From NCBI RefSeq assembly GCF_000223905.1, contig NC_015948.1, positions 2,790,001 through 2,854,000 of the forward strand: a stretch of DNA of 64,000 nt, given 5' to 3'. This stretch comes from Haloarcula hispanica ATCC 33960 (GTDB lineage Archaea > Halobacteriota > Halobacteria > Halobacteriales > Haloarculaceae). Under the pieces are notes generated by a model. The model worked only from the letters and a program-made list of their open reading frames with translations, was not told the origin of the DNA and ran no database searches. Below, in pieces: positions 1-64,000 of this stretch; the first letter of the stretch is position 1, and each line of letters opens with the position of its first letter. The position numbers were made by a program, and so were the translations under genes.

Positions 1-293
1 TCGAGGGGCTTGTACACGAGAATGTGAGTCAGGACGGCGACGACGGCCGCTAGCGCCATTCCGACTGCCAGGGCGATGAAGAACCCGATCGGGAGACCGA
101 GAACGGTGCCGCCGAGACCGCCGAACACGCCGAACGCGACGAACGCCCCGTAGGCGCCCAGCGTCATCGTATCGCCGTGTGCGAAGTTCGCGAAGTCGGC
201 GATGCTGTAGACCAGCGAGAGTCCGATGCTCCCGAGGATGATGATACTACTGAAAACGAGCCCGTTTGCCAGGTACTGTAATATCTGCGCCAT
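1..293 (-). CDS. Branched-chain amino acid ABC transporter permease, LivH type (N-terminal part)
   Basis: Reading the reverse strand from the ATG at 293 gives 97 residues with no stop before the window edge, so only the N-terminal third is present. It begins MAQILQYLANGLVFSS and carries hydrophobic helices typical of the LivH/LivM permease family, including the GLSLVYSIADFANFAHGD segment found near the N-terminus of LivH proteins. It lies 31 bases downstream of a substrate-binding lipoprotein gene on the same strand, so both are probably one operon for uptake of branched-chain or related amino acids across the cytoplasmic membrane. The substrate cannot be read from the sequence; the neighbouring proline genes make proline or hydroxyproline possible. 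Confidence 0.9.
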   Translation of the reverse strand, partial: MAQILQYLANGLVFSSIIILGSIGLSLVYSIADFANFAHGDTMTLGAYGAFVAFGVFGGLGGTVLGLPIGFFIALAVGMALAAVVAVLTHILVYKPL

Positions 294-323
294 TGGTGAA
301 AATGGAAAAGGGTCGTGGCCGCC

Positions 324-1622
324 TTAGCCCTCGATGAAGCCGCTGGATTCGTACGCGTGGTCCACGACTTCGAACACCTGCAGCAACCCGACGGGATCAC
401 CGTTCTCGTCGAGGTCGATCGGGCCGCTCACGCCGGTGTAGTCCACGTCCGATGGCGAGCCACCGTTGGCCAGAATCTCGTGTGCATCCTCATAGGTGGT
501 CGCCTCCTCGCCTTCGGGACGAGTCACGTCACGGACGACCTCCATGAGCGCCGAGCCGGTGAACTCGTCGGCGGCTTCGATAGCGAGTGCGCTGACGACC
601 ACCGCGTCGTAGGCGTACGCCGACCACGACGTTGGTTCCTCGCCGAAGCGCTCCTCGAACTCCGAGACGAACGCCTGATAGTTCTCGGCGTCCTGTGGGA
701 CGCTCGGCACCACGGCCTTCATTCCGTCGAGGCTGCCCTCGGGAGCTGATTCGAGGACTTTCGGGCCTTTGACGCTGTCCCCACCGTACCAGGCGGCCTG
801 ATCGGTGACGCCCAGGTCGAACGCCTCCTGGGACATCGTTGCGAACTCCGGCTGGTAGGTGATGAACACCCACGCGTCGGCGTCGGTGTTAGCCATCGAG
901 GAGATGGTGCTACTGTAGGAGGACTGGCCCTGGTCGTGGGGTTCGTTGTAGACGATTTCTCCGTCGTAGGCCTCGATAAAGGCCTCGCCGACGGACTGCC
1001 CGTAATCGTTGTTGATCCAGGCCAGGGCAGCGGACTCGTTACCGTCTTCATCGAGGAGCGTTGAGATCGCCTCCGCCTGTGCCTTGCCGGCCGGCGGCAT
1101 CCGGAGCAGGTCCGGGAAGTTCGTCAGGTTCGGGCTGGTGCTGTTCTGGCTGATCTGGACGACATCAGTGTTCTGGACAACGCTCTCGTGGATGGCCGTG
1201 CTGACGCCGCTCCCGACAGTACCGATGAGCAGCGGAACTTCTTCCTGATTGACGAGTGTCTGGGCTGCACTGACTCCACCCTGGCTCGTACTCTGGTCGT
1301 CCTGCTGTGAGATCGCCAGTTCGCCGCCACTAACACCGACGGAGTTGATATCGTCAAGCGCGATTTCCTTGCCGCGCTGGTTCCGCTGCCCGAACGCGGA
1401 CAGCGAGCCGGAGAGGCTGTCCACCATCCCGATGGTGTAGGTTTCAGAGCCCGAATCCGTCGAGGTGTCCGTCGATTCACCGTCGCCGCCGTCACCACCG
1501 TCGCCACCGTCACCTTCGTCGGGAGCACCACCGGAACAGCCGGCGAGGCCGACGAGTCCGGCACTGGCAGCGGCTTTGATTACGCTTCGCCTGTCGATCG
1601 AAGACTTGTCATGGTCGTTCAT
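324..1622 (-). CDS. ABC transporter substrate-binding lipoprotein, Leu/Ile/Val-binding family
   Basis: A 432-residue exported binding protein. The N-terminus has a twin-arginine motif (IDRRSVIK, residues 9-16) followed by a hydrophobic stretch and a lipobox LAGC with the lipidated Cys at residue 29, the usual haloarchaeal Tat-lipoprotein arrangement. A Gly/Asp-rich linker (about 30-60) leads into a periplasmic-binding-protein type 1 fold (about 62-425), with YTIGMVDSLSGSLSAFGQ opening the domain as in LivJ/LivK and amide-binding proteins. It is transcribed ahead of the LivH-type permease (31-base gap). It is divergent from the proline racemase gene, with 140 bases between them that hold a palindrome and a motif shared with the aldehyde dehydrogenase promoter. 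The substrate is inferred only from neighbours. Confidence 0.92.
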   Translation of the reverse strand: MNDHDKSSIDRRSVIKAAASAGLVGLAGCSGGAPDEGDGGDGGDGGDGESTDTSTDSGSETYTIGMVDSLSGSLSAFGQRNQRGKEIALDDINSVGVSGGELAISQQDDQSTSQGGVSAAQTLVNQEEVPLLIGTVGSGVSTAIHESVVQNTDVVQISQNSTSPNLTNFPDLLRMPPAGKAQAEAISTLLDEDGNESAALAWINNDYGQSVGEAFIEAYDGEIVYNEPHDQGQSSYSSTISSMANTDADAWVFITYQPEFATMSQEAFDLGVTDQAAWYGGDSVKGPKVLESAPEGSLDGMKAVVPSVPQDAENYQAFVSEFEERFGEEPTSWSAYAYDAVVVSALAIEAADEFTGSALMEVVRDVTRPEGEEATTYEDAHEILANGGSPSDVDYTGVSGPIDLDENGDPVGLLQVFEVVDHAYESSGFIEG

Positions 1623-1665
1623 GGTATACTGATATCCTTTTTCGTAAGTCCCTGTATAACCCTGT

Positions 1666-1688
1666 CACCGTCCATGGTAGGCACCATG
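1666..1688. promoter_or_regulatory. Candidate operator in the transporter/racemase divergent region
   Basis: Bases 1673-1678 and 1683-1688 form a perfect 6-base inverted repeat (CATGGT / ACCATG, spacer AGGC). The overlapping 13 bases 1666-1678 (CACCGTCCATGGT) are the exact reverse complement of 4501-4513, just upstream of the P5C dehydrogenase gene. A site common to two genes of one catabolic pathway is a reasonable regulator target; the HTH-10 protein at 3644-4360 is the obvious candidate, by inference only. Confidence 0.4.
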
Positions 1689-1762
1689 TTCTGGACGGCG
1701 TACGGAAAGCCGTCAATTAATACTTCTGGAACGCCTTTCCCGCATAGAGTATCGCTACGGCT

Positions 1763-2734
1763 ATGGAACGAACGGAGTTTATCACGGTAGACACGCATAC
1801 GGGCGGAGAGCCGACGCGCATCGTACTCGACGGCATCGAGGCCGACACACTCGCCGGAGAGACCGTCCGGGAGAGACGCGACCGGTTCGCAGCCACAGCA
1901 GACGGCGTCCGAAAACTCCTCATGCAGGAGCCCCGCGGACACGCGGATATGTTCGGGGCGGTCCCGGTGCCCACCGACCGGGCCGACCTCGGGGTCTTCT
2001 TCATGGACACTGACGGCTATCTGGACATGTGTGGCCACGGCCTCATCGGGGTCGTGACCGCACTCGTCGAACGGGGCGAACTCCCCGAAACGCGGGAACT
2101 GACCGTCGAAACCCCGGCCGGGCTGGTCGACGTGACGGTCGAAATAGCTGACGGCGTCGTCCACCGCGTCGCGTTCGAGAACGTCGACAGTTACGTCTGT
2201 GAGACGATTACCGTCGAACAGGACGGCATCCCGGTCGAGGCTCGTATCGTCTATTCCGGGAACTACTTCGCCGTCGTCGACGCTGAGAGCCTGGGCGTCA
2301 CGCTCGACGGCGAGGAAGCCACGCAGTGTATCGAGCCCGCACTGGCACTCCGCCGAGCAGTCAACGACGTCGCACCCGACGACCCAATCACCGGTTCGTC
2401 AGTGACCGTCTCGGCAGTCGAACTCACCGCCGGCGGCGACAGCGACCGGAGCTGTGTGGTGTTCGCCGACGGATCTATCGACCGCTCTCCCTGTGGGACG
2501 GGGACGTGTGCGCGGTTGACGCTTCACCACGTCGACGGTGACCTCGCTGTTGGCGAGCGTGTCGAAGTGACCGGCCCGGTGGGGTCGGCGTTCGAGGGGT
2601 ATATCAGCGAGACAAACGTCGACGACGGTGTCACCGTGACCAGCCCGGTCGTTTCGGGTACAGCGCATATCACGGGCGATCACACGTTTTACCGGGACGA
2701 CGACGATACGCTCGGCAGTTTCACACTCACTTAA
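1763..2734 (+). CDS. Proline racemase / 4-hydroxyproline epimerase family protein
   Basis: A 323-residue member of the proline racemase family, of normal length. Both catalytic cysteines are present: Cys90 in LDMCGHG and Cys244 in RSPCGTGTC. The Cys/Cys pair fits racemases and 4-hydroxyproline 2-epimerases; the dehydratases of this family usually replace one Cys with Thr or Ser. It starts at the ATG that gives MERTEFITVDTHTGGEPTR, the conserved family N-terminus. It is followed after 71 bases by proline dehydrogenase, with a T6 run at 2756-2761 between them. Proline versus hydroxyproline specificity cannot be decided here. Its likely role is conversion of a D- or trans-hydroxyproline isomer ahead of oxidation by neighbouring enzymes. 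Confidence 0.9.
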   Translation: MERTEFITVDTHTGGEPTRIVLDGIEADTLAGETVRERRDRFAATADGVRKLLMQEPRGHADMFGAVPVPTDRADLGVFFMDTDGYLDMCGHGLIGVVTALVERGELPETRELTVETPAGLVDVTVEIADGVVHRVAFENVDSYVCETITVEQDGIPVEARIVYSGNYFAVVDAESLGVTLDGEEATQCIEPALALRRAVNDVAPDDPITGSSVTVSAVELTAGGDSDRSCVVFADGSIDRSPCGTGTCARLTLHHVDGDLAVGERVEVTGPVGSAFEGYISETNVDDGVTVTSPVVSGTAHITGDHTFYRDDDDTLGSFTLT

Positions 2735-2755
2735 TTTCAGGCCATGGAGGAGGAC

Positions 2756-2761
2756 TTTTTT
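2756..2761 (+). terminator. T6 run after the racemase gene
   Basis: Six consecutive T bases lie 22 bases after the racemase stop codon in GC-rich DNA. Archaeal RNA polymerase terminates at such T tracts. No strong hairpin precedes it. Confidence 0.45.
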
Positions 2762-2805
2762 GGTAGGGGGTGCGTTTAGGCTCATATAGTGGCGTAGTTT
2801 CGATA

Positions 2806-3642
2806 ATGATTCCGCCGATAGCGAACAACTTCGTCGCCGGGGAGACAGCCCCGGGGGCGCTCGACCACGTCGCTTCGCTCAACGACGACGGCGTCAAGGG
2901 CATCCTAAATCTGTTAGGCGAACACTACGACGAGCGCCAGCCCGCCGACGAGGACGCAGACCAGTACACCGAGTTAGTCAAAGAAATCGACAGGAGCGGC
3001 CTCGACTGCGCTATCTCGGTCAAGCCCTCGCAGATCGGCCTCGACGTTGGGGACGACGTGTTCGTCGAGAACCTCGAACGGATCGTTGCGGCGGGCGACG
3101 ACCACGGCGTCTTCGTCTGGGTCGACATGGAGGATTACACGACGACCGATGTGACCCTCGACGCGTACGAACGACTCGTCACGGACCACGAGGGCGGCGT
3201 CGGCGTCTGTACACAGGCAAACCTCAAGCGGACGCCCGAGGACCTCGAACGGCTCGCTCCTCTTCCCGGGAAGGTCCGGCTGGTCAAGGGAGCCTACTCC
3301 GAGCCCAAAGAGGTCTCTTACAAGAAAAAAGAGCGCGTCAACGAAGCCTACCGCGACTGTCTCGAACTGATGTTCGAGGAGTTCGATGGCGGTATCGGCG
3401 TCGGTAGCCACGATCCGGCGATGATAGACTACGCGAAGGACCTCCACGACGAGTACGGCACTGACTACGAAGTGCAGATGCTAATGGGCGTCCGCGACGA
3501 CGCCCAGCGCGACCTCGCCGCGGAGGGCGTCCCGATGTGGCAGTACATCCCCTACGGCGACAAGTGGTTCTCCTACTTCTACCGGCGCGTCCGTGAACGC
3601 AAAGAGAACGCGCTGTTCGCTGTTCGGGCCGTTCTGAGCTAA
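2806..3642 (+). CDS. Proline dehydrogenase (FAD-dependent)
   Basis: A 278-residue single-domain proline dehydrogenase, oxidising L-proline to pyrroline-5-carboxylate. It has the (beta/alpha)8 PRODH features: DCAISVKPSQIGLD, VWVDMEDYTTTD, RLVKGAYSEP and GSHDPAMIDYA, and ends with YIPYGDKWFSYFYRRVRER, the substrate-binding YxxYxxxRRxRE-type motif. I chose the ATG at 2806 (MIPPIANNFVAG) because an in-frame GTG at 2770 would add 12 unconserved residues. It is a separate protein, as in archaea and Gram-positives, not the bacterial PutA fusion; the partner P5C dehydrogenase is at 4549. The stop codon is one base from the stop of the convergent regulator gene. Confidence 0.93.
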   Translation: MIPPIANNFVAGETAPGALDHVASLNDDGVKGILNLLGEHYDERQPADEDADQYTELVKEIDRSGLDCAISVKPSQIGLDVGDDVFVENLERIVAAGDDHGVFVWVDMEDYTTTDVTLDAYERLVTDHEGGVGVCTQANLKRTPEDLERLAPLPGKVRLVKGAYSEPKEVSYKKKERVNEAYRDCLELMFEEFDGGIGVGSHDPAMIDYAKDLHDEYGTDYEVQMLMGVRDDAQRDLAAEGVPMWQYIPYGDKWFSYFYRRVRERKENALFAVRAVLS

Positions 3643-3643
3643 C

Positions 3644-4360
3644 TTACTGGTCCGGGTCGAGTAGTTTCGCTTCTGCTTTCCGGAGGTGTTCGAGCAGCGT
3701 CGTCTTCGAAACGCCGAGTTTCGACGCGAGTTCGCGCGTCGAGATGCCCCGCGGCCACGCGTAGTAGTCCTCCTGTCTGGCGAGTTCGAACGCCTCGCGC
3801 TGGCTGTCCGAGAGTCTGTCCATCCGCCGGAGTTGCTGCGGATTGCCGCCGCCGGCGGACGTGATTCGAGTCACTTCGATATCGGCCGACTGTTCCTCGC
3901 GGATCTCGTCGAGGAGCGACTCGGCCTCGTCGCGGGAGTCCGGGAAAAACACCGGCCAGTGCTCGCGGCCGTGGCGGACGCGAACCGGGTCGTTGTGGAT
4001 GAACCCCCGCGAGAGAAGGCTGTCGCTAATGGTGTTGTCCGGGTCGTACTCGACGAACAGCTCGCGGGTCGTGTTCCCCGGCGACGAGGACGTGCCAGTC
4101 GCGCCGTGGCGCTCGCGTAACTCCAGCACGGAGTCGGTCAGCGACGAATCACGGGTCGCGTCGATGAGATCCTCGACGTCGTTAATACTGTCTGCGTACG
4201 CCGTGAACAGGCCCTTCACGCTGCCGTTCTGGGTGTTGTACACGCCGTGAGCCAACAGGCCAGCCGCGGTCTGATCGGTGACTTCGAGGGTCCAGCAGTC
4301 AGGATGCCAGATGCTCAGGGTGAGCTGGAGTCCCCCGTGTTCTGATTGTGCTTCACTCAT
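3644..4360 (-). CDS. HTH-10 (bacterio-opsin activator-like) transcriptional regulator
   Basis: A 238-residue haloarchaeal regulator. The C-terminal 55 residues form an HTH-10 domain (DSQREAFELARQEDYYAWPR followed by TRELASKLGVSKTTLLEHL), the DNA-binding part of Bat-type activators. The N-terminal 170 residues are the variable sensor half seen in this family; no cofactor motif is evident. It sits inside the proline catabolic island, tail-to-tail with proline dehydrogenase (one base apart) and divergent from P5C dehydrogenase, so a role controlling these genes is likely but inferred. Its own upstream region (4361-4548) is shared with the dehydrogenase promoter and carries two CCATGG cores at 4446 and 4502. 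Confidence 0.85.
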   Translation of the reverse strand: MSEAQSEHGGLQLTLSIWHPDCWTLEVTDQTAAGLLAHGVYNTQNGSVKGLFTAYADSINDVEDLIDATRDSSLTDSVLELRERHGATGTSSSPGNTTRELFVEYDPDNTISDSLLSRGFIHNDPVRVRHGREHWPVFFPDSRDEAESLLDEIREEQSADIEVTRITSAGGGNPQQLRRMDRLSDSQREAFELARQEDYYAWPRGISTRELASKLGVSKTTLLEHLRKAEAKLLDPDQ

Positions 4361-4500
4361 ACTGGGCGCCCTCCGTATGAAGGGGTGCTAAAGACAGTCA
4401 CGATATGGACGCAGATAAAGGTGCGGTTCATAAGGGGAACACCGACCATGGGAGATAATGCCGGATTGTAGAGGATATATCAGGTTATTGCCGACCCCTG

Positions 4501-4513
4501 ACCATGGACGGTG
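4501..4513 (+). promoter_or_regulatory. Shared 13-base motif upstream of P5C dehydrogenase
   Basis: ACCATGGACGGTG here equals the reverse complement of 1666-1678 in the transporter/racemase control region, 13 of 13 bases. It lies 36 bases before the dehydrogenase ATG, where it could overlap the promoter. A shorter CCATGG core also occurs at 2742 (before proline dehydrogenase) and 4446. Confidence 0.45.
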
Positions 4514-4548
4514 GAACATATTGGTGGGGGACGCGTACAGTACCTACC

Positions 4549-6072
4549 ATGAGTACAGACGACTCACGGCGACACTACATCGACGGTGAATGGACGACAG
4601 GCACCGGCGAGGAAACGTTCACAAGTCAGAACCCGGCTACCGGCGAGGCGCTCGCCTCGTTCCACCGCGGAACCGAGGCCGACGTCGACCGCGCGCTGGC
4701 CGCGGCAGAAGACGCCTACGACGAGTGGCGCTCGCTCTCGCACATCGACCGCGCAGAGTACCTCTGGGACATCTACCACGAGCTGCGTGACCGCCACGAG
4801 GAACTCGGCGAAATCGTCACCATGGAGTGTGGCAAGGAGATCAGCGAGGGGCTGGCCGACGTGACCGAGTCCTGGCACATGGTCGAGTGGGCCGCCGGCA
4901 ACGCCCGCCACCCCCACGGCGACGTGGTACCGTCCGAGATCGCCAGCAAGGACGCCTATATGCGGCGCAAGCCGAAGGGGGTCGTCGGCTGTATCACCCC
5001 GTGGAACTTCCCGGTCGCAATCCCGTTCTGGCACCTCGCAGTGACGCTGGTCGAGGGCAACACCGTCGTCTGGAAGCCCGCCGAGCAGACCCCGTGGTGT
5101 GCCCACATCATCGCCGAGATGTTCGAGGACTCGGGCATCCCGGACGGCGTGTTCAACCTCGTGCAGGGCTACGGCGACGCCGGCAACGCCATCGTCGAGG
5201 ACGACCGCGTCGAGACGGTCCTCTTTACGGGCAGCGCCGAAGTCGGCCACAAGATCGCCTCCAAGGTCGGCGGCGAACCCGGCAAGATCGCCGCCTGCGA
5301 GATGGGCGGAAAGAACGCCGTCATCGTCACGGAGGAAGCCGATCTCGATATCGCCGTCCACTCGGCCGTGATGTCCAGCTTCAAGACGACCGGCCAGCGC
5401 TGTGTCTCCTCGGAGCGGCTCATCGTCCACGAGGACCTCTATGACGAATTCAAGGAGCGGTTCGTCGACATCGCCGAAGACATCGCCGTCGGCGACCCGC
5501 TGGAGGAAGACACCTTCATGGGGCCGCTCATCGAGCGAGACCAGGTCGAGAAGTTCAAGCGCTACAACGACCTCGCTCGCGAGGAGGGCGCGAACGTGCT
5601 CGTCGACCGCGCCGACCTCGATGCCGAAGAGATTCCCGAGGGTCACGAGGAGGGCCACTGGGTCGGCCCGTTCGTCTACGAGATCGACTACGACGAGGAC
5701 CTGCGCTGTATCAACGAGGAAGTGTTCGGCCCCCACGTCGCGCTGCTTGAGTACTCGGGTGACTTCGATCAGGCGCTGGAGATGCACAACAGCGTCGACT
5801 ACGGCCTCGCCGGTGCCATCATCTCCGAGGACTACCGCCAGATCAACCAGTTCCGCGACGAAGCCGAAATCGGCCTCGCCTACGGCAACCTCCCGTGTAT
5901 CGGCGCGGAGGTCCACCTGCCATTCGGCGGCGTCAAGAAGTCCGGCAACGGCCTCCCGAGCGGCCGCGAGGTCATCGAGGCCGTCACCGAGCGCACCGCC
6001 TGGACGCTGAACAACTCCAAGGACATCGAGATGGCACAGGGGCTGTCGGCGGACATCATCACCGATGAGTAA
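4549..6072 (+). CDS. 1-pyrroline-5-carboxylate dehydrogenase (aldehyde dehydrogenase family)
   Basis: A 507-residue NAD(P)-dependent aldehyde dehydrogenase. Visible family residues are Asn153 in PWNFPV, the glycine motif FTGSAEVG (227-234), the general-base Glu251 in ACEMGGKN and the catalytic Cys285 in TTGQRCVSSE. Context argues for oxidation of glutamate semialdehyde/P5C to glutamate, the second step after proline dehydrogenase. The start at 4549 (MSTDDSRRHYIDGEW) is preferred over an in-frame ATG at 4504, which would add 15 Trp/Gly/Thr-rich residues and lies in the control region. The 3' end overlaps a zinc-ribbon microprotein gene by eight bases, so the two are probably cotranscribed. Other aldehyde substrates are possible. 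Confidence 0.88.
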   Translation: MSTDDSRRHYIDGEWTTGTGEETFTSQNPATGEALASFHRGTEADVDRALAAAEDAYDEWRSLSHIDRAEYLWDIYHELRDRHEELGEIVTMECGKEISEGLADVTESWHMVEWAAGNARHPHGDVVPSEIASKDAYMRRKPKGVVGCITPWNFPVAIPFWHLAVTLVEGNTVVWKPAEQTPWCAHIIAEMFEDSGIPDGVFNLVQGYGDAGNAIVEDDRVETVLFTGSAEVGHKIASKVGGEPGKIAACEMGGKNAVIVTEEADLDIAVHSAVMSSFKTTGQRCVSSERLIVHEDLYDEFKERFVDIAEDIAVGDPLEEDTFMGPLIERDQVEKFKRYNDLAREEGANVLVDRADLDAEEIPEGHEEGHWVGPFVYEIDYDEDLRCINEEVFGPHVALLEYSGDFDQALEMHNSVDYGLAGAIISEDYRQINQFRDEAEIGLAYGNLPCIGAEVHLPFGGVKKSGNGLPSGREVIEAVTERTAWTLNNSKDIEMAQGLSADIITDE

Positions 6073-6193
6073 GTCCGTCCAGCCGCCGGAGATCGGCTCC
6101 ATCTGCCCGCGCTGTCGCGGGGAGACGACGACGGCGAAAGGCATCGAAACCTGTACCGACTGCTCGTGGGTCGGCTGTCTCGGCGCTGACTGA
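6065..6193 (+). CDS. Small zinc-ribbon protein (42 aa)
   Basis: An overlooked short gene: ATG at 6065 overlaps the end of the dehydrogenase gene by eight bases and runs 42 codons to TGA at 6191. The product has two cysteine pairs, CPRC (residues 14-17) and CTDC (30-33), spaced as in a single zinc ribbon, followed by a further Cys in GCLG. Haloarchaea encode many such one-domain zinc-finger microproteins, most without known function. Translational overlap with the P5C dehydrogenase suggests coupled translation. No specific partner can be named. Confidence 0.75.
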   Translation: MSKSVQPPEIGSICPRCRGETTTAKGIETCTDCSWVGCLGAD

Positions 6194-6252
6194 CGCGACG
6201 ACATCGCTTTTCTACGGCCCCAGCGTCTGTCCCACACCGTCACGGGGGCCAC

Positions 6253-6290
6253 GGACCGGGTTCTCGGTCCAACTTTTCCAAACCTTAAAC
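6253..6290 (+). promoter_or_regulatory. Promoter of eif1A with upstream hairpin
   Basis: CTTAAAC at 6284-6290 lies 24-30 bases before the ATG at 6314, the right distance for a TATA box of a leaderless transcript. A perfect 6-base inverted repeat (GGACCG / CGGTCC, 6253-6258 and 6265-6270) precedes it and may be a terminator of the upstream operon or a regulatory site. Confidence 0.6.
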
Positions 6291-6313
6291 CTCTCCCCGT
6301 CGAAGTACCGTCT

Positions 6314-6601
6314 ATGAGCGACAACGACAGCAGAAAGAACCTGCGGATGCCGGAAGAAGACGAGGTGTTCGCCGTCGTCATGGACATGCTTGGCGCGAAT
6401 CGCGTCAAGGTACGCTGTATGGACGGCGTCGAACGCACAGCCCGGATTCCGGGCAAGATGCAAAAGCGGATCTGGATACGCGAAGACGACGTGGTCCTCG
6501 TCGAACCCTGGGACTGGCAAGACGAGAAAGCCGACATCACATGGCGCTATGAGAAACAGGACGCCGACCAACTGCGCGAGGAGGGCCACATTCAGGAGTA
6601 G
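6314..6601 (+). CDS. eif1A: Translation initiation factor aIF-1A
   Basis: A 95-residue S1/OB-fold factor that binds the ribosomal A-site region of the small subunit during initiation. Recognisable segments are [54 protein letters not shown] and the family KADITWRY motif. Length is normal for archaeal aIF-1A. The gene is followed after 41 bases by rio1, a linkage common in archaea, and appears to have its own leaderless promoter. Confidence 0.97.
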
Positions 6602-6642
6602 CCTGATATGTATCTGGCCGCGCGCTCGACGGAGGCAAAAGC

Positions 6643-7578
6643 GTGACCGAGGGGCAGTTCGGCCTGCTCGATACGGACGACGTCGACTCACCGGGCGACG
6701 AGTGGGAAGAGGTCGACGTCTCCGACACGGAAGCCGACCGCATCGCCCGCAAGCGGGACCGCGAGTTTAGCGAGTTCCGCGAGCGCATCAAGGACGCCGA
6801 CCAATTCAAAGTCGAGGCCAGCGTCTTCGACGACGCCACCTACGGCGCGCTGTACAAGCTCGTTCAGGACGGCCACATCGACGCTTTCGGCGGGCCGATC
6901 TCGACCGGCAAAGAGGCCAACGTCTACACAGCGCTGTCCGGCGATACAGAGGTCGCCGTCAAGGTGTACCGCATCAACGCCTCCGATTTCAAGGACATGC
7001 GGAGCTATCTCGACGGCGACCCCCGATTCGAGGGCATCGGCTCGGACAAAAAGAAGGTTGTCACCGCGTGGGTCCGCAAGGAGTCGTCGAACCTCAAGCG
7101 CGCACGGCGGGCCGGCGTTCGGACGCCGGAGCCCATCGCCGTCGAGCGGAACGTCCTCGTGATGGAGTATCTGGGGACCGAGGAGGGCCGCAGCAAACGT
7201 CTCAGCGAGGTCCACATCGAGAACCCGGAGACGGCCTACGAGGTCGTCAAGGAGTACACCCGGCGGCTGTACGACGCCGGCCTCGTCCACGGCGACCTCT
7301 CGGAGTACAACATCGTCTTCCACGAGGGCCAACTGTACATCATCGACCTGGGGCAGGCAGTGACCATCCACCACCCCAACGCCGACGATTTCCTCGAACG
7401 GGACTGCCGCAACGTCGCGAACTTCTTCGCCAGACAGGGCGTCGACGCCACCCCCGAGGATCTGCTCGCGTACGTCCGGGAGTACGCGACCCCGAAAGAC
7501 AAGGACGATACCGCCCCGGGGAGCGACGACGACGCTGTCCCGCAGGGGACGCCGGCGGACCGTCGTGACGAGGAGTGA
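6643..7578 (+). CDS. rio1: RIO1-type atypical serine kinase
   Basis: A 311-residue Rio1 kinase/ATPase for small-subunit maturation. It begins at a GTG (6643) with GGAGG at 6631-6635 as a Shine-Dalgarno match. The RIO domain shows the flexible-loop P-loop motif STGKEANVY (87-95), catalytic HGD (216-218) with Asn223 in LVHGDLSEYNIVF, and the metal-binding Asp235 in IIDLGQAV. N-terminal residues 1-50 and the C-terminal 30 residues are acidic, charged tails. It belongs to the eif1A-rio1-KH translation cluster; here a histidine kinase gene separates it from the KH gene. Confidence 0.96.
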   Translation: MTEGQFGLLDTDDVDSPGDEWEEVDVSDTEADRIARKRDREFSEFRERIKDADQFKVEASVFDDATYGALYKLVQDGHIDAFGGPISTGKEANVYTALSGDTEVAVKVYRINASDFKDMRSYLDGDPRFEGIGSDKKKVVTAWVRKESSNLKRARRAGVRTPEPIAVERNVLVMEYLGTEEGRSKRLSEVHIENPETAYEVVKEYTRRLYDAGLVHGDLSEYNIVFHEGQLYIIDLGQAVTIHHPNADDFLERDCRNVANFFARQGVDATPEDLLAYVREYATPKDKDDTAPGSDDDAVPQGTPADRRDEE

Positions 7579-7787
7579 GTGGTCGCCATTGCCAGTCATG
7601 TCTGCGGGTTCTCACACACGAACCGACTGACAGCACCGCTGTTACCCGGTTCATAACAACTCGCGTTTGCTGTGAAAACCACAGTGCGTAATATGTTAGT
7701 TACTGCATACATCTATATGGCTTACCTGTCACAGTGGTCCCTGTCCCGTGTGAACTATCGCTGGCCTGTCCAGGGTAGGTGCGGCTG

Positions 7788-8828
7788 ATGGACACTACAG
7801 ACAGCTCGGATCAGCAGTCAGCGCGCGACGACGACTCGGTGTCTGAGCGCCTCATCGAAGGACTGTCCTCGCATGCGGTGTTCATGCTCGATGCTAGTGG
7901 CACCATCACGACCTGGCCCGACCCGGCAGCGACGCTGTACGGCTACGACCGGGACGCGACGGTCGGCCACCACGTCGACATGCTGTTTGCCGACCCCGAA
8001 GAAATGGAGACGACCGTTGACGCACTGCTGACCGAGGCGGCAGACGGCCCCATAGAGACACAGCACTGGCACCGGCAGGCTGATAAGACGGTGTTCTGGG
8101 CGACACTCTCGCTCTCGCCGCTCGGGGATGGGGACCCCGAGGGGTTCGTCGCAGTCAGCCAGGACACGACCGAGAAACACCAGTACGACAAGATGCTCGA
8201 ACGCCAGAACGACCGGCTCAAGGAGTTCACGGATATCCTCGCCCACGATCTGCGGAGCCCACTCAGTGTCATCTCCTCACGAGTGGATCTGGCCCGCGAA
8301 ACCGGTGACGAGGAACACCTCGACGCGCTCGAAGAGACGAGCGACAGGATGGCCCGCCTCGTCGACGATTTGCTCTCTGTCGCCAAGCAGGGCAACGTCG
8401 TCACCGACCCGGAAACGACGAACGTCAAGGACGTTGTCGACACCGCTTGGGAAGGGGCCGGCGGCACAACCGAACGAGCCACGCTCCACTACGACCATGT
8501 TGGCTCGGTGAGCGCCGACGCCGACCGTCTCATCGAACTGTTCGAGAACCTCTTTCAGAACAGCATCCGACACGGCGACGGCGCCGTTATCGTCCGCGTC
8601 GGCCCGCTGGACCACGGCTTCTACGTCGAGGACGACGGCCCCGGCATCCCGGTAGACATCAAAGACGACGTGTTCGACCACGGCTTCACGACTGCCGAAG
8701 ACGGCAGCGGCTACGGGCTCTCGATCGTCCGGACCATCGCGGGCGCACACGGCTGGGACATCCTCGTCACCGACAGCGACACGGGCGGCGCGCGGTTCGA
8801 AATCACCGGCGTCGAGTTTCTGGACTGA
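7788..8828 (+). CDS. PAS-domain sensor histidine kinase
   Basis: A 346-residue soluble sensor kinase. A PAS domain (about 24-135, MLDASGTITTWPDPAATLYG) is followed by a HisKA dimerisation domain with the phosphoacceptor His153 in LAHDLRSPLS. The HATPase domain has N-box Asn258 (NLFQNSIRHG), G1 (DDGPGIP, 282-288) and G2 (GSGYGLSIV). No membrane segment is present, so the signal is intracellular. The ATG at 7788 is preferred to the GTG at 7779. No response regulator is adjacent. Its position between rio1 and the Pno1-like gene breaks a usual translation cluster, suggesting later insertion of this gene. Confidence 0.93.
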   Translation: MDTTDSSDQQSARDDDSVSERLIEGLSSHAVFMLDASGTITTWPDPAATLYGYDRDATVGHHVDMLFADPEEMETTVDALLTEAADGPIETQHWHRQADKTVFWATLSLSPLGDGDPEGFVAVSQDTTEKHQYDKMLERQNDRLKEFTDILAHDLRSPLSVISSRVDLARETGDEEHLDALEETSDRMARLVDDLLSVAKQGNVVTDPETTNVKDVVDTAWEGAGGTTERATLHYDHVGSVSADADRLIELFENLFQNSIRHGDGAVIVRVGPLDHGFYVEDDGPGIPVDIKDDVFDHGFTTAEDGSGYGLSIVRTIAGAHGWDILVTDSDTGGARFEITGVEFLD

Positions 8829-8885
8829 AGCGGGTTCTGCCGGCGGACGGCCGCCCGGCACTTGTCAGTCACGCGACTGCCGAAG

Positions 8886-8893
8886 TTTTAAAC
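8886..8893 (+). promoter_or_regulatory. TATA box of the KH-domain gene
   Basis: TTTTAAAC lies 31-38 bases before the ATG at 8924, giving a short or absent leader. It shows that the KH gene is transcribed independently of the kinase upstream. Confidence 0.55.
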
Positions 8894-8923
8894 AGGCAGA
8901 ACCTCCTACGGGGTAGTATACTT

Positions 8924-9472
8924 ATGCAACACGTGAAGATTCCGCAGGACCGTATCGGTGTGCTGATCGGCGAGGGAGGTGAGACCATGCGCGAAATCGA
9001 GGAGCGCGCAGAGGTCCGGTTGGATATCGATTCCGAGGACGGCACGGTGAAAGTCGAGTCCGTCGGCGACCCGGTGACGGCGCTGAAAGGCCCCGACATC
9101 GTGAAGGCCATCGGCCGCGGGTTCGCGCCCGACGACGCGCTGGCGCTGCTCGAAGACGACATGATGATGTTCGAACTCATCGATATCGAGGCCGCCTCCC
9201 GCAACAAGAACGACTTCCGCCGCCAGAAGGGCCGTCTCATTGGTGAGGGTGGCCGGACGCGGGAACTCATGCAGGAACTCTCCGGCGCGGCCGTGGTCAT
9301 TTACGGCTCGACGCTGGGCATCATCGGCGGTCCGGAGCAGGTCGACGCCGTCCGGGAGGCTGCCGAGATGATTCTGGACGGTGCACCGCATGGCTCCGTC
9401 TACTCGTTCCTCGAACGCAAGCACAACGAGATGAAACACAAGGGCCTCGAATACCACCAGTTCACCGGGTAA
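8924..9472 (+). CDS. KH-domain rRNA-processing protein (Pno1/Dim2-like)
   Basis: A 182-residue protein with two KH domains. The first has the loop IGVLIGEGGETMREIEE (about 11-27); the second has KGRLIGEGGRTRELMQE and the conserved VVIYGSTLGIIGG. This is the archaeal relative of Dim2/Pno1, which binds the 3' end of small-subunit rRNA precursor and works with Rio1 in 30S maturation. The ATG at 8924 (MQHVKIPQDRIG) gives the family N-terminus; a long upstream open frame overlapping the kinase is not coding. Confidence 0.93.
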   Translation: MQHVKIPQDRIGVLIGEGGETMREIEERAEVRLDIDSEDGTVKVESVGDPVTALKGPDIVKAIGRGFAPDDALALLEDDMMMFELIDIEAASRNKNDFRRQKGRLIGEGGRTRELMQELSGAAVVIYGSTLGIIGGPEQVDAVREAAEMILDGAPHGSVYSFLERKHNEMKHKGLEYHQFTG

Positions 9473-9601
9473 CTGCGGCGAATCGGCTGTTTGATTGGCG
9501 ATTACGCGCCACGACGACAGTGTGGATGCGCACACGGTCGCTGCTGAATCCCGTCAGCGGCGCACCACACCGTTTTCCCCGGACGCGCTCTACGAGACGG
9601 T

Positions 9602-10042
9602 ATGCCGACCATCGCCGATACGCACATCGTCAACCGTGAGCGCGTCCAGCCGACCCACGCTAACAACTACAACAGTGCCCACGGGGGCATCGTGATGAAG
9701 TGGATGGACGAAATCGGGGCGATGTCGGCCATGCGGGCCGCCAGAGAGTCCTGCGTGACCGCGCAGATGTCTCGCGTCGACTTCGAGCGCCCGATACCCA
9801 TCGGTGACACCGCACTCATCGAGTCATACGCCTACGCGACGGGCCGAACCAGCGTCCGGGTTCGCATCGAAGTCGCCCGCGAGGACCCCCACACGGGCGA
9901 AACGGAGGAGACGACGAGCGCCTACGCCACCTTCGTCGCCGTCGACGACGGCACGCCCACGCCTGTGCCCGAACTGACGGCCGAAAGCGAGGCATGCAAG
10001 CGACTACGGGAAACGGCGCTCGCAGAAGAACCGCAGCGGTAG
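9602..10042 (+). CDS. Hotdog-fold acyl-CoA thioesterase (YciA/BACH type)
   Basis: A 146-residue single hotdog domain. It begins MPTIADTHIVNRERVQPTHA and has NYNSAHGGIVMKWMDEIGAM, where the Asn/His-Gly-Gly and Asp-Glu helix match acyl-CoA hydrolases of the YciA/cytosolic thioesterase group. Expected reaction: hydrolysis of fatty acyl-CoA to free acid and CoA in the cytoplasm. It stands alone between the KH gene and a group of small membrane proteins. Confidence 0.88.
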   Translation: MPTIADTHIVNRERVQPTHANNYNSAHGGIVMKWMDEIGAMSAMRAARESCVTAQMSRVDFERPIPIGDTALIESYAYATGRTSVRVRIEVAREDPHTGETEETTSAYATFVAVDDGTPTPVPELTAESEACKRLRETALAEEPQR

Positions 10043-10099
10043 CCGACAGGAACTGCCACTAGAGGGCGGTGTTAGCGGGATGGCTTCCGTGCGCCAGGC

Positions 10100-10375
10100 T
10101 CAATGTGACGGGCTCCGCGGCGTGTCGAAGTAATTGAGCATATCCAGCACCGCACCCAGTATGAAGCTGATAACGGCGATGACCAGAACGAGCCCCGTAA
10201 GCAGTGTCGAAATCGGGGGGGTCAGCATGAACTGGAACGCGGCGATGAAGACGCAGGTGACCATCCCAACGACCAGCAGGAACGAGCCTGCGCTGGGGTC
10301 CTCACCGGTGAGAAACTCGAGCCCGGCGAGGAAGCCGGATGTCTGTGGCGAGTCCTCGGTGACATCTTCAGTCAT
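10100..10375 (-). CDS. Small two-helix membrane protein (91 aa)
   Basis: A 91-residue protein with an acidic N-terminal 30 residues and two predicted membrane helices (about 31-52 and 58-80: SFLLVVGMVTCVFIAAFQFM and LLTGLVLVIAVISFILGAVL). I do not recognise a family. Its start overlaps the stop of the 79-residue gene upstream by four bases (ATGA), so the two are translationally coupled. Similar small membrane proteins are common in haloarchaea. Confidence 0.7.
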   Translation of the reverse strand: MTEDVTEDSPQTSGFLAGLEFLTGEDPSAGSFLLVVGMVTCVFIAAFQFMLTPPISTLLTGLVLVIAVISFILGAVLDMLNYFDTPRSPSH

Positions 10376-10611
10376 TGCTCGGCCTCGGGCTGTGCCGTTT
10401 CCGCGGCCCGTTGAATGATCTGCACGAGGTGTGACACCCAGAGCCCGCCGGTGAATCCGAACAGCGCGGAGACGACGACGGCCTTCGTGAGGGGGCCAAG
10501 CGGGGCGGCCGCCGCTAGCAGGCAGAGTCCTCCGAAGAGGAGCATCAGTCCGTACTGGATTCGGGTGTCAAGGTCAAGGCGTGTGATGGTCTGGGCGAGG
10601 GTTGAGCGCAT
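10372..10611 (-). CDS. Small two-helix membrane protein (79 aa)
   Basis: A 79-residue protein with a short N-terminal amphipathic part and two hydrophobic segments (about 20-38 and 44-64: YGLMLLFGGLCLLAAAAPLG and VVVSALFGFTGGLWVSHLVQ). It overlaps the downstream 91-residue gene by ATGA and follows an 79-residue membrane-protein gene by 74 bases on the same strand, giving a three-gene set of unknown function. Confidence 0.68.
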   Translation of the reverse strand: MRSTLAQTITRLDLDTRIQYGLMLLFGGLCLLAAAAPLGPLTKAVVVSALFGFTGGLWVSHLVQIIQRAAETAQPEAEQ

Positions 10612-10685
10612 GTGTCGATGGTGGTGGCTGGTCGGACGGCTGGTTGTAACTCGATACCACGGCGGAATCCGGCGTCAGTTCCTGT

Positions 10686-10925
10686 TCAGTCAGCGCCCTC
10701 TCGGAGAAGCCGTTTGATTTCGCCGAGTCTGAGATACGCGGCGAGTCCGAGGATGGTCGCAGGCCAGAGACCGATGAACTGACCCCGCTGTTTGTCGCCG
10801 CGGACGTAGTAGAAATATAGCGCCAGGGCAACGGACGCGACGGACGCCAGCGCGGCGGGCCCCATGGCGCGGCCGTTCTCGGCTTGCGATACCGCCTCTG
10901 CCGTCTCGTCGTGTGTGGTACTCAC
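10686..10925 (-). CDS. Small membrane protein (79 aa)
   Basis: A 79-residue protein starting at a GTG (10925), giving MSTTHDETAEAV; a TTG two codons earlier is possible. It has an acidic N-terminus and two hydrophobic stretches (about 24-40 ASVASVALALYFYYVRG and 48-63). It is the first gene of a three-gene minus-strand set of small membrane proteins. Function unknown. Confidence 0.65.
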   Translation of the reverse strand: MSTTHDETAEAVSQAENGRAMGPAALASVASVALALYFYYVRGDKQRGQFIGLWPATILGLAAYLRLGEIKRLLREGAD

Positions 10926-11083
10926 ATGCAATGTTGGGCCTACAGCGGTATATCCCTTTGCAAGCGGTCAGCAGAACTGAAGGTTTCGGGATTCCACGCT
11001 TCGGTACAATTTCGGGCTTGCAACTGCCACTATTGCCTCACCTGATCACGGAGTCCGTCGCTCTGGACAGTTAATTCGTTGTA

Positions 11084-11169
11084 GAAAGCCTCTGCCGGAA
11101 TGTGAACCGGAGCAGGACGGTCGCCCTCACGCTGGTCGGCGCTGCGACTGGCAGGGATTCAAATTCCGG
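11084..11169. repeat. Degenerate copies of the tRNA-Thr 3' end
   Basis: The 305 bases between the membrane-protein set and tRNA-Thr contain no gene. They hold two partial copies of the tRNA. GGATTCAAATTCCGG at 11155-11169 is an exact 15-base copy of the T arm in the opposite orientation. Bases 11084-11110 (AAAGCCT then TGCCGGAATGTGAACCGG) are a degenerate copy in the same orientation, including the flanking AAAGCCT. A GACCC/GGGTC hairpin (11192-11215) lies between them and the gene. Confidence 0.7.
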
Positions 11170-11229
11170 ATCCGGCGTTTCACGCGCTCCGGACCCATCG
11201 CTGGCGCTCTGGGTCAGTCGCTTGGAAAA

Positions 11230-11301
11230 AGCCTAGGCCGGAATTTGAATCCGGGGTCTCGTCCTTACCAAGGACGCGCTTTACCGCTAAGCTACCCAGG
11301 C
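11230..11301 (-). tRNA. tRNA-Thr (anticodon GGT)
   Basis: The reverse complement folds as a full cloverleaf. The acceptor stem GCCTGGG/CCTAGGC has one G-T pair; the D stem is GCTT/AAGC. The anticodon stem CGTCC/GGACG encloses loop TTGGTAA with anticodon GGT (reads ACC/ACT threonine codons). The T arm is CCGGA-TTCAAAT-TCCGG. The discriminator base would be U, as usual for archaeal tRNA-Thr, and CCA is not encoded. TCTAAAGTC at 11328-11336, read on the minus strand, is a plausible box A 27-35 bases upstream. Confidence 0.95.
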
Positions 11302-11368
11302 ACGCATCAATGTGTATCCGGCAATTGTCTAAAGTCGTTTCGATTCAGGGCCGGTGTGTCGATTAGTA

Positions 11369-12025
11369 TCAGTGGTCGGCGGCGGCCTCGGTCCCGTCGC
11401 CGGATGGCTGTTCGGCCCCCGCGCGGGCCCGGAGCGCGTCGGCAACCTCCTCACCGAGCAATTTGGCGTTCGACGGGAGGCCGTCGACGGCCAGTTCAGT
11501 CGCGTACTCGCGGAGCGTCGGTGTGGGTCGGATGCCGGCGGCGGTGACGCCGGCGACCACGGCGAGTTCCAGAATGTCAGTTTCGAGCGCGGCGTCGAGA
11601 CTGTCGTCGTTGGTCGTCTGACGGACTGTCTGGTCGTGGCCGAACGAACGGACGACGGAGACGGCGGCGTCGGCGGCCTCGGTCCTGGCGAGCAGGTAGA
11701 AGCCACGCGAGACGAGGATGTCCGCGATGAGGATATCCAGGTCGGCCGCGTCGCGGTCGCCGTTGACCCAAGGGTCGTCGTGGGCCAGTTGGCGAGTGAG
11801 CGAAAGTCCCTCGTAGATGAGTTGAACGCCGGCGGCTCGGTCGGCGACGCCGTCGGCCAGGTCGACCGGTGGGTCGCTGGTTGCGCCCGCGCTGACGAGC
11901 GCCAGGACGCCGGGCGCAAGCGACGCGTCGTCCAGGCGAGCGGCGATCCGCTCGTGAAGCCGGTCAGGCTCGACATCGTCGACTGCCGCCAACGCCGCTC
12001 GGCGAACTGCCGCCACTTCCTCCAT
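11369..12025 (-). CDS. Haloarchaeal all-alpha protein of unknown function (218 aa)
   Basis: A 218-residue acidic, mainly helical protein with no membrane segment or signal. The segment GVQLIYEGLSLTRQLAHDDP followed by DLDILIADILVSRGFYLLA resembles the helical core of isoprenyl diphosphate synthase-like subunits (a possible D-rich helix followed by an AD.L.SRGF..LA helix), but the canonical DDxxD motif is absent, so I do not assign that activity. It is divergent from the enoyl-CoA hydratase gene with 60 bases between starts. Confidence 0.75.
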   Translation of the reverse strand: MEEVAAVRRAALAAVDDVEPDRLHERIAARLDDASLAPGVLALVSAGATSDPPVDLADGVADRAAGVQLIYEGLSLTRQLAHDDPWVNGDRDAADLDILIADILVSRGFYLLARTEAADAAVSVVRSFGHDQTVRQTTNDDSLDAALETDILELAVVAGVTAAGIRPTPTLREYATELAVDGLPSNAKLLGEEVADALRARAGAEQPSGDGTEAAADH

Positions 12026-12085
12026 TATGAGGGTCTAGCGACGGGAAGGGCAAAGACCTTTGGAAACCGCAGAGTCACAGCAGGC

Positions 12086-12760
12086 ATGGTACAGACCACG
12101 AGCGGCGATGGTATCCGGACCCTGACGCTCGACCGGCCCGACCAGCGCAACGCGCTCACCAGCACGGCGCTACGTGACCTCGAAACAGCAGTCGAGTCAG
12201 CGACCGAGCCAGTGCTGTATCTCCACGGCGCTGGCGAGGCGTTCTGCGCCGGCGCGGACCTCGACGAGGTCAAGGCCCTCGATTCGGAGAGCGCCGAGGC
12301 GTTCGCGGCGCTGGGTCAGCGGGTCGCTCGGACGCTCGAATCCTACGACGGGGCCGTCGTCGCCGGTATCGACGGCGCGGCGCGGGGCGGCGGCGTCGAA
12401 CTGGCGCTGGCCTGCGATATCCGGGTGGCGACGCCCGGCGCGACCTTCGCGGAAACGGGGGTCAAACTCGGCCTGTTCGGGGCCTGGGGCGGGACAGCGC
12501 GGCTCCCCGACATCGTCGGGACCGGCGACGCGCTCGACATCGCGCTCTCTGGCCGAACGCTTGACGCCGAGACGGCGCTGCAGATGGGGCTGGTCTCACG
12601 GGTGACTGCGGAGCCTCGGGCTGTCGCTGAAGAGATAGCAGCCGTCGACGCGGACGCGCTTCGAGTGCTGAAAGCACGGATGCGAGACGATGCAGACAGG
12701 GAAACACAGGAGCGCCGCGAACAGCAGGCCTTCGCCGACCTCAGCGCGAAGGCGGAGTAG
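12086..12760 (+). CDS. Enoyl-CoA hydratase/isomerase family protein
   Basis: A 224-residue crotonase-fold protein, shorter than the usual 255-260 residues. Oxyanion-hole segments are present: GEAFCAGADLDEVKAL and DGAARGGGVELALACDIRVA, followed by the PGATFAETGVKLGLFGAWGG region; the C-terminal helical part is compressed. Expected role: hydration or isomerisation of acyl-CoA. The ATG at 12086 gives MVQTTSGDGIRTLTLDRPDQ; the longer open frame upstream runs antisense through the neighbouring gene and is not coding. Not in an evident beta-oxidation operon. Confidence 0.87.
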   Translation: MVQTTSGDGIRTLTLDRPDQRNALTSTALRDLETAVESATEPVLYLHGAGEAFCAGADLDEVKALDSESAEAFAALGQRVARTLESYDGAVVAGIDGAARGGGVELALACDIRVATPGATFAETGVKLGLFGAWGGTARLPDIVGTGDALDIALSGRTLDAETALQMGLVSRVTAEPRAVAEEIAAVDADALRVLKARMRDDADRETQERREQQAFADLSAKAE

Positions 12761-12798
12761 GAAAGGGTACAAGACGACGCCTCGCATACGGACCGCCA

Positions 12799-13575
12799 AT
12801 GGTCGACTGTGAGTACTGCGGGGAATCGTTCGACGGCGACGACACCTACCTTGACCATCTCGCCGACGCCCACGACGGCGAACTGGGCGCGATTGATCGA
12901 CGGCGCGTCGAAGAGCATACCAGTGGCGAAGAGGGGAACGCCCTCCCGGTCGGGCCGATTGTTATCGGCGTCGTCGTCGTGCTCGCTATTGGGCTCACAG
13001 TGTACGTGACTCAGTTGAGCGGTGGCGACGGCGGCAGCGGAAGTGACGCGGACCTGGTCGGGACGACAGGTGCACAGCCGCTCTCCGCGGTCGAGGCCAC
13101 CGGGGTCGAAGCGTCGTCACTGGACGACACCGGCGACAGTGACCGACTGTCCAGTGTGGAACAGTTCCCGGACCGGGGGAACAACCATGTCGAAGAAGGC
13201 AGTGCTATCGACTACCAGCGAGTCCCGCCACTCTCCGGGACACACTATGCGTCAACGGTGAGTGCAGGCTTCTACGAGGCGACGCCGCTGCTCGGTTCGC
13301 TCGTCCACACGCTCGAACACGGCGCGGTCATCGTCTACTACGACCCCGATTCAATTTCCCCAGAAGCCAGAGAGAGCCTTCGGGAGTTCTCCAGCACCCA
13401 CACCGGCACCTGGCGGAGCGTCATCGCTGTTCCGAACCCCAACGACGACCCGCGGGCGACCTACGTCGTGACGGCGTGGCGGCACGAGCTAACGATGGAC
13501 AGCTACGACGCCGAGACCGTCCACGCGTTCCTCTCGGAGTATCTGGGTCGCGGCCCGGAGAACCCGGTCCGTTAA
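12799..13575 (+). CDS. Membrane-anchored DUF3105 protein with N-terminal C2H2 zinc finger
   Basis: A 258-residue protein. Residues 4-25 form a C2H2 finger (CEYC...HLADAH; Cys4, Cys7, His20, His25). A single membrane helix follows (about 51-73, IVIGVVVVLAIGLTVYVTQL), then a DUF3105 domain (about 115-255) recognised by the PPLSGTHYAS motif, GFYEATPLLGSLVHTLEHGAVIVYYD and the C-terminal AWRHELTMDSYD. The finger is probably cytoplasmic and the domain external. DUF3105 function is not known; its conserved His residues suggest metal binding. Stops 23 bases from the convergent nadE gene. Confidence 0.85.
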   Translation: MVDCEYCGESFDGDDTYLDHLADAHDGELGAIDRRRVEEHTSGEEGNALPVGPIVIGVVVVLAIGLTVYVTQLSGGDGGSGSDADLVGTTGAQPLSAVEATGVEASSLDDTGDSDRLSSVEQFPDRGNNHVEEGSAIDYQRVPPLSGTHYASTVSAGFYEATPLLGSLVHTLEHGAVIVYYDPDSISPEARESLREFSSTHTGTWRSVIAVPNPNDDPRATYVVTAWRHELTMDSYDAETVHAFLSEYLGRGPENPVR

Positions 13576-13598
13576 CGACTAAGTCGAAGGAACAGGCC

Positions 13599-14432
13599 TC
13601 AGTACAGCGGGTCCGCACCCGGCGGCATCGCCCGCTTGTGGGCGCTCGATTCGTACATCTCGCGGACAGTCTCGACGACATCGAGCGGGACACCGAGCCG
13701 GTCGGCTGTCGCAGCCGCCGGGACACCGCCGTCGATATGCAGAGCGAGGATAGAGTCGAGCGTGTCGTAGTCCATCCCCATCTCGTCGGCGTCGGTCTGG
13801 CCGGCCCACATCTCGGCGCTGGCGGTCTTTTCGGCGAGGTCGTCCGGGACCCCGACGTGTTTCGCCAGCTGTCGGACCTGCTGTTTGTACAGCGCCGCGA
13901 TGGGATGGCAGTCGACCGCGCCGTCGCCGTACTTCGTGTAGTAGCCGACCAGTGCTTCGCTCCGGTTCCCGGTGCCTAGGACCAGCGCCTGCTCGTGGTT
14001 ACCGACGAGATAGTTCAGCACCGCCCGACAGCGAACCCGGAGATTGCCGACGGCGAGCTGGTCGCCCTCGGCGTCGGGATAGGCGTCGAGGAATGCGTCG
14101 ACCAGCGGGTTGATTTCGATAACGTCGTACTCGATGCCGAGCAGGTCGTTGGCCACGCGCTCGGCGTCACTCATGTTGTCCGCGCGGTTGACCTCGCTGG
14201 GCATCACGAGGCCGTGGACAGCGTCGCGGCCAAGCGCCTCGACAGCCAGGTGTGAGACGAGTGTGCTGTCGATGCCGCCAGAGAGCCCCAGCACCACGGT
14301 GTCGACACCGGCAGCGTCGACCTGGTCCTCGATGAACGACGTGATATGGTCGCGGTGGGCGTCCAGTTCAGCCTCGGAGAACGTCAGGTCCATCGGGTCG
14401 TTGGCCCGTACGACGGAGTCCGCTGTTGCCAT
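13599..14432 (-). CDS. nadE: NH3-dependent NAD+ synthetase
   Basis: A 277-residue ammonia-type NAD synthetase, amidating deamido-NAD with ATP. The PP-loop is VVLGLSGGIDSTLVSHLA (about 46-63). Other family segments are LGTGNRSEALVGYYTKYGDG, DCHPIAALYKQQVRQLAKH and EKTASAEMWAGQTDADEMGM. No glutaminase domain is present, as usual for this form. Immediately before the ATG is an 8-base inverted repeat with 10-base spacer (14436-14461), where the promoter of a leaderless gene would be. Confidence 0.96.
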   Translation of the reverse strand: MATADSVVRANDPMDLTFSEAELDAHRDHITSFIEDQVDAAGVDTVVLGLSGGIDSTLVSHLAVEALGRDAVHGLVMPSEVNRADNMSDAERVANDLLGIEYDVIEINPLVDAFLDAYPDAEGDQLAVGNLRVRCRAVLNYLVGNHEQALVLGTGNRSEALVGYYTKYGDGAVDCHPIAALYKQQVRQLAKHVGVPDDLAEKTASAEMWAGQTDADEMGMDYDTLDSILALHIDGGVPAAATADRLGVPLDVVETVREMYESSAHKRAMPPGADPLY

Positions 14433-14435
14433 ATC

Positions 14436-14461
14436 TATTAGTTGGCCGGGCGGAACTAATA
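14436..14461 (-). promoter_or_regulatory. Inverted repeat over the nadE promoter
   Basis: TATTAGTT (14436-14443) and AACTAATA (14454-14461) are perfect 8-base inverted arms with a 10-base GC spacer, starting four bases upstream of the nadE ATG. The AT-rich arms overlap the expected TATA/initiation region, so this is a candidate operator for a dimeric repressor. The same 10-base spacer is seen in the inverted repeat at 41244-41271. Confidence 0.5.
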
Positions 14462-14583
14462 CCCATCCATCGGCGCGATATTTTCGGACGACCGTCCAGT
14501 CGAAACGCTACGTTCAAGTGCGGTCGCTGTTGACAGTTCGATACGGGGTTCGCAGGTCCGACCGACCTGCAGTCTACCGAAGT

Positions 14584-14615
14584 GCGCCGGTGGTGAGCAA
14601 ATCCGACGGATTTGC
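14584..14615. repeat. 5' partial copy of tRNA-Gly plus a hairpin
   Basis: Bases 14584-14594 (GCGCCGGTGGT) repeat the first 11 bases of the tRNA-Gly gene that begins at 14639. Directly after lies a perfect 8-base hairpin, GCAAATCC-GAC-GGATTTGC (14597-14615). The arrangement looks like a 55-base insert that duplicated the tRNA 5' end. Confidence 0.6.
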
Positions 14616-14638
14616 GAGCCTCGGCGCGAGTGCAACGA

Positions 14639-14709
14639 GCGCCGGTGGTCCAGTGGTAGGACATTGCCTTCCCAAGGCAATAGCCCGGGTTCAATTCCCG
14701 GCCGGCGCA
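14639..14709 (+). tRNA. tRNA-Gly (anticodon CCC)
   Basis: A complete cloverleaf. The acceptor stem GCGCCGG/CCGGCGC is fully paired and the D arm is GTCC...GGAC. The anticodon stem TTGCC/GGCAA encloses loop TTCCCAA (anticodon CCC, reads GGG). The T arm is CCGGG-TTCAATT-CCCGG, the discriminator is A, and CCA is not encoded. Partial copies of this gene occur upstream (14584) and downstream (14749, 14792 and 14869). Confidence 0.95.
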
Positions 14710-14897
14710 TTTTGCTGCGAGCAAGTCGCGAGCAGCAAATGCAGTCCACGGGAATTGAATCACGCGAGGCGAACAGAGTGAGTCTCGCCATCGGGTTCAA
14801 TTCCCGGCCGGCGCACTCCCTGCGGTCGTTTGCCGCCCGATGTTCGCGAACGCGTCGCGTTCGCTCACTCCCGGCCGGCGGGTTTTGCTGCGAACAA
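14710..14897. repeat. Hairpin-rich segment with three partial tRNA-Gly 3' copies
   Basis: No gene lies in the 317 bases after tRNA-Gly. Bases 14749-14759 are an exact 11-base inverted copy of the T arm. Bases 14792-14815 are an exact 24-base direct copy of the T arm and acceptor strand. Bases 14869-14897 repeat the acceptor end and its 3' flank (TTTTGCTGCGA), with three mismatches to 14696-14724. Hairpins include TTTGCTGC/GCAGCAAA (14711-14739) and GCGAACGC-GTC-GCGTTCGC (14846-14864). Confidence 0.75.
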
Positions 14898-14993
14898 CCA
14901 GCAGGAGCGGCAGCTGGAAACGCACACATAGCCGGTATACGACTTCAGCTCCGCCGGTCGTAGCGGCATGGTTCTAGGTACGTAGAATGAATG

Positions 14994-15021
14994 GTTATAT
15001 GAGAATAACATGTAATATGTT
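14994..15021 (+). promoter_or_regulatory. Promoter and overlapping inverted repeats before a zinc-ribbon gene
   Basis: TTATATGA (14995-15002) lies 25-32 bases before the ATG at 15027. It is flanked by GTTAT/ATAAC (14994-14998, 15005-15009), and AACAT/ATGTT (15007-15011, 15017-15021) overlaps it. The AT-rich block stands out in GC-rich surroundings and suggests a regulated leaderless gene. Confidence 0.5.
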
Positions 15022-15026
15022 AACGC

Positions 15027-15167
15027 ATGCCTCGACCAGCCACTCGGCCCCACAATCCCCTACTGGAATGTAAGCAATGCCATGAGCCGGTGATAAAAAC
15101 AGCCGACGCGGAGTTCGAGTGCGTGGAATGTGGATGGCAGCCAGTCGCGGACAGTCTGCTCTCGTAA
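15027..15167 (+). CDS. Small zinc-ribbon protein (46 aa)
   Basis: A 46-codon gene beginning MPRPATRPHNPLLECKQC and ending at TAA 15165-15167. Two cysteine pairs, CKQC and CVECG, separated by 14 residues, form one zinc ribbon. It has a clear AT-rich promoter at 14995-15002, which supports it as a real, separately transcribed gene. It is the second zinc-ribbon microprotein in the window (the other at 6065) and is not closely similar to it outside the cysteines. Function unknown. Confidence 0.7.
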   Translation: MPRPATRPHNPLLECKQCHEPVIKTADAEFECVECGWQPVADSLLS

Positions 15168-15331
15168 GCGAGGGCCGGGGACCACCGGTGCCGGTGTGTC
15201 GGTCGCTATTGGGTTGCGGTCGTGAGCGGCGTCACTGAACGCGCCGCGATTGCACCATTGGTACCAGCGGATAGCGTGAGCCCGCGGACCGCGGGATACT
15301 TGTCGGGGCCGGGCATACCCAGTGCCAACAG

Positions 15332-16339
15332 ATGGACGCGCCGCTGTGGACGGAGACACACGCCCCGGAGTTGTCGGACATCCGCCAGCCGAAGGCCCGC
15401 GAGCACCTGCAAGGAGCCATCGAGGAGCCGATGAACCTCCTGGTCCACGGGCCGAAAGGGAGCGGGAAGACGGCCGCTGTCCGAGCCTTTGCCCGGGAAG
15501 TCCACGAGAACCCCGACGCGGACTTCACGGAACTCAACATGGCCGACGTGTTCGGCATGACGAAAAAGGAGGTCTCGAACGATCCGCGGTTCGCGTCGTT
15601 CATCGACAGCAAGCGCCGCCGCGAATCCTCGAAGGCCGACCTCATCAACCACGTCCTCAAGGAGTCCGCCAGCTACTCGCCGGTGTCGGGCAGCTACAAA
15701 ACCATCCTGCTCGACAACGCTGAGGGGATGCGCGAGGACTTCCAGCAGGCGCTCCGTCGGGTGATGGAGCAGTACTACGAGGCGACGCAGTTCGTCATCG
15801 CGACGCGCCAGCCATCGGCCGTTATCCCGCCGATCCGCTCGCGGTGTTTCCCGGTCGTGATGCGCGAACCGACTCACGAGGAGACGGCGTCCGTGCTGGA
15901 GGACATCGTCACCGCGGAGGGCGTCGACCACGACGACGACGGCATCGAGTACGTCGCCGGCTACGCTGAGGGGGACCTCCGAACAGCAGTGCTGGCCGCC
16001 CAGACGACCGCCGAAGCCGAGGGCGAGGTGACGATGGACGCCGCCTTCGAGACGCTGAACGCCGTCGAAGCCGACGACCAGGTCGAGCAGATGATTGAAG
16101 CCGCCGAAGACGGGCGCTTTACCGACGCGCGGTCGACGCTCGACGACCTGCTCGTCGACGAGGGGTATGGCGCGTCCGACATCCTCGACGACATACTGGC
16201 GGTGGCCCGGTCACGCTACTCCGGCGATCGACTGGCCGAAATTCACACCATGGCCGGGGAGACGGATATGGCGCTCGTCGACGCGGCCAACGAGCGAATT
16301 CATCTCTCACACCTCCTCGCACAGCTGGGCGAGCAGTAA
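15332..16339 (+). CDS. rfcC: Replication factor C small subunit-like clamp loader (RfcC type)
   Basis: A 335-residue AAA+ clamp-loader subunit, one of the RFC paralogues of haloarchaea. Walker A is GPKGSGKT (40-47). Walker B is degenerate, LLDNAE (126-131), where RFC small subunits normally have DEAD. The SRC box is present in IPPIRSRCFP (SRC 170-172). The C-terminal helical collar domain (about 225-335) ends with HLSHLLAQLGEQ. Expected to join the other RFC subunits in loading PCNA onto primed DNA. The altered Walker B suggests weak or no ATP hydrolysis by this subunit. Confidence 0.88.
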   Translation: MDAPLWTETHAPELSDIRQPKAREHLQGAIEEPMNLLVHGPKGSGKTAAVRAFAREVHENPDADFTELNMADVFGMTKKEVSNDPRFASFIDSKRRRESSKADLINHVLKESASYSPVSGSYKTILLDNAEGMREDFQQALRRVMEQYYEATQFVIATRQPSAVIPPIRSRCFPVVMREPTHEETASVLEDIVTAEGVDHDDDGIEYVAGYAEGDLRTAVLAAQTTAEAEGEVTMDAAFETLNAVEADDQVEQMIEAAEDGRFTDARSTLDDLLVDEGYGASDILDDILAVARSRYSGDRLAEIHTMAGETDMALVDAANERIHLSHLLAQLGEQ

Positions 16340-16533
16340 GGGTCGGCGTCCAGCCGCTATCGCTTTATCAGGACTGTAACGGTCGGAGCGTGCCGCTACA
16401 GCGCGTTCCCGTTCCTCGCCGAACCGCGATACGGCGCGGTGACATGGAATCGCGGACGCTCAGCCGCCGAGGCGGCGTCAACCGCTTCGAAATCCTTTTA
16501 CGCGCTTCGGCGGGTAGATACGGACAACGAACC

Positions 16534-16842
16534 ATGGATATCGACATCATCGAAGAAGACGAGAATCCCATGTTGCACCGCACGGACGTCCGGTTCGAGG
16601 TCGTCCACGACGAAGCCACCCCCTCCCGTCTCTCTGTCCGCGACTCTCTTGCGGCCACGCTGAACAAGGATGCCGAAGAAGTCGTCATCCACAAGCTCGA
16701 CACCAAGTTCGGCATGCGGAAGACGGTCGGCTACGCGAAGGTCTACGACAACCCCGAGTACGCTCGCGATGTCGAGCAGGACCACATGCTCGAACGCAAC
16801 AAGATCGTCGCCGACGGCGAAGAGGAAGCGGAGGAAGCATAG
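16534..16842 (+). CDS. rps24e: 30S ribosomal protein S24e
   Basis: A 102-residue small-subunit protein with the family segments IIEEDENPMLHRTDVRFEV, TLNKDAEEVVIHKL and TKFGMRKTVGYAKVYDN, plus an acidic haloarchaeal tail. The ATG at 16534 (MDIDIIEEDE) is chosen over a longer frame whose extra residues do not match the family. CCTTTTAC (16493-16500) about 35 bases upstream is a likely TATA box. The stop overlaps the following S27ae start region (TAG-ATG), giving a two-gene unit. Confidence 0.97.
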   Translation: MDIDIIEEDENPMLHRTDVRFEVVHDEATPSRLSVRDSLAATLNKDAEEVVIHKLDTKFGMRKTVGYAKVYDNPEYARDVEQDHMLERNKIVADGEEEAEEA

Positions 16843-16977
16843 ATGCCACACAACGAGTACTACAGCGACGACGGCGAACTCGACCGCGAGACCTGTCCCC
16901 GGTGCGGTGACACCGTCCTCGCCGAGCACGAGGACCGCCAGCACTGCGGCAAGTGCGGCTACACCGAGTGGAAGTAA
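16843..16977 (+). CDS. rps27ae: 30S ribosomal protein S27ae
   Basis: A 44-residue zinc-ribbon ribosomal protein beginning [20 protein letters not shown]. The four zinc ligands are CPRCG and CGKCG (Cys18, Cys21, Cys35, Cys38), ending YTEWK. It starts directly after the S24e stop and is followed after nine bases by the Kae1-Bud32 gene, the conserved archaeal order S24e-S27ae-kae1. Confidence 0.96.
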
Positions 16978-16986
16978 GGCCGCCCG

Positions 16987-18648
16987 ATGCGTATTCTGGG
17001 TATCGAAGGTACCGCCTGGGCAGCCAGTGCTGCGGTGTTCGAGACGCCGGACCCAGCGCAGGTAACTGACGACGACCACGTTTTCATCGAGACGGACGCA
17101 TACGCGCCAGACAGCGGCGGCATCCACCCGCGCGAGGCCGCCGAGCACATGGGCGAAGCCATTCCGACCGTCGTCGAGACGGCCATCGGACATGCACACG
17201 AGCGGGCGGCCGCTGGCGGTACGAACGGGGACGGAGACGACAGCGCGCCGATTGACGCCGTCGCCTTCGCTCGTGGCCCGGGACTCGGCCCCTGTCTTCG
17301 CATCGTCGCCACAGCCGCTCGGGCGGTCGCCCAACGGTTCGACGTGCCGCTGGTCGGCGTGAACCACATGGTCGCTCACCTCGAAGTGGGCCGCCATCGC
17401 TCGGGCTTCGATTCGCCGGTGTGTCTGAACGCCTCCGGCGCGAACGCCCACATCCTGGGCTACCGGAACGGCCGCTACCGCGTGCTGGGCGAGACGATGG
17501 ACACCGGCGTCGGCAACGCCATCGACAAGTTTACCCGCCACATCGGCTGGTCCCATCCCGGCGGACCGAAGGTCGAACAGCACGCCCGCGACGGCGAGTA
17601 CCACGAACTGCCCTACGTCGTCAAGGGGATGGACTTCTCGTTCTCGGGCATCATGAGCGCCGCCAAGCAGGCCGTCGACGACGGCGTTCCGGTCGACGAT
17701 GTCTGCCGCGGGATGGAGGAGACCATTTTCGCGATGCTGACGGAAGTCTCCGAGCGGGCGCTGTCGCTGACCGGCGCTGACGAGCTGGTGCTTGGCGGCG
17801 GCGTCGGCCAGAACGACCGTCTCCAGCGGATGCTCGGCGAGATGTGCGAGCAACGCGGCGCAACGTTTTACGCCCCCGAGCACCGCTTCCTGCGGGACAA
17901 CGCCGGGATGATCGCGATGCTCGGCGCGAAGATGTACGCGGCCGGCGACACCATCGCTATCGAAGACTCACAGATTGACTCGAACTTCCGGCCCGACGAG
18001 GTGGCCGTCACCTGGCGCGGGACCGAAGAGTCGGTGGACAGCTATCGGGCGGCGGACGACGAAGTCCAGGGCGCGGAGGCGACCGTCCGCTTCGACGGTG
18101 ATCGCGTCATCAAGGAGCGCGTGCCCCGCAGCTACCGCCATCCGACGCTCGACGAGCGCCTGCGAATCGAACGCACCAGACAGGAGGCCCGACTCACCAG
18201 CGAAGCCCGGCGCAACGGCGTCCCGACGCCGCTTGTCCGTGACGTGGACCCGCAGGAATCTCGTATCGTTTTCCAGCGCGTGGGCGATGCTGACCTGCGC
18301 GAGGGGCTGTCCGAGTCACGCGTTACAGACGTGGGCCGATGGCTCGCTCGCATCCACGACGCCGGCTTCGTCCACGGAGACCCGACGACGCGAAACGTCC
18401 GGGTCGGTGGTCGTGACGAACAGGCGGACCAGACGTTCCTGATCGACTTCGGCCTCGGCTACTACACGCAGGAGGCCGAGGACCACGCGATGGACCTCCA
18501 CGTCCTCGCCCAGTCGCTCGCCGGGACCGCGGACGATCCCGAGACGCTGCTGTCGGCTGCCGAGGACGCCTACCGGACCGAGAGCGACCACGCCGACACG
18601 GTGTTCGCCAGCCTCGACGACATCGAGGGTCGGGGCCGGTATCAGTAG
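16987..18648 (+). CDS. Kae1-Bud32 fusion, KEOPS t6A37 tRNA modification enzyme
   Basis: A 553-residue fusion of two KEOPS subunits. Residues 1 to about 330 are Kae1 (TsaD/ASKHA family) with the iron-binding His127 and His131 in VNHMVAHLE, the nucleotide segments FARGPGLGPCLR and LGGGVGQNDRL, and HRFLRDNAGMIA. A short linker leads to the Bud32 kinase/ATPase from about residue 345, with HGD (463-465), Asn470 and DFG (487-489). It transfers the threonylcarbamoyl group to A37 of ANN-decoding tRNAs, such as the tRNA-Thr in this window. It follows S27ae by nine bases and is probably cotranscribed with the ribosomal genes. Confidence 0.97.
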   Translation: MRILGIEGTAWAASAAVFETPDPAQVTDDDHVFIETDAYAPDSGGIHPREAAEHMGEAIPTVVETAIGHAHERAAAGGTNGDGDDSAPIDAVAFARGPGLGPCLRIVATAARAVAQRFDVPLVGVNHMVAHLEVGRHRSGFDSPVCLNASGANAHILGYRNGRYRVLGETMDTGVGNAIDKFTRHIGWSHPGGPKVEQHARDGEYHELPYVVKGMDFSFSGIMSAAKQAVDDGVPVDDVCRGMEETIFAMLTEVSERALSLTGADELVLGGGVGQNDRLQRMLGEMCEQRGATFYAPEHRFLRDNAGMIAMLGAKMYAAGDTIAIEDSQIDSNFRPDEVAVTWRGTEESVDSYRAADDEVQGAEATVRFDGDRVIKERVPRSYRHPTLDERLRIERTRQEARLTSEARRNGVPTPLVRDVDPQESRIVFQRVGDADLREGLSESRVTDVGRWLARIHDAGFVHGDPTTRNVRVGGRDEQADQTFLIDFGLGYYTQEAEDHAMDLHVLAQSLAGTADDPETLLSAAEDAYRTESDHADTVFASLDDIEGRGRYQ

Positions 18649-18695
18649 GATAGGAACCAAGGGCGGTGCTGAGTTGCGGTCGGCGGAGCAAGCAT

Positions 18696-18877
18696 ACCGC
18701 GGCCTTCGGCCGCGGTTTCACGCGAATCGCTCCGCGATTCGCGCCTTTTTCGCCCACGTTCACAAGAGCGAAGCTCTTGTGCAGCCCATCAGAAGTCTCC
18801 GACTTCTGAGGACGTTTTTGGACGGGGGTTGAGCGCTCGCCGGGAGCGAGCGCGATGCCCCCGTCGAAAAAGGTGGT
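18696..18877. repeat. Array of perfect hairpins
   Basis: Five compact palindromes follow one another: 18696-18716 (loop TTC), 18722-18742 (loop TCC), 18762-18780 (loop GAA), 18789-18809 (loop TCC) and 18833-18853 (arms of 8). The last is enclosed by GACGGGGG/CCCCCGTC (18821-18828 and 18858-18865). The right end, AAAAAGGTGGT (18867-18877), is the reverse complement of the ACCACCTTTTT that opens the segment at 35397. The 267-base gap holds no gene. Confidence 0.8.
18722..18750 (+). terminator. Hairpin and T5 after kae1-bud32
   Basis: GCGAATCGC-TCC-GCGATTCGC is a perfect 9-base stem with a 3-base loop, followed by CGCC and TTTTT (18746-18750). It lies 74 bases after the stop codon. This is a plausible terminator even though it belongs to a wider hairpin array. 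Confidence 0.5.
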
Positions 18878-18915
18878 GGACAAATGGTTTAACCTCGGCC
18901 CGAATAGGAATCGGT

Positions 18916-19191
18916 ATGGCAGAAAAACCCCAGTCGGGAACGTTGTTCGGCGTGCCGTACAACTTCGAACGACCGAGCCTCAAGCGGTTGGTGTCGGCCT
19001 ATTGGAAGCCGGGCGATGACATGCTGGTGGAGAAGCCGTTCGGCATCGGCTACACGCTGAACCTGGCGAACTGGCGCTCGTGGGTCGTGCTGGCGGTCGC
19101 CGGCGTGATGCTGTATCTCGAACGCGGCGGCAGCAGCGAGGAGTTCGAATCCGAGAGCGAGGACGAACCTGTCGAAGTCGTCGTCGACTGA
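18916..19191 (+). CDS. DUF5808-type small membrane-associated protein
   Basis: A 91-residue protein. Its N-terminal half carries the DUF5808 signature (GVPYNFERPSLKRLVSAYWK ... MLVEKPFGIGYTLNLAN). A single hydrophobic segment (about 55-72, SWVVLAVAGVMLYLERG) and an acidic C-terminal tail follow. The ATG at 18916 (MAEKPQSGTLFG) begins the conserved part; GTTTAAC at 18887-18893 could be its TATA box. Function unknown. Confidence 0.8.
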   Translation: MAEKPQSGTLFGVPYNFERPSLKRLVSAYWKPGDDMLVEKPFGIGYTLNLANWRSWVVLAVAGVMLYLERGGSSEEFESESEDEPVEVVVD

Positions 19192-19256
19192 GACGGATTG
19201 GTTGGGCGGTTGCGGAGTTTCGACGGCTCTTTTATCGCCGGTCGCTGTGTGCCGGT

Positions 19257-19928
19257 ATGCTCAATTTTGTCACGACCAACCCCGGGAAGGTCCGGGAGGC
19301 GACCGAGTATCTCGACGACGAGGTCGAACAGTTCGACTTCGATTACCCGGAAGTCCAGGCAGACGACCTGAAAACGGTCGCGGCCGAGGGGGCGCGGGCG
19401 GCCTACCGAGCGGCTGACGGACCGGTCATCGTCGACGACGCAGGACTGTTCATCGACGCCTTCGACGGGTTCCCCGGGCCGTACTCCTCCTACGTCGAGG
19501 ACACCGTCGGCGTAGAGCGCGTCTGGCGCATGACCGAGCCGGAGGACGACCGCGGCGCGGCGTTCAAGACGGTCATCGCCTACTGCGACGGCGAAGGGTT
19601 CGAGGCGACGCCTGATCCGGGCGGGATCGACCGCGAGGACCGGCGCGGACAGGACCTAGCGGCCGACGACCGCGGCGCGGCGACGACGGACGAACAGGTC
19701 CATGACGGGAGCGCGGGGAGGAGCAGCGAGACAGTCCCGGTAAAGCTGTTCGAGGGGCGCGTGAACGGTGAAATCGTCGCGCCGCGCGGCGAGGGCGGGT
19801 TCGGCTTCGACCCGATCTTCGAGCACGACGGAACGACGTTCGCGGAGATGAGCACCGAGCAGAAGAACGCGATCTCCCACCGCGGGCGGGCGTTGTCGAA
19901 GTTCGCGGAGTGGTACGGTGAGCGGTAG
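19257..19928 (+). CDS. XTP/dITP pyrophosphatase (Ham1/RdgB family) with an internal insertion
   Basis: A 223-residue non-canonical purine NTP pyrophosphatase. Core motifs are FVTTNPGKVREATEYL (4-19), IVDDAGLFIDAFDGFPG (58-74, catalytic Asp pair), RGEGGFGFDPIF and FAEMSTEQKNAISHRGRAL. Family members have about 185-190 residues. The excess is a hydrophilic insertion of roughly 40 residues (about 117-160) between CDGEG and VKLFEGRV. An 18-base direct repeat (19545-19562 and 19665-19682, offset 120 bases, in frame, coding DDRGAA twice) flanks most of it. The stop lies inside a 29-base repeat shared with the next gene's start. Confidence 0.9.
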   Translation: MLNFVTTNPGKVREATEYLDDEVEQFDFDYPEVQADDLKTVAAEGARAAYRAADGPVIVDDAGLFIDAFDGFPGPYSSYVEDTVGVERVWRMTEPEDDRGAAFKTVIAYCDGEGFEATPDPGGIDREDRRGQDLAADDRGAATTDEQVHDGSAGRSSETVPVKLFEGRVNGEIVAPRGEGGFGFDPIFEHDGTTFAEMSTEQKNAISHRGRALSKFAEWYGER

Positions 19929-20043
19929 CGAACCGTCCGTCGAGGGATGGGGCCCATCCCTCGGAAGTTCCAGCGACGAGGGACCGACGGCGCTGGAACC
20001 CGAAGCGACACCGGTCGCGGAGTGGTACGGTGAGCGGTAGCGA
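19903..20043. repeat. 112-base element bounded by a 29-base direct repeat
   Basis: Bases 19903-19931 and 20015-20043 are identical over 29 bases and span the last codons and stop of the pyrophosphatase gene. The sequence between has two hairpins: GAGGGATGGG/CCCATCCCTC and GTTCCAGCG/CGCTGGAAC. The second repeat copy supplies the GTG start of the next gene. Without the insert the two genes would overlap by 11 bases. Confidence 0.85.
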
Positions 20044-20827
20044 CGTGCCGGTCGTCGGGACCGGCGGCACCGCCCTGATAACCGGTGCGTCGGCGGGCAT
20101 CGGCAAATCGCTGGCACAGGAGTTCGCCGCACGCGGGCACGACGTGGTGCTGGTCGCCCGGAGCGAGCGGAAACTGGAGCGGCTGGCCGCGGCCCTCGAA
20201 ACGAGGGGCGTCACGGCGACACCGATTGTAATGGACCTCGACCACGCGGCGGCCGCCGAAGCCCTGTACGAGGAGGTGCTGGACCGCGAGCTGGACATCG
20301 GTGTCCTCGTCAACAACGTCGGCGTGGGGACCTACGGCCCGTTCGCGGAAAGCGATCTCGACGCCGAGCGGACGCAGTTGCGGCTGAACGTCATGCTCCC
20401 GGTCGAACTGACGCGGCTATTCCTCGACGAGTTCGACGACGGCGGCGCGGTTATCAACGTGGGTTCAGTCGCCGGGTTCCAGCCGGGACCGAATCTCGCT
20501 GGCTACTACGCGAGCAAAGCGTACATCAACAGCTTCAGCGAGGCGTTGGCCGAGGAACTCCGTGAGACTCCGGTCGATGTGACGGTCGTCTGTCCCGGCC
20601 CGGTCGACACAGAGTTTCAGGAACGAGCCGGGATGGCGGACTCGATGGTTGGGTCTGTCGCCTCGAATACGCCCGAAGCAGTCGCGACGGCGGCCTACGA
20701 AGGAGCCGCCGCTGGCGAGACTGTCGTCATTCCGCGGCGGTCGATGCGGCTTATCGACCGGCTGGTCAGGGTGACGCCGCGCTGTGTCGTCCGGCGCGTT
20801 GCAGCGCTGGTCAATCGAGGCCGGTAG
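20030..20827 (+). CDS. Short-chain dehydrogenase/reductase
   Basis: A 265-residue classical SDR. The NAD(P)-binding motif TGASAGIGKSLAQEF (about 18-32), NNVGVGTYGPF, and the catalytic Ser of NVGSVAGF with Tyr/Lys in YYASKAYINSFSEAL are all present, as is the PGPVDTEF segment. The GTG at 20030 (MSGSDVPVVGTGG) is used; it lies in the repeat copied from the upstream gene. Substrate unknown; the C-terminal RSMRLIDRLVRVTPRCVVRR suggests membrane association as in some ketoacyl-reductase-like SDRs. Confidence 0.88.
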   Translation: MSGSDVPVVGTGGTALITGASAGIGKSLAQEFAARGHDVVLVARSERKLERLAAALETRGVTATPIVMDLDHAAAAEALYEEVLDRELDIGVLVNNVGVGTYGPFAESDLDAERTQLRLNVMLPVELTRLFLDEFDDGGAVINVGSVAGFQPGPNLAGYYASKAYINSFSEALAEELRETPVDVTVVCPGPVDTEFQERAGMADSMVGSVASNTPEAVATAAYEGAAAGETVVIPRRSMRLIDRLVRVTPRCVVRRVAALVNRGR

Positions 20828-20930
20828 AGAATCAAGTACGAGAACGCTATCGGCCCTGGGCTTGTGTCGCTTATTACCGGGCCTACGTCCACTGATTTCT
20901 TTTCAATATCCGAGAATTAGACTGGAACAT

Positions 20931-20937
20931 TATTAAA
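20931..20937 (+). promoter_or_regulatory. TATA box of the transducer gene
   Basis: TATTAAA at 22-28 bases before the ATG at 20959, within an AT-rich stretch, fits a leaderless haloarchaeal promoter. Confidence 0.6.
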
Positions 20938-20958
20938 CACTGTAAGAAAAGGGTGCGT

Positions 20959-22662
20959 ATGCTCACAGACCCCGTCGGACAGTACAAAGCGGTGATACGC
21001 GAATCACTGGACCTCTTCGGCGTCTCCGGCTCCGTCGAGCGGAAGGTGCTCGCGGCCGTCGGTCTACAGTTTGCCGCCTCGGTCGCGCTGGCAGTCGTCT
21101 CTCTCGTCGCCAGCGGGACCGTCCGGTTCGTCGTCACCGGTGTATTGCTCGCTGGCGCTATCGTCGCGTTCGCCAACACGGTGTTCATCACCCGCGAGGA
21201 CTTCGTCGAGCCAATCACAGCCATGGCCGCGGGTGCGGACCACATCGCGTCCGGCGAGCTCGACGTGGAACTGCCCGAGAGCGAGCGGGACGACGAGGTC
21301 GCCGAACTGCTCTCGTCGTTTCGGTCGATGCAATCCTACCTTCTGACGGTGTCCCGACAGGCCGACGCGCTCTCCCGACAGGAGTTCGACGCCGACGTCC
21401 TCGACGAGGATGTCCCCGGAGCTTTCGGAGAGTCGTTGGAGAAGATGGCCGCCAGTATGGACGACTACACCACCGAACTCAAGACGATGACCAGCGACCT
21501 CGAACGGCGCTCCCAGGCGTTGAACGACCTCGTCGTCGCCTTCGGTGACGCCGCCGAACGGGCGAAAGACGGGGACCTGACGGCCACTATCGACGAGGAC
21601 TTCGAGGCCGACGACGAGCAGTTCGACGCCGTTGTCCAGAACTACAACGACCTCGTGACGACGCTGGGGGAGACGGTTGCCACCGTCGCCGCGTTCGCAG
21701 AGGACGTCGACGAGACGAGCGATCACGTCACCCGGAGCGTCGAAGAGATCGACGATGCGAGCGACGAGATTTCCCGGTCGGTTCAGGAGATCTCGGCGGG
21801 AGCCAGTCAGCAGGCGTCGCGCCACGACGACGTCGCCTCGGAGATGAACAGGCTGTCTGCCACCGTCGAAGAGATCGCCGCGACCGCCGAAAGCGCCGCC
21901 GGGACCGCCGAGCAGGCGACACAGCGAGGCCGAGAGGGGCGCGCGGACGCCGAGCAAGCTATCGATGAACTCGACGAAATGGAGGCCCGTATCGACGACA
22001 TCGCCGTTGCGGTCGAGAGTCTGGTCGACCAGATCAGCGAGATTGACGACATCGTCGAGGTCATCACGGACATCGCCGAGCAGACCAATATGCTCGCGCT
22101 GAACGCCTCCATCGAGGCGGCCCGCGCGGACGGAAGCGGTGACGGGTTCGCCGTCGTCGCCGACGAGGTGAAGACGCTCGCCGAAGAGACCCGTGACGCT
22201 GCAACGGACGTATCGGACCGCATCGAGGCGGTCCAGCACGAGGCCAGCGAAACCGTCAGCGACGTGGAAGCGACGAACCAGCAGGTGACCGACAGCGCCG
22301 CAACCATCGAGTCGGCGCTCCGGGACTTCGAGGACATCGTCGACGTGCTCGGCGAGGTCAACGATTCGATTCAGGAGATATCAGGAGCTACCTCCGAACA
22401 GGCAGAGACCACGCAGGAGGTCGTCGATATGGTCGACGAAGTCGCGACAGTGAGCGAGCAGACCAACGAGGAGTCCGAGGCTGTCGCCGCCGCGACCGAG
22501 GAACAGACCGCGACGATTACCGAAGTGACCACCGAGGTACAGGAGATGGCAGCCCAGACCGACGAGTTGCGTGAGGTGCTTGCAGAATTCGACGTTGCCG
22601 AGGACGCAGCCGGGCCGTCGGGAGCAGGCGCCACAACCACCGTAACGACGGCTGACGACTAA
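20959..22662 (+). CDS. Methyl-accepting chemotaxis transducer (Htr type)
   Basis: A 567-residue transducer. A short cytoplasmic N-terminus is followed by two adjacent membrane helices (about 31-54 and 57-75) with almost no external loop, so it probably senses an internal or membrane signal. HAMP-like regions follow (about 80-135 and near 205-240), then a long coiled-coil signalling domain. Its tip reads [20 protein letters not shown] and [16 protein letters not shown], the site that binds CheA/CheW. Many Glu/Gln pairs in the flanking helices are possible methylation sites. No other chemotaxis gene is adjacent, so the ligand cannot be named. Confidence 0.95.
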
Positions 22663-22678
22663 GCAGCGAGATTACCGG

Positions 22679-23155
22679 CTACGCGCGTGGGTCACGGTCC
22701 GGACCGGGATACTCGCCGTCCTCGACGACTGGGTATAGTGACTCCGGGTCGAACAGGCGCGCGAAGGCGTCCGGTGGTCTGACACTCAGGGACAGATGAC
22801 GGTTGAGCGACGCGCTGGTCCGGGCGCTCCGCAGGTCGTCATCGTAGGAGAGGAGGTGCTGTGCGCCGCCCCGATAGGCCGATGCCAGCGCGGGCTGGTC
22901 GCCGACCGGGTGCTCGACGATGTCACAGTCGGGTTCGATCCGCGCCCGCCAATCGGCCGCCAGGTCGTCGTCGGCGAGGTCGGCGATAACGGCAGCGGCA
23001 TCGTCTAGCAGGTGGTCACTCGCGACGAGCGTGACCCACGAGTGCCGGCGGATGTGGTCGATAGCGGCACGGGCATCGCTGTCTGGTCCACACAGCAGAT
23101 CGGCGGCGAGGACGTCGGCGTCGGCGACGACACGCGCCGGCGACGGCTCACGCAT
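22679..23155 (-). CDS. PIN-like domain protein (158 aa)
   Basis: A 158-residue protein resembling PIN-domain ribonucleases. The first acidic position is in RVVADADVLAADLL and the later acidic motif is HLLSYDDDLRSA; the fourth acidic residue is less clear. It starts at ATG 23155 (MREPSPARVVADADV), overlapping the stop of a 34-codon gene upstream by eight bases. A short protein translationally coupled to a PIN-like protein recalls VapBC-type toxin-antitoxin pairs. The partner lacks an obvious DNA-binding motif, so this is only a possibility. Confidence 0.7.
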   Translation of the reverse strand: MREPSPARVVADADVLAADLLCGPDSDARAAIDHIRRHSWVTLVASDHLLDDAAAVIADLADDDLAADWRARIEPDCDIVEHPVGDQPALASAYRGGAQHLLSYDDDLRSARTSASLNRHLSLSVRPPDAFARLFDPESLYPVVEDGEYPGPDRDPRA

Positions 23156-23252
23156 CGTCGTCCTCCGCCCGGTGCTCGTCGAGGGCCACACGGACAGCGT
23201 CGACCGTGGTCTGGTGGTCCGCCGCACGTTCGAACAACGTCGCCCAGGTCAT
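23148..23252 (-). CDS. Tiny protein upstream of the PIN-like gene (34 aa)
   Basis: A 34-codon frame starting MTWATLFERAADHQTTVDAV and ending in an acidic tail. It overlaps the PIN-like gene start by eight bases, the common sign of coupled translation. It would form two short helices. It could be a small antitoxin-like partner or simply the leader gene of an operon; there is no family match I can name. Confidence 0.5.
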   Translation of the reverse strand: MTWATLFERAADHQTTVDAVRVALDEHRAEDDDA

Positions 23253-23536
23253 AGCAGGAAGCAGTAGCTGAACGGGCAAAAAGCCGTGCCGTCTGTCGTC
23301 CGTCGGCCGCCTGTCTGACGGGCATTTATGTCTACCGGTAGCATTCCACCCGGTACGGGCGCGCTTCCACGGCTCCAGTGGATGTCGGTGCCACTGTGTG
23401 CCATCCTATCCTCCCCAGGCGCGCCCGGACACCGCGATCCTCCCTTTCATATTCTACTCCCTCCGGCTTTCGCCGCAGACAGCAAGCGCTATCGTCCTGA
23501 AAAAGAGACGACAACGCGGGATGCGGTCCCGGAATC

Positions 23537-24202
23537 TCAGGCTGACGCGTCGCCCCGGAGCGTCGCCCGAATATCGTCCAGTCCACCGGGGTCGGCCATG
23601 ATCGCGACACTGTCGCCGGGTTCGATTTCCGTCTGTGGGAGCGGAATCGTCATCGGTTCGTGGTCTTTGCCGTGTGCGTAGATGTGTGCGTCTCCTGGTA
23701 GTTCCACCTCGACGACCCGTTTCCCGACGAACGGCGAGTCGTCGGGAATGCGGATACTCGCGACCGAGAGCTGTTCGGTCAGGTCTGCGAGGACGTTGAA
23801 GTCACCGCCCAGCAGTGCCGTCTTCGCGCCGGCCGCGCCCAGCCGCTCGGGATAGATGATCTCGTCCACGTCGGCGGCGTACTTCTCGTATATCTCCTCG
23901 CGGTAGTCGGCGTCGATCCGCAGAACGGTCCGACAGCCGAACTCCTTGCCAATCATGCAGGCGGTGAAGTTCGTGTTCAGGTCGCCCGTGAGGCCGCCGA
24001 TAGCGTCCGCGGTTTCGATGCCGGCATCGATGAGGACGCTCTCCTCGTTGCCGTCACCCTGAATCGTCTCGAACCCGGTCTCCGAGGCCCGTTCGACTTT
24101 CACAGGGTCGTTGTCGACGATAACAACCTCGTGGCCCTCGCTCTGTAGGATCCGTGCGGTCCGGATGCCGACGCGGCCATAGCCAACGATAACGAACTTC
24201 AT
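23537..24202 (-). CDS. TrkA-type NAD-binding potassium uptake regulator
   Basis: A 221-residue RCK protein. The N-terminal Rossmann domain starts MKFVIVGYGRVGIRTARILQ with the GxGxxG variant GYGRVG and the acidic residue at the end of strand 2 (VVIVDNDP). A C-terminal RCK_C/TrkA-C domain occupies about 138-215 (SVASIRIPDDSPFVGKRVVE). Such proteins bind NAD(H) and gate Trk/Ktr potassium channels at the inner face of the membrane. No Trk membrane subunit is adjacent, but two more RCK-containing proteins lie at 33.8 and 37.1 kb. Confidence 0.93.
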   Translation of the reverse strand: MKFVIVGYGRVGIRTARILQSEGHEVVIVDNDPVKVERASETGFETIQGDGNEESVLIDAGIETADAIGGLTGDLNTNFTACMIGKEFGCRTVLRIDADYREEIYEKYAADVDEIIYPERLGAAGAKTALLGGDFNVLADLTEQLSVASIRIPDDSPFVGKRVVEVELPGDAHIYAHGKDHEPMTIPLPQTEIEPGDSVAIMADPGGLDDIRATLRGDASA

Positions 24203-24259
24203 GGACTACGGTACGACGGCCACCATTAAAAATGTGAACGGGTGACAGGGTGGCGCGCG

Positions 24260-25486
24260 TTAGCCTTCTGTCGTCGCGGCTTCTTCGGTCGCGTTGTCCG
24301 TTTCGTCAGTCTCGTCGCTTTCGTCAGTCTCCTCGGTTCCGTCTTCGGTCTCGTCTGCTGGCGGCTCTTCAGTCTCGTCTACTGGCGGCTCCTCCGTTTC
24401 GCCTTCGGTCGGCTCCTCAGTCTCGTTCGCGGGCGGCTCTTCCGTTTCGCCTTCGGTCGGTTCTTCAGTTTCGTCCGCTGGTGGTTCTTCGGTTTCGTTC
24501 GCGGGCGGCTCCTCGGTTTCGTCCGCTGGTGGTTCTTCGGTTTCGTTCGCGGGCGGCTCCTCGGTTTCGTCCGCTGGTGGTTCTTCGGTTTCGTTCTCAG
24601 CCGGTTCTTCAGTTTCGTCCGCTGGTGGTTCTTCAGTTTCGTTCGCGGGCGGCTCCTCGGTTTCGTTCGCGGGCGGCTCTTCAGTCTCGTTCGCGGGCGG
24701 CTCTTCAGTCTCGTTCGCCGGCGGCTCTTCGGTCACGTCCTCAGTCGGTTCTTCAGTCTCGTCTTCAGTCGGCTCTTCGGGCACATCGACGGCTGAGTCG
24801 ATGGTTATCTCGGCGAACGCACCGTCGTCGCGCGTGAAGACGCTATGAGTGTACGTATCCGGCTCGACGCCGGTCGTGTCAACGGTGAACGTCACGTCAG
24901 TGGATTCGTTCGCGTCGAGGGTCACAGACTCGGAGGCCAGCGGCTGGCCACCCAGTCGGAACTCGACGGCCTGTGTCGTGTTGAAGTCGTTCGGGTTGGC
25001 GACGGTCGCGTCGACAGTGATGTTGTCACCGGCGGTAGCGTTCGTCGGTGCGTCGAGGCTCTCCAGGGTGAACGATTCAGAGACGGTAACTGGAGCGACC
25101 TGCCCGTCGTCGCTGGTGAAGACACCGTGGCGGTAGTCACCGGGCGCGACGCCGGTCGTGTCCGCTGAGAACTGGACTGTGGTGGTCTCGTTGGGCTCAA
25201 GCGTGACGAGCGTCCGGTCGACGACAGCCCCGTCGAACCGGAACGCCACGGATTCAGTCACTGTAGTGTTCTCGTTGTTCGTGACCGTCGCGGCCACGTC
25301 AGCAGTCGAGTTCGGTGCGACGCTCTCCGGGGCGGTCAGGGAATCGACTGCGACGCCTGTGTTCCCGGCTTGTTCTGACGGCGATTCCTGTTGCGCTGTC
25401 ACGCCCGGTACAGCCCCGACCTGTGCGGTGAGGCCGCCGACGACGAGTAGCGCAGCGAAAACGGCGAGTGTGCGTGTGCGTATCAT
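24260..25486 (-). CDS. Secreted protein with two CARDB-like domains and a Glu/Pro repeat tail
   Basis: A 408-residue exported protein. A Sec-type signal peptide spans about residues 1-31 (MIRTRTLAVFAALLVVGGL ... VTAQQ). Two beta-sandwich CARDB-like domains follow (about 48-135 and 140-228), each ending in a TTGVxPxxYxHxVFTxDDG motif. The last 175 residues are a tandem repeat of eight-residue units of the type ETEEPPAN/ETEEPPAD and end in a Glu/Asp/Thr tail. There is no C-terminal membrane anchor or PGF motif. Likely cell-surface or secreted; function unknown. An ATG at 25486 is used; the longer frame adds a basic N-terminus that would spoil the signal peptide. Confidence 0.8.
   Translation of the reverse strand: MIRTRTLAVFAALLVVGGLTAQVGAVPGVTAQQESPSEQAGNTGVAVDSLTAPESVAPNSTADVAATVTNNENTTVTESVAFRFDGAVVDRTLVTLEPNETTTVQFSADTTGVAPGDYRHGVFTSDDGQVAPVTVSESFTLESLDAPTNATAGDNITVDATVANPNDFNTTQAVEFRLGGQPLASESVTLDANESTDVTFTVDTTGVEPDTYTHSVFTRDDGAFAEITIDSAVDVPEEPTEDETEEPTEDVTEEPPANETEEPPANETEEPPANETEEPPANETEEPPADETEEPAENETEEPPADETEEPPANETEEPPADETEEPPANETEEPPADETEEPTEGETEEPPANETEEPTEGETEEPPVDETEEPPADETEDGTEETDESDETDETDNATEEAATTEG
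24341..24790 (-). repeat. 24-base coding tandem repeats
   Basis: About 18 units of 24 bases encode eight-residue Glu-Glu-Pro-Pro repeats. Several adjacent units are identical at DNA level or alternate in a 48-base period (for example GTTCGCGGGCGGCTCCTCGG followed by the GTCCGCTGGTGGTTCTTCGG type). High identity implies recent expansion and likely length variation between strains. Confidence 0.9.
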
Positions 25487-25855
25487 GATGCGGTTCTGCG
25501 GTGATCGGAAGGCAATGCGAACGATGCAACGGGTGAGGGACACATAAACTGGCGAGACAGTTCAATAGGACATAATAACCTGCTAAGCCGTCATCTGTTA
25601 CTGCCGGCTCGGGAAAGTGAGACTGAGCGACACTTACTCAGTGTTAAATTGTTTTGCTGGTGGTTAAGGTCTCGACGGAGAAGCGCGCGAGACAGTGTGT
25701 GACGCCGGAAAGCAGCCGCCATTACCGGTCAGTAGAAACAGCCATGTCACATCCCGACACACAAACGAGCGGCGCAGTGACAAGACGAAGAGTGCTACCG
25801 CTCCTGTGACGACACCCTTTCGACACCGGTTTACCCGTCGACAGTAGAGGATTCG
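25487..25855. other. Intergenic region between repeat protein and RNase Z
   Basis: 369 bases without a convincing gene. CACATAAACT (25541-25550), read on the minus strand, is a possible TATA box for the secreted protein. A 21-codon frame at 25744 lacks support. A weak ACACT/AGTGT inverted repeat lies near 25630. No promoter for RNase Z stands out. Confidence 0.5.
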
Positions 25856-26791
25856 ATGACTATGCGCGTGACGTTTCTCGGGACGAGTGGGGCCGTGCCG
25901 ACGACCCAGCGCAACACGAGCAGCATCTTCGTCAATCGCGACGGCGACTACCTGCTCTTCGACTGCGGCGAGGGCACACAGCGGCAGATGATGCGCTACG
26001 GCACCGGCTTCGCTATCGACCACCTGTTCGTCACGCATCTCCACGGCGACCACGTCCTCGGGATTCCGGGGCTGCTCCAGACGTGGGATTTCAACGAACG
26101 GGAGCGCGCCATCGCCATCCACACGCCGGCGGGCACGCGCGGGAACATCAAACAGCTAATCCAGGCCAACGGGACGACACCCTCGTTTCCCGTCCGCATC
26201 AACGAGGTGTCGGCCGGAGACGTAGTCCTCGACCGGTCGGAGTACGAGATCCGCGCCATCGAAACCGAACACCGGTGTGCTAGCGTCGGCTACGTCCTCG
26301 ATGAGGACGACCGGAAGGGGAAGTTCGACCGGGAGAAAGCCGAAGAGGAGTTCGGTATCCCGCCAGGGCCGAAGTACTCCAAGCTCCACCGCGGCGAGGC
26401 CGTCGAACACGATGGTGAAACTATCCAGCCGGAGGCCGTCGTCGGTCCAGCCCGTCCCGGCCGGCGGTTCGTCTACACCGGCGACACGCTGCCGACAGAG
26501 AGCGTCATCGAAGCGAGCGAGGACGCAGACCTCCTCGTCCACGACGCTACCTTCGCCGAGGACCGGAAAGAGCGAGCGAAGGCGACGGCGCACTCAACCG
26601 CCCGGGAAGCCGCCGACGTGGCGCGGCAGGCCGGCGCGTCGACGCTGGCACTGACCCATATTTCGACCCGCTACGCCGCGAGCGCCGACGAGCTAGTCGA
26701 CGAAGCCCGGGACGCGTTCGACGGCGAGGTCGTGCTCGCCGAAGACGGGATGGAGCGCCGTGTCGAGTTCCCGGACGCAGACGAGTACTGA
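25856..26791 (+). CDS. rnz: Ribonuclease Z (tRNase Z)
   Basis: A 311-residue metallo-beta-lactamase-fold endonuclease that removes 3' trailers from tRNA precursors, needed because the tRNA genes here lack encoded CCA. Motifs: FLGTSGAVPTTQRNTSS (7-23), the zinc site HLHGDH (61-66), GFAIDHLFVTH, the PGPKYSKLHRGE region before the YTGDTLP motif, LLVHDATF and LALTHIS. Either ATG 25856 or 25862 could be the start; the first gives MTMRVTFLGT. Confidence 0.96.
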   Translation: MTMRVTFLGTSGAVPTTQRNTSSIFVNRDGDYLLFDCGEGTQRQMMRYGTGFAIDHLFVTHLHGDHVLGIPGLLQTWDFNERERAIAIHTPAGTRGNIKQLIQANGTTPSFPVRINEVSAGDVVLDRSEYEIRAIETEHRCASVGYVLDEDDRKGKFDREKAEEEFGIPPGPKYSKLHRGEAVEHDGETIQPEAVVGPARPGRRFVYTGDTLPTESVIEASEDADLLVHDATFAEDRKERAKATAHSTAREAADVARQAGASTLALTHISTRYAASADELVDEARDAFDGEVVLAEDGMERRVEFPDADEY

Positions 26792-26833
26792 TGAGATAGT
26801 GCAGCATTTATTCCTCGAAGCGATAACGAAGCC

Positions 26834-27907
26834 ATGACACACAGATTAGTCCACGTCGGTCTGGGGGGCCAGGGGTCCACCTGGGCGACAGACGCGATTC
26901 CGCCGAACGTTCACGATGACCGAATCGAGGTCGTCGCCGCGGTCGACACCGACCCGGAACGACACGAGCTGGCAGAGCAAGAACTCGGACTGTCGCCCGA
27001 GGAGTGCTACACCGACCTCGAAACCGCGCTCTCGGAGCGGCCGGCCGACATCTGTTCTATCGTGACGCCGCCGTCGACCCACGAGGCCGTCGTGGAGACG
27101 GCGCTCGCCCACGACCTGCATATCATCTCGGAGAAGCCGATTGCCGACACACTGGAGGCGTCGGTCCGGGTGGCCGAGAAGGTGGAGAAGGCCGGCAAGA
27201 AGATGGGGATCACGATGAGCCACCGGTTCGACCGGGACAAGACGACGTTCCGCCGGGCCGTTGAGGAGGCCGGCGACATCGATTATCTGACGGCTCGGTA
27301 CACGGGCAACGTCCGCGAGCGAGGTTTCTACGCCGACTACGTCTACGAAATGGAGAACATGCTCCTGCTCGACGGCGCAATCCACCACCTCGACATCCTC
27401 GCGTCGCTGGCCGATTCGCCCTGCGAGCGGGTGTACGCCGAGACGTGGACACCCGAGGAGGCCGACTACGACGGTGACTGCAGCGGCCTCGTGACGCTGC
27501 ATTTCGCCGACGGGACCCGTGCACAGTACGAGGGCAGTTACGCCAACGCGACGACGCTGAACGGCTGGGGGCACGAGCAGTTCCGCGCCGAATGTTCGGA
27601 CCAGACGGTCCTCCTCGACCGCCGCGATGTCGAGCGGTTCCACGCCGACGCGTACGACACCGGGAACTTCGAGAGCATCGGCAAGGGCGACGGCGAGGCG
27701 GTGCCGCTGGCCGAACGGCCCCACTGGAAGAACGCCTGGCTCATCGAGCAGTTCTGTGACTGGGTCGACGGCGGCGAGCCGATGCCGACGAACGTCGACA
27801 GCGTCCTCCAGTCGATGGCTATCGTCTTCGCCGCCATCGAGAGCAGCGCGACCGGCGAGGCCGTCGACGTGCAGGCGCTGCTCGACGACGCCCGCGCGAA
27901 CGCCTGA
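26834..27907 (+). CDS. Gfo/Idh/MocA-family oxidoreductase
   Basis: A 357-residue NAD(P)-dependent oxidoreductase. The N-terminal Rossmann fold (about 1-125) has GLGGQGSTWATD and the family EKP motif in IISEKPIADTLEAS. The C-terminal beta-sheet domain includes GAIHHLDILASL, where the His pair is in the usual catalytic position. Substrates of the family include sugars and inositols; nothing adjacent indicates which. It is separated by nine bases from a convergent DJ-1-type gene. Confidence 0.9.
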   Translation: MTHRLVHVGLGGQGSTWATDAIPPNVHDDRIEVVAAVDTDPERHELAEQELGLSPEECYTDLETALSERPADICSIVTPPSTHEAVVETALAHDLHIISEKPIADTLEASVRVAEKVEKAGKKMGITMSHRFDRDKTTFRRAVEEAGDIDYLTARYTGNVRERGFYADYVYEMENMLLLDGAIHHLDILASLADSPCERVYAETWTPEEADYDGDCSGLVTLHFADGTRAQYEGSYANATTLNGWGHEQFRAECSDQTVLLDRRDVERFHADAYDTGNFESIGKGDGEAVPLAERPHWKNAWLIEQFCDWVDGGEPMPTNVDSVLQSMAIVFAAIESSATGEAVDVQALLDDARANA

Positions 27908-27916
27908 TTCCGCGTT

Positions 27917-28528
27917 TTACGCCGATTCGCCGCGGAAGACCTCGCCGCAGGGCTCGTATTCCATCTCCTCACAGACAGCGGCGGCCACGTCCGCGCCCCA
28001 CTCGCGTTCGACGAGGTGGACGGCGAGGTCCAGCCCGGACGTGACGCCGCCACAGGTCAGAACGTCATCGTCGTCGACGACCCGGGCGTCGACAACCGTC
28101 GCGTCGGTCGCCCGCAGGTCCTCGATTGCGCCGCCATGTGTCACCGCTGGCCGGCCATCGAGCAGGCCGGCCCGAGAGAGCACCATCCCGCCGGTACAGA
28201 CGCCGGCAACAGTCGCACCGCGGTCGTGTGCCGCCGCGACGGCGTCGGGCAGGTCGCCGCGTTCGGTCTCCGTCCAGACGCCGGCCTCGCTTCGGTCGTT
28301 CCACCCGCCGCCAGCGACGACGAGCAGGTCCGGGGTCACGTCGGCGAGCAATCCGTCCGGTTCGACTCGAAGCCCGTGGCTCGCAGTGACCGTGTCCGAG
28401 TCGCGCACCGAGCGAAGCGTCACGTCCCACGACGCGCCAGAGCGCGCCGCGTTCTCGAACACCTCGTAGGGCCCGATGGCGTCCAGTTCGTCGAACCCGT
28501 CGAAGCAGGCGATTGCAACAGTGTCCAT
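27917..28528 (-). CDS. DJ-1/PfpI-family protein
   Basis: A 203-residue glutamine amidotransferase-like protein. It begins MDTVAIACFDGFDELDAIGP, with the nucleophile elbow GVCTGGMVLSRAGLL (Cys in AGVCTGG) and the conserved ATHGG-like segment AVTHGGAIEDL. This matches the ThiJ/PfpI subgroup seen in isonitrile hydratase-type proteins and AraC-linked domains. Enzymatic role uncertain. The ATG at 28528 is used; the frame continues far upstream only as antisense to the PhzF gene. Confidence 0.88.
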   Translation of the reverse strand: MDTVAIACFDGFDELDAIGPYEVFENAARSGASWDVTLRSVRDSDTVTASHGLRVEPDGLLADVTPDLLVVAGGGWNDRSEAGVWTETERGDLPDAVAAAHDRGATVAGVCTGGMVLSRAGLLDGRPAVTHGGAIEDLRATDATVVDARVVDDDDVLTCGGVTSGLDLAVHLVEREWGADVAAAVCEEMEYEPCGEVFRGESA

Positions 28529-28636
28529 GCCCTCGATACGGCTGACGGCGAGAAATAGCCCGGTGGCTTCAAGCGACTCGGTACCATCCGACAGGCATCC
28601 GGAGTGTTCTTTGGGAGCGACGCCGAGCGAACAGGT

Positions 28637-29515
28637 ATGTCCCATCCGTTTCACATCGTCGACGTGTTCGCCCGGGAGCGATACGCCGGGAACCAACTCG
28701 CCGTCGTGACCGACGCCGGCGACCTGCACGAGGACGAGATGCAGGCTATCGCCGCGGAGATGGATTACTCGGAGACGACGTTCGTCACCGGCGAACCGAC
28801 CGACGGTGCGTGGCCGGTCCGCATCTTCACTCCGGCGGCCGAGATACCCTTCGCCGGCCACCCGACGCTCGGGACCGCACAGGTCATCCGGGACCACCTG
28901 GCTGACGGGACTCCAGAAACGGTGACGCTGGACTTGCCTGTTGGCGAGGTCCCGGTCGAAGTGCGAGAGCGCGACGGCCGCGAGATCCTGTGGATGACAC
29001 AGCAGGCCCCCGAGTTCGGCGAGCAGTTGACCCACGAGGACCTCGCCGCCGTTCTCGGCCTGCCGGCTGACCGACTGGACCACGACTGGCCGGTCGAAAT
29101 CGTCTCCACGGGGCTGGCGACGATTGTCGTCCCGGTGGCCGACCGCGACGCGCTGGAAGCCATCGACCTGGACCGCGACGCCTACGACGCCGTGACCGGC
29201 GACCGGGACGCGAAGAACGTCCTGGCGGTCTGTCGAGAGCCGCGAAGCGCCGATAACGACCTCGCCGTCCGCGTGTTCGCGCCGTTCTACAACGTGCCGG
29301 AGGACCCCGCGACCGGCTCCTCGAACGGCTGCCTGGCCGCGTATCTCGCCCGCCACGAGATGCTCGGGAGCCCTGCCGTCGAGGCCCGTGTCGAGCAGGG
29401 CTACGAGATGGGGCGACCGTCGCTGTTGCATCTCTCAACTGACGGCAGCGGCGAGGACATCAGCGTCCGAGTCGGCGGCAGCGTCGTCGCCGTCGCTCGC
29501 GGCGACCTGCTCTAA
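28637..29515 (+). CDS. PhzF-family isomerase-like protein
   Basis: A 292-residue PhzF/DapF-fold protein. Family motifs: FARERYAGNQLAVVTDA, ETTFV, FTPAAEIPFAGHPTLGTA (conserved Glu in AEIPFAGHP) and DPATGSSNGCLAAYL. PhzF proteins are isomerases or epimerases of small metabolites; outside phenazine clusters their substrates are unknown, and there is no phenazine gene here. Divergent from the DJ-1-type gene with 108 bases between starts. Confidence 0.92.
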   Translation: MSHPFHIVDVFARERYAGNQLAVVTDAGDLHEDEMQAIAAEMDYSETTFVTGEPTDGAWPVRIFTPAAEIPFAGHPTLGTAQVIRDHLADGTPETVTLDLPVGEVPVEVRERDGREILWMTQQAPEFGEQLTHEDLAAVLGLPADRLDHDWPVEIVSTGLATIVVPVADRDALEAIDLDRDAYDAVTGDRDAKNVLAVCREPRSADNDLAVRVFAPFYNVPEDPATGSSNGCLAAYLARHEMLGSPAVEARVEQGYEMGRPSLLHLSTDGSGEDISVRVGGSVVAVARGDLL

Positions 29516-29574
29516 GTGGCCGTGACAGCCGGGTTTCCGGCACACTCATTTCGCCCCGTCCACAACGCCGCGGC

Positions 29575-29946
29575 ATGGACCTCGCACACACCGCGATCTG
29601 CGTCTCAAACCTCGACCGCGCGATGGAGTTCTACGACGCGCTGGGCTTCGAGGAGACGAATCGGTTCACGCTAGACGGCGTGGAGAACGTCTATCTCGGC
29701 CGAGACGGCGACGGCGACCTGCAACTGCGCTACGATCCCGACCGCACCACCCCGGTCGCGCCGAACCGCGCCGACGTGGACCACATCGCGTTCACCGTCG
29801 ACGATGTCGAGGGGACCTTCGAGACGGCCATCGACGCCGGCGCTGCGCCGGTGCTGGAACCGACTGAAGTCGACGCTGCAGAGGCCTTCGCCGCCTTCGT
29901 CGAGGACCCCGAAGGGTACACACTGGAGTTCTACCGCTGGCTCTGA
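29575..29946 (+). CDS. VOC (glyoxalase-type) protein
   Basis: A 123-residue vicinal-oxygen-chelate protein, one pair of betaalphabetabetabeta modules. MDLAHTAICVSNLDRAMEFY opens the first with metal-site His5, VDHIAFTVDDV the second, and DPEGYTLEFYRWL supplies the terminal Glu. This is the pattern of lactoylglutathione lyase-like proteins; haloarchaea lack glutathione, so the thiol or substrate must differ. Follows the PhzF gene by 59 bases on the same strand. Confidence 0.9.
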   Translation: MDLAHTAICVSNLDRAMEFYDALGFEETNRFTLDGVENVYLGRDGDGDLQLRYDPDRTTPVAPNRADVDHIAFTVDDVEGTFETAIDAGAAPVLEPTEVDAAEAFAAFVEDPEGYTLEFYRWL

Positions 29947-29976
29947 GCGGCGACATCCGCAGCGAACGAGCAGTGC

Positions 29977-31455
29977 TCACCCAAGCAGGGAGCGAACCCG
30001 ACCGCGCCATAGCGCTGCCGTCCGGGTGGCGACGAGTCGAGCCGGTTCGGACACCGCAGCGAGGAAGCCGCCGAAGCCGACGAGGCACGTCACAGCGGCC
30101 GCGCTGGCAACGATTACCGGGGAGAGGCCAGCGCGCGTGAGGCCGGCGACCGCACCGGTCGTGAGTGCGAACGAGACTCCGAGGCCGACAGTGAGATACG
30201 CTGCAACCTTGGGTTCGAGCGGAATCCGGCCGAAGACGGCCCGAGAATAGTAGATGACGTACCCAAAGACGACCAAATTCATGACGCCGTACCCGGCGGC
30301 CCCGGCGACCGCCCCGAACTCCGCCCCGAAGATCGTGGGCACTGGAACGCTGAACGCCAGTCCGTAGAGCTTCGTGCGGAAGCTCACGCTCGGTTTCCCG
30401 ATACCCTCCATGGCGTGTGACGTGAGCGTCCAGAAGCCACGGAGGATGTTCACGCCGCCGACGAGCAGGACAGTCGTCGAGAAGACACCCTCCGAGCCGG
30501 CGAAAGCGATCCGCGCAACCACGTCGTGTGCGGCCAACAGGTAGCCGAAAACGACGAAGGTGACGCCCGTCCCGCCGGTGACCGCCCCGTCGAGGTACGC
30601 GAGTTGCGTGTCACCGGCGGAGGAGTCCCCGCTGACCTTCGTGAGCAGCGGGGAGGAGAGCCGCCAGGAAATCGTCGCGCCGAAGTCAGCGAACCGGTCG
30701 GCGGCCTCGTAGATCCCGACAGCCGCCGGCGTCGCGACGACGCCCAGCACGTACACCGGCATATTGTACGACAGACGGTCCAGCACCTGGTCCGGGACGC
30801 TCCACCTGGCAAAGTTCCAGGCGCGCTCGACGGCGTGTCGGTCCGGCAGCGTCGGGACGACGCCCAGCGCGACGGTCACAGGAACGAGCACCGCCAGCCG
30901 AACCCCGGCCACGACGAGCAGCAGGTCGCCGGCGGTCGTCAGTGTCGGGGCCAGCGCCAGCAGGATAATGAGCTGGATGGCGCTCTGGACGCCGTTAAGC
31001 CACGTCTGTACGCTCGGGTAGCCGATGGCACCGACCAGACTCGTCGCGACCATCGACAGTGCAACCGCAAGGGCGTACAGACCGACAGGCGCGAGCAGTC
31101 CCGGAGACACCACGGTATTGCGGACGATGACGCCGGCCAGCGCGGCCACAGCCACACCGGCGACGAGGAGATAGCCGAGGGCGAATAGCACTGCCAGTCC
31201 GAGATACGGGCCGACAGCTTCGCCCCGTTCGCTGCCGACTTTCTGCAGCGTCTGGCTGATGCCCCGAATCGGACGAAGGACGAGCGAGACCGAGATACTG
31301 ACGAAGAAATACGTCCCGGTCGCTCCAGGCGATGTGACGAACGCGTAGACGATACCGCTGAGAACGAACAGCGTCGTCGAGAACAGCGCCCCGCTGGTCG
31401 TCCGAATAGAGGAGTCCAGCAGGTCTATCTCGTCGCCGTCACGCTGTTCGACCAT
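29977..31455 (-). CDS. Polysaccharide/oligosaccharide flippase-type membrane protein (MATE/Wzx superfamily)
   Basis: A 492-residue integral membrane protein with about 12-14 hydrophobic helices and no large soluble domain. The order of helices and segments such as SIRTTSGALFSTTLFVLSG at the N-terminus, GIYEAADRFADFG and the central GGVNILRGFWTLTSHAMEGI match haloarchaeal lipopolysaccharide/O-antigen flippases. Probable role: moving a lipid-linked glycan across the membrane for surface glycosylation, inferred from family alone as no glycosyltransferase is adjacent. The ATG at 31455 (MVEQRDGDEIDLLD) is used. Confidence 0.85.
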   Translation of the reverse strand: MVEQRDGDEIDLLDSSIRTTSGALFSTTLFVLSGIVYAFVTSPGATGTYFFVSISVSLVLRPIRGISQTLQKVGSERGEAVGPYLGLAVLFALGYLLVAGVAVAALAGVIVRNTVVSPGLLAPVGLYALAVALSMVATSLVGAIGYPSVQTWLNGVQSAIQLIILLALAPTLTTAGDLLLVVAGVRLAVLVPVTVALGVVPTLPDRHAVERAWNFARWSVPDQVLDRLSYNMPVYVLGVVATPAAVGIYEAADRFADFGATISWRLSSPLLTKVSGDSSAGDTQLAYLDGAVTGGTGVTFVVFGYLLAAHDVVARIAFAGSEGVFSTTVLLVGGVNILRGFWTLTSHAMEGIGKPSVSFRTKLYGLAFSVPVPTIFGAEFGAVAGAAGYGVMNLVVFGYVIYYSRAVFGRIPLEPKVAAYLTVGLGVSFALTTGAVAGLTRAGLSPVIVASAAAVTCLVGFGGFLAAVSEPARLVATRTAALWRGRVRSLLG

Positions 31456-31530
31456 CGACCGAGTATCAGGGCTGTGGGCGGGAAAACGGTGCGGTGGTTG
31501 CACTGGCAGTCGGAACAGCAATGTGACAGG

Positions 31531-31799
31531 CGCTATCGCTCCTCACTCGCAGTCAGTCACAGAAAATCTCTGTTCACGGCTCACTTCGTTCGCCGTTCGC
31601 GTTTCCGGAGGTTCTCACTTCGTTCGAACCTCACTACGCCAGGACTGGGATTTGAACCGATGGCGAGACGTTCCGGGGTGCTCGCTTCGCTGTGCTCCCG
31701 GGGCTGCGACTCGCGTGCTCAAATTCCAGTCAGTGTACGTTTCGTGACTGCTGGCTCGCTCGTCGCTGTCGCTCCTCACTCGCAGTCAGTCACAGAAAA
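31531..31799. repeat. Direct repeats and partial tRNA-Ser copies downstream of tRNA-Ser
   Basis: The 344 bases between the flippase and tRNA-Ser carry no gene. Bases 31637-31658 repeat exactly 22 bases of the tRNA 3' end and discriminator (31800-31821). Bases 31719-31731 are a 12/13 inverted T-arm copy. A 31-base sequence at 31536-31566 recurs exactly at 31769-31799, directly against the tRNA, and extends to 36 bases with one mismatch. Confidence 0.85.
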
Positions 31800-31881
31800 C
31801 GCCAGGACTGGGATTTGAACCCAGAATCCCGAAAGGGAACACGCTTTCCAGGCGTGCGCCTTACCGTTCGGCCATCCTGGC
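31800..31881 (-). tRNA. tRNA-Ser (anticodon GGA)
   Basis: The reverse complement folds as a class II tRNA: acceptor GCCAGGA/TCCTGGC, D arm GCC...GGC, anticodon stem CACGC/GCGTG around CTGGAAA (anticodon GGA, reads TCC/TCT), a long variable arm (about 31827-31841), and T arm CTGGG-TTCAAAT-CCCAG. The discriminator is G, as required by seryl-tRNA synthetase. CCA is not encoded. Confidence 0.95.
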
Positions 31882-31910
31882 ACGTATTTCGAGAGTGCGA
31901 GGGCGGGCGA

Positions 31911-32114
31911 TTAAGGGCTTTCGTTTCCGAACAGCCGGGGCTGCATGCGGTAAGAGGCCAGCGTCGCCCCGATACCGACGGCTACGGCGACGCCGGCTTT
32001 GGCTGATATCGACACCGGCGTCCCGGCCAGCAGTTCGTAACCCTGAACGAGAACCAGAAACGCGAGGCCCCCGACGACGCCCCACAGGAGGCTGGCCTTC
32101 GTTCGCGGGTCCAT
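31911..32114 (-). CDS. Small two-helix membrane protein (67 aa)
   Basis: A 67-residue protein starting MDPRTKASLLWGVVGG, with two hydrophobic segments (about 7-28 and 38-54) and a short basic C-terminus. It lies 29 bases upstream of the tRNA-Ser 5' end on the same strand. It resembles the many short haloarchaeal membrane proteins of unknown role. Confidence 0.65.
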   Translation of the reverse strand: MDPRTKASLLWGVVGGLAFLVLVQGYELLAGTPVSISAKAGVAVAVGIGATLASYRMQPRLFGNESP

Positions 32115-32265
32115 CAGCGCCCTCCGTTCCGTGCTGTTGTATCGGCAGGTACTGTCCGTGCGAGCCGTCGCATACACGAAGCGGTGGCCGCCGCGGCTAA
32201 AACCCCGCCGAAATCAGTCGAGAACAGTTCTCTCGGCGCGCTCTGGCTCGGGGGGAGAGACCCAG

Positions 32266-33477
32266 TCAGACGAGCACGTCGACCTCGTACCCCTCGTCGG
32301 TGAGCGCGTCGATGAGTTCGTCAACGTGGTCGTGGCCGCGGGTCTCCAGATCCAGTTCGACCTCGGCCGAACTCATCGCCACGTCGCGACTGGTCCGGTC
32401 GTGCTCGATGCCATAGATGTTGACCTGCTCGCGCGAGAGGACCTCGACGAGTTCCTCTAGCGCGCCGGGGCGGTCCTGAAGGACAGTCCGGATCTTGAGA
32501 TAGCGGCCGGTCTCGACGAGGCCGCGCATGATGACGTTAGTCAACATGTTCAGGTCGATGTTCCCGCCACACAGCGCGGGGACAATCGTCTCGTCGTCCT
32601 CGAAATCGAACTTCTCCTCCATGACGGCGGCCAGCGCGACGGCACCCGCGCCCTCGGCGAGTGTTTTTGAGCGCTCTAACAGCGTCGTCAGGGCGACAGC
32701 GATTTCGGAGTCCGACACCGTCACGACCTCGTCGACGCGTTCGCTGATGACCTCGAACGTCTTTTCGCCGGTGGTACGAGTGGCAATGCCGTCGGCAATG
32801 GTCTCGACGCTGTCACGTTCGATACGGTGCCCCTTCTCCAGGGATTCGGCCACGCTGGACGCTCCCTCGGCCTGGACGCCGATGACGCGGATGCTTTCGT
32901 CCTTACCTTTGAGCGCCGTGGCGATGCCGCTGATGAGCCCGCCGCCGCCGATTGGAACGACGACCGTGTCCACACCGGGGAGGTCCTCGTAGATTTCCAG
33001 TCCGATGGTCCCCTGCCCCGCCATCACTTTCTCGTCGTCGAAAGCGTGGACGTAGGTCCGGCCCTCCTCGCGCTCGAGTTCGTGGGCGTGTTCGGCGGCC
33101 GCGTCGTAGTCCCGGCCGTGGAGGACCACGTTGCCGCCGTAGCTCCGGGTCGCCTTCACCTTCGAGACTGGTGCTCGTTCCGGCATCACGATTTTCGAGT
33201 CGACGCCGATTCGCGTGGCGGCCAGTGCAACTCCCTGAGCGTGGTTGCCGGCGCTCGCCGTGACGACACCGGCTTCCCGTTCAGCGTCCGAGAGCGACGC
33301 GATGCGGTTGGTCGCACCCCGTATCTTGAACGACCCCGTGCGCTGGAACAGTTCGAGTTTGAGATGAATATCCGCGCCTGTCATCGCCGAAAACGTGTGC
33401 GAGTAATCGAGCGGTGTGTGCCTGGCCGTTTCAGAGACGGTGTCCTGTGCCGCGAGGACGTCCTCAAATGAGAGCAT
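32266..33477 (-). CDS. Threonine ammonia-lyase (threonine dehydratase) with ACT domain
   Basis: A 403-residue fold-type II PLP enzyme deaminating threonine to 2-oxobutyrate. PLP lysine Lys51 in QRTGSFKIRGA, the SAGNHAQGVA loop and the phosphate-binding VPIGGGGLISG are present. A C-terminal ACT domain (about 325-403, KIRTVLQDRPGALEELVEVL) suggests amino-acid control. This one-ACT form is usual in archaea and in catabolic TdcB-like enzymes; biosynthetic IlvA normally has a different regulatory region, so biosynthetic or catabolic use is open. Confidence 0.93.
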   Translation of the reverse strand: MLSFEDVLAAQDTVSETARHTPLDYSHTFSAMTGADIHLKLELFQRTGSFKIRGATNRIASLSDAEREAGVVTASAGNHAQGVALAATRIGVDSKIVMPERAPVSKVKATRSYGGNVVLHGRDYDAAAEHAHELEREEGRTYVHAFDDEKVMAGQGTIGLEIYEDLPGVDTVVVPIGGGGLISGIATALKGKDESIRVIGVQAEGASSVAESLEKGHRIERDSVETIADGIATRTTGEKTFEVISERVDEVVTVSDSEIAVALTTLLERSKTLAEGAGAVALAAVMEEKFDFEDDETIVPALCGGNIDLNMLTNVIMRGLVETGRYLKIRTVLQDRPGALEELVEVLSREQVNIYGIEHDRTSRDVAMSSAEVELDLETRGHDHVDELIDALTDEGYEVDVLV

Positions 33478-33616
33478 GGGAGTGGCTATTCACCGGACCA
33501 TGTTATACTGTCGGCCGACCATGCGGCATCGACGGCCGCCATAGCCACGACTGCTCGGGTAGTGTCCTGAAACGGAAAGGGGGAGCGTGTGACTGCACGC
33601 GGGAGAAGGAACGCGA

Positions 33617-33627
33617 TTAACTTAAAT
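33617..33627 (+). promoter_or_regulatory. Orphan TATA box upstream of the potassium channel
   Basis: TTAACTTAAAT is one of the strongest AT-rich boxes in the window. It points rightward but lies 136 bases before the channel ATG, which has its own box at 33733. It may drive a separate short transcript. Confidence 0.45.
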
Positions 33628-33649
33628 CCCGTCGTAGCGCGGTGAAAGT

Positions 33650-33730
33650 GAAAGTGCGGGACAACGGCCGGGTGAGAAACTCTCCCTGGCGCTCGTTTCC
33701 TGAGAGGGCCGTCGACTAGCCGGACAGAAC
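33650..33730 (+). ncRNA. Possible small RNA
   Basis: The 80 bases downstream of the orphan TATA box contain no reading frame. They carry potential pairing CGGCC/GGCCG (33665-33669, 33706-33710) enclosing GAAAC/GTTTC and CTCTC/GAGAG alternatives, so a folded RNA is possible. No C/D or H/ACA boxes fit well. Support is only the promoter and pairing. Confidence 0.25.
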
Positions 33731-33732
33731 TG

Positions 33733-33738
33733 TTTTAC
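33733..33738 (+). promoter_or_regulatory. TATA box of the potassium channel gene
   Basis: TTTTAC at 25-30 bases before the ATG at 33763 fits a leaderless promoter. Confidence 0.5.
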
Positions 33739-33762
33739 ACTCGGTATCCCAGAACGTAGTAG

Positions 33763-35397
33763 ATGGATACCTGGCAGCGACGAACAGCGCTGTACGTTCT
33801 CGGCCTCGTTGGCATCATCCTAGCCTATGCGCTGGCCTACGACTACGGGATGTCGGCCTTCGAGAACGAGCCGCGCACGTTCCTGAAATCGCTGCAAATC
33901 GTCGTAGAGACGTTTACTACGACTGGCTACGGCTCGGATGGGGACTGGCAGAGCACGGAGATGTTACTACTCATCATCGTGATGGACATCACCGGCGTCG
34001 TGCTCATCTTCCTCGCATTACCGGTGTTGCTGTTTCCGCTGTTCGAGGAGGCAATGGAGACGAAAGCCCCGAATACGGTCGAAAACGGACTCAGCGACCA
34101 CGTCGTCATCTGTCAGTTCTCTCCCCGCGGTGAGACACTCGTCACCGAACTCGACACCTGGGACGTCGACTACGTCATCGTCGAGCCGGACCGGAACCGG
34201 GCCAACGACCTCTACGAAGACGGGTACTACGTCATCCACGCCGACCCGCAGTCCGTCGACGGGCTCGAGCGAGCCCATCTGTCGTCCGCCCGCGCGGTCG
34301 TGGCCGACGCGTCCGACCAGGTGAACACCAGTATCATCCTCACCGCCCGTGAAGTCGACGAGTCCGTCCAGACCGTCAGTGTCGTCAAGGAGCCCGACCG
34401 GGCGAAGTACCACGACCTCGCCGGCGCCGACGCCGTCCTGTCGCCGCGTGGACTGCTCGGTGAGAGCCTCGCGAGCAAAGTCACGACCGGCGTCTCGACG
34501 ACGCTCGGGGATTCGATAGAGATCGGTGAGGACTTCGACATCGCCGAACTGCCGATCCACCGTGGGAGCGACCTCGTCGGAACGACGCTGGCCGACAGCG
34601 GCATCCGCGAGGAGACCGGCGTCAACGTCATCGGCGCGTGGTTCCGTGGCCAGTTCGTGAGTCCGCCCGACCCCGACGCCGAACTCGACGGCAGTACTGT
34701 CCTGCTGGTCTCGGGGACCGAACGTCAGCTGGAACAGCTCAAGGAGATGACGCTTTCTAGCGTACACGGCTTCCGCCGCGGGGAGACTGTCATCATCGGT
34801 GCCGGCGAGGTCGGCCAGACGATCACGGCGGCGCTCACGAACGCCGGGGTGCCGCACACAGTGCTCGATCAGACCGACGAGCCCGGCGTCGATGTCGTCG
34901 GCGACGCCACGGAGCCAGACGACCTGCGACACGCTGGCGTCGGCGCAGCCAGAACGGTTATTCTCGCCCTATCGGAGGACACCGACACCGAGTTCGCGAC
35001 GCTGGTCATCCGTGACCTCAACCCGGACGTCGAAATCATTGCCCGCGCCGAGGAAAGCGAGAACGTCCAGAAGATGTACCGGGCGGGCGCTGACTACGTC
35101 CTCGCGCTGTCGACGGTCAGCGGCCGGATGCTCGCCTCCACGATCCTCGAAGACGAGGACGTCATCTCGATGGACCAGCAAGTCGAGGTCATCCGCGTCG
35201 CCGCTAACGGTCTCGGGAATACGACGATCGGCGAGGCCGATGTCCGCTCACGGACGGGCTGTACGGTCGTCGCCATCGAACGCGACGGTGCAGTCATCAC
35301 TGACCTCGGTCCTGGCGTGACTATCGAACCGACTGACAAGCTCGTCATCGCCGGCACCGACGACGGCGTGACGCGGTTCAAATCGACGTTTGGCTAA
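33763..35397 (+). CDS. Two-helix potassium channel with two RCK (TrkA) domains
   Basis: A 544-residue channel. Two membrane helices (about 8-27 and 66-88) flank a pore with the selectivity filter TTTGYG (52-57). The cytoplasmic part holds two RCK modules in tandem. The first TrkA-N starts about residue 108 (DHVVICQFSPRGETLVTEL) with its TrkA-C about 260-335. The second TrkA-N starts about 344 (ETVIIGAGEVGQTITAAL) with TrkA-C from about 465 to the end. This resembles MthK/Kch-type ligand-gated channels. The first nucleotide motif is altered (CQFSPRGE, lacking GxGxxG), so only the second RCK is likely to bind nucleotide. Confidence 0.93.
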   Translation: MDTWQRRTALYVLGLVGIILAYALAYDYGMSAFENEPRTFLKSLQIVVETFTTTGYGSDGDWQSTEMLLLIIVMDITGVVLIFLALPVLLFPLFEEAMETKAPNTVENGLSDHVVICQFSPRGETLVTELDTWDVDYVIVEPDRNRANDLYEDGYYVIHADPQSVDGLERAHLSSARAVVADASDQVNTSIILTAREVDESVQTVSVVKEPDRAKYHDLAGADAVLSPRGLLGESLASKVTTGVSTTLGDSIEIGEDFDIAELPIHRGSDLVGTTLADSGIREETGVNVIGAWFRGQFVSPPDPDAELDGSTVLLVSGTERQLEQLKEMTLSSVHGFRRGETVIIGAGEVGQTITAALTNAGVPHTVLDQTDEPGVDVVGDATEPDDLRHAGVGAARTVILALSEDTDTEFATLVIRDLNPDVEIIARAEESENVQKMYRAGADYVLALSTVSGRMLASTILEDEDVISMDQQVEVIRVAANGLGNTTIGEADVRSRTGCTVVAIERDGAVITDLGPGVTIEPTDKLVIAGTDDGVTRFKSTFG

Positions 35398-35600
35398 CCA
35401 CCTTTTTCCGCCTCGGGTGCGCTTCACGCACCGCTCGGCGCAAAAACGTGGTCTTGCTGAGCGGAGCAAAGCAAGGCTCGAAAGACGAGCCTCGCGAGTC
35501 TTTCGGTGGCGAAAAAGGCCGAACGCTCGCTATGCTCGCGTTCGGTGAACCGCTCACTTCGTTCGCGGACAGTCGCTACGCGTCCGTTACCGCAGAGTTC
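35397..35600. repeat. Hairpin-rich intergenic segment
   Basis: The 367-base gap between the channel and citrate synthase has no convincing gene. It opens with ACCACCTTTTT (35397-35407) and continues with palindromes: GGTGCG/CGCACC (35416-35432), GGCTCG/CGAGCC (35475-35491), CGAAAGAC/GTCTTTCG (35479-35505) and CCGAACGC/GCGTTCGG (35519-35545). A CGCAAAAACGTGG motif sits near 35438. The remainder up to 35764 shows nothing identifiable. Confidence 0.75.
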
Positions 35601-35764
35601 GATATTGGAGAGACTCGACAGGAGATGCATCTTGGGCCGATTCCGAGAACCGGCGGCGTCGCCGCTGGACGCTGGCCGCCCTGCCCTTCCCCGGTTCGCG
35701 CGATGAAACGCGCTCACGGCCACGCGGTAGTGACAGGCTACGGACGACTGACAGCGGGAGCGCC

Positions 35765-36910
35765 TTACCGCTCGTCCAGCGGCACGAACTCCGTCTCGTC
35801 GGGGTTCTTGCCGACGTAGCGGGCACGCGGTCGGATCAGACGGTTATCCTCGATGTACTCGAAGACGTGGGCGACCCAGCCGCCGACGCGGGACATCGCG
35901 AAGATGGGGGTGTAGATGTCGATGGGGATGCCCATCTGGTAGTACGTCGACGCCGAGTAGAAGTCGACGTTCGGGGCCAGCCCCTTCTCTTCCATGAGGT
36001 AGTCCTCGATAGTGGTGGACATCTCGTACCACTTGAGCGTCCCGGCGGCCTCGCCGAGTTCCTTCGAGCGCTCGCCGAGAATCTTCGCGCGCGGGTCCTT
36101 GACGTTGTAGACGCGGTGGCCGAAGCCGGAGACGCGGCGGCCCTCGTCGAGGGCGTTCTTGACCCAGTCCAGCGGGTCGGATTCGGCGTCGTCGACCTCC
36201 TTTAGCATCTCCATAACGTCCTGATTGGCCCCACCGTGGAGCGGCCCCTTCAGGGTCCCGATGGCGGAAGTGACCGCGCTGTGAACGTCCGACAGCGTCG
36301 ACGCCGTCGTGATAGCCGAGAACGTCGAGGCGTTGAGGCCGTGGTCGGCGTGGAGGACGAGCGCCTGGTCGAACACGTCGGCGAGCACGTCGTCGGGCTC
36401 CTCGCCGTTGAGCATGTACAGGAAGTTCGCGGCGTGGTCGAGGTCGTCGCGAGGTGCGACGGGTTCCTTGCCGTCGCGGATACGGGTGAACGCCGCGATG
36501 ATGGTCGGGATCTTGGCCGTGATTCGCCGTCCAGTTTCAAGATTGACCGTCTCGTCGGTCGGTTCGGCGTCCTCGGGCGCAGGGTCGAACGCCGAGAGCA
36601 TCGACACCGCAGTCCGGAGCGCTGCCATCGGGTTCTCGTCCGCTTCGGCGAGTTGTCGCACGGTCGAGATGACGTCGTCGTCCACGCCGCGCGCGTCCAC
36701 CATCGCCTGCTTGAACTCGGAGAGTTCGTCCCGGTTCGGCAGGTGGCCGTGCCAGAGCAGGTACAGCACCTCTTCGTAGCTGGCACCCTTCGCAAGGTCC
36801 TCGATGGTGTACCCCCGATACACGAGTTTGCCAGCGTCGCCGTCGATAACGCTGAGTTCGGACTCGGCGACGATGACACCCTCGAGTCCCTTCTTGAGGT
36901 CGTCGGACAT
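35765..36910 (-). CDS. Citrate synthase
   Basis: A 381-residue citrate synthase, the size of the archaeal/Gram-positive type. Catalytic segments are visible: HADHGLNASTFSA, GPLHGGANQDVMEML, GFGHRVYNVKDPRAKIL and, near the C-terminus, RPRARYVG with the citrate-binding Arg. It condenses acetyl-CoA with oxaloacetate at the start of the TCA cycle. The ATG at 36910 (MSDDLKKGLEGV) is used. The gene is monocistronic, divergent from the PhoU/RCK_C gene. Confidence 0.97.
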   Translation of the reverse strand: MSDDLKKGLEGVIVAESELSVIDGDAGKLVYRGYTIEDLAKGASYEEVLYLLWHGHLPNRDELSEFKQAMVDARGVDDDVISTVRQLAEADENPMAALRTAVSMLSAFDPAPEDAEPTDETVNLETGRRITAKIPTIIAAFTRIRDGKEPVAPRDDLDHAANFLYMLNGEEPDDVLADVFDQALVLHADHGLNASTFSAITTASTLSDVHSAVTSAIGTLKGPLHGGANQDVMEMLKEVDDAESDPLDWVKNALDEGRRVSGFGHRVYNVKDPRAKILGERSKELGEAAGTLKWYEMSTTIEDYLMEEKGLAPNVDFYSASTYYQMGIPIDIYTPIFAMSRVGGWVAHVFEYIEDNRLIRPRARYVGKNPDETEFVPLDER

Positions 36911-37143
36911 ACGCAATCAGTTCCCTACCTTCCGGGAAAAACATTTTCTTTCCGAGCGTGTGTGGCACAATGTCAGGAACAGTTATTGGACGACTGTCCA
37001 TCTGATTACCGGTCTATTTGGGTCGATACCCCAACGTAGCACCCACACTGGTATGCAAACGGCCAGTCGTGGCTGACAGCGGGGCGCGCTATCTCTCCAC
37101 ACAGTGAGGAACGTTTTTGCTCGGGGCCATCGAATCGACGGCC

Positions 37144-38367
37144 ATGGACCCGACAGGGACGGTCGAGTACGAACCGGTCAGCGTCAAGCAGGTGCTGGCC
37201 GAGATGAAAGACACCGCCGAGTTGCTCATCGACCTCTCGTACTCGGCTGTCCTGCTGGGTAGCGACGACGTGGCCGCGGAGGTGCTGGAGTTAGAGGAAA
37301 AGATGGACGTGCTCCAGTTGCGCGCACGCATGAGCCTCCTGATGGCCTGCCGGTCGACGGCGGACGCGGAGTCGCTGGCCCCCGTCCTGGGGATGGTCGG
37401 GGCCGCCGAGAAGATCAGCGACGCGGCCGGCGACATCGCCAAAATAGTGCTAGAGGATATCGGCCTGCCAGACACGATGCGGGCGGCCCTGCCCGAAGCC
37501 GTCGAGACGCTCGTGCGGGCGACAATCGGTTCGGACTCTCGGCTAGCCAATGAGACGCTGGGGAGCCTGAACCTCGAAACCGAGACCGGCGTCCGCGCGC
37601 TGGCGATCCGCCGGCAGGGGAACTGGCTGCTCAACCCCGACCGGGAGACGCGCCTCGAAGCGGACGACGTGGTGCTGTTCCGGGGGCCAGAGGCCGGCAT
37701 CGCCGAGGTGTATCAGGACGCGACCGGCGACGTGTACGAGCCGCCGGAACCGCCGGAGGGAGGCGTCCGGGACCTCGAACGCGCCGTCGACTCCATCGTC
37801 CTGATGAAAGACATGGGCGAGCTGGCCGTCGATCTGGCCTACGGCGCGGTGCTGTTCGACAGTACGGAAGTCGCCGAGGAAGTCGTCGAACTCGAAGCCG
37901 AGGTCGACGCGCTGCAGTCCCGGTTCGAGGCCTGGACGCTCCGGGCCGCCGCCGACATCGACGACCCCGTGTCGCTGCGAGGCCTCGTCCACCTGGCCCG
38001 TTCGACGGAGGTTATCTCCGACGCCGCGCTGGAGATGAGCGAGGGGGTTCTGCGGGGACTGTCGACCCATCCGGTCGTCGCCGAGGCCGTGCAGGAGTCC
38101 GACGAGGTCATCGTCCGGACGGCGGTGTACCCCGACAGCGACCTCGCTGGGACGACCATCGGCGACGCGGCGGTCAAGACGGCGACGGGTATGCGGATCA
38201 TCGCGATACGTCGCGGGGCCGGGGAGAGTGAACGGACCGGGCGCGAGGGCGGCGACTGGGTCGTTTCGCCGGGCCCGGAAACGCAGATTCAGACGGGCGA
38301 CGTGCTCATCGCGAAGGGGACTCGAACCGGCGGCGGTCGGCTTACAGAACTGGCCGAGGGAAAATAG
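37144..38367 (+). CDS. Duplicated PhoU-like/RCK_C (TrkA-C) potassium channel-associated protein
   Basis: A 407-residue soluble protein made of two similar halves. Each half has a PhoU-like helical segment (about 12-115 and 220-320; compare VLAEMKDTAELLIDLSYSAV with IVLMKDMGELAVDLAYGAVL) followed by a TrkA-C/RCK_C ligand-binding domain (about 120-195 and 325-405; both contain a TGxRxxAIRR segment). Archaeal proteins of this type are thought to regulate cation channels. It is 1.7 kb from a TGYG channel but separated by citrate synthase. The ATG at 37144 is used. Confidence 0.87.
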   Translation: MDPTGTVEYEPVSVKQVLAEMKDTAELLIDLSYSAVLLGSDDVAAEVLELEEKMDVLQLRARMSLLMACRSTADAESLAPVLGMVGAAEKISDAAGDIAKIVLEDIGLPDTMRAALPEAVETLVRATIGSDSRLANETLGSLNLETETGVRALAIRRQGNWLLNPDRETRLEADDVVLFRGPEAGIAEVYQDATGDVYEPPEPPEGGVRDLERAVDSIVLMKDMGELAVDLAYGAVLFDSTEVAEEVVELEAEVDALQSRFEAWTLRAAADIDDPVSLRGLVHLARSTEVISDAALEMSEGVLRGLSTHPVVAEAVQESDEVIVRTAVYPDSDLAGTTIGDAAVKTATGMRIIAIRRGAGESERTGREGGDWVVSPGPETQIQTGDVLIAKGTRTGGGRLTELAEGK

Positions 38368-38374
38368 CGTTCTG

Positions 38375-38590
38375 CTACTGTCTTGCGAGTCGCACAGCAG
38401 ACACGGCCGTAAACAGCGCCGTCAGCAGACCGCCCAGCGACGTCGCGAGAACGAACCCCAGCGCCACGTAGAACCCCATCGGGCGCTGGGTCCCCGGCAG
38501 GACGAACAGGGCGAACAGCCCCGCCGTGAACAGGCCGGCGAGTACGAAGCCGATTTTCGCGTTCCGTGGCACGTTCAGCGCCGCGACCAT
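38375..38590 (-). CDS. Small two-helix membrane protein (71 aa)
   Basis: A 71-residue protein beginning MVAALNVPRNAKIGFVLAGL with two hydrophobic segments (about 12-31 and 38-62) joined by PGTQRP. It is convergent with the PhoU/RCK_C gene (seven bases apart) and divergent from the aspartoacylase-like gene. Function unknown; a hydrophobic helical hairpin is all that can be seen. Confidence 0.65.
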   Translation of the reverse strand: MVAALNVPRNAKIGFVLAGLFTAGLFALFVLPGTQRPMGFYVALGFVLATSLGGLLTALFTAVSAVRLARQ

Positions 38591-38725
38591 CGCCGCTTTC
38601 CCGCTCTGTGGCTCGGACTGGGACACACCTGTCGATAGGGGTGGCGGCCCCAAGATGCCGTCGGTCCGGCGCAACTGCTGGCGAAATCCGAACCAGTAAA
38701 GGCTCCCAAGGCAAACGTGGGAACA

Positions 38726-39682
38726 ATGGTTACTTTCGGTACGGCGACCGCCGCCCCCGGTGAGAAAGACACGGGGCGGCTGGAGGTCGGTGAGACCCGC
38801 GACGGGTCGACGTTCGGGCTACCGGTCGCCGTCGTCAACGGTGTCGACGACGGGCGGACCCTCTACATACAGGCGGCCAGCGACGGCGACGAGTTGAACG
38901 GCGTCGGCGTCATCCAGCGAACACTCCCGCAGCTCGACCCAGCAGAGCTGTCCGGAACGATTCTAGTCTGTGGCGTCGTCAACTACCACGCGTTCCAGGT
39001 CGCCGAGCACCGCAACCCGATCGACGACACGAAGATGAATCGGGCGTATCCGGGCGACAAAACGGGGACGTCGAGCGAGCGCATCGCCGCGGCGACGTTC
39101 AACGCCGCCATCAGCGCCGACTACGTGCTCGACCTACACCAGGGGTCGACCTCGCGGATGATCGACGAGGTACGGGTCCGGTGTGGCACCCGCCACCGCC
39201 TCCACGAGGAGTGTCTCGAACTCGCGAAAGTGTTCGGCTGTGGCTACATCCTCGACCAGAAAGGCCCCGACGGGCAGTTGGCTCGCGCCGCCCCCGACGA
39301 GGGCGTGCCGACAATCGACCCCGAACTCGGCGGCTGTGTCGGCTGGGATGAACAGTCCATCCAGCGGGGCGTCGACGGTGTCTTCAACGTCCTGCACTAC
39401 TACGGCTTCCTCGATGGCCACCATGACACGCGCCCCCAGACCCGCGCCTCCGGATTCGAACAGTACGGCTCCCCCGTCGGCGGCCTCATCGACCTCAAGC
39501 CCGACCTCGGCGACCGCGTCGCCCGCGGCGAGACGCTGTTCGAGGTGACCGACGTGTTCGGCGATCCGAAGGCCGAAATCACCGCCGACTCCAGCGGCGT
39601 GTTCTGGCGTGCCCGTCGACTCCCGCAGGTCGCGACCGGCGAGTACGTCTGCTCGGTCGGGACGAACGTCGACACCTACTGA
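38726..39682 (+). CDS. Succinylglutamate desuccinylase/aspartoacylase-family zinc hydrolase
   Basis: A 318-residue M14-like carboxypeptidase-fold protein. Zinc-site elements are ASDGDELNGVGV (where many relatives have HGdE, here Asp-Glu without His), the conserved NRAYPGD, and the distal ligand in YVLDLHQGST. A C-terminal barrel-sandwich-like segment (SPVGGLIDLKPDLGDRVARG) recalls the lipoyl-like tail of AstE/AspA-like deacylases. The substrate is unknown. Start at ATG 38726 (MVTFGTATAAPGEK). Confidence 0.85.
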   Translation: MVTFGTATAAPGEKDTGRLEVGETRDGSTFGLPVAVVNGVDDGRTLYIQAASDGDELNGVGVIQRTLPQLDPAELSGTILVCGVVNYHAFQVAEHRNPIDDTKMNRAYPGDKTGTSSERIAAATFNAAISADYVLDLHQGSTSRMIDEVRVRCGTRHRLHEECLELAKVFGCGYILDQKGPDGQLARAAPDEGVPTIDPELGGCVGWDEQSIQRGVDGVFNVLHYYGFLDGHHDTRPQTRASGFEQYGSPVGGLIDLKPDLGDRVARGETLFEVTDVFGDPKAEITADSSGVFWRARRLPQVATGEYVCSVGTNVDTY

Positions 39683-39684
39683 CA

Positions 39685-39864
39685 ACCACTTTTTACTTCG
39701 GAGAGTGTCCTCGGCCGCGGTGCGGCCTGTGGGCACCCCCTCGCAAAACGTGGGAAAAACGCGGGACCTCGCTACGCTCGGTCCCGTGAAACGCGGCGCT
39801 TCGCGCCGCGTATGCTCGCTTGCTGACCTGCCTTTCCCCGGGGCGGCCGACGGAGCGGCCGCCC
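39685..39864. repeat. Hairpin-rich intergenic segment
   Basis: The 280-base gap begins with ACCACTTTTT (39685-39694). It contains GGCCGC-GGT-GCGGCC (39713-39727), CGGGACC/GGTCCCG (39762-39786), CGCGGCGC-TTC-GCGCCGCG (39792-39810) and GGGCGGCC/GGCCGCCC (39841-39864). CGCAAAACGTGG near 39743 is close to the motif in the segment at 35.4 kb. No gene is seen. Confidence 0.75.
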
Positions 39865-39962
39865 GGCCATCGCTCCGTGCGCTCCGCCAGCCCAGCCACA
39901 GGCACCGACTACCGCGCCACAGACGCCGCCAGCTTTTGGACCGTCCGCATCCGAGTGGGACC

Positions 39963-41027
39963 ATGCGCACCTGTAGCGTCTGCGACCGGGAGTACCCCCG
40001 TGAGGAACCCTGGCGGTGTTCCTGCGGGGCTCCGCTTGATTACGCCAGCCAGCCCCTGCCCGACAGCCGACCGGCGCAGTTCTCGCGAACCAGCGGCGTC
40101 TGGGACTTCGCTGACTTCCTCCCCATGGACGAACGGGTCAGTTTAGGCGAGGGCTGGACGCCGCTGGTCGACGCGCCCGGGTGGGACGCCACGTTCAAAC
40201 TGGAGTATCTCCACCCGACGGGGAGTTTCAAGGACCGCGGCGCGGCGACGGTCATCGCCGAAGCGCTCGGAGTCGGAGCCGACCGCGTGCTCGAAGACTC
40301 CTCGGGCAACGCCGGGCTGGCAGTCGCGTCCTACGCGGCACGGGCGGGCCTGGACGCGGAGATATACGTCCCGGCGAGCGCAAAGGAAGCGAAGGTTCGC
40401 CGCATCGAACGGACCGGAGCCGACGTGGTCCCGGTCGAGGGGAGTAGAGAGTCCGTAACCGCGGCCTGTATCGACGCCGTCGAGAGTGGGGCGGGCTGGT
40501 ACGCCAGTCACGCCTGGAACCCCGCGTTCTTCGCCGGGACGGCGACGGCCGCCTACGAAATCGCCGCCCAGAGAAACTGGAGCGTGCCGGACGCCGTCGT
40601 CACACCGCTCGGTCACGGGACGCTGTTTCTCGGCCTCTACCGCGGGTTCCGGGCACTGGAGCAAGCTGGATGGACGGACGCTATCCCGCGTATACTGGGG
40701 ACGCAAGCGGTCGGGTACAGTCCCATCGCCGACGAGGAGGGCAGTACACCGGACGACGCTGCTGCCAACGACCTCGCTGACGGGATCCACATCCGCGACC
40801 CGCCGCGTGCCCAGCAAGTACGACATGCCATCGACGAAACCGGCGGTGCCGCCGTCGCTGTCTCCGCGGCGGCAACCGAGCGAGAGCGCGACCGACTCAG
40901 TGGGGCAGGGTTTCACGTCGAGCCGACGTGTGCGACGGCGACGGCTGCGCTCCCTCAGTTCAGAGAGCGGGGAGAACTCCAGGACGGTGACGACGTGGTT
41001 GTTGCGTTGACCGGACGGAACGACTAA
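39963..41027 (+). CDS. Threonine synthase-like PLP enzyme
   Basis: A 354-residue fold-type II PLP enzyme. The N-terminus has a zinc-ribbon-like set of cysteines (Cys4, Cys7, Cys19, Cys21), then SLGEGWTPL and the PLP lysine Lys90 in HPTGSFKDRGA, the DSSGNAGLAVA loop, and VVTPLGHGTLFLG for phosphate. This matches archaeal threonine synthases. With 354 residues it is shorter than typical (about 400-420), and some haloarchaeal paralogues of this shape may have other substrates. The start at 39963 gives MRTCSVCDREYP. Confidence 0.82.
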   Translation: MRTCSVCDREYPREEPWRCSCGAPLDYASQPLPDSRPAQFSRTSGVWDFADFLPMDERVSLGEGWTPLVDAPGWDATFKLEYLHPTGSFKDRGAATVIAEALGVGADRVLEDSSGNAGLAVASYAARAGLDAEIYVPASAKEAKVRRIERTGADVVPVEGSRESVTAACIDAVESGAGWYASHAWNPAFFAGTATAAYEIAAQRNWSVPDAVVTPLGHGTLFLGLYRGFRALEQAGWTDAIPRILGTQAVGYSPIADEEGSTPDDAAANDLADGIHIRDPPRAQQVRHAIDETGGAAVAVSAAATERERDRLSGAGFHVEPTCATATAALPQFRERGELQDGDDVVVALTGRND

Positions 41028-41028
41028 C

Positions 41029-41232
41029 CTACCGCATCAGCAGTGTCGAGACCGGAAAGTCGGCATCGACGGAGAGCCACTGGTCCTCTACGTCTGTCGT
41101 GTCGACATCCGGCGCGTAGCAGATGAGTCGCTCACTGCCGTCGGGACGGGAGCGTACCACGGCAGGTAGCGTTCCCTCGTCAACGTCAGCCGCTGCCGTC
41201 ACCGCACTCGTCGACCGGGTATCGGAGTCCAT
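41029..41232 (-). CDS. Small haloarchaeal protein, paralogue A (67 aa)
   Basis: A 67-residue acidic protein starting MDSDTRSTSAVTAAADV. Its C-terminal half (RLICYAPDVDTTDVEDQWLS) aligns with the neighbouring 68-residue protein (RSILYPPGSTPSELEANWLA), so the two are tandem paralogues. A 9-base inverted repeat (41244-41271) covers its promoter. It ends one base from the end of the convergent threonine synthase-like gene. Function unknown. Confidence 0.65.
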   Translation of the reverse strand: MDSDTRSTSAVTAAADVDEGTLPAVVRSRPDGSERLICYAPDVDTTDVEDQWLSVDADFPVSTLLMR

Positions 41233-41243
41233 GTCTCGATTCA

Positions 41244-41271
41244 CGACAGGTATCATTATTGTTACCTGTCG
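41244..41271 (-). promoter_or_regulatory. Inverted repeat over the paralogue A promoter
   Basis: CGACAGGTA (41244-41252) and TACCTGTCG (41263-41271) are perfect 9-base arms with a 10-base AT-rich spacer, centred about 25 bases before the ATG at 41232. The spacer and arms contain the likely TATA box, so a repressor operator is plausible. Confidence 0.55.
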
Positions 41272-41288
41272 GTTATCGGGCGTAAGGG

Positions 41289-41495
41289 CTACTGAACGTC
41301 GTCAAGCGGAACGAGAAGGTCCGACGAAACGGCCAGCCAGTTCGCTTCCAGTTCGGAGGGCGTGCTGCCGGGCGGATACAGGATCGAGCGCTGGCCGCCG
41401 CCCGCAGCCGGCTCGTGTTCGACAGTCAATAGCTTCTCGGCGGCCTCGCCGTCCGTCGTATTTCGCCGGTGGGTGTCTGCCCCTTCGGTGCTCAT
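41289..41495 (-). CDS. Small haloarchaeal protein, paralogue B (68 aa)
   Basis: A 68-residue protein starting MSTEGADTHRRNTTDGEAAE. Its C-terminal half is related to paralogue A 57 bases downstream. Upstream, AATATTGTTATC resembles the ATTATTGTTACC of paralogue A, but the perfect inverted repeat is missing. The two look like a tandem duplication with separate promoters. Function unknown. Confidence 0.65.
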   Translation of the reverse strand: MSTEGADTHRRNTTDGEAAEKLLTVEHEPAAGGGQRSILYPPGSTPSELEANWLAVSSDLLVPLDDVQ

Positions 41496-41754
41496 GGCCG
41501 CACATAACGGTATATCAATATTGTTATCCGTAGTCTAAATCGAGGTATATCCCCGTATTACCGGAATATTCGTGGTGCTTACTCGACGGTAGCCGGTTCG
41601 AACCAGATAGAAGACAGGACCAGGGCCACGATTGATTGTCGGGTGGGATGTTTACGCGACGATGTCACACCGCATTCGAATTGTCGGATCTGATTTCCGG
41701 ATAATGTCGTCCCCGAGGTCGAGAGAGACCGGTACACCGCGACGCTAATCGGTC

Positions 41755-43020
41755 TCAGCGGGACGGGTGAGTGGGCGCGTCGAACCCGCCACGGACCAGC
41801 GGCTTCGCGATGTGGCGGCGTGCAACCGGCGGCACTTCGTACCAGCCGCGTTCCAGTCCCCGCTCGATTGACTGCTCGACCTTGCCGTCGGCGCTGGTCC
41901 CGCAGTCCCGACACCGATAGCCCTGGTTCCGGCCGGCGGATTTCATCGACCGCCCACAGTCCGGGCAGTCCGGCGTGACGGGTTCCGTCCGAACGAGTTC
42001 CCGGACCGCGAACTTCTCCAGTTTGAGCGTGCCGTCAGTCACTTCGCCACAGGCGGTGATTCGGTCGCCCACCCTGAGCGAGCGGACCCGGTCGCGAAAG
42101 CCCTTTGTCGGCTCGAAGGCCGCACAGTCGAGGGTCGTATCGTCGCCCTCGAGCGTAACGAACACATGTCCGCCCTCCCGCGTTTCGGGGGCGTCGACCA
42201 CGTCGCCGGTGACGCGGTAGGCGCTGTCAGCCGTGACCGCGTCGACAGCGGCGTCCTGTAGATGGACGTCCGTCCCCTGGTTCGTCACGAACGTCGCTCG
42301 CCGGGCGATGGGTTCGCTGTCGATCGCGTCGGCAACGGCGCGGCAGGCGTCGGGGTCGTCGCCGCGGATCCCGTAGAGAATCGGACACGGCGTCCGGGGA
42401 ACGCAGACAGGATAGCCCGATGCACGGTCGACAGTGTCCCACACGTCGGGGTAGTACTCGGCCGCTACGTCGCGGACGCTCTCGCCGTCGACCGCCCGCT
42501 CAGTGCCCCACCGGTCTCGCTCCCGGTAGGCGATGTGTTCGTAGGTCCAGTCCGACAGCGCGGCCCAGGCCCCGACCGCCGCGAGCGCGCCGACGAGCCC
42601 GCGGCCGTTGCCCCGCTGACAGCGGGCGAACCCGACCACGTCAGCTAGCGTCGTCGCGGCCATCGGGTCCTGTATCGACTGTATTGTCTCGCAGGCGAAC
42701 GTTGCGACCTGCGGCGGGACGTCTTCGGGGTCGCAGTCCGCGACGATAGCGCCGGGGTTGGTCCGGGGGTCGTCGGTCTCAGCCATGTCGAGCACGTCCC
42801 CGGCCAGTTCAAGCGCCGTGTCGGCATCGAGGTCCGTATGCACTGCCAGCGCCGCGTTCCCGCGGGTCTTGTGCTCAACGGCAGGGTTCAGTCGGACGAG
42901 GAGCAGTCGCTCGACGGTCCCCCCGGCGTCGCGTATCGACTCCGCGAGGCTGGCGGCGGCGTAGGTCGTACACATCCCCCGCTCGCGCGAGTCCGTATCA
43001 TCGAGGCCGACGACAGTCAC
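41755..43020 (-). CDS. tiaS: tRNA(Ile2) 2-agmatinylcytidine synthetase
   Basis: A 421-residue TiaS, which modifies C34 of tRNA-Ile(CAU) with agmatine so that it reads AUA. The N-terminal domain opens VTVVGLDDTDSRERGMCTTY with the family GxDDTD motif. An OB-fold region follows (about 270-345), and a C-terminal zinc ribbon has CPDCGRSM and CRDCGTSA. A GTG at 43020 is taken as start because it begins the conserved strand; a TTG nine codons earlier is possible. Confidence 0.94.
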   Translation of the reverse strand: MTVVGLDDTDSRERGMCTTYAAASLAESIRDAGGTVERLLLVRLNPAVEHKTRGNAALAVHTDLDADTALELAGDVLDMAETDDPRTNPGAIVADCDPEDVPPQVATFACETIQSIQDPMAATTLADVVGFARCQRGNGRGLVGALAAVGAWAALSDWTYEHIAYRERDRWGTERAVDGESVRDVAAEYYPDVWDTVDRASGYPVCVPRTPCPILYGIRGDDPDACRAVADAIDSEPIARRATFVTNQGTDVHLQDAAVDAVTADSAYRVTGDVVDAPETREGGHVFVTLEGDDTTLDCAAFEPTKGFRDRVRSLRVGDRITACGEVTDGTLKLEKFAVRELVRTEPVTPDCPDCGRSMKSAGRNQGYRCRDCGTSADGKVEQSIERGLERGWYEVPPVARRHIAKPLVRGGFDAPTHPSR

Positions 43021-43148
43021 AAGCGCCTGTAGCCCCGAAACGGTCAAACCCCTTTCGTCACGCTGTCGGTAGGAGCCTGAGAGGTCAACGAACGGCGCAA
43101 TGCATATAATGGGTGAGCGGGCTAGACTCAGTAGAGGTACAGAGTACT

Positions 43149-44117
43149 ATGTCACGGTCGGCGCTGGTGGAAAACGTCATGGCGATGCTCGAAGACGCTG
43201 GCTTCCTCGTCAGCGACCGCTGTGCGATTCGTCCGAAGAGTTTCGACATCGCTGCCCGTCGCGGTGAGGACGTGTTGCTCCTGAAGATACTGGGCAACAT
43301 CGACGCCTTCGACGCACAGACCGGGGGCGAGATGCGGCGACTGGGCACGTACCTGAATGCTACACCGATCGTAGTCGGACTCCGGACCCGTGACGAGGAA
43401 CTGAAACCCGGCGTCGTCTACTTCCGGCACGGCGTCCCCGTGCTGTCGCCCGACACCGCGATGGACCTGTTCGTCGAGGAGGTCCCACCGCTCATCTACG
43501 CCGCGCCGGGCGGACTCTACGTCAACATCGACTCCGAGATTCTCGCTGACGTGCGCGAGAACCGCGACTGGTCGCTCGGCCGACTGGCAAAGGAACTTGG
43601 CGTCTCCCGACGGACGGTCTCGAAATACGAGGACGGAATGGACGCTTCCGTCGAGGTGGCCGCCGAACTGGAGGACCTGTTCGACGCGCCGCTGACCTCG
43701 CCGGTGAGCGTCCTCGACGGCGCCGAGGAAGTCCGTGACGACGAGCCGACACCGGACGACCCCGCCGTCGCACCGGAAGACGAGCCGATTGTGACGGTAT
43801 TCACTCGTATCGGCTTCGAGGTCCACCCGACGGACCGCGCGCCGTTCAAGAGCGTCAACGAGAGCGACGACGAGCACGGGCAAGTCCTTGCCGGTCACTC
43901 GGCGTTCACCGAGACGGCCGAGAAGCGAGCCCGCATCATGTCCTCGGTCGGCGAGGTAACCCGGACTCGGTCGGTGTACGTCGTCGACGAACTCCGACGG
44001 GAGTCCGTCGAGGGGACCGCGCTCATCGAGAAAGAGGAGATGGAAAACATCGAGGACGCCATCGACCTGCGCGACCTCATTATGGAGCGCGGCGAGGAAC
44101 CCGAGGAAGTGGCCTGA
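43149..44117 (+). CDS. Archaeal HTH (Xre-type) transcriptional regulator
   Basis: A 322-residue regulator. An N-terminal domain (about 1-115) resembles restriction-endonuclease-like folds seen in this archaeal family ([39 protein letters not shown]). A central helix-turn-helix (about 135-165, [19 protein letters not shown]) and a second domain from about 210 follow. Archaea carry one or two copies of this uncharacterised regulator. The ATG at 43149 gives [14 protein letters not shown]. Target genes are not known. Confidence 0.88.
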
Positions 44118-44175
44118 GCGGGCGCTCTCAGTCTTCGCTGTCACGTAAAAACGAGAACTACCGTAAGCGCCGAGT

Positions 44176-44424
44176 CTACTGCCCGTACGTTTCTTCGAGG
44201 TACTCGACGATGTCGTCGGATTCAGGCATCCCGTCGACGCCGTTGTCCTCGTCGACGAGGACGGGAACGCCCGTCTGGCCCGAAACCTCCTTCACTTCGG
44301 TCCGATCGCCGTGGGACCGCGGGACCATGTGGGATTCGTAGTCGAGGCCCAGCTCGTCGAGTTTCTTGATTACCTTCGCACAGTACGGACAGCCTTCGAG
44401 TTCGTAGAGTTCGAGATTAGCCAT
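44176..44424 (-). CDS. Glutaredoxin-like thiol oxidoreductase
   Basis: An 82-residue thioredoxin-fold protein with the active site CPYC (Cys12, Cys15), the cis-Pro segment TGVPVLVDEDNG and a GMPESDDIVEYLEETYG end. The ATG at 44424 (MANLELYELEG) is used. Haloarchaea use gamma-glutamylcysteine instead of glutathione, so the natural thiol partner is probably that or a thioredoxin system. It is 86 bases upstream of the end of pyrE on the opposite side; no operon partner is clear. Confidence 0.92.
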   Translation of the reverse strand: MANLELYELEGCPYCAKVIKKLDELGLDYESHMVPRSHGDRTEVKEVSGQTGVPVLVDEDNGVDGMPESDDIVEYLEETYGQ

Positions 44425-44510
44425 TTGCACTCGTGGGTAGGCGAGCCAGCGTCAAGAACACATCGGTGGTGTGCTCGTCTCGTGCAGGGCCGAGAGCGTT
44501 CCGACCAGCG

Positions 44511-45062
44511 CTATACGTCGATATCGTCGGGTGCGTCGGCGAGCAGGTCAGAGGCAGTCACGAGCGAGGACAGTTCGAGGTCGTGGTCGGCGAGGTTCTC
44601 GCTGGCCCCCTCCTCGCGGTCGACGACGACGAGCACGCGGTTGACGATAGCGCCGGCCTCGCGGAGCGCCTCGGCGGCGTCGACCGCACTCTGGCCGGTC
44701 GTCGCGATGTCTTCGAGGATGATGACCTCCTCGCCGTCGGCCAGATCCCCTTCGATTCGGTTGCCCGTGCCGTACTCCTTTGCCTGCTTGCGGGCGATGA
44801 CGTAGGGAATGCCCGTCTCGACACTGGTGACCGCGACCAGCGGGACTGCGCCGAGGGCGACGCCGGCGAGCGTGGCGTCCGTGTCCCACTCGGCGATGCG
44901 CTCGGCGAAGGCCTCGGCGATGCGGTCCAGACAGTCGGGGTTGGTCTCGAAGACGTACTTGTCGACGTAGTAGTTCGACGTGCCGCCGTGGGAGAGCTCG
45001 AACTCCCCGAACTTGACGGCGTCGGCGTCCCGCAGCGCCGCGATGAGGTCGTCGTTTGCCAT
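44511..45062 (-). CDS. pyrE: Orotate phosphoribosyltransferase
   Basis: A 183-residue OPRTase for UMP synthesis. It starts [20 protein letters not shown] and shows the PRPP-binding motif [18 protein letters not shown] together with [15 protein letters not shown]. Length is normal. It is divergent from the phosphohexomutase gene with 86 bases between starts. Confidence 0.96.
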
Positions 45063-45148
45063 ACGCTCACTGCACGGTCACGGGGCTAATGACTGTTGAA
45101 TTCGGACAGCGACATTCCTAAGCCCCTCCGCATCAGACACTCGCTCGA

Positions 45149-46525
45149 ATGCAAGTGTTCGGGTCGAGTGGCGTCCGAGGTGTCGCGGGCGATGAGCTGA
45201 CACCGCGGTACGTCCGGGTTGCACAGGCCGCCGGGGACGTCTGGCGTGACGACCACGACCGCGTCGCGATCGCCCGGGATACGCGGACGACCGGGCGGAC
45301 GTTTATCAACGCCGCGACAAGCGGGCTGACGGCCGTCGGGTTCGACGTCGACCGCCTCGGCGTCGTGCCGACACCGGGGTTGCAGGCCTACTGCGAGCGT
45401 GAGTCGGTCCCGGGCGTGATGATTACCGCGAGTCACAATCCGGCCGCGTACAACGGCGTGAAGCTCATCGGCGCGGACGGCGTCGAACTGACGCGGGACA
45501 CGCTCGACCACGTCGAGCAGTCCCTCCGGGACGACACCCCGACCTACGCGGACTGGGAGACAGTCGGGTCCGACACCGCCATCGCCAGCGCTCGCCGCCG
45601 CTACCGCGAGCAGGTGCTGTCTGCCGTCGACCGCGACCGCATCGCCGACGCCGACCTCACTGTCGTCGTCGACCCCGGCCACGGCGCTGGCTCGCTGACG
45701 AGCCCCGACCTGTTCCGCGAACTCGGCTGTGAGGTCCACACTGTCAACACCCAGCCCGACGGCCACTTCCCCGGCCGCGACCCCGAACCCGTCGCCGAGA
45801 ACCTCGGAGACCTCCGGGCGTTCGTCCGCGCGACCGACGCCGACCTCGGATTCGCCCACGACGGCGACGCCGACCGCGGGATGTTCGTCGACGAGACCGG
45901 AACCCATATCGAAGGTGACGCCGCACTGGCCGCGCTCGCGGCGGCGAAAATCGAGTCGGGCGACGGCGTCGTCTCGGCGGTCAACGCCTCCCAGCGGCTG
46001 GTCGACGTCGTCGAGGACGCCGGCGCGACCCTCTCGCTCACCCCCATCGGCTCGACGTACATCGTCAGCCGCATCCGCAAACTGCAGGACGAGGGGACCC
46101 ACGTCGCGATTGCCGGCGAAGGCAACGGCGGCATCCTCTTCCCCGACTACCGCATCGCCAGAGACGGGGCGTTCACCGCCGCGAAGTTCCTCGAACTCGT
46201 CGCCGAGCGGCCCGCGAGCGAGGTGGCCGCGGACTACGACGACTACTACAACGTCCGGCGAAACCTCGAATACGAGACCGAAGACGAGCGCGAAGCGATG
46301 CTCGAAGGCATCGAGGCCCACGCGAACGACGCGACGGCCGACCTCGACACGACGGACGGCTATCGCCTCGACTACGGCGACGGTTGGGTGCTCGCCCGAC
46401 CGTCCGGCACGGAGCCCGTCGTCCGGGTCTACGCCGAAGCGCGCACGCTCGACCGCGCCGAAGAGCTGGCCGAAACGATGGTGAGGCGAGCAACCCAGCA
46501 GGCTGACACTTACAGCGGCCGATAA
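45149..46525 (+). CDS. Phosphoglucomutase/phosphomannomutase family (GlmM-like)
   Basis: A 458-residue alpha-D-phosphohexomutase. The four domain motifs are the phosphoserine loop ITASHNPAAYNGVK, the metal loop DGDADRGMF, the sugar-binding GEGNGGILFP and the phosphate-binding RPSGTEPVVRVYAE. The start MQVFGSSGVRGVAGDELTP is typical of GlmM-like archaeal enzymes. Glucosamine, glucose or mannose phosphate cannot be separated by eye. TTCCTAAGC (45115-45123) 26-34 bases upstream may be the TATA box. Its last 16 bases overlap the convergent coiled-coil gene. Confidence 0.93.
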   Translation: MQVFGSSGVRGVAGDELTPRYVRVAQAAGDVWRDDHDRVAIARDTRTTGRTFINAATSGLTAVGFDVDRLGVVPTPGLQAYCERESVPGVMITASHNPAAYNGVKLIGADGVELTRDTLDHVEQSLRDDTPTYADWETVGSDTAIASARRRYREQVLSAVDRDRIADADLTVVVDPGHGAGSLTSPDLFRELGCEVHTVNTQPDGHFPGRDPEPVAENLGDLRAFVRATDADLGFAHDGDADRGMFVDETGTHIEGDAALAALAAAKIESGDGVVSAVNASQRLVDVVEDAGATLSLTPIGSTYIVSRIRKLQDEGTHVAIAGEGNGGILFPDYRIARDGAFTAAKFLELVAERPASEVAADYDDYYNVRRNLEYETEDEREAMLEGIEAHANDATADLDTTDGYRLDYGDGWVLARPSGTEPVVRVYAEARTLDRAEELAETMVRRATQQADTYSGR

Positions 46526-47661
46526 ATCTCCAGCGCGTCGTCGATAGCTGCCCTGGCCTCGCGGGCGGTCGATAGTTCCTGCTCGACAGCACCGCTTGCC
46601 AGCCGTTCACGCTCGGATTCTGTGAGGTCTGCCCGAGCGACAGCGCTCTCGCGAAGCCGCTCGTAGTCATCCCGCTCCGCGAGTCCACGCACCTCCCGTA
46701 GCGCCGCGACGACTGACTCGTCGGCGAACCGGGCGACGACCGAGCGGTACTCTCGGCAATACCACGGCAGGGCGTCGGCCGACGGCGGCGGCCAGTCGAT
46801 CCGCACCGGCTCGGCGTCGAGCCGCCGGAGATACGTCTGCCGGGTGGCGACAGCACTGCGGAGCGCTGCGGCGTCGTCGACGTAGTGGTCCAGTTTCGAG
46901 GCGGAGTAGTCGGCGTACTCCAGTAGTTTCGGAATCGGCTCCCGGCCGGCGTCGTGCTCGCGAACGTAGGTCAGCAGTTCCGCAGGTGGGGACCGGAACT
47001 CGACCAGCGGGTACGCGTCCGCCCGGTCGATAACTGCCAGCGCGTCCTTAGCCGGCGTATTGCGGCGAAACTCGGTGAACGCCTCGGAGACGGCGTCGTT
47101 GTAGCGCTCGATGGGGTCACGGAGATGCTCGACCGGGGCATCGAGATCGGCGTCGCCGAGACGCTGGAGGCGTTCCAGGTCGTCGATGCGGTCGCTCAGT
47201 TCGTCGCGTCGACGGTTCGCCTCGGTCCGGGCTTTCTTGTACTGCTCGCGTGCGTCGTCGAGTTCGTCGAGTCGCCCGACGAGGTCGCCGATGGGCGACA
47301 GCATCTCGCGGGCCTGCTCGAAATCGCCCTCGGTGAGTCGCCGCTGCTGGAGGAAATCGTCGATTTCTTCGAAGGTATCGCGCTCGGGCAGATCCTCGGG
47401 GAGATCGTCGGTCAGCGTCCCGACCCGGCCCTGAAACTCCATGAACGCCTCGAAGTCGCCGCCGCCGGTCGCCCGGCCGTCGTAGCTGTCTAGCAGGTTC
47501 CACAGCTCGCTGTAGATGTCACGGCAGTCACGCAACGCGTCGGCACCGACCTCCTCGACACGCGTCTGCGCTCGGTCGTGCGCCTCGGCGGCCTGTTCGA
47601 GGTTCTCGACGGCGTCGGGGGTTCCTGCACTGCTTTCGATCTCAGTATCGGATCGCGCCAT
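46510..47661 (-). CDS. Haloarchaeal coiled-coil protein of unknown function (383 aa)
   Basis: A 383-residue acidic soluble protein, mostly helical. Long coiled-coil stretches occur at about 20-75 and 115-185 (RLDELDDAREQYKKARTEAN). The C-terminal half (about 190-380) is a helical domain with DWPPPSADALPWYCREYRSV. No enzymatic motif is seen. It follows hisI directly (the start is within one base of the hisI stop), so the two are probably cotranscribed; an association with chromosome or DNA structure proteins cannot be tested here. Confidence 0.75.
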   Translation of the reverse strand: MARSDTEIESSAGTPDAVENLEQAAEAHDRAQTRVEEVGADALRDCRDIYSELWNLLDSYDGRATGGGDFEAFMEFQGRVGTLTDDLPEDLPERDTFEEIDDFLQQRRLTEGDFEQAREMLSPIGDLVGRLDELDDAREQYKKARTEANRRRDELSDRIDDLERLQRLGDADLDAPVEHLRDPIERYNDAVSEAFTEFRRNTPAKDALAVIDRADAYPLVEFRSPPAELLTYVREHDAGREPIPKLLEYADYSASKLDHYVDDAAALRSAVATRQTYLRRLDAEPVRIDWPPPSADALPWYCREYRSVVARFADESVVAALREVRGLAERDDYERLRESAVARADLTESERERLASGAVEQELSTAREARAAIDDALEIYRPL

Positions 47662-48023
47662 CAGTAGACGTCGTCCGGGTCAAACACTTGCTCACCGACC
47701 GTCTCGCCGTCGACAGTCCGGTGGAAACAGGACTCGTAGCCGGTGTGGCACGCCCCGCCGGTCTGGTCGACGACGTACAGCAGCGCGTCCCCGTCGCAGT
47801 CGACCCGCACCTCTTCGACGGCCTGCGTGTGGCCACTCGTCCCGCCCTTGTGCCAGAGTTCGTCCCGGCTCCGCGAGTAGTAGTGGGCCTCCCCCGTCTC
47901 TCGGGTCTTCCGCAGCGCTTCTTCGGTGACGTAGGCGAGCATGAGTACCTCGCCGGTGTCGGCGTCCTGTGCGACAGCGGGGATGTACTCCTGCTCGTCG
48001 AACGCGAGGTCGACCTCGGTCAT
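47661..48023 (-). CDS. hisI: Phosphoribosyl-AMP cyclohydrolase
   Basis: A 120-residue HisI, third step of histidine synthesis. Starting [20 protein letters not shown], it has the family [20 protein letters not shown] motif and zinc/magnesium-binding cysteines in [12 protein letters not shown] and [13 protein letters not shown]. The ATG at 48023 is used. No HisE domain is fused. Other his genes are scattered; hisA lies 4 kb away on the opposite strand. Confidence 0.96.
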
Positions 48024-48070
48024 ACTCGGGCGGAGGCGTGTCCGAAAAATAGGTCTTCTGCTACCGGGGG

Positions 48071-49108
48071 TCACGCGAGCCCAACAGCCTGCAACAGCGA
48101 GAACAGCACGTCGCCGTAGGTGAGCGAGACGACAAGCCCGGCGAACATCGGGACGAGGAACGGAATCCCGGGCGAAATCCACACCTCGTCTTCTTCGACG
48201 AGCACGTCCAGCCCGTCGCGGAGCTGGTCCGGCGACGTGCCGTAGGCGGAGTGGTCGATGTCGTTCAGGAACCGCTCGGCACCCCAGGGGTCGTCGATGT
48301 GGTCGGGGTGGTCCATCCCATCGGCCCCGATGTCGTTCGCTGACGGTTCGGCCACATCGCCGGACACCGAGTCGCCGCCGTCGGTCGCCAGCGAGCCGTC
48401 GCCGGGGTCGTTCGGGACCGCTGGGATGGAGGTCGGCAGCCGATGCTGCTCGGGATCGGCACGGATGTCAGCAAGCGAGCAGCCGCGCCACTGGAGGTAC
48501 ATCCGGAGGGCGTCGAGGTCGAGGCCGCCGCGGTCGAAGCCGTCGGGGGATTCGAGCAGGCGGCCGTACTCCTCGGTGACGTTGGCGGCGGCGACGGGCC
48601 GCCCGATGAACATCGCCAGCGAAAAACGACCACGGGCGAGGTTCCCGGCAGCGACGGCAAGCGGGTAGACGATGCCAGCAAGCACAGTGTTCGAGAGGAT
48701 CGTCAGCGAGAACACGCCGATAGCGCTCTGCTGGAGCGGGAGCGCGACGCTTGGCATTGGCAGGTAGTACACCGGATAGACGGGAAAGAGGACGGCGACG
48801 AGCATGAACGCCTTCGCGTCGGCCCCGCCGAACCCGCCGATGAGCCAGAAACCGTACGACAGCGGAACGACGAAGCCGAGACTGATCGCGACTCTGATGA
48901 AGAACAGCCGCTGGCCGACCGCTGTCGGGCCGGCCCAGACGGTGTAGGCGTCCCACAGCAGGAGCACGACCGCCAGCACGGCAAGCGGGGTCCAGGTCCG
49001 GTTGGGCACCCGGCGGGTTTTCACGTCGCGGTAGGCCGCCCACCCGAACACCGGGACGGCGACCAGCCGAAGCAGGTCCGGTATCGACCCGAGCACGGCT
49101 ATACGCAA
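48071..49108 (-). CDS. Prepilin/prearchaellin signal peptidase (A24 family, PibD/FlaK type)
   Basis: A 345-residue aspartate membrane protease. The two catalytic aspartates are Asp28 in [13 protein letters not shown] and Asp97 in [11 protein letters not shown] (the GxGD motif appears as GGAD). Helices fill residues 8-175 and the C-terminal 315-342. Between them is a hydrophilic insert of about 130 residues, rich in Asp and Gly. Archaeal relatives are usually 210-240 residues, so the insert is unusual. It cleaves class III signal peptides of archaellins and pilins. No pilin gene is next to it. Confidence 0.9.
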
Positions 49109-49198
49109 TACAGGGGTGCCCCTAATGGTTCCGGTACGACGGCTGTCGAAGGCAGTCGCTGCTGGAAGAAGAAAGTGTAGTGCGCTGCAGGAGCCGCG

Positions 49199-49588
49199 TT
49201 AGATGACGCGGTTCTGCAGGTAGTCGAGGTGCTTGGCGTTGTAGACGATCTTGACCTCGTCGGCGTCCGGGCTGCCGATACAGGTCAGGCGAACGTTTTT
49301 GTCTTCGACTTCCTCGTCGCTGAGGATCTGCTGCATGTCCATGTCGATGTCGCCTTCGAGAACGATGGCGGCACAGTTCGCACAGGCACCGGCGCGACAC
49401 GAGAAGGGCCAGTCGTAGCCCTGCGCCTCGGCGGCTTCCAGGATGTACTCGCCTTCGTTCACCTCGAGGGACCCGTAGTCCTCACCGTCGAGGTCCATAT
49501 CTGACGCCTCTGCGAAGACGTCGTCGTCGTACATGTCCCAGCCGTTATCGTCCACTACTTCGTAGTTAAGGTACTCTACCGTGGGCAT
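49199..49588 (-). CDS. Halobacterial 2Fe-2S ferredoxin
   Basis: A 129-residue plant-type ferredoxin. The cluster cysteines are in [20 protein letters not shown] and VRLTCIGSP, matching CX4CX2C...C. The 25-30 residue acidic insertion near the N-terminus ([20 protein letters not shown]) is the known hyper-acidic surface domain of halobacterial ferredoxins. From memory only about two residues differ from the Haloarcula marismortui protein, which supports the genus call. It is the electron acceptor of 2-oxoacid:ferredoxin oxidoreductases. Confidence 0.97.
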
Positions 49589-49713
49589 CACCTGATTGGT
49601 TCGAACCCCGCCCTGTTAGACTTTGCCCTTCGGTTTTAGGCCGTGCAAAATAATGAGGGACAACGCGGGGATTCGTCGGAAACCGACGACAGCTGTTCGG
49701 GACCGATCACCGC

Positions 49714-50922
49714 TCAGGCAATCGGCAAAAACTTGAATACCAGATACGCCGCGAGCGTCGCGATCGAGGGGACGATGTTCTGAAGGAAAATCACTCTGGC
49801 GGTGGTCCCGGGTTCGAACAGGTCCGACGCCGACGGGATGTCCTCCCGCGATTCCTCGCCGATGGGTTCGGTCTCGGCCGGCTTCGGCGTCCCCTTTTTC
49901 CCGCCGACAGTCGGCGCATCCGCGGCTTCCGCGTCGGTGGTCAGCGCACCGACAGACGCGACGGGCGTCTCGCCCTGCACAGTGTCGGAGAGGCTCGTCG
50001 TTCGCGTTGCACGGCCCCAGCCGAGCCCGACGATGCTCATCGTGGCGATGATGACGAAACTCGCCGGGATACCCAGCGCGGAGAGGAAGGTGACGATGGT
50101 GGAGGCAACTGCCGCAACCACGATGGCGGCGACCAGCGGGAGGTCGGTCAGGTCGTTGCCGACCGTGTCCATCGTTCGACGGGCGATGGTAAAGGCACCG
50201 AGGCCGATAGCGCCACCGCCGAGCAGGATAGCCGGGTACATATCTAGCGAGCCGTTCCCCACGAGGGGGGCGACGGCGTTGGCAACGTTCGACGCGCCCG
50301 CCGAGAAGGCCATGTAACAGCCGATACCGATGACGACGACGGTCCCGACGAACTCACGCGGTGTCGTGTTCTCCCCAAGTGACGGCCGTGGAATCGAACC
50401 GGACCGGTCGAAATCCAGTAGCGACCCCTCGCTCTGGGAGACAGCGAACCACTCGACGAGGCGCGGGTAGAAGTACCGGCCGATGACCCCGCTGACCCAG
50501 AAGGCGATGATCGGGGAGACGAGCCACCACGAGACGATTTCGAGCATCAGGGCGGCGTTTAGCGTCCCGCGAGCGAGGCCGAGACCGGCGATAGCGCCGA
50601 CAGCCGTCATCGAGGTCGACGCCGGGACGCCGACCACGTTCGAGAGAAACAGCGCGACACCGATGAAAAACAGCACGACGATGCTGATGAGCGGGGAGAA
50701 GGCGGTCTCGACGAGGTCACTCCCGAGGCTTTCGACGACTTCCGGGCCGACGATGAGTCCCCCAGCCAGCGCGAAGATGGTCATCAGGGCCGCCGCGGAC
50801 AGTTTCGAAAGCGTATCTGACCCGACTGCAGGCCCGAACGCGACACCCGTCGAAGAGCCCCCGATATTGAACCCGACGAAGATAGCCACCAGAACACCGA
50901 GGGCAAAGAGAACTTCGACCAT
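49714..50922 (-). CDS. Inorganic phosphate permease, PiT family
   Basis: A 402-residue transporter with about 10 hydrophobic helices. The two inverted PiT signature repeats are near the N-terminus (VGFNIGGSSTGVAFGPAVGS) and after the central loop (AFSAGASNVANAVAPLVGNG), both of the GxxN(V/I)...P type. A soluble hydrophilic segment of about 70 residues (about 300-370) precedes the last helix. It would use an Na+ or H+ gradient to import phosphate. No phoU is adjacent. Confidence 0.92.
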   Translation of the reverse strand: MVEVLFALGVLVAIFVGFNIGGSSTGVAFGPAVGSDTLSKLSAAALMTIFALAGGLIVGPEVVESLGSDLVETAFSPLISIVVLFFIGVALFLSNVVGVPASTSMTAVGAIAGLGLARGTLNAALMLEIVSWWLVSPIIAFWVSGVIGRYFYPRLVEWFAVSQSEGSLLDFDRSGSIPRPSLGENTTPREFVGTVVVIGIGCYMAFSAGASNVANAVAPLVGNGSLDMYPAILLGGGAIGLGAFTIARRTMDTVGNDLTDLPLVAAIVVAAVASTIVTFLSALGIPASFVIIATMSIVGLGWGRATRTTSLSDTVQGETPVASVGALTTDAEAADAPTVGGKKGTPKPAETEPIGEESREDIPSASDLFEPGTTARVIFLQNIVPSIATLAAYLVFKFLPIA

Positions 50923-50991
50923 ACAGGTGCCAGTCCCTCACTGGGTTAAAACGTACCGAACGGGTAATGTGCCAAGCGACGGCGACCGCCG

Positions 50992-51912
50992 CTACGACGA
51001 CCGCTCGTCCGAGCCACCGTCGTCGGTGTCAGACTTGCCACCCTCGTCAGCGAGGTGCTCGTCGTCGGCCGGCATCGTCTCCTCGACCTCCGCCGCGGTC
51101 TCCTCGACTTCGTTCGCCGTTTCCTTGGCCGCTTCGACCTCGTCGGTGACCGATTCGGCGGTCTGCTTCGCATCGCTGGTCTTGTCTTTGACCTCCGTGG
51201 TCTTGTCTTTCACTTCGGTCGTCCTGTCTTTCGCTTCCGTCGCCTTGTCCTTGACTTGGGTCGTCTTGTCTTTCACTTCGGTCGTCTTGTCCTTGACTTG
51301 GGTCGTCTTGTCCTTGACCTCGGTCACCTTCTCGGCGGCGTCCTCGTCGCCGGTCTCTGTCGCAGTCTGTTCGACTTCGTCGGCCGTCCGCTCGACTTCG
51401 TCCGCGGTCTGCTCGACCTCGTCGACGGTCTCCTCCACTTCGTCCGCTGTCTGCTCGACCTCGCCGGCCGTCTGCTCGACTTCGTCCGCGGTCTGTTCGA
51501 CATCTTCGGCGGCCTCGTCGACAGTCTCGGCCGCGTTTTCGACCTCGTCGGCGGTCGTCTCCAGTTCCTCGGCTGTCGTTTCCAGTTGCTCGGCGGCCTC
51601 TTCGAGTTCAGCGGCCTTCGTGGCGACGTCCTCGTTCGTCCGTTCGAGGACGTTCGCGAGGACGAGGAACTGTAGCAAGCCGACGACGACGAACGCCGAG
51701 ATGGCGACACTGGCGGCGGTCGCAAGCACCGACACCGTGCCGGCACCGAGCGGGAGAACACCGAACGCGGCCAGCCCCCAGGCCAGCGCCAGGCCGACGG
51801 CGACGACCATCACGGCCTGTTCGAAGAGCTGGTACTCGCGCTCGTACGGCCCGAACATGATCGCTTCGAGCCGACGGGCGAGCGGTGTGAGGACGAGTGT
51901 AGCAGTAACCAT
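50992..51912 (-). CDS. Membrane-anchored LEA-like heptad-repeat protein (306 aa)
   Basis: A 306-residue protein. The N-terminal 90 residues have two or three hydrophobic segments (about 32-52, 60-87). From about 95 to 290 it is an almost uninterrupted series of seven-residue units: TADEVEQ-type (about 105-180) and then TEVKDKT-type (about 193-250). Such KDKT and EVE repeats recall late-embryogenesis-abundant and apolipoprotein-like amphipathic helices. A membrane-tethered, desiccation- or salt-related helical stalk is plausible but not shown. It is unrelated to the phosphate permease by sequence. Confidence 0.75.
   Translation of the reverse strand: MVTATLVLTPLARRLEAIMFGPYEREYQLFEQAVMVVAVGLALAWGLAAFGVLPLGAGTVSVLATAASVAISAFVVVGLLQFLVLANVLERTNEDVATKAAELEEAAEQLETTAEELETTADEVENAAETVDEAAEDVEQTADEVEQTAGEVEQTADEVEETVDEVEQTADEVERTADEVEQTATETGDEDAAEKVTEVKDKTTQVKDKTTEVKDKTTQVKDKATEAKDRTTEVKDKTTEVKDKTSDAKQTAESVTDEVEAAKETANEVEETAAEVEETMPADDEHLADEGGKSDTDDGGSDERSS
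51164..51620 (-). repeat. 21-base coding repeats
   Basis: Units of 21 bases encode heptads. About eight TEVKDKT-type units (51175-51325) are followed by about ten TADEVEQ-type units. Several neighbouring units share runs such as CTTGTCTTTCACTTCGGTCG. The periodicity arises from coding heptads, not from a CRISPR. Confidence 0.85.
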
Positions 51913-52022
51913 GTCGGACCTTTCCCATCACGGCGTAAAAGGATGGGGGTGGATTTGTGCAGACAGCCGTCCGTACACGGTGGACCGACACGCTTTCGAC
52001 GGCCGCCGCCGGACCACCGGCC

Positions 52023-52757
52023 ATGTACCCCGAATTCGAGGTCGTCCCCGCGGTCGACATGCAGGACGGACAGGTGGTCCAGCTGGTCGGCGGCGAACGC
52101 GGCACCGAAAAAACCTACGGCGATCCGGTCGAGGCCGCACAGCGGTGGGTCGACGCCGGCGCGCGGACGCTCCATCTCGTCGACCTCGACGGCGCGTTCG
52201 AGGGCGAGCGACGGAACGCGGCGGCCATCGACGCCGTCCTCGACGCGGTGGGAGCCGACGTGGACGTGCAACTCGGCGGCGGCATCCGAACCGCCGAGGA
52301 CGCCGTCTCGCTGCTCGACCGCGGGCTTGACCGCGTCATCCTCGGCACGGCGGCCGTCGAAACGCCGGAGATCGTCCGCGAAATCAGCGACGAACACCCC
52401 GGTAGTGTGCTCGTGAGCCTCGACGCGAAGGACGGCGAGGTGGTCGTCTCCGGATGGACCGAAGGCACTGGTCTGGACCCCGCCGACGCCGCCGAGCGGT
52501 ACGCCGACCTCGGGGCCGGCGGCATCCTCTTCACCGACGTGGATGTCGAGGGGCAGCTCGAGGGGGTTCGGACCGACCCGGTTCGCCGACTGGTCGACAG
52601 CGTCGACATCCCCGTCGTCGCCAGCGGCGGCGTGGCAACCATCGACGACGTGCTCGCGCTTCGGTCGGCCGGGGCCGCCGCCGTCGTCGTCGGGAGCGCG
52701 CTCTACGAGGGGCAGTTCACGCTCGACGCGGCGATTGACGCGCTCGCCGAGGATTAA
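52023..52757 (+). CDS. hisA: ProFAR isomerase (histidine biosynthesis)
   Basis: A 244-residue (beta/alpha)8 HisA, fourth step of histidine synthesis. The N-terminal catalytic Asp is in VVPAVDMQDGQVVQLVGG, with QLGGGIRTAEDAVSLLD, ITFTD-equivalent GGILFTDVDVEGQ and the C-terminal phosphate site SGGVATIDDVLAL. The ATG at 52023 (MYPEFEVVPAVDM) is used. The stop shares TTAA with the stop of the convergent GH97 gene. Confidence 0.96.
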   Translation: MYPEFEVVPAVDMQDGQVVQLVGGERGTEKTYGDPVEAAQRWVDAGARTLHLVDLDGAFEGERRNAAAIDAVLDAVGADVDVQLGGGIRTAEDAVSLLDRGLDRVILGTAAVETPEIVREISDEHPGSVLVSLDAKDGEVVVSGWTEGTGLDPADAAERYADLGAGGILFTDVDVEGQLEGVRTDPVRRLVDSVDIPVVASGGVATIDDVLALRSAGAAAVVVGSALYEGQFTLDAAIDALAED

Positions 52758-55700
52758 TCGAGCGGGACGAACGGCAGCGTCGCCCGCGAGTCGGCACTGT
52801 AGGCCAGCGCGTCGGCCTGACTGACGCTCTCCGGTGTCGTCAGGTCCATAATTCGCGGTGCGTTCTCGACTGCACCGGGCTTGGCACCGCCGAAGACGTA
52901 GCCCCCGGCTTCTTCGGCGACTGGCCGGAGCGACCCGCGGTCCTCCGACTGCACCATCGCGACGACTTCGAGGTCCGCCGCGTCCGCGCCGCCGACGGCC
53001 TCGCGGTCGAGGCTGAGCGTGACTGTCCCCGCGTCCACGTCGACGGTCTCGCCGAGGGAGACCGCGTCCCCGTCGGCGTCGGTCAGCGTCGCACCGCTGG
53101 CGTCGACCGCGCTCTTTGAGAAGCCGCTGATTTCGATGCGGTACTGCCACGGGGCCTCGAAGTCGACGGTCGCGCCGAGGTCGTCGAGGCTGGTCGTCGA
53201 CCCGCTGTCAGCGCTCGGGTCGCGCAGCCAGAGGACGAACCACTGCGGCGAGAAGCCGCGGCTACTGCCGAAAGCGTTGTAGAGAGTCGCCACCTTGAAG
53301 GTGAAGCGATGGAGGCTCGGTGTCTGTTCGACCGTCAGCGACTCCAGGTCGAACGCGCCGTCCTCGAAGTCACCGCTGGTCGGATACGTGTACGCACCTG
53401 GGCCGGTGTCGTCGCCGGACGGGTCGGCGAGTTCGGCCACCGTCGCCGGCGGCTTGACCGTCACCGTTCCGCTGGCGAGCGTCGTGCCGTCCGGGAGCGC
53501 GACTGACACGTCGTAGTCGCCGGCCGTGTCGATGCTGTAGCCGAACTCGTAGGTGGCGTCGCTTGTGTTGGGCGGGAAGCGGACGTTCGCTGTCCTGACA
53601 GTCTCGCCGTCGACGCGGAGCGTCACCGTGGTCCCGCCGATGAACGCCCCGTCGTTGCGCCCAGTGGCCCGGATGAACGGTTCTTGGATGAACACCTCGT
53701 CGCCGATGGTGACGTCGAAGTCCTGTGCTGGCCGCTCGTACGCCGGCAGGTCGTTGATATCCTGACCTGTTGCGCGCCGGAAGCGGACAGCCGTCCCGCC
53801 GCTGCCGACCATCGACGCGAGCAGGGTCGTCCCCGGTGTGACGACGGCCTCGTCGACGCGAACGTCGGTCAGGTTCTCGTCGTAGGCCGCGTCGATGCCG
53901 TCGGAATAGATTTCGGCGACGTACTTCGGGCCGTTAGGGCCGGTACCGTTGCCGCTGGCTTCGTTCGTCCCGTTCTTCTCGCCGTTGTCGTTCCCCGGCC
54001 CCTGTCCGTTGCTATCCGAAGCGGGCGAGAGGAACGACAGGGGTACGTCGATGGCGCGGCCGCCCCCGTCAGTCATCGCGCCGAGATACCATTCCTCGCC
54101 TTTCTGCCGTGCCGTGACCATGTAATCGCCGATCTCGGCGTCGATGACGCGCGTGTCGTCCCAGCCCGCGGCGGGCACGTCCTCGATAAACTGGAACGCC
54201 TCGACGGTCTCGCCGCGGATGGGAGCTGTCTCGGGGTCGGGCATCGGCGCGCCGGTGTCGGTGACGGCGACGGCGTCGAGGTTGAGGCCCCCGGTGTCCT
54301 CGGCGGTCAGCGAGAGGGCGATTTCGTCCTCGTCGCCGGACAGCGAGACGGTCGTCGAGACGCTCTCCCAGACGTCCCAGTACTCCGTGGGCGGGAACGT
54401 GACCTGGCCGGCCGCGGAGCCGTTGACAAGCACCGACGCAGTCCGGTCGGTGTCCGCGCCGATGGCGTTCTCCTCGGCGTCGCTGGCGTACCGGAAGTGA
54501 ACGTCGTACTCGCCCTCGTCGGCGTCCTCGACGGTCCAGGAGACGGTCGCACCGGGCGCGGCGCTGTTGGGGTCGATGGCGACGTACTGCTCGCCCTGAG
54601 CGTTGGCCCAGCGGGCGGCCGTCGAGAAGCCCTCGATGTCGCCCCACTCGGCCTGGGCGACTTCGCCGACGGCGGCCGTCGGCGGCTGGTCGGCCAGATA
54701 GGAACTGGGTAGGTCGGCGGCCATCTGGAGGCCGCTGAAGTACGTCGGGTACATCGCCAGTTGCTTGGCGCGCGTGGTCTCGATGCCGCCCGACCCCGAG
54801 TCCATGTCGAAGATGCCCGGCGTGTACTCGACCGGCCCGCCCAGCATCCGCGTGAACGGGAAGGTGACGTGGTGTTCGGGGCTCACGTCGCCGAAGGAGT
54901 CGTACTCCTGGCCTTTGACCCCCTCGCGGGTCATCAGGTTCGGGTAGGTCCGCCGGCGGCCGGTCGGGTGAATCGGCTCGTGTATATCGAGCATCTGTCG
55001 ATTGGCCGCCGCCGTCTCGGCGACCAGCGTGTGGTGGTTGACCAGTATCTGGTTGTGGTGGCTGTAACTCTCGCCCGCAAGGTCACCGCTGTCGGAGACG
55101 TAGCCGTTCTTGATGGTCCGGATTCCGAGGTCATCGTACAACGAAAATGCCTCTTCGAGCTGTGATTCGTAGTTCCGGAAGTCCCCGGCCGTCTCGTTGT
55201 GCATCGTCATCTGGGTCGGCGGGTCGAGGCTCGCGCCGTAGTCGGTCACTTCCGCCAGATCGAAGTCCGGATACGGTGTCGAGAAATCGAATCCACTGCC
55301 ATCGCCCGGATAGCTCGACCACCCCTCGTTCCAGCCCTCGACGAGGACACCGGGGATGTCGTGCTCGCTGGCGAAGTCCATGTACTGCGTGGCGCGGCCG
55401 GTCTGTGCGCCGTGGTTGCCGGAGGTCTCCCCGGTGTACTCCCAGTCGGCGCGGCCGGTTATCATCAGCCACCAGACGCCGATGAACTTCTGGGGCTCTA
55501 TCCAGTCGACGCCCTGCGTGAACACCTCCTCGTCGTAGTCTTCGTTGAGGTTCACCACCAGATTCGACTCGACGAGGTCACCGGCACTGGTCCCGACCTG
55601 AACTGTTCGCCATGGGGTGACGTGCGGGGCCGACGACGAGACCTTCGTTCCGTCGGGCAGCGGCGCGAGCGTCGATTCGAAAGTCGTGTCACCGGCATCA

Positions 55701-56464
55701 GACGGTGCGAGTGCGAGCGAAGCGTAGTCGGTGAGGTCGGCCTCGTGGACGGCGAGGTGGCGGCCGTCGTCGGTCCGCATCGTCATCGGCGTGTGGACGC
55801 CGTCGAAGCCAGTGCCGTCGAGTTCGCCGGCCACCTCGCTCAGCGGCGTCTCCTCGTACTCCACCTCGAAGTTGTTGTAGTCGTTGGGAATCCACCAGGA
55901 GGTGTAGTCCCCGGCGAAATTGTACTCGGTCCGCTCGGATGTGACGACGAACTGGTCGCCGAAGGGCTCCCCGAAGATGAATCGGAAGCCGACGCCGTCG
56001 TCGAACACCCGGAAGACGAGCGTCCCGAACCGCTCCGCCCCGGTCGACTCCGCGACCCCCAGCCGGAGTTCCGTGTACCGCTCGGTGATTTCGTCGTAAC
56101 GGTCCCAGACTGGCGTCCAGGACGTATCGACCTCGGTTCGCTCGCTCCCGGTGACGGCCAGACCCGAACGGAACGGGTCCTGATTCCGGAACTCGAAGCC
56201 CAGTTCGGACTCCCCAATGAGCGTCGTCCCGTCGTGTGCGACCTCGTATGTTGCCACACCGTCGCTGACATCGACAGTGAGTGTTACTGCCCCGTTAGGT
56301 GACGAGATAGTCTGTGTGGCCGAGTCGTCGCCGTCTGTCACCTGTGCGGCAGCGTCGTCGGAGACGGAGACCGAGAACGCCGACGCGGCCAGCAGCGAAC
56401 CGACCCCACCGAGGAACTGTCTTCGGCTCGGGTTAGATTTGGGCTGTGATTCTTCTTCAAACAT
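52754..56464 (-). CDS. Exported multidomain GH97 alpha-glucosidase
   Basis: A 1236-residue secreted glycosidase. A Tat signal (SRRQFLGGVGSLLAASAF, residues 13-30) precedes a GH97 N-terminal domain (about 50-315) and the barrel (about 320-610). Glu424 (MHNET), Glu496 (DIHEPI) and Glu520 (KGQEYD) align, from memory, with Glu439, Glu508 and Glu532 of the inverting SusB enzyme, and the last spacing (24) is identical. A CBM6/35-like module (about 620-737) is inserted before the GH97 C-terminal sheet domain (about 750-905), which itself holds a Gly/Asn linker (813-847). An Ig-like domain (about 915-1005) and a glucodextranase-type C-terminal domain (about 1010-1215) end it. A strong Shine-Dalgarno precedes the ATG. 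Confidence 0.88.
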   Translation of the reverse strand: MFEEESQPKSNPSRRQFLGGVGSLLAASAFSVSVSDDAAAQVTDGDDSATQTISSPNGAVTLTVDVSDGVATYEVAHDGTTLIGESELGFEFRNQDPFRSGLAVTGSERTEVDTSWTPVWDRYDEITERYTELRLGVAESTGAERFGTLVFRVFDDGVGFRFIFGEPFGDQFVVTSERTEYNFAGDYTSWWIPNDYNNFEVEYEETPLSEVAGELDGTGFDGVHTPMTMRTDDGRHLAVHEADLTDYASLALAPSDAGDTTFESTLAPLPDGTKVSSSAPHVTPWRTVQVGTSAGDLVESNLVVNLNEDYDEEVFTQGVDWIEPQKFIGVWWLMITGRADWEYTGETSGNHGAQTGRATQYMDFASEHDIPGVLVEGWNEGWSSYPGDGSGFDFSTPYPDFDLAEVTDYGASLDPPTQMTMHNETAGDFRNYESQLEEAFSLYDDLGIRTIKNGYVSDSGDLAGESYSHHNQILVNHHTLVAETAAANRQMLDIHEPIHPTGRRRTYPNLMTREGVKGQEYDSFGDVSPEHHVTFPFTRMLGGPVEYTPGIFDMDSGSGGIETTRAKQLAMYPTYFSGLQMAADLPSSYLADQPPTAAVGEVAQAEWGDIEGFSTAARWANAQGEQYVAIDPNSAAPGATVSWTVEDADEGEYDVHFRYASDAEENAIGADTDRTASVLVNGSAAGQVTFPPTEYWDVWESVSTTVSLSGDEDEIALSLTAEDTGGLNLDAVAVTDTGAPMPDPETAPIRGETVEAFQFIEDVPAAGWDDTRVIDAEIGDYMVTARQKGEEWYLGAMTDGGGRAIDVPLSFLSPASDSNGQGPGNDNGEKNGTNEASGNGTGPNGPKYVAEIYSDGIDAAYDENLTDVRVDEAVVTPGTTLLASMVGSGGTAVRFRRATGQDINDLPAYERPAQDFDVTIGDEVFIQEPFIRATGRNDGAFIGGTTVTLRVDGETVRTANVRFPPNTSDATYEFGYSIDTAGDYDVSVALPDGTTLASGTVTVKPPATVAELADPSGDDTGPGAYTYPTSGDFEDGAFDLESLTVEQTPSLHRFTFKVATLYNAFGSSRGFSPQWFVLWLRDPSADSGSTTSLDDLGATVDFEAPWQYRIEISGFSKSAVDASGATLTDADGDAVSLGETVDVDAGTVTLSLDREAVGGADAADLEVVAMVQSEDRGSLRPVAEEAGGYVFGGAKPGAVENAPRIMDLTTPESVSQADALAYSADSRATLPFVPLD

Positions 56465-56473
56465 CGAGTCGTT

Positions 56474-56497
56474 CCTCCCGCGGATAAGTAATAAAAG
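56474..56497 (-). promoter_or_regulatory. TATA box and Shine-Dalgarno of the GH97 gene
   Basis: On the minus strand, CTTTTAT (56491-56497) is followed by GGGAGG (56474-56479), about 10 bases before the ATG at 56464. A clear ribosome binding site with a short leader contrasts with the leaderless style of most genes here. Confidence 0.55.
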
Positions 56498-56629
56498 TTC
56501 ACCTAGATTGCATACCAGTTGGTCAATGAATCAGTGAACACCATCGGAATATCGTGTTGGAGTCGAAATAGGGAGGTGACTGTGGAGAGGTAGCTGAACG
56601 CCTATCCGGCTTGCACACATAGTGTAGAC

Positions 56630-57232
56630 ATGGACCGCAACGAGGTGCGCCACGCGTGGGACAGTGTCTCCGAGACCTACGCCGAGCGGCGCGACCCGAC
56701 CGGGTCGGACGCAGCCCTGCTCGACGACCTGCTCGAACGGCTCCCCGGAGCGCCGACAGTTCTCGACGTAGGCTGTGGTGACGGCGCGCGGACGCTTGCG
56801 AACCTCCCGCCGAACAGCGTCGGTCTGGACTTCTCGCGTGCGGGTCTGAACCTCGCCGCCGAGACAGTACCGGACAGCCGGCTCGTGCAGGGTGACATGA
56901 CGGCGCTCCCGGTTGCGACCGACGGCGTTGACGCAGTCACGGCCTACCACGCCGTCTTCCACGTCCCGCAGGACCAGCACCCGACGGTCTACCGTGAGTT
57001 CGCTCGCGTGCTCCGACCGGGCGGTACCGTGTTGATGACACTGCCGAGCGGCCAGTTCGAAACCGTCCGGCGCGGCTGGATGGGCGGGTCGATGTTCTTC
57101 TCGGCACCGGGTCGGCGGGCGACGCTCGACCAGTTGGCCGACGCCGGCTTCACCGACACGGAGACCGTCACTGCGACGGACCCCCTCGGGAGCGATAGCG
57201 AGTTCGTCTTCGCCACGCTTGACGGCGATTAG
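56630..57232 (+). CDS. Class I SAM-dependent methyltransferase
   Basis: A 200-residue methyltransferase. Motif I is VLDVGCGDGARTLANLP (about 44-60), motif II ends the second strand at GLDFSRAGL, and DMTALPVATDGVDAVTAYHA gives motif III/IV, of the UbiE/type 11 pattern. The N-terminal AWDSVSETYAERRD helix is typical of this group. Substrate unknown. The gene starts at ATG 56630 with its own promoter region in a 165-base gap. Confidence 0.9.
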   Translation: MDRNEVRHAWDSVSETYAERRDPTGSDAALLDDLLERLPGAPTVLDVGCGDGARTLANLPPNSVGLDFSRAGLNLAAETVPDSRLVQGDMTALPVATDGVDAVTAYHAVFHVPQDQHPTVYREFARVLRPGGTVLMTLPSGQFETVRRGWMGGSMFFSAPGRRATLDQLADAGFTDTETVTATDPLGSDSEFVFATLDGD

Positions 57233-57239
57233 CGACCGC

Positions 57240-57632
57240 CTACTCCCCTAGGTCGTCGGCCGTGCTGACGTGCATGCCGACGAACTGCCACTCGCGCGCC
57301 TCGCCGGTAGCTTCGAGGGTCCCGCTCCAGCGCGTGTCGTACTCGTGGCGGACCGTGCCCTCGGTGTCGGTCCAGCACAGGTCGACGGCGTCGCTGAACC
57401 ACGCGTAGCCCTCGCGTTCTGTCACCCGGAGCGCATGGCTCTCGACAGTCCAGTCGGCCGTCGTCTCGGTCTGTTCCCGTAGTCCTGTTCCGATAGCGCC
57501 GGTTCCGACCAGTTGTTCAGAGATGCCGAACTTGACCACCGAGCGGTCTGCGTCATCGGCGAAAAAGGGGCCGAGCGGCTCGCCGGCCCGGAGCGCGGCG
57601 TAGTAGGCCGCGATAGTCTCTGCTGCGTTCAT
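57240..57632 (-). CDS. SnoaL/NTF2-like protein (130 aa)
   Basis: A 130-residue cone-shaped NTF2-like fold protein. MNAAETIAAYYAALRAGEPL leads to PFFADDADRSVVKFGISEQL and C-terminal strands RHEYDTRWSGTLE and EWQFVGMHVS, the pattern of SnoaL-like/DUF4440-type ketosteroid isomerase relatives. It is convergent with the methyltransferase gene (seven bases). Function unknown. Start at ATG 57632. Confidence 0.82.
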   Translation of the reverse strand: MNAAETIAAYYAALRAGEPLGPFFADDADRSVVKFGISEQLVGTGAIGTGLREQTETTADWTVESHALRVTEREGYAWFSDAVDLCWTDTEGTVRHEYDTRWSGTLEATGEAREWQFVGMHVSTADDLGE

Positions 57633-57737
57633 ACTCGGCCCTACGGCCTGTGGCCCCTTCACTGGCCACGCCCGGCGGCCGCGAACACGCTCTCCCGACC
57701 CGCAATCCTTACGCCCGGGACGGCCACACGGACGTGT

Positions 57738-60503
57738 ATGACAGAGGCGACGGGAATCGTCGGGGAGTTCCTCACGCTCAAGGAGGGGACCGACGCGGAC
57801 CTGCTGGCGATGCAGTGTGGCGACTTCTACGAGTTTTTCGACGAGGACGCCGAAATCGTCGCCGACGAACTCGACCTGAAGGTGAGCCAGAAGTCCTCGC
57901 ATGGCTCGTCGTATCCGATGGCAGGGGTTCCGGTCGACGACCTGACGCCGTACGTCTCCGCGCTGGTCGAGCGGGGCTACCGGGTCGCCATCGCCGACCA
58001 GCACGAGACCGAGAACGGCCACGCTCGCGAAATAACGCGGGTCGTTACGCCCGGAACGCATCTAGAGACCGGCGACGAGTCGGCGCAGTACCTCGCCGCG
58101 GTGGTTCGGGAGGCCAGCCGGGACGGCGGTGACACCTACGGTATCGCGGCGACGGACGTGACCACGGGCCAGTTTCAGGTCACACAGCTCGACGACGCCG
58201 ACGCGGGCGAGGCGCTGACAGAGCTGTACACGTTCGGGCCGGCCGAGATTCTTCCCGGCCCGGAGCTCCGGAACGACGACGCGTTTCTGGACCGCCTGCG
58301 CGAGCGGACGGACGCGGCGCTGACGCTGCACGACTCGGCGTCGTTCGAGCCGGGCCGGGCGCGCCACACCGTCCGCGAGCAGTTCGGGAGCGAGACGGTC
58401 GATAGCGTCGGTATCGGCGAGCAGAGCGTGGCGGTCCAGGCCGCCGGCGCGGTGCTGTCCTACGTCGAGGACACCGGGGTCGGCACGCTGGCGGCCGTCA
58501 CGCGGCTGCAGGCCTACGGCGAGCGCGACCACGTCGACCTCGACGCGACGACCCAGCGGAACCTCGAACTCACAGAGACCATGCAGGGCGACAGTTCGGG
58601 GTCGCTGTTCGACACTATCGACCACACGGTCACGGCCGCCGGCGGGCGACTGCTCCAGCAGTGGCTCCAGCGGCCCCGGCGAAACCGGACCGAACTCCAG
58701 CGCCGGCAGTCCTGCGTGGCGGCGCTGTCGGAGGCGGCGATGGCCCGCGAGCGGATTCGAGAGACGCTGTCGGACGCCTACGACCTCGAACGGCTGGCGG
58801 CGCGGGCCACGTCGGGGAGCGCCGACGCGCGGGACCTGCGAGCAGTTCAGGAAACCCTGGCGCTGCTGGGGCAGGTCGCCGACGCCGTCACCGAGACCGA
58901 GCGGCTGGCCGAGTCGCCGCTCGCCGACGCGCTCGACGGGGCCGACCGCGAGGCGGCCGACGCGCTGGCCGCGGACCTCGACAGCGCACTGGTCGCTGAC
59001 CCGCCGGGAACGATCCGGCAGGGCGGACTGTTCAAACGGGGGTACGACGACGACCTCGACGAGATTATCGACGAGCACGAGGCCGCTCTGGAGTGGCTGG
59101 AGACGCTGCCGGACCGCGAGAAGGAGCGGACCGGCATCACCCACCTCTCTGTCGACCGGAACAAGACCGACGGCTACTACATCCAGGTCGGCAAGAGCGA
59201 GACCGACGCCGTCCCCGAGGAGTACCAGCACATCAAGACGCTGAAAAACTCGAAGCGGTACACGACACCCGAACTCGACGAGAAAGAGCGGGACGTGCTG
59301 CGCTTGGAGGAGCGCCGCCACGACATGGAGTACGAGCACTTCCAGCGGCTCCGGGCGCGCGTGGCTGAGCACGCGACGCTACTGCAGGACGTGGGCCGGA
59401 CGCTGGCGGAACTGGACGCATTCGCGTCACTGGCGGTCCATGCCGTCGAGAACGACTGGACCCGGCCGGCGGTCGTCGACGGCAACGAACTGTCCATCGA
59501 GGCCGGCCGTCATCCGGTCGTCGAACAGACCACCGAGTTCGTCCCGAACGATCTCTACATGGACGACGACCGACAGTTCCTCATCGTCACCGGGCCGAAC
59601 ATGAGCGGGAAATCGACGTACATGCGCCAGGCGGCGCTCATCACGCTGCTTGCCCAGGTGGGCAGTTTCGTGCCAGCGCGGTCGGCGACAGTCGGTCTGG
59701 TGGACGGCATCTTCACCCGCGTCGGCGCGCTGGACGAACTCGCACAGGGCCGCTCGACGTTCATGGTCGAGATGCAGGAGCTATCCAATATTCTCCACTC
59801 GGCCACCGACGAGTCGCTGGTGATTCTGGACGAGGTGGGTCGCGGAACCGCTACCTTCGACGGCATCTCTATCGCCTGGGCGGCGACGGAGTACATCGTC
59901 AATTCCATTCAGTCCAAGACGCTGTTTGCCACCCACTACCACGAACTGACGGCGCTGGGCGAGGAGCTACCGGCCGTCGAGAACGTCCACGTCGCGGTCG
60001 ACGGCGAGCCGCGGTCCGCGGAGGGCGACGGCGACGTGACGTTCCTCCGAACGGTCCGGGACGGGCCGACCGACCGCTCCTACGGCGTCCACGTCGCCGA
60101 CCTCGCCGGCGTCCCCGAGCCGGTCGTCGGTCGCTCACAGGAGGTGCTCGACCGCCTGCGCGACGACAAGGCCATCGAGATTCGGGGGAGCGAGCGGGAC
60201 GACGGCGGGACGACACAGGCCGTGTTCGACCTGGATTCGGGGCAGTTCAGGGACGGCGCGGCCGGGTCGGCGGGCACGTCAGCCGATTCGGGGACTGAGC
60301 CGGTTGCGGCCGACGGCGATCCCGAACACGCGCCCGGCGAGTCCGCAGCCGAGGGTCCTGCAGGCGACGCGGCTGCAGCGTCGCTCGACCCGGAAACCGA
60401 GGCCGTCCTGTCGGAACTGACGGAACTGGACGTCAACGAGACGCCGCCGGTCGAGCTGATGGCGAAGGTACAGGAGTGGCAGGCTGAACTGGACGACGAG
60501 TAG
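57738..60503 (+). CDS. mutS: DNA mismatch repair protein MutS
   Basis: A 921-residue MutS. The mismatch-reading Phe-X-Glu is Phe30-Tyr-Glu32 in CGDFYEFF. Connector, lever and clamp domains follow. The ATPase has Walker A GPNMSGKST (619-627), Walker B VILDEVGRGTATFDG and the ATHYHELT motif. The last 110 residues are a low-complexity Gly/Ala/Asp linker followed by a helix-turn-helix tail (VLSELTELDVNETPPVELMA). The ATG at 57738 (MTEATGIVGEF) is used; an open frame upstream is antisense to the SnoaL-like gene. No mutL is adjacent. Confidence 0.97.
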   Translation: MTEATGIVGEFLTLKEGTDADLLAMQCGDFYEFFDEDAEIVADELDLKVSQKSSHGSSYPMAGVPVDDLTPYVSALVERGYRVAIADQHETENGHAREITRVVTPGTHLETGDESAQYLAAVVREASRDGGDTYGIAATDVTTGQFQVTQLDDADAGEALTELYTFGPAEILPGPELRNDDAFLDRLRERTDAALTLHDSASFEPGRARHTVREQFGSETVDSVGIGEQSVAVQAAGAVLSYVEDTGVGTLAAVTRLQAYGERDHVDLDATTQRNLELTETMQGDSSGSLFDTIDHTVTAAGGRLLQQWLQRPRRNRTELQRRQSCVAALSEAAMARERIRETLSDAYDLERLAARATSGSADARDLRAVQETLALLGQVADAVTETERLAESPLADALDGADREAADALAADLDSALVADPPGTIRQGGLFKRGYDDDLDEIIDEHEAALEWLETLPDREKERTGITHLSVDRNKTDGYYIQVGKSETDAVPEEYQHIKTLKNSKRYTTPELDEKERDVLRLEERRHDMEYEHFQRLRARVAEHATLLQDVGRTLAELDAFASLAVHAVENDWTRPAVVDGNELSIEAGRHPVVEQTTEFVPNDLYMDDDRQFLIVTGPNMSGKSTYMRQAALITLLAQVGSFVPARSATVGLVDGIFTRVGALDELAQGRSTFMVEMQELSNILHSATDESLVILDEVGRGTATFDGISIAWAATEYIVNSIQSKTLFATHYHELTALGEELPAVENVHVAVDGEPRSAEGDGDVTFLRTVRDGPTDRSYGVHVADLAGVPEPVVGRSQEVLDRLRDDKAIEIRGSERDDGGTTQAVFDLDSGQFRDGAAGSAGTSADSGTEPVAADGDPEHAPGESAAEGPAGDAAAASLDPETEAVLSELTELDVNETPPVELMAKVQEWQAELDDE

Positions 60504-60577
60504 CAGACGCCACCCGATTTTCAACGGAGATACTCACGCCCGAAAGGGTATAGGGGAGTTGTCACTGCTAGAAGGCA

Positions 60578-62518
60578 ATGACCGACCGGATCCGCGTTCT
60601 CCACGTCGACGACGACCCGGCTGTCGTCGAAGCGGCCACGAGCGCTCTGGAACAGGAGCACTGTGGCATCACGGTCGAGACAGCGACGAGCGTTGCCGAC
60701 GGCATCGAACGGCTCGACAGCGACGCGTTCGACTGTGTCGTCGCCGGCTACGACCTGCCGGAGCAGACCGGCGTCGAGTTCCTCGACGCGGTCCGCAAGC
60801 GAGCGCCGGACCTGCCGTTCGTCCTGTTCACCAGCGAGGGGAGCGAAGCAGCCGCCAGCGACGCGATTTCCGCCGGTGTCACCGAGTATCTCCGGGTCGA
60901 CGGCGGCGCCGAGCCGTACGCACGGCTCGCACACACCGTCGTCGACGCCGTCGAACGGACAGCCGACAACATCGAACACGCACAGAGCACGCGACGCGAG
61001 CGCGCTATCGAGGAGCTACACTCCACCGCCAGGGCGTTCATGCGAGCCACGACTGAGGATGCGGTTGCCCAAGTCACAGTGGACACCGCCAGAACCATCC
61101 TCAATATGCCGGCCAACGGCGTCCACTTCGCCGACGGCGACAGCCTGTATCCGGTCGCCTGGACCGAACAGGTCGAGGAACTCATCGGCACGCCCCCGGT
61201 GTTCGAGGCCGGAGAAGCGCTCGCGTGGCAGGCTTTCGAAACCGGCGAGGCCCGGGTCCACGACGATATCACGTCGAGCCCGGACCGGTACAACCCGGAG
61301 ACGGATATCCGCAGCGAGCTCATCCTTCCGCTCGGGGACCACGGCGTCCTCCTCATCGGGTCGAGCGAGGTCAGTGCGTTCGACGACACGGACGTCACAC
61401 TCGCACGGACGCTCTCGGTCCACGCGACGGCGGCGCTTAACCGTCTCGACCGTGATCGCCAGCTCCGCGAGGAACGCGAGTTCATCGACCAGGCGCTGGA
61501 TACGCTCGACGACCTGTTCTACGTCATCGGCACGGACGGCAGCCTTCGGCGGTGGAACGAGCGCATCCCCGAAGTCACGGGATACAGCGACGACGAAATC
61601 GGCGATATGGCTGTCGCTGACTTCTTCCCCGATGACGAGCACGGGGCAGTCGAAGCAGCGATAGACGAGACGCGAACCACCGGCCGAGTAACTCTCGAAG
61701 CCGAGATTCTGACTGCCGATGGAGAGCGGATTCCGTACGAGTTTGCCGGCACCCGGTTGACAGACGCTGATGGAGCGGTCGCCGGGACCGTGGGTATCGG
61801 GCGGGACATCTCCCAGCGCAGGGCGTACGAACGGCAACTGGAGCGAAAGAACGAGCGCCTCGACGAGTTCACCAGTATCGTCAGCCACGACCTCCGAAAC
61901 CCATTGACAGTCGCGGAGGGGAATCTGGAACTGGCCAAAACAGAATGTGACAGTGACTATCTTGACGAGGTCTCGCGTTCCCACGAGCGAATGCGAGCGC
62001 TGATAGACGACCTCCTCACCTTCGCACGCGCCGGCGAAACGGCGACCGACCTCGAATCCGTCACGCTCGCAAACATCGCCGAGGAGTGCTGGCAGACCGT
62101 CGAGGGGGACCGGGCGACGCTCGTCGTCGAGGCCGACCGTCAGATCCGGGCTGATACGGCGAAACTCCGCCGGCTGGTGTCGAACCTCCTCCGGAACAGC
62201 GTGGAACACGGATCCACGAGCGCTCAGGCACCGTCCGACCGCACCGCGGAACACGACGAGGAGAACCTAACTGTGCGGGTCGGGACAGTCGAAGACACGG
62301 ATCGGCACGGTTTCTACGTCGCCGACGACGGGCCGGGCATTCCATCGGAGGACCGCGAACAGGTGTTCGAGGGGGGCTACTCGACCGGCGAGAACGGGAC
62401 CGGGTTCGGGCTCAAAATCGTCCAGCGGATCGCCGAGGTTCACGGGTGGACGGTCACAGCCACCGAGAGCGAGGCCGGCGGCGCGCGGTTCGAGGTGACA
62501 GGGCTCGAACCTGCCTGA
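60578..62518 (+). CDS. Multidomain sensor histidine kinase with degenerate receiver (REC-GAF-PAS-HisKA-HATPase)
   Basis: A 646-residue cytosolic kinase. Receiver fold 1-120, then GAF (about 145-290), PAS (about 302-418), HisKA with His437 in VSHDLRNPLTV, and HATPase (about 515-645) with NLLRNSVEHG and DDGPGIP. In the receiver the acidic cluster HVDDDP (10-14) remains, but the position four before the conserved Pro61, normally the phosphorylated Asp, is Gly57 (VVAGYDLP). The conserved Lys is also replaced (YLRVDGG, Val107). The receiver is therefore probably a binding or dimerisation module. Monocistronic, 75 bases after mutS. Confidence 0.92.
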   Translation: MTDRIRVLHVDDDPAVVEAATSALEQEHCGITVETATSVADGIERLDSDAFDCVVAGYDLPEQTGVEFLDAVRKRAPDLPFVLFTSEGSEAAASDAISAGVTEYLRVDGGAEPYARLAHTVVDAVERTADNIEHAQSTRRERAIEELHSTARAFMRATTEDAVAQVTVDTARTILNMPANGVHFADGDSLYPVAWTEQVEELIGTPPVFEAGEALAWQAFETGEARVHDDITSSPDRYNPETDIRSELILPLGDHGVLLIGSSEVSAFDDTDVTLARTLSVHATAALNRLDRDRQLREEREFIDQALDTLDDLFYVIGTDGSLRRWNERIPEVTGYSDDEIGDMAVADFFPDDEHGAVEAAIDETRTTGRVTLEAEILTADGERIPYEFAGTRLTDADGAVAGTVGIGRDISQRRAYERQLERKNERLDEFTSIVSHDLRNPLTVAEGNLELAKTECDSDYLDEVSRSHERMRALIDDLLTFARAGETATDLESVTLANIAEECWQTVEGDRATLVVEADRQIRADTAKLRRLVSNLLRNSVEHGSTSAQAPSDRTAEHDEENLTVRVGTVEDTDRHGFYVADDGPGIPSEDREQVFEGGYSTGENGTGFGLKIVQRIAEVHGWTVTATESEAGGARFEVTGLEPA

Positions 62519-62618
62519 GCAGGCAGGCCAGTCGCCGAGTGCGGGGCCAGCGACATCTGCGGCAGGCCCACTGCGGGACGTGACTGACCTTTTGGTTCTG
62601 AAGCCCTCAGTATGGGTA

Positions 62619-63635
62619 ATGTCATCCCAGCGCCCTTCCCAGCGGGACTCGCAGACCGCCGAGCAGTCGGCTGCGCCGCGGGACGGAGCGACGCCCGCAC
62701 TCGCTGTCGAGGGGTTGTCAAAGCAGTTCGGCAGCGGTACGGACGCGGTGACGGCCGTCGACGACGTGTCGTTTCGCATCGAGCAAGGCACCGTTGTCGG
62801 CCTGCTGGGACCCAACGGGGCGGGCAAGACAACGACGATAAAATCGATTCTCGGGCTGGTGTTGCCTGATTCCGGAAGTGTTCGGATACAGGGTATCGAC
62901 ATGAGCGAGAAACCGCGGGCAGCCTACCGCCACGTCGACGGGATGCTCGAAGGGGCGCGAAACGACTACTGGCGGCTGACTGTCCGGGAGAACCTGCGCT
63001 ATTTCTCGACCATCAAGGGCGTCAAGCCGGATGCCGTCGCCGACCGTCACGAGCGGCTACTGGAGAAACTCGACCTCCTGGAGAAGGCCGACGAGTCGGT
63101 CCGGGACCTCTCCCGCGGGATGAAACAGAAGGTGTCGCTGGCGAGTGTGCTGGCCAGCGAGTCCGATCTGGTGTTTCTCGACGAACCGACGCTGGGACTC
63201 GACGTCGAAAGCTCGCTGACGCTGCGTCGGGAACTGCGCCGCATCGTCGACGAGCGCGACCTCACGGCTGTCGTCAGCAGCCACGACATGGATGTCATCG
63301 AGGACGTCTGCGACCGGGTCATCATCATGAACGAGGGAGAGATCATCGCAGACGACAGCGTGGCGGCCGTCCTCGACCAGTTCACCGCGAACGCGTTCGC
63401 CGTCACCAGTCCGGACATCACCGACGACCTGCTTGCGACCGTCCGGGAGCGCTTCGAGGTGGTCGACGTGACGAGCGTCGAACGGGGCCGGCGCGTCGAG
63501 GTAGCGACCGATAGCGACGGGTTCTACCGCCTGCTTGCGCTGTGTCGCGACCACGATGTGACGCTTGCCACCGTCGGCACGGTCGAACCGGGTCTGGAGG
63601 ACGTGTTCGTCGAAATCACGGGGCAGAAACGATGA
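62619..63635 (+). CDS. ABC-2 type transporter ATP-binding protein
   Basis: A 338-residue ATPase subunit. Walker A GPNGAGKTTTIKSI, signature LSRGMKQKVSLASVL, Walker B LVFLDEPTLGLD and the H-loop VVSSHDMDVI are all present. An extra C-terminal domain of about 90 residues (from about 255) is typical of DrrA/NatA-like exporters. It is followed after 19 bases by the permease gene. The substrate is unknown. Either ATG 62619 or 62580 could be the start; the first gives MSSQRPSQRD and is preferred. Confidence 0.93.
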   Translation: MSSQRPSQRDSQTAEQSAAPRDGATPALAVEGLSKQFGSGTDAVTAVDDVSFRIEQGTVVGLLGPNGAGKTTTIKSILGLVLPDSGSVRIQGIDMSEKPRAAYRHVDGMLEGARNDYWRLTVRENLRYFSTIKGVKPDAVADRHERLLEKLDLLEKADESVRDLSRGMKQKVSLASVLASESDLVFLDEPTLGLDVESSLTLRRELRRIVDERDLTAVVSSHDMDVIEDVCDRVIIMNEGEIIADDSVAAVLDQFTANAFAVTSPDITDDLLATVRERFEVVDVTSVERGRRVEVATDSDGFYRLLALCRDHDVTLATVGTVEPGLEDVFVEITGQKR

Positions 63636-63654
63636 GAGTGGCGGAGACGAGACG

Positions 63655-64000
63655 ATGACCGCGAGCGCCGACACGCGCACAGAGGACAGTGATGGGACCA
63701 GTGCCCAGGCTGTCAGAGCCGCCATGCAGGCGGGCTATCTCGACCTCGCGCGGGCGGTGCTGTACCGCGAGTACCTCATCTTCGTCCGCTATCCGGCCAA
63801 CGCCGTCGGCGGTATCGTCATCTCGGTGTTTTTCTTCGGCCTACTGTTCTACGGCGGCCGGATGCTCGCGGGACAGGCGATAACCGACTCCATCGAGGGC
63901 ATCATCGTCGGCTACTTCCTGTGGTCGCTTTCCGTCGGCGCGTACCAGTCCATCTCGAACGACATCGGGAGCGAGGCCCAGTGGGGCACGCTCGAACGGC
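63655..64000 (+). CDS. ABC-2 type transporter permease (N-terminal part)
   Basis: Translation from ATG 63655 runs 115 codons without a stop to the window end. After a hydrophilic start (MTASADTRTEDSDG) come a cytoplasmic helix (LARAVLYREYLIFVRYPANA) and hydrophobic segments (GGIVISVFFFGLLFYGG, GIIVGYFLWSLSVGAYQSI), as in ABC-2 exporters. It is the membrane partner of the ATPase 19 bases upstream. Confidence 0.85.
   Translation, partial: MTASADTRTEDSDGTSAQAVRAAMQAGYLDLARAVLYREYLIFVRYPANAVGGIVISVFFFGLLFYGGRMLAGQAITDSIEGIIVGYFLWSLSVGAYQSISNDIGSEAQWGTLER

Follow-up and report, generated by a model that had tools for sequence, protein, structure and literature searches.

The window analysed here is a 64,000-nt stretch of Haloarcula hispanica ATCC 33960 (NC_015948.1, 2,790,001-2,854,000), and all coordinates refer to it unless a contig is named. 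A livK-like ABC substrate-binding protein is encoded on the minus strand at 324..1622 (PF13458, 137 bits). It is followed on the plus strand by a proline racemase / hydroxyproline epimerase (ProR; 1763..2734, PF05544, 251.7 bits) and a proline dehydrogenase (ProDH; 2806..3642, PF01619, 104 bits against a cut-off of 27). An HTH-10 regulator lies on the minus strand at 3644..4360 (PF04967), and a probable P5C (glutamate semialdehyde) dehydrogenase (P5CDH; PF00171) on the plus strand at 4549..6072. The latter scores below the cut-off of the NCBIfam P5CDH models (328.7 bits vs 648), and it is given this name because it is adjacent to ProDH. An assay of one member of the ProR family, HjProR of H. 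japonica, has been published (PMC4364671).

Two of the intergenic regions share a 13-mer, CACCGTCCATGGT, which is exact at 1666-1678 on the plus strand and at 4501-4513 on the minus strand. The initial annotation had called chance sharing very unlikely, and the numbers agree, as only ~0.0007 to 0.003 exact matches are expected between both regions. There is no third exact copy in the whole genome of 3,890,005 bp. The shorter sequence CCGWCCATGG is found 12 times genome-wide, three of them inside this 2.85 kb (Poisson P ~1e-7).

An alignment of 14 Haloarcula loci with some 20 loci of more distant genomes reveals that the 13-mer is part of a wider 14-base palindrome with the consensus CCGACCATGGTCGG, and that the motif turns into the perfect palindrome in distant relatives. 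The dyad is centred on CCATGG itself; the CATGGT/ACCATG repeat at 1673-1688, which had been stressed earlier, was rejected as an element since relatives do not conserve it. Three candidate operators follow from this alignment, none with an assigned strand. O1 (CCGTCCATGGTAGG, 1668..1681) overlaps the first copy of the 13-mer and is invariant at 14/14 columns in 13 Haloarcula loci. O2 (CCGACCATGGGAGA, 4442..4455) is the CCATGG core noted before at 4446 and is a real conserved site; 11/14 columns and all six core positions are invariant in 14 Haloarcula loci, and relatives have the perfect CCGACCATGGTCGG. O3 (CTGACCATGGACGG, 4498..4511) overlaps the second copy of the 13-mer, with 13/14 columns invariant in the close clade. 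By contrast with these near-invariant sites, the O2-O3 linker (4456-4490, 35 bp) is only 6% invariant. Haloarcula genomes space O2 and O3 by 58 to 71 bp; with no fixed helical phase, a fixed looping distance was rejected.

For a scoring matrix, 55 unique sites were taken from other clades, leaving out the close clade to which the window belongs. Scanned over the 64 kb, it places O1, O2 and O3 at ranks one to three (21.3, 14.7 and 14.6 bits for 1668, 4442 and 4498), while the fourth score in the window is 10.1 and the maximum over ten block-shuffled windows is 10.9. The CCATGG at 2742, which had been listed as a further core before ProDH, does not hold up. It is found in 1/29 ProDH upstream regions of the genus, in this genome only, and is outside the top-scoring matrix places of the window; we regard it as a chance occurrence.

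It is extremely improbable that the two copies agree by chance, or that they serve as start-codon or leader-peptide signals. They do both read ATGGACGGTG and could open small reading frames, with the ATG at 4504 in frame with P5CDH and the frame of the ATG at 1676 (minus strand) overlapping the livK start. However, the 13-mer is unique to this locus genome-wide and the palindrome is conserved, while most relatives have CCATGGTCGG or CCATGGGAGG as the proximal sequence, i.e., the apparent codons change and the palindrome stays. Relatives also have stops in the 4504 frame (genomes G004 and G023), and a P5CDH start at 4504 was therefore rejected in favour of 4549. This start is located 37 bp from O3, a spacing common to nearly all genomes.

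The position of the operators relative to the promoters is constant. Probable TATA boxes, identified from the sequence, are found 8 bp from O1 for livK (TTATAC, 1654..1659, minus strand), 8 bp from O2 for the regulator gene (TTATGA, 4428..4433, minus strand) and next to O3 for P5CDH (CATATT, 4517..4522, plus strand). For P5CDH, the distance from the operator edge to the ATG is 37-38 bp in 25/25 genus genomes and 36-40 bp in 18/19 distant genomes, and the AT content is 100% at offsets 8-11 from the operator edge in the 25 genus promoters. The livK promoters have 41-45 bp to the ATG in 20/21 cases and an AT peak at offsets 9-13 (21 promoters). The regulator gene has a variable ATG distance (32-81 bp), with the AT peak constant at offsets 9-12 (32 promoters). 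Overall, the AT peak at offsets 8-13 corresponds to the TATA box, which places the operators about 8 bp before it, and the position of the starts is consistent with leaderless transcripts.

A site directly upstream of BRE/TATA fits the position of an archaeal activator. The opposite sign, in which the HTH-10 protein would bind the same palindrome as a repressor and be released by proline or P5C, is in our view unlikely. Catabolic regulons are often repressed, a protein bound next to BRE/TATA could block TFB, and the regulator probably controls itself via O2. Against this, the site overlaps neither the TATA box nor the start, the fixed spacing of ~8 bp fits archaeal activators, and Bat, NarO and DmsR are activators, although NarO represses dms with nitrate.

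O1, located 45 bp before the ATG of the livK-like gene, clearly fits with that gene, and it is possible that the racemase is controlled from O1 as well. Only short remnants of the racemase gene are left in one Haloarcula genome, and the gene was not found at the H. salina locus; the flanking operators are kept in both. In Haloarculaceae archaeon H-GB1-1 the racemase has, unlike in Haloarcula, a palindrome-like site of its own (CCGTACATGGGCGG) that directly precedes a TATA-like stretch. Three Haloarcula genomes carry insertions of ~0.9-1.9 kb between the HTH-10 gene and ProDH.

The palindrome is restricted to this locus. Its strict form, CCGWCCATGGWCGG, has 21 copies in 32 genus genomes, against two for the reversed control, and each of the 21 either belongs to the proline locus or immediately precedes a proline-clade HTH-10 gene. 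A search of 195 genomes from across the order gave 11 copies of the perfect palindrome. Nine belong to the proline locus, and the remaining two to one similar non-proline sequence that two genomes have.

The site also follows the regulator. P5CDH was located in 30 genomes of the genus, and over this full set the site before it is present in 25/25 with a proline-clade HTH-10 gene and in 0/5 without. These counts include closely related, hence non-independent, genomes, and the five negative genomes form one group on the glutamate dehydrogenase (GDH) tree (support 72/79), so that the genus contrast counts as about one event. The order-wide comparison set P5CDH genes with an adjacent HTH-10 gene, selected by this adjacency from several families, against 20 from genomes in which no HTH-10 match reached E<=1e-50. 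The site is found at 20/20 of the former and 0/20 of the latter. The former sites have 10-13 of 14 matches, while the best in the regulator-less set is 10/14 without the full core; at a threshold of at least 11/14 matches the counts are 19/20 vs 0/20 (Fisher 3e-10). Both states occur within the same families (three, for example), which makes several independent gains or losses likely. The motif was also looked for in relatives with the same gene order and was not missing there. The regulon under the HTH-10 protein suggested by the initial annotation thus finds strong support in the comparison of genomes, as the site is conserved where the regulator is beside P5CDH and absent where the regulator is absent.

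The C-terminus of the regulator (residues 183-234) matches the HTH_10 domain PF04967 with 58.9 bits (cut-off 23.1). In the structural model (pLDDT 81), two beta-alpha-beta-beta-alpha-beta lobes are followed by a helix-turn-helix, and the C-terminus has a sigma-region-4-like fold (Z ~9 over 60 residues). Modelled alone, the N-terminal part reaches pLDDT 90 and is two-lobed and ferredoxin-like. Its best match among solved structures is Ta1207 from Thermoplasma (5m86; Z 8.5, 131 residues, rmsd 3.5), followed at Z 5-6 over ~74 residues by further ferredoxin-like domains, ACT among them. The matches to an ACT amino-acid sensor are weak (2qmw, Z 6.2, 74 residues, rmsd 2.9). From these models it is plausible that the N-terminal domain may act as a small-molecule sensor. 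A Pfam scan found no PAS or GAF sensor domain of the kind present in Bat, and therefore the regulator is not a Bat orthologue; its membership in HTH-10 is unaffected, since NarO and DmsR also lack these domains.

Phylogenetically, the HTH-10 proteins of proline loci form one supported clade (99/94). H. hispanica has two more HTH-10 paralogs with ~46% identity and a similar recognition helix, and the one from the arginine locus nests inside the proline clade in the tree. This paralog (46%) ends an apparent arginine/ornithine catabolism and transporter cluster on contig C3 (1175000-1188000), in which no CCATGG palindrome occurs and an inverted repeat, TGTAAATTGTTTCAATTGTTACA, precedes an aminotransferase-like gene. 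The second paralog (45%, C3:922000-934500) is located beside apparent ornithine cyclodeaminase and dipeptide epimerase genes; these neighbours hint that the HTH-10 subfamily may regulate amino-acid use generally. The operator palindrome was not found at either paralog locus.

These proteins raise the question of whether the palindrome is real but bound by another factor, such as one of the paralogs. The recognition helix SKTTLLEHLRKAE is nearly constant across the HTH-10 family, and the arginine-locus paralog belongs to the proline clade. On the other hand, regulator-less genomes lack the P5CDH site despite having more distant HTH-10 proteins, and the arginine-locus paralog has no such palindrome in its own region. 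We consider another binder quite improbable.

The ProDH promoter has the TATA-proximal half of the site only, the other half being missing. In the window this half-operator, TTGGTAGG, is at 2760..2767 (plus strand), 38 bp from the ATG, and a probable TATA-like element (TTTAGG, 2775..2780, plus strand), recognized from sequence and alignment, begins 7 bp after it. The half-site, TTGGT[AC]GGG, is found 37-38 bp from the ProDH ATG in 23/24 HTH-10-positive genomes and in 0/5 HTH-10-negative genomes. In the HTH-10-positive genome G023 the main ProDH is without the half-site and P5CDH keeps its site. The locus is split over two contigs in this genome. One has ProDH next to P5CDH; the other has a second ProDH and an HTH-10 gene (53%) that is preceded by a perfect palindrome.

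One of the nine CCGWCCATGG copies elsewhere in the H. hispanica genome is located 37 bp before the ATG of a gene that we take to be GDH from its sequence. CCATGG is present in the GDH promoter of 19/24 genus genomes with the regulator and 0/6 without, and the operator edge is 37 bp from the ATG in 13/14 genomes. Because P5CDH makes glutamate, GDH is the next step of the pathway, and it is probably an additional predicted target of the regulon in Haloarcula; the site is partial, with its left half unmatched, so that the assignment is weaker than for the other genes. Further regulon members in this genome were rejected, as the remaining copies are mostly in coding or start-codon contexts. By position, only the three window sites and the GDH copy look regulatory among the 12.

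We suggest that CCGACCATGGTCGG is, very probably, the operator of the neighbouring HTH-10 regulator, and that it serves to activate the promoters of proline import and catabolism. Bound directly before BRE/TATA, probably as a dimer, the protein would activate the livK-like transporter, P5CDH and its own gene, O2 pointing to probable autoregulation; ProDH would be activated through its half-site and, in Haloarcula, GDH probably as well. The signal may be proline or a proline product, sensed by the two-lobed ferredoxin-like N-terminal domain. For binding, sign and signal alike, we infer this from comparative evidence. If correct, a large class of archaeal regulators with few described operators gains a predicted site, its targets and a promoter geometry, in a genus that is open to genetic manipulation. 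It would also predict how proline breakdown is switched on in haloarchaea and, in Haloarcula, tie it to GDH. No earlier account of an HTH-10 proline regulon was found in the open-access literature searched.

Bat, NarO and DmsR, which have a similar helix-turn-helix type, have been described as activators, and NarO additionally represses dms when nitrate is present (PMC10062603). The closest comparison is with the NarO system, which shares an HTH-10-type regulator without PAS and GAF and a CATG-centred palindrome. Denitrification promoters of Haloferax volcanii contain the palindrome CGAA-N4-TTCG, which nirK transcription is reported to require (PMC5746218). The motif CGAAYATDKTYG of H. mediterranei precedes three start codons at a distance of 66-79 nt, and promoter activity drops when it is mutated, significantly at two of the three; this species has no NarO, and the source did not identify the binder (PMC10062603). 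In the proline system the operator lies closer to the ATG, at 36-45 bp for all genes other than that of the regulator. The half-sites, CGAA-CATG-TTCG for the NarO-linked palindrome and CGAC-CATG-GTCG for the proline operator, differ only at their fourth base, while the regulons are anaerobic respiration and proline catabolism, respectively. This comparison suggests a simple, testable recognition rule. It can be speculated, tentatively, that haloarchaeal HTH-10 operators have a common grammar with a CATG centre, ~8 bp to the TATA box and CGA-X half-sites in which X would name the regulon, C for proline and A for anaerobic respiration; under such a grammar, sequence could be enough to predict which genes each of the ~25 HTH-10 relatives in a genome controls.

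Bat and the bop upstream activator sequence of Halobacterium resemble the proline system in the C-terminal helix-turn-helix type, in activation from an upstream site and in a small local regulon. However, Bat carries GAF and PAS/PAC sensors, where the proline-locus regulator has its two-lobed ferredoxin-like N-terminus. In the put regulons of bacteria, ProDH and P5CDH are controlled by PutR, PutA or Lrp-type proteins, and neither the regulator families nor the operators are known to be related to those of the HTH-10 system at the proline locus.
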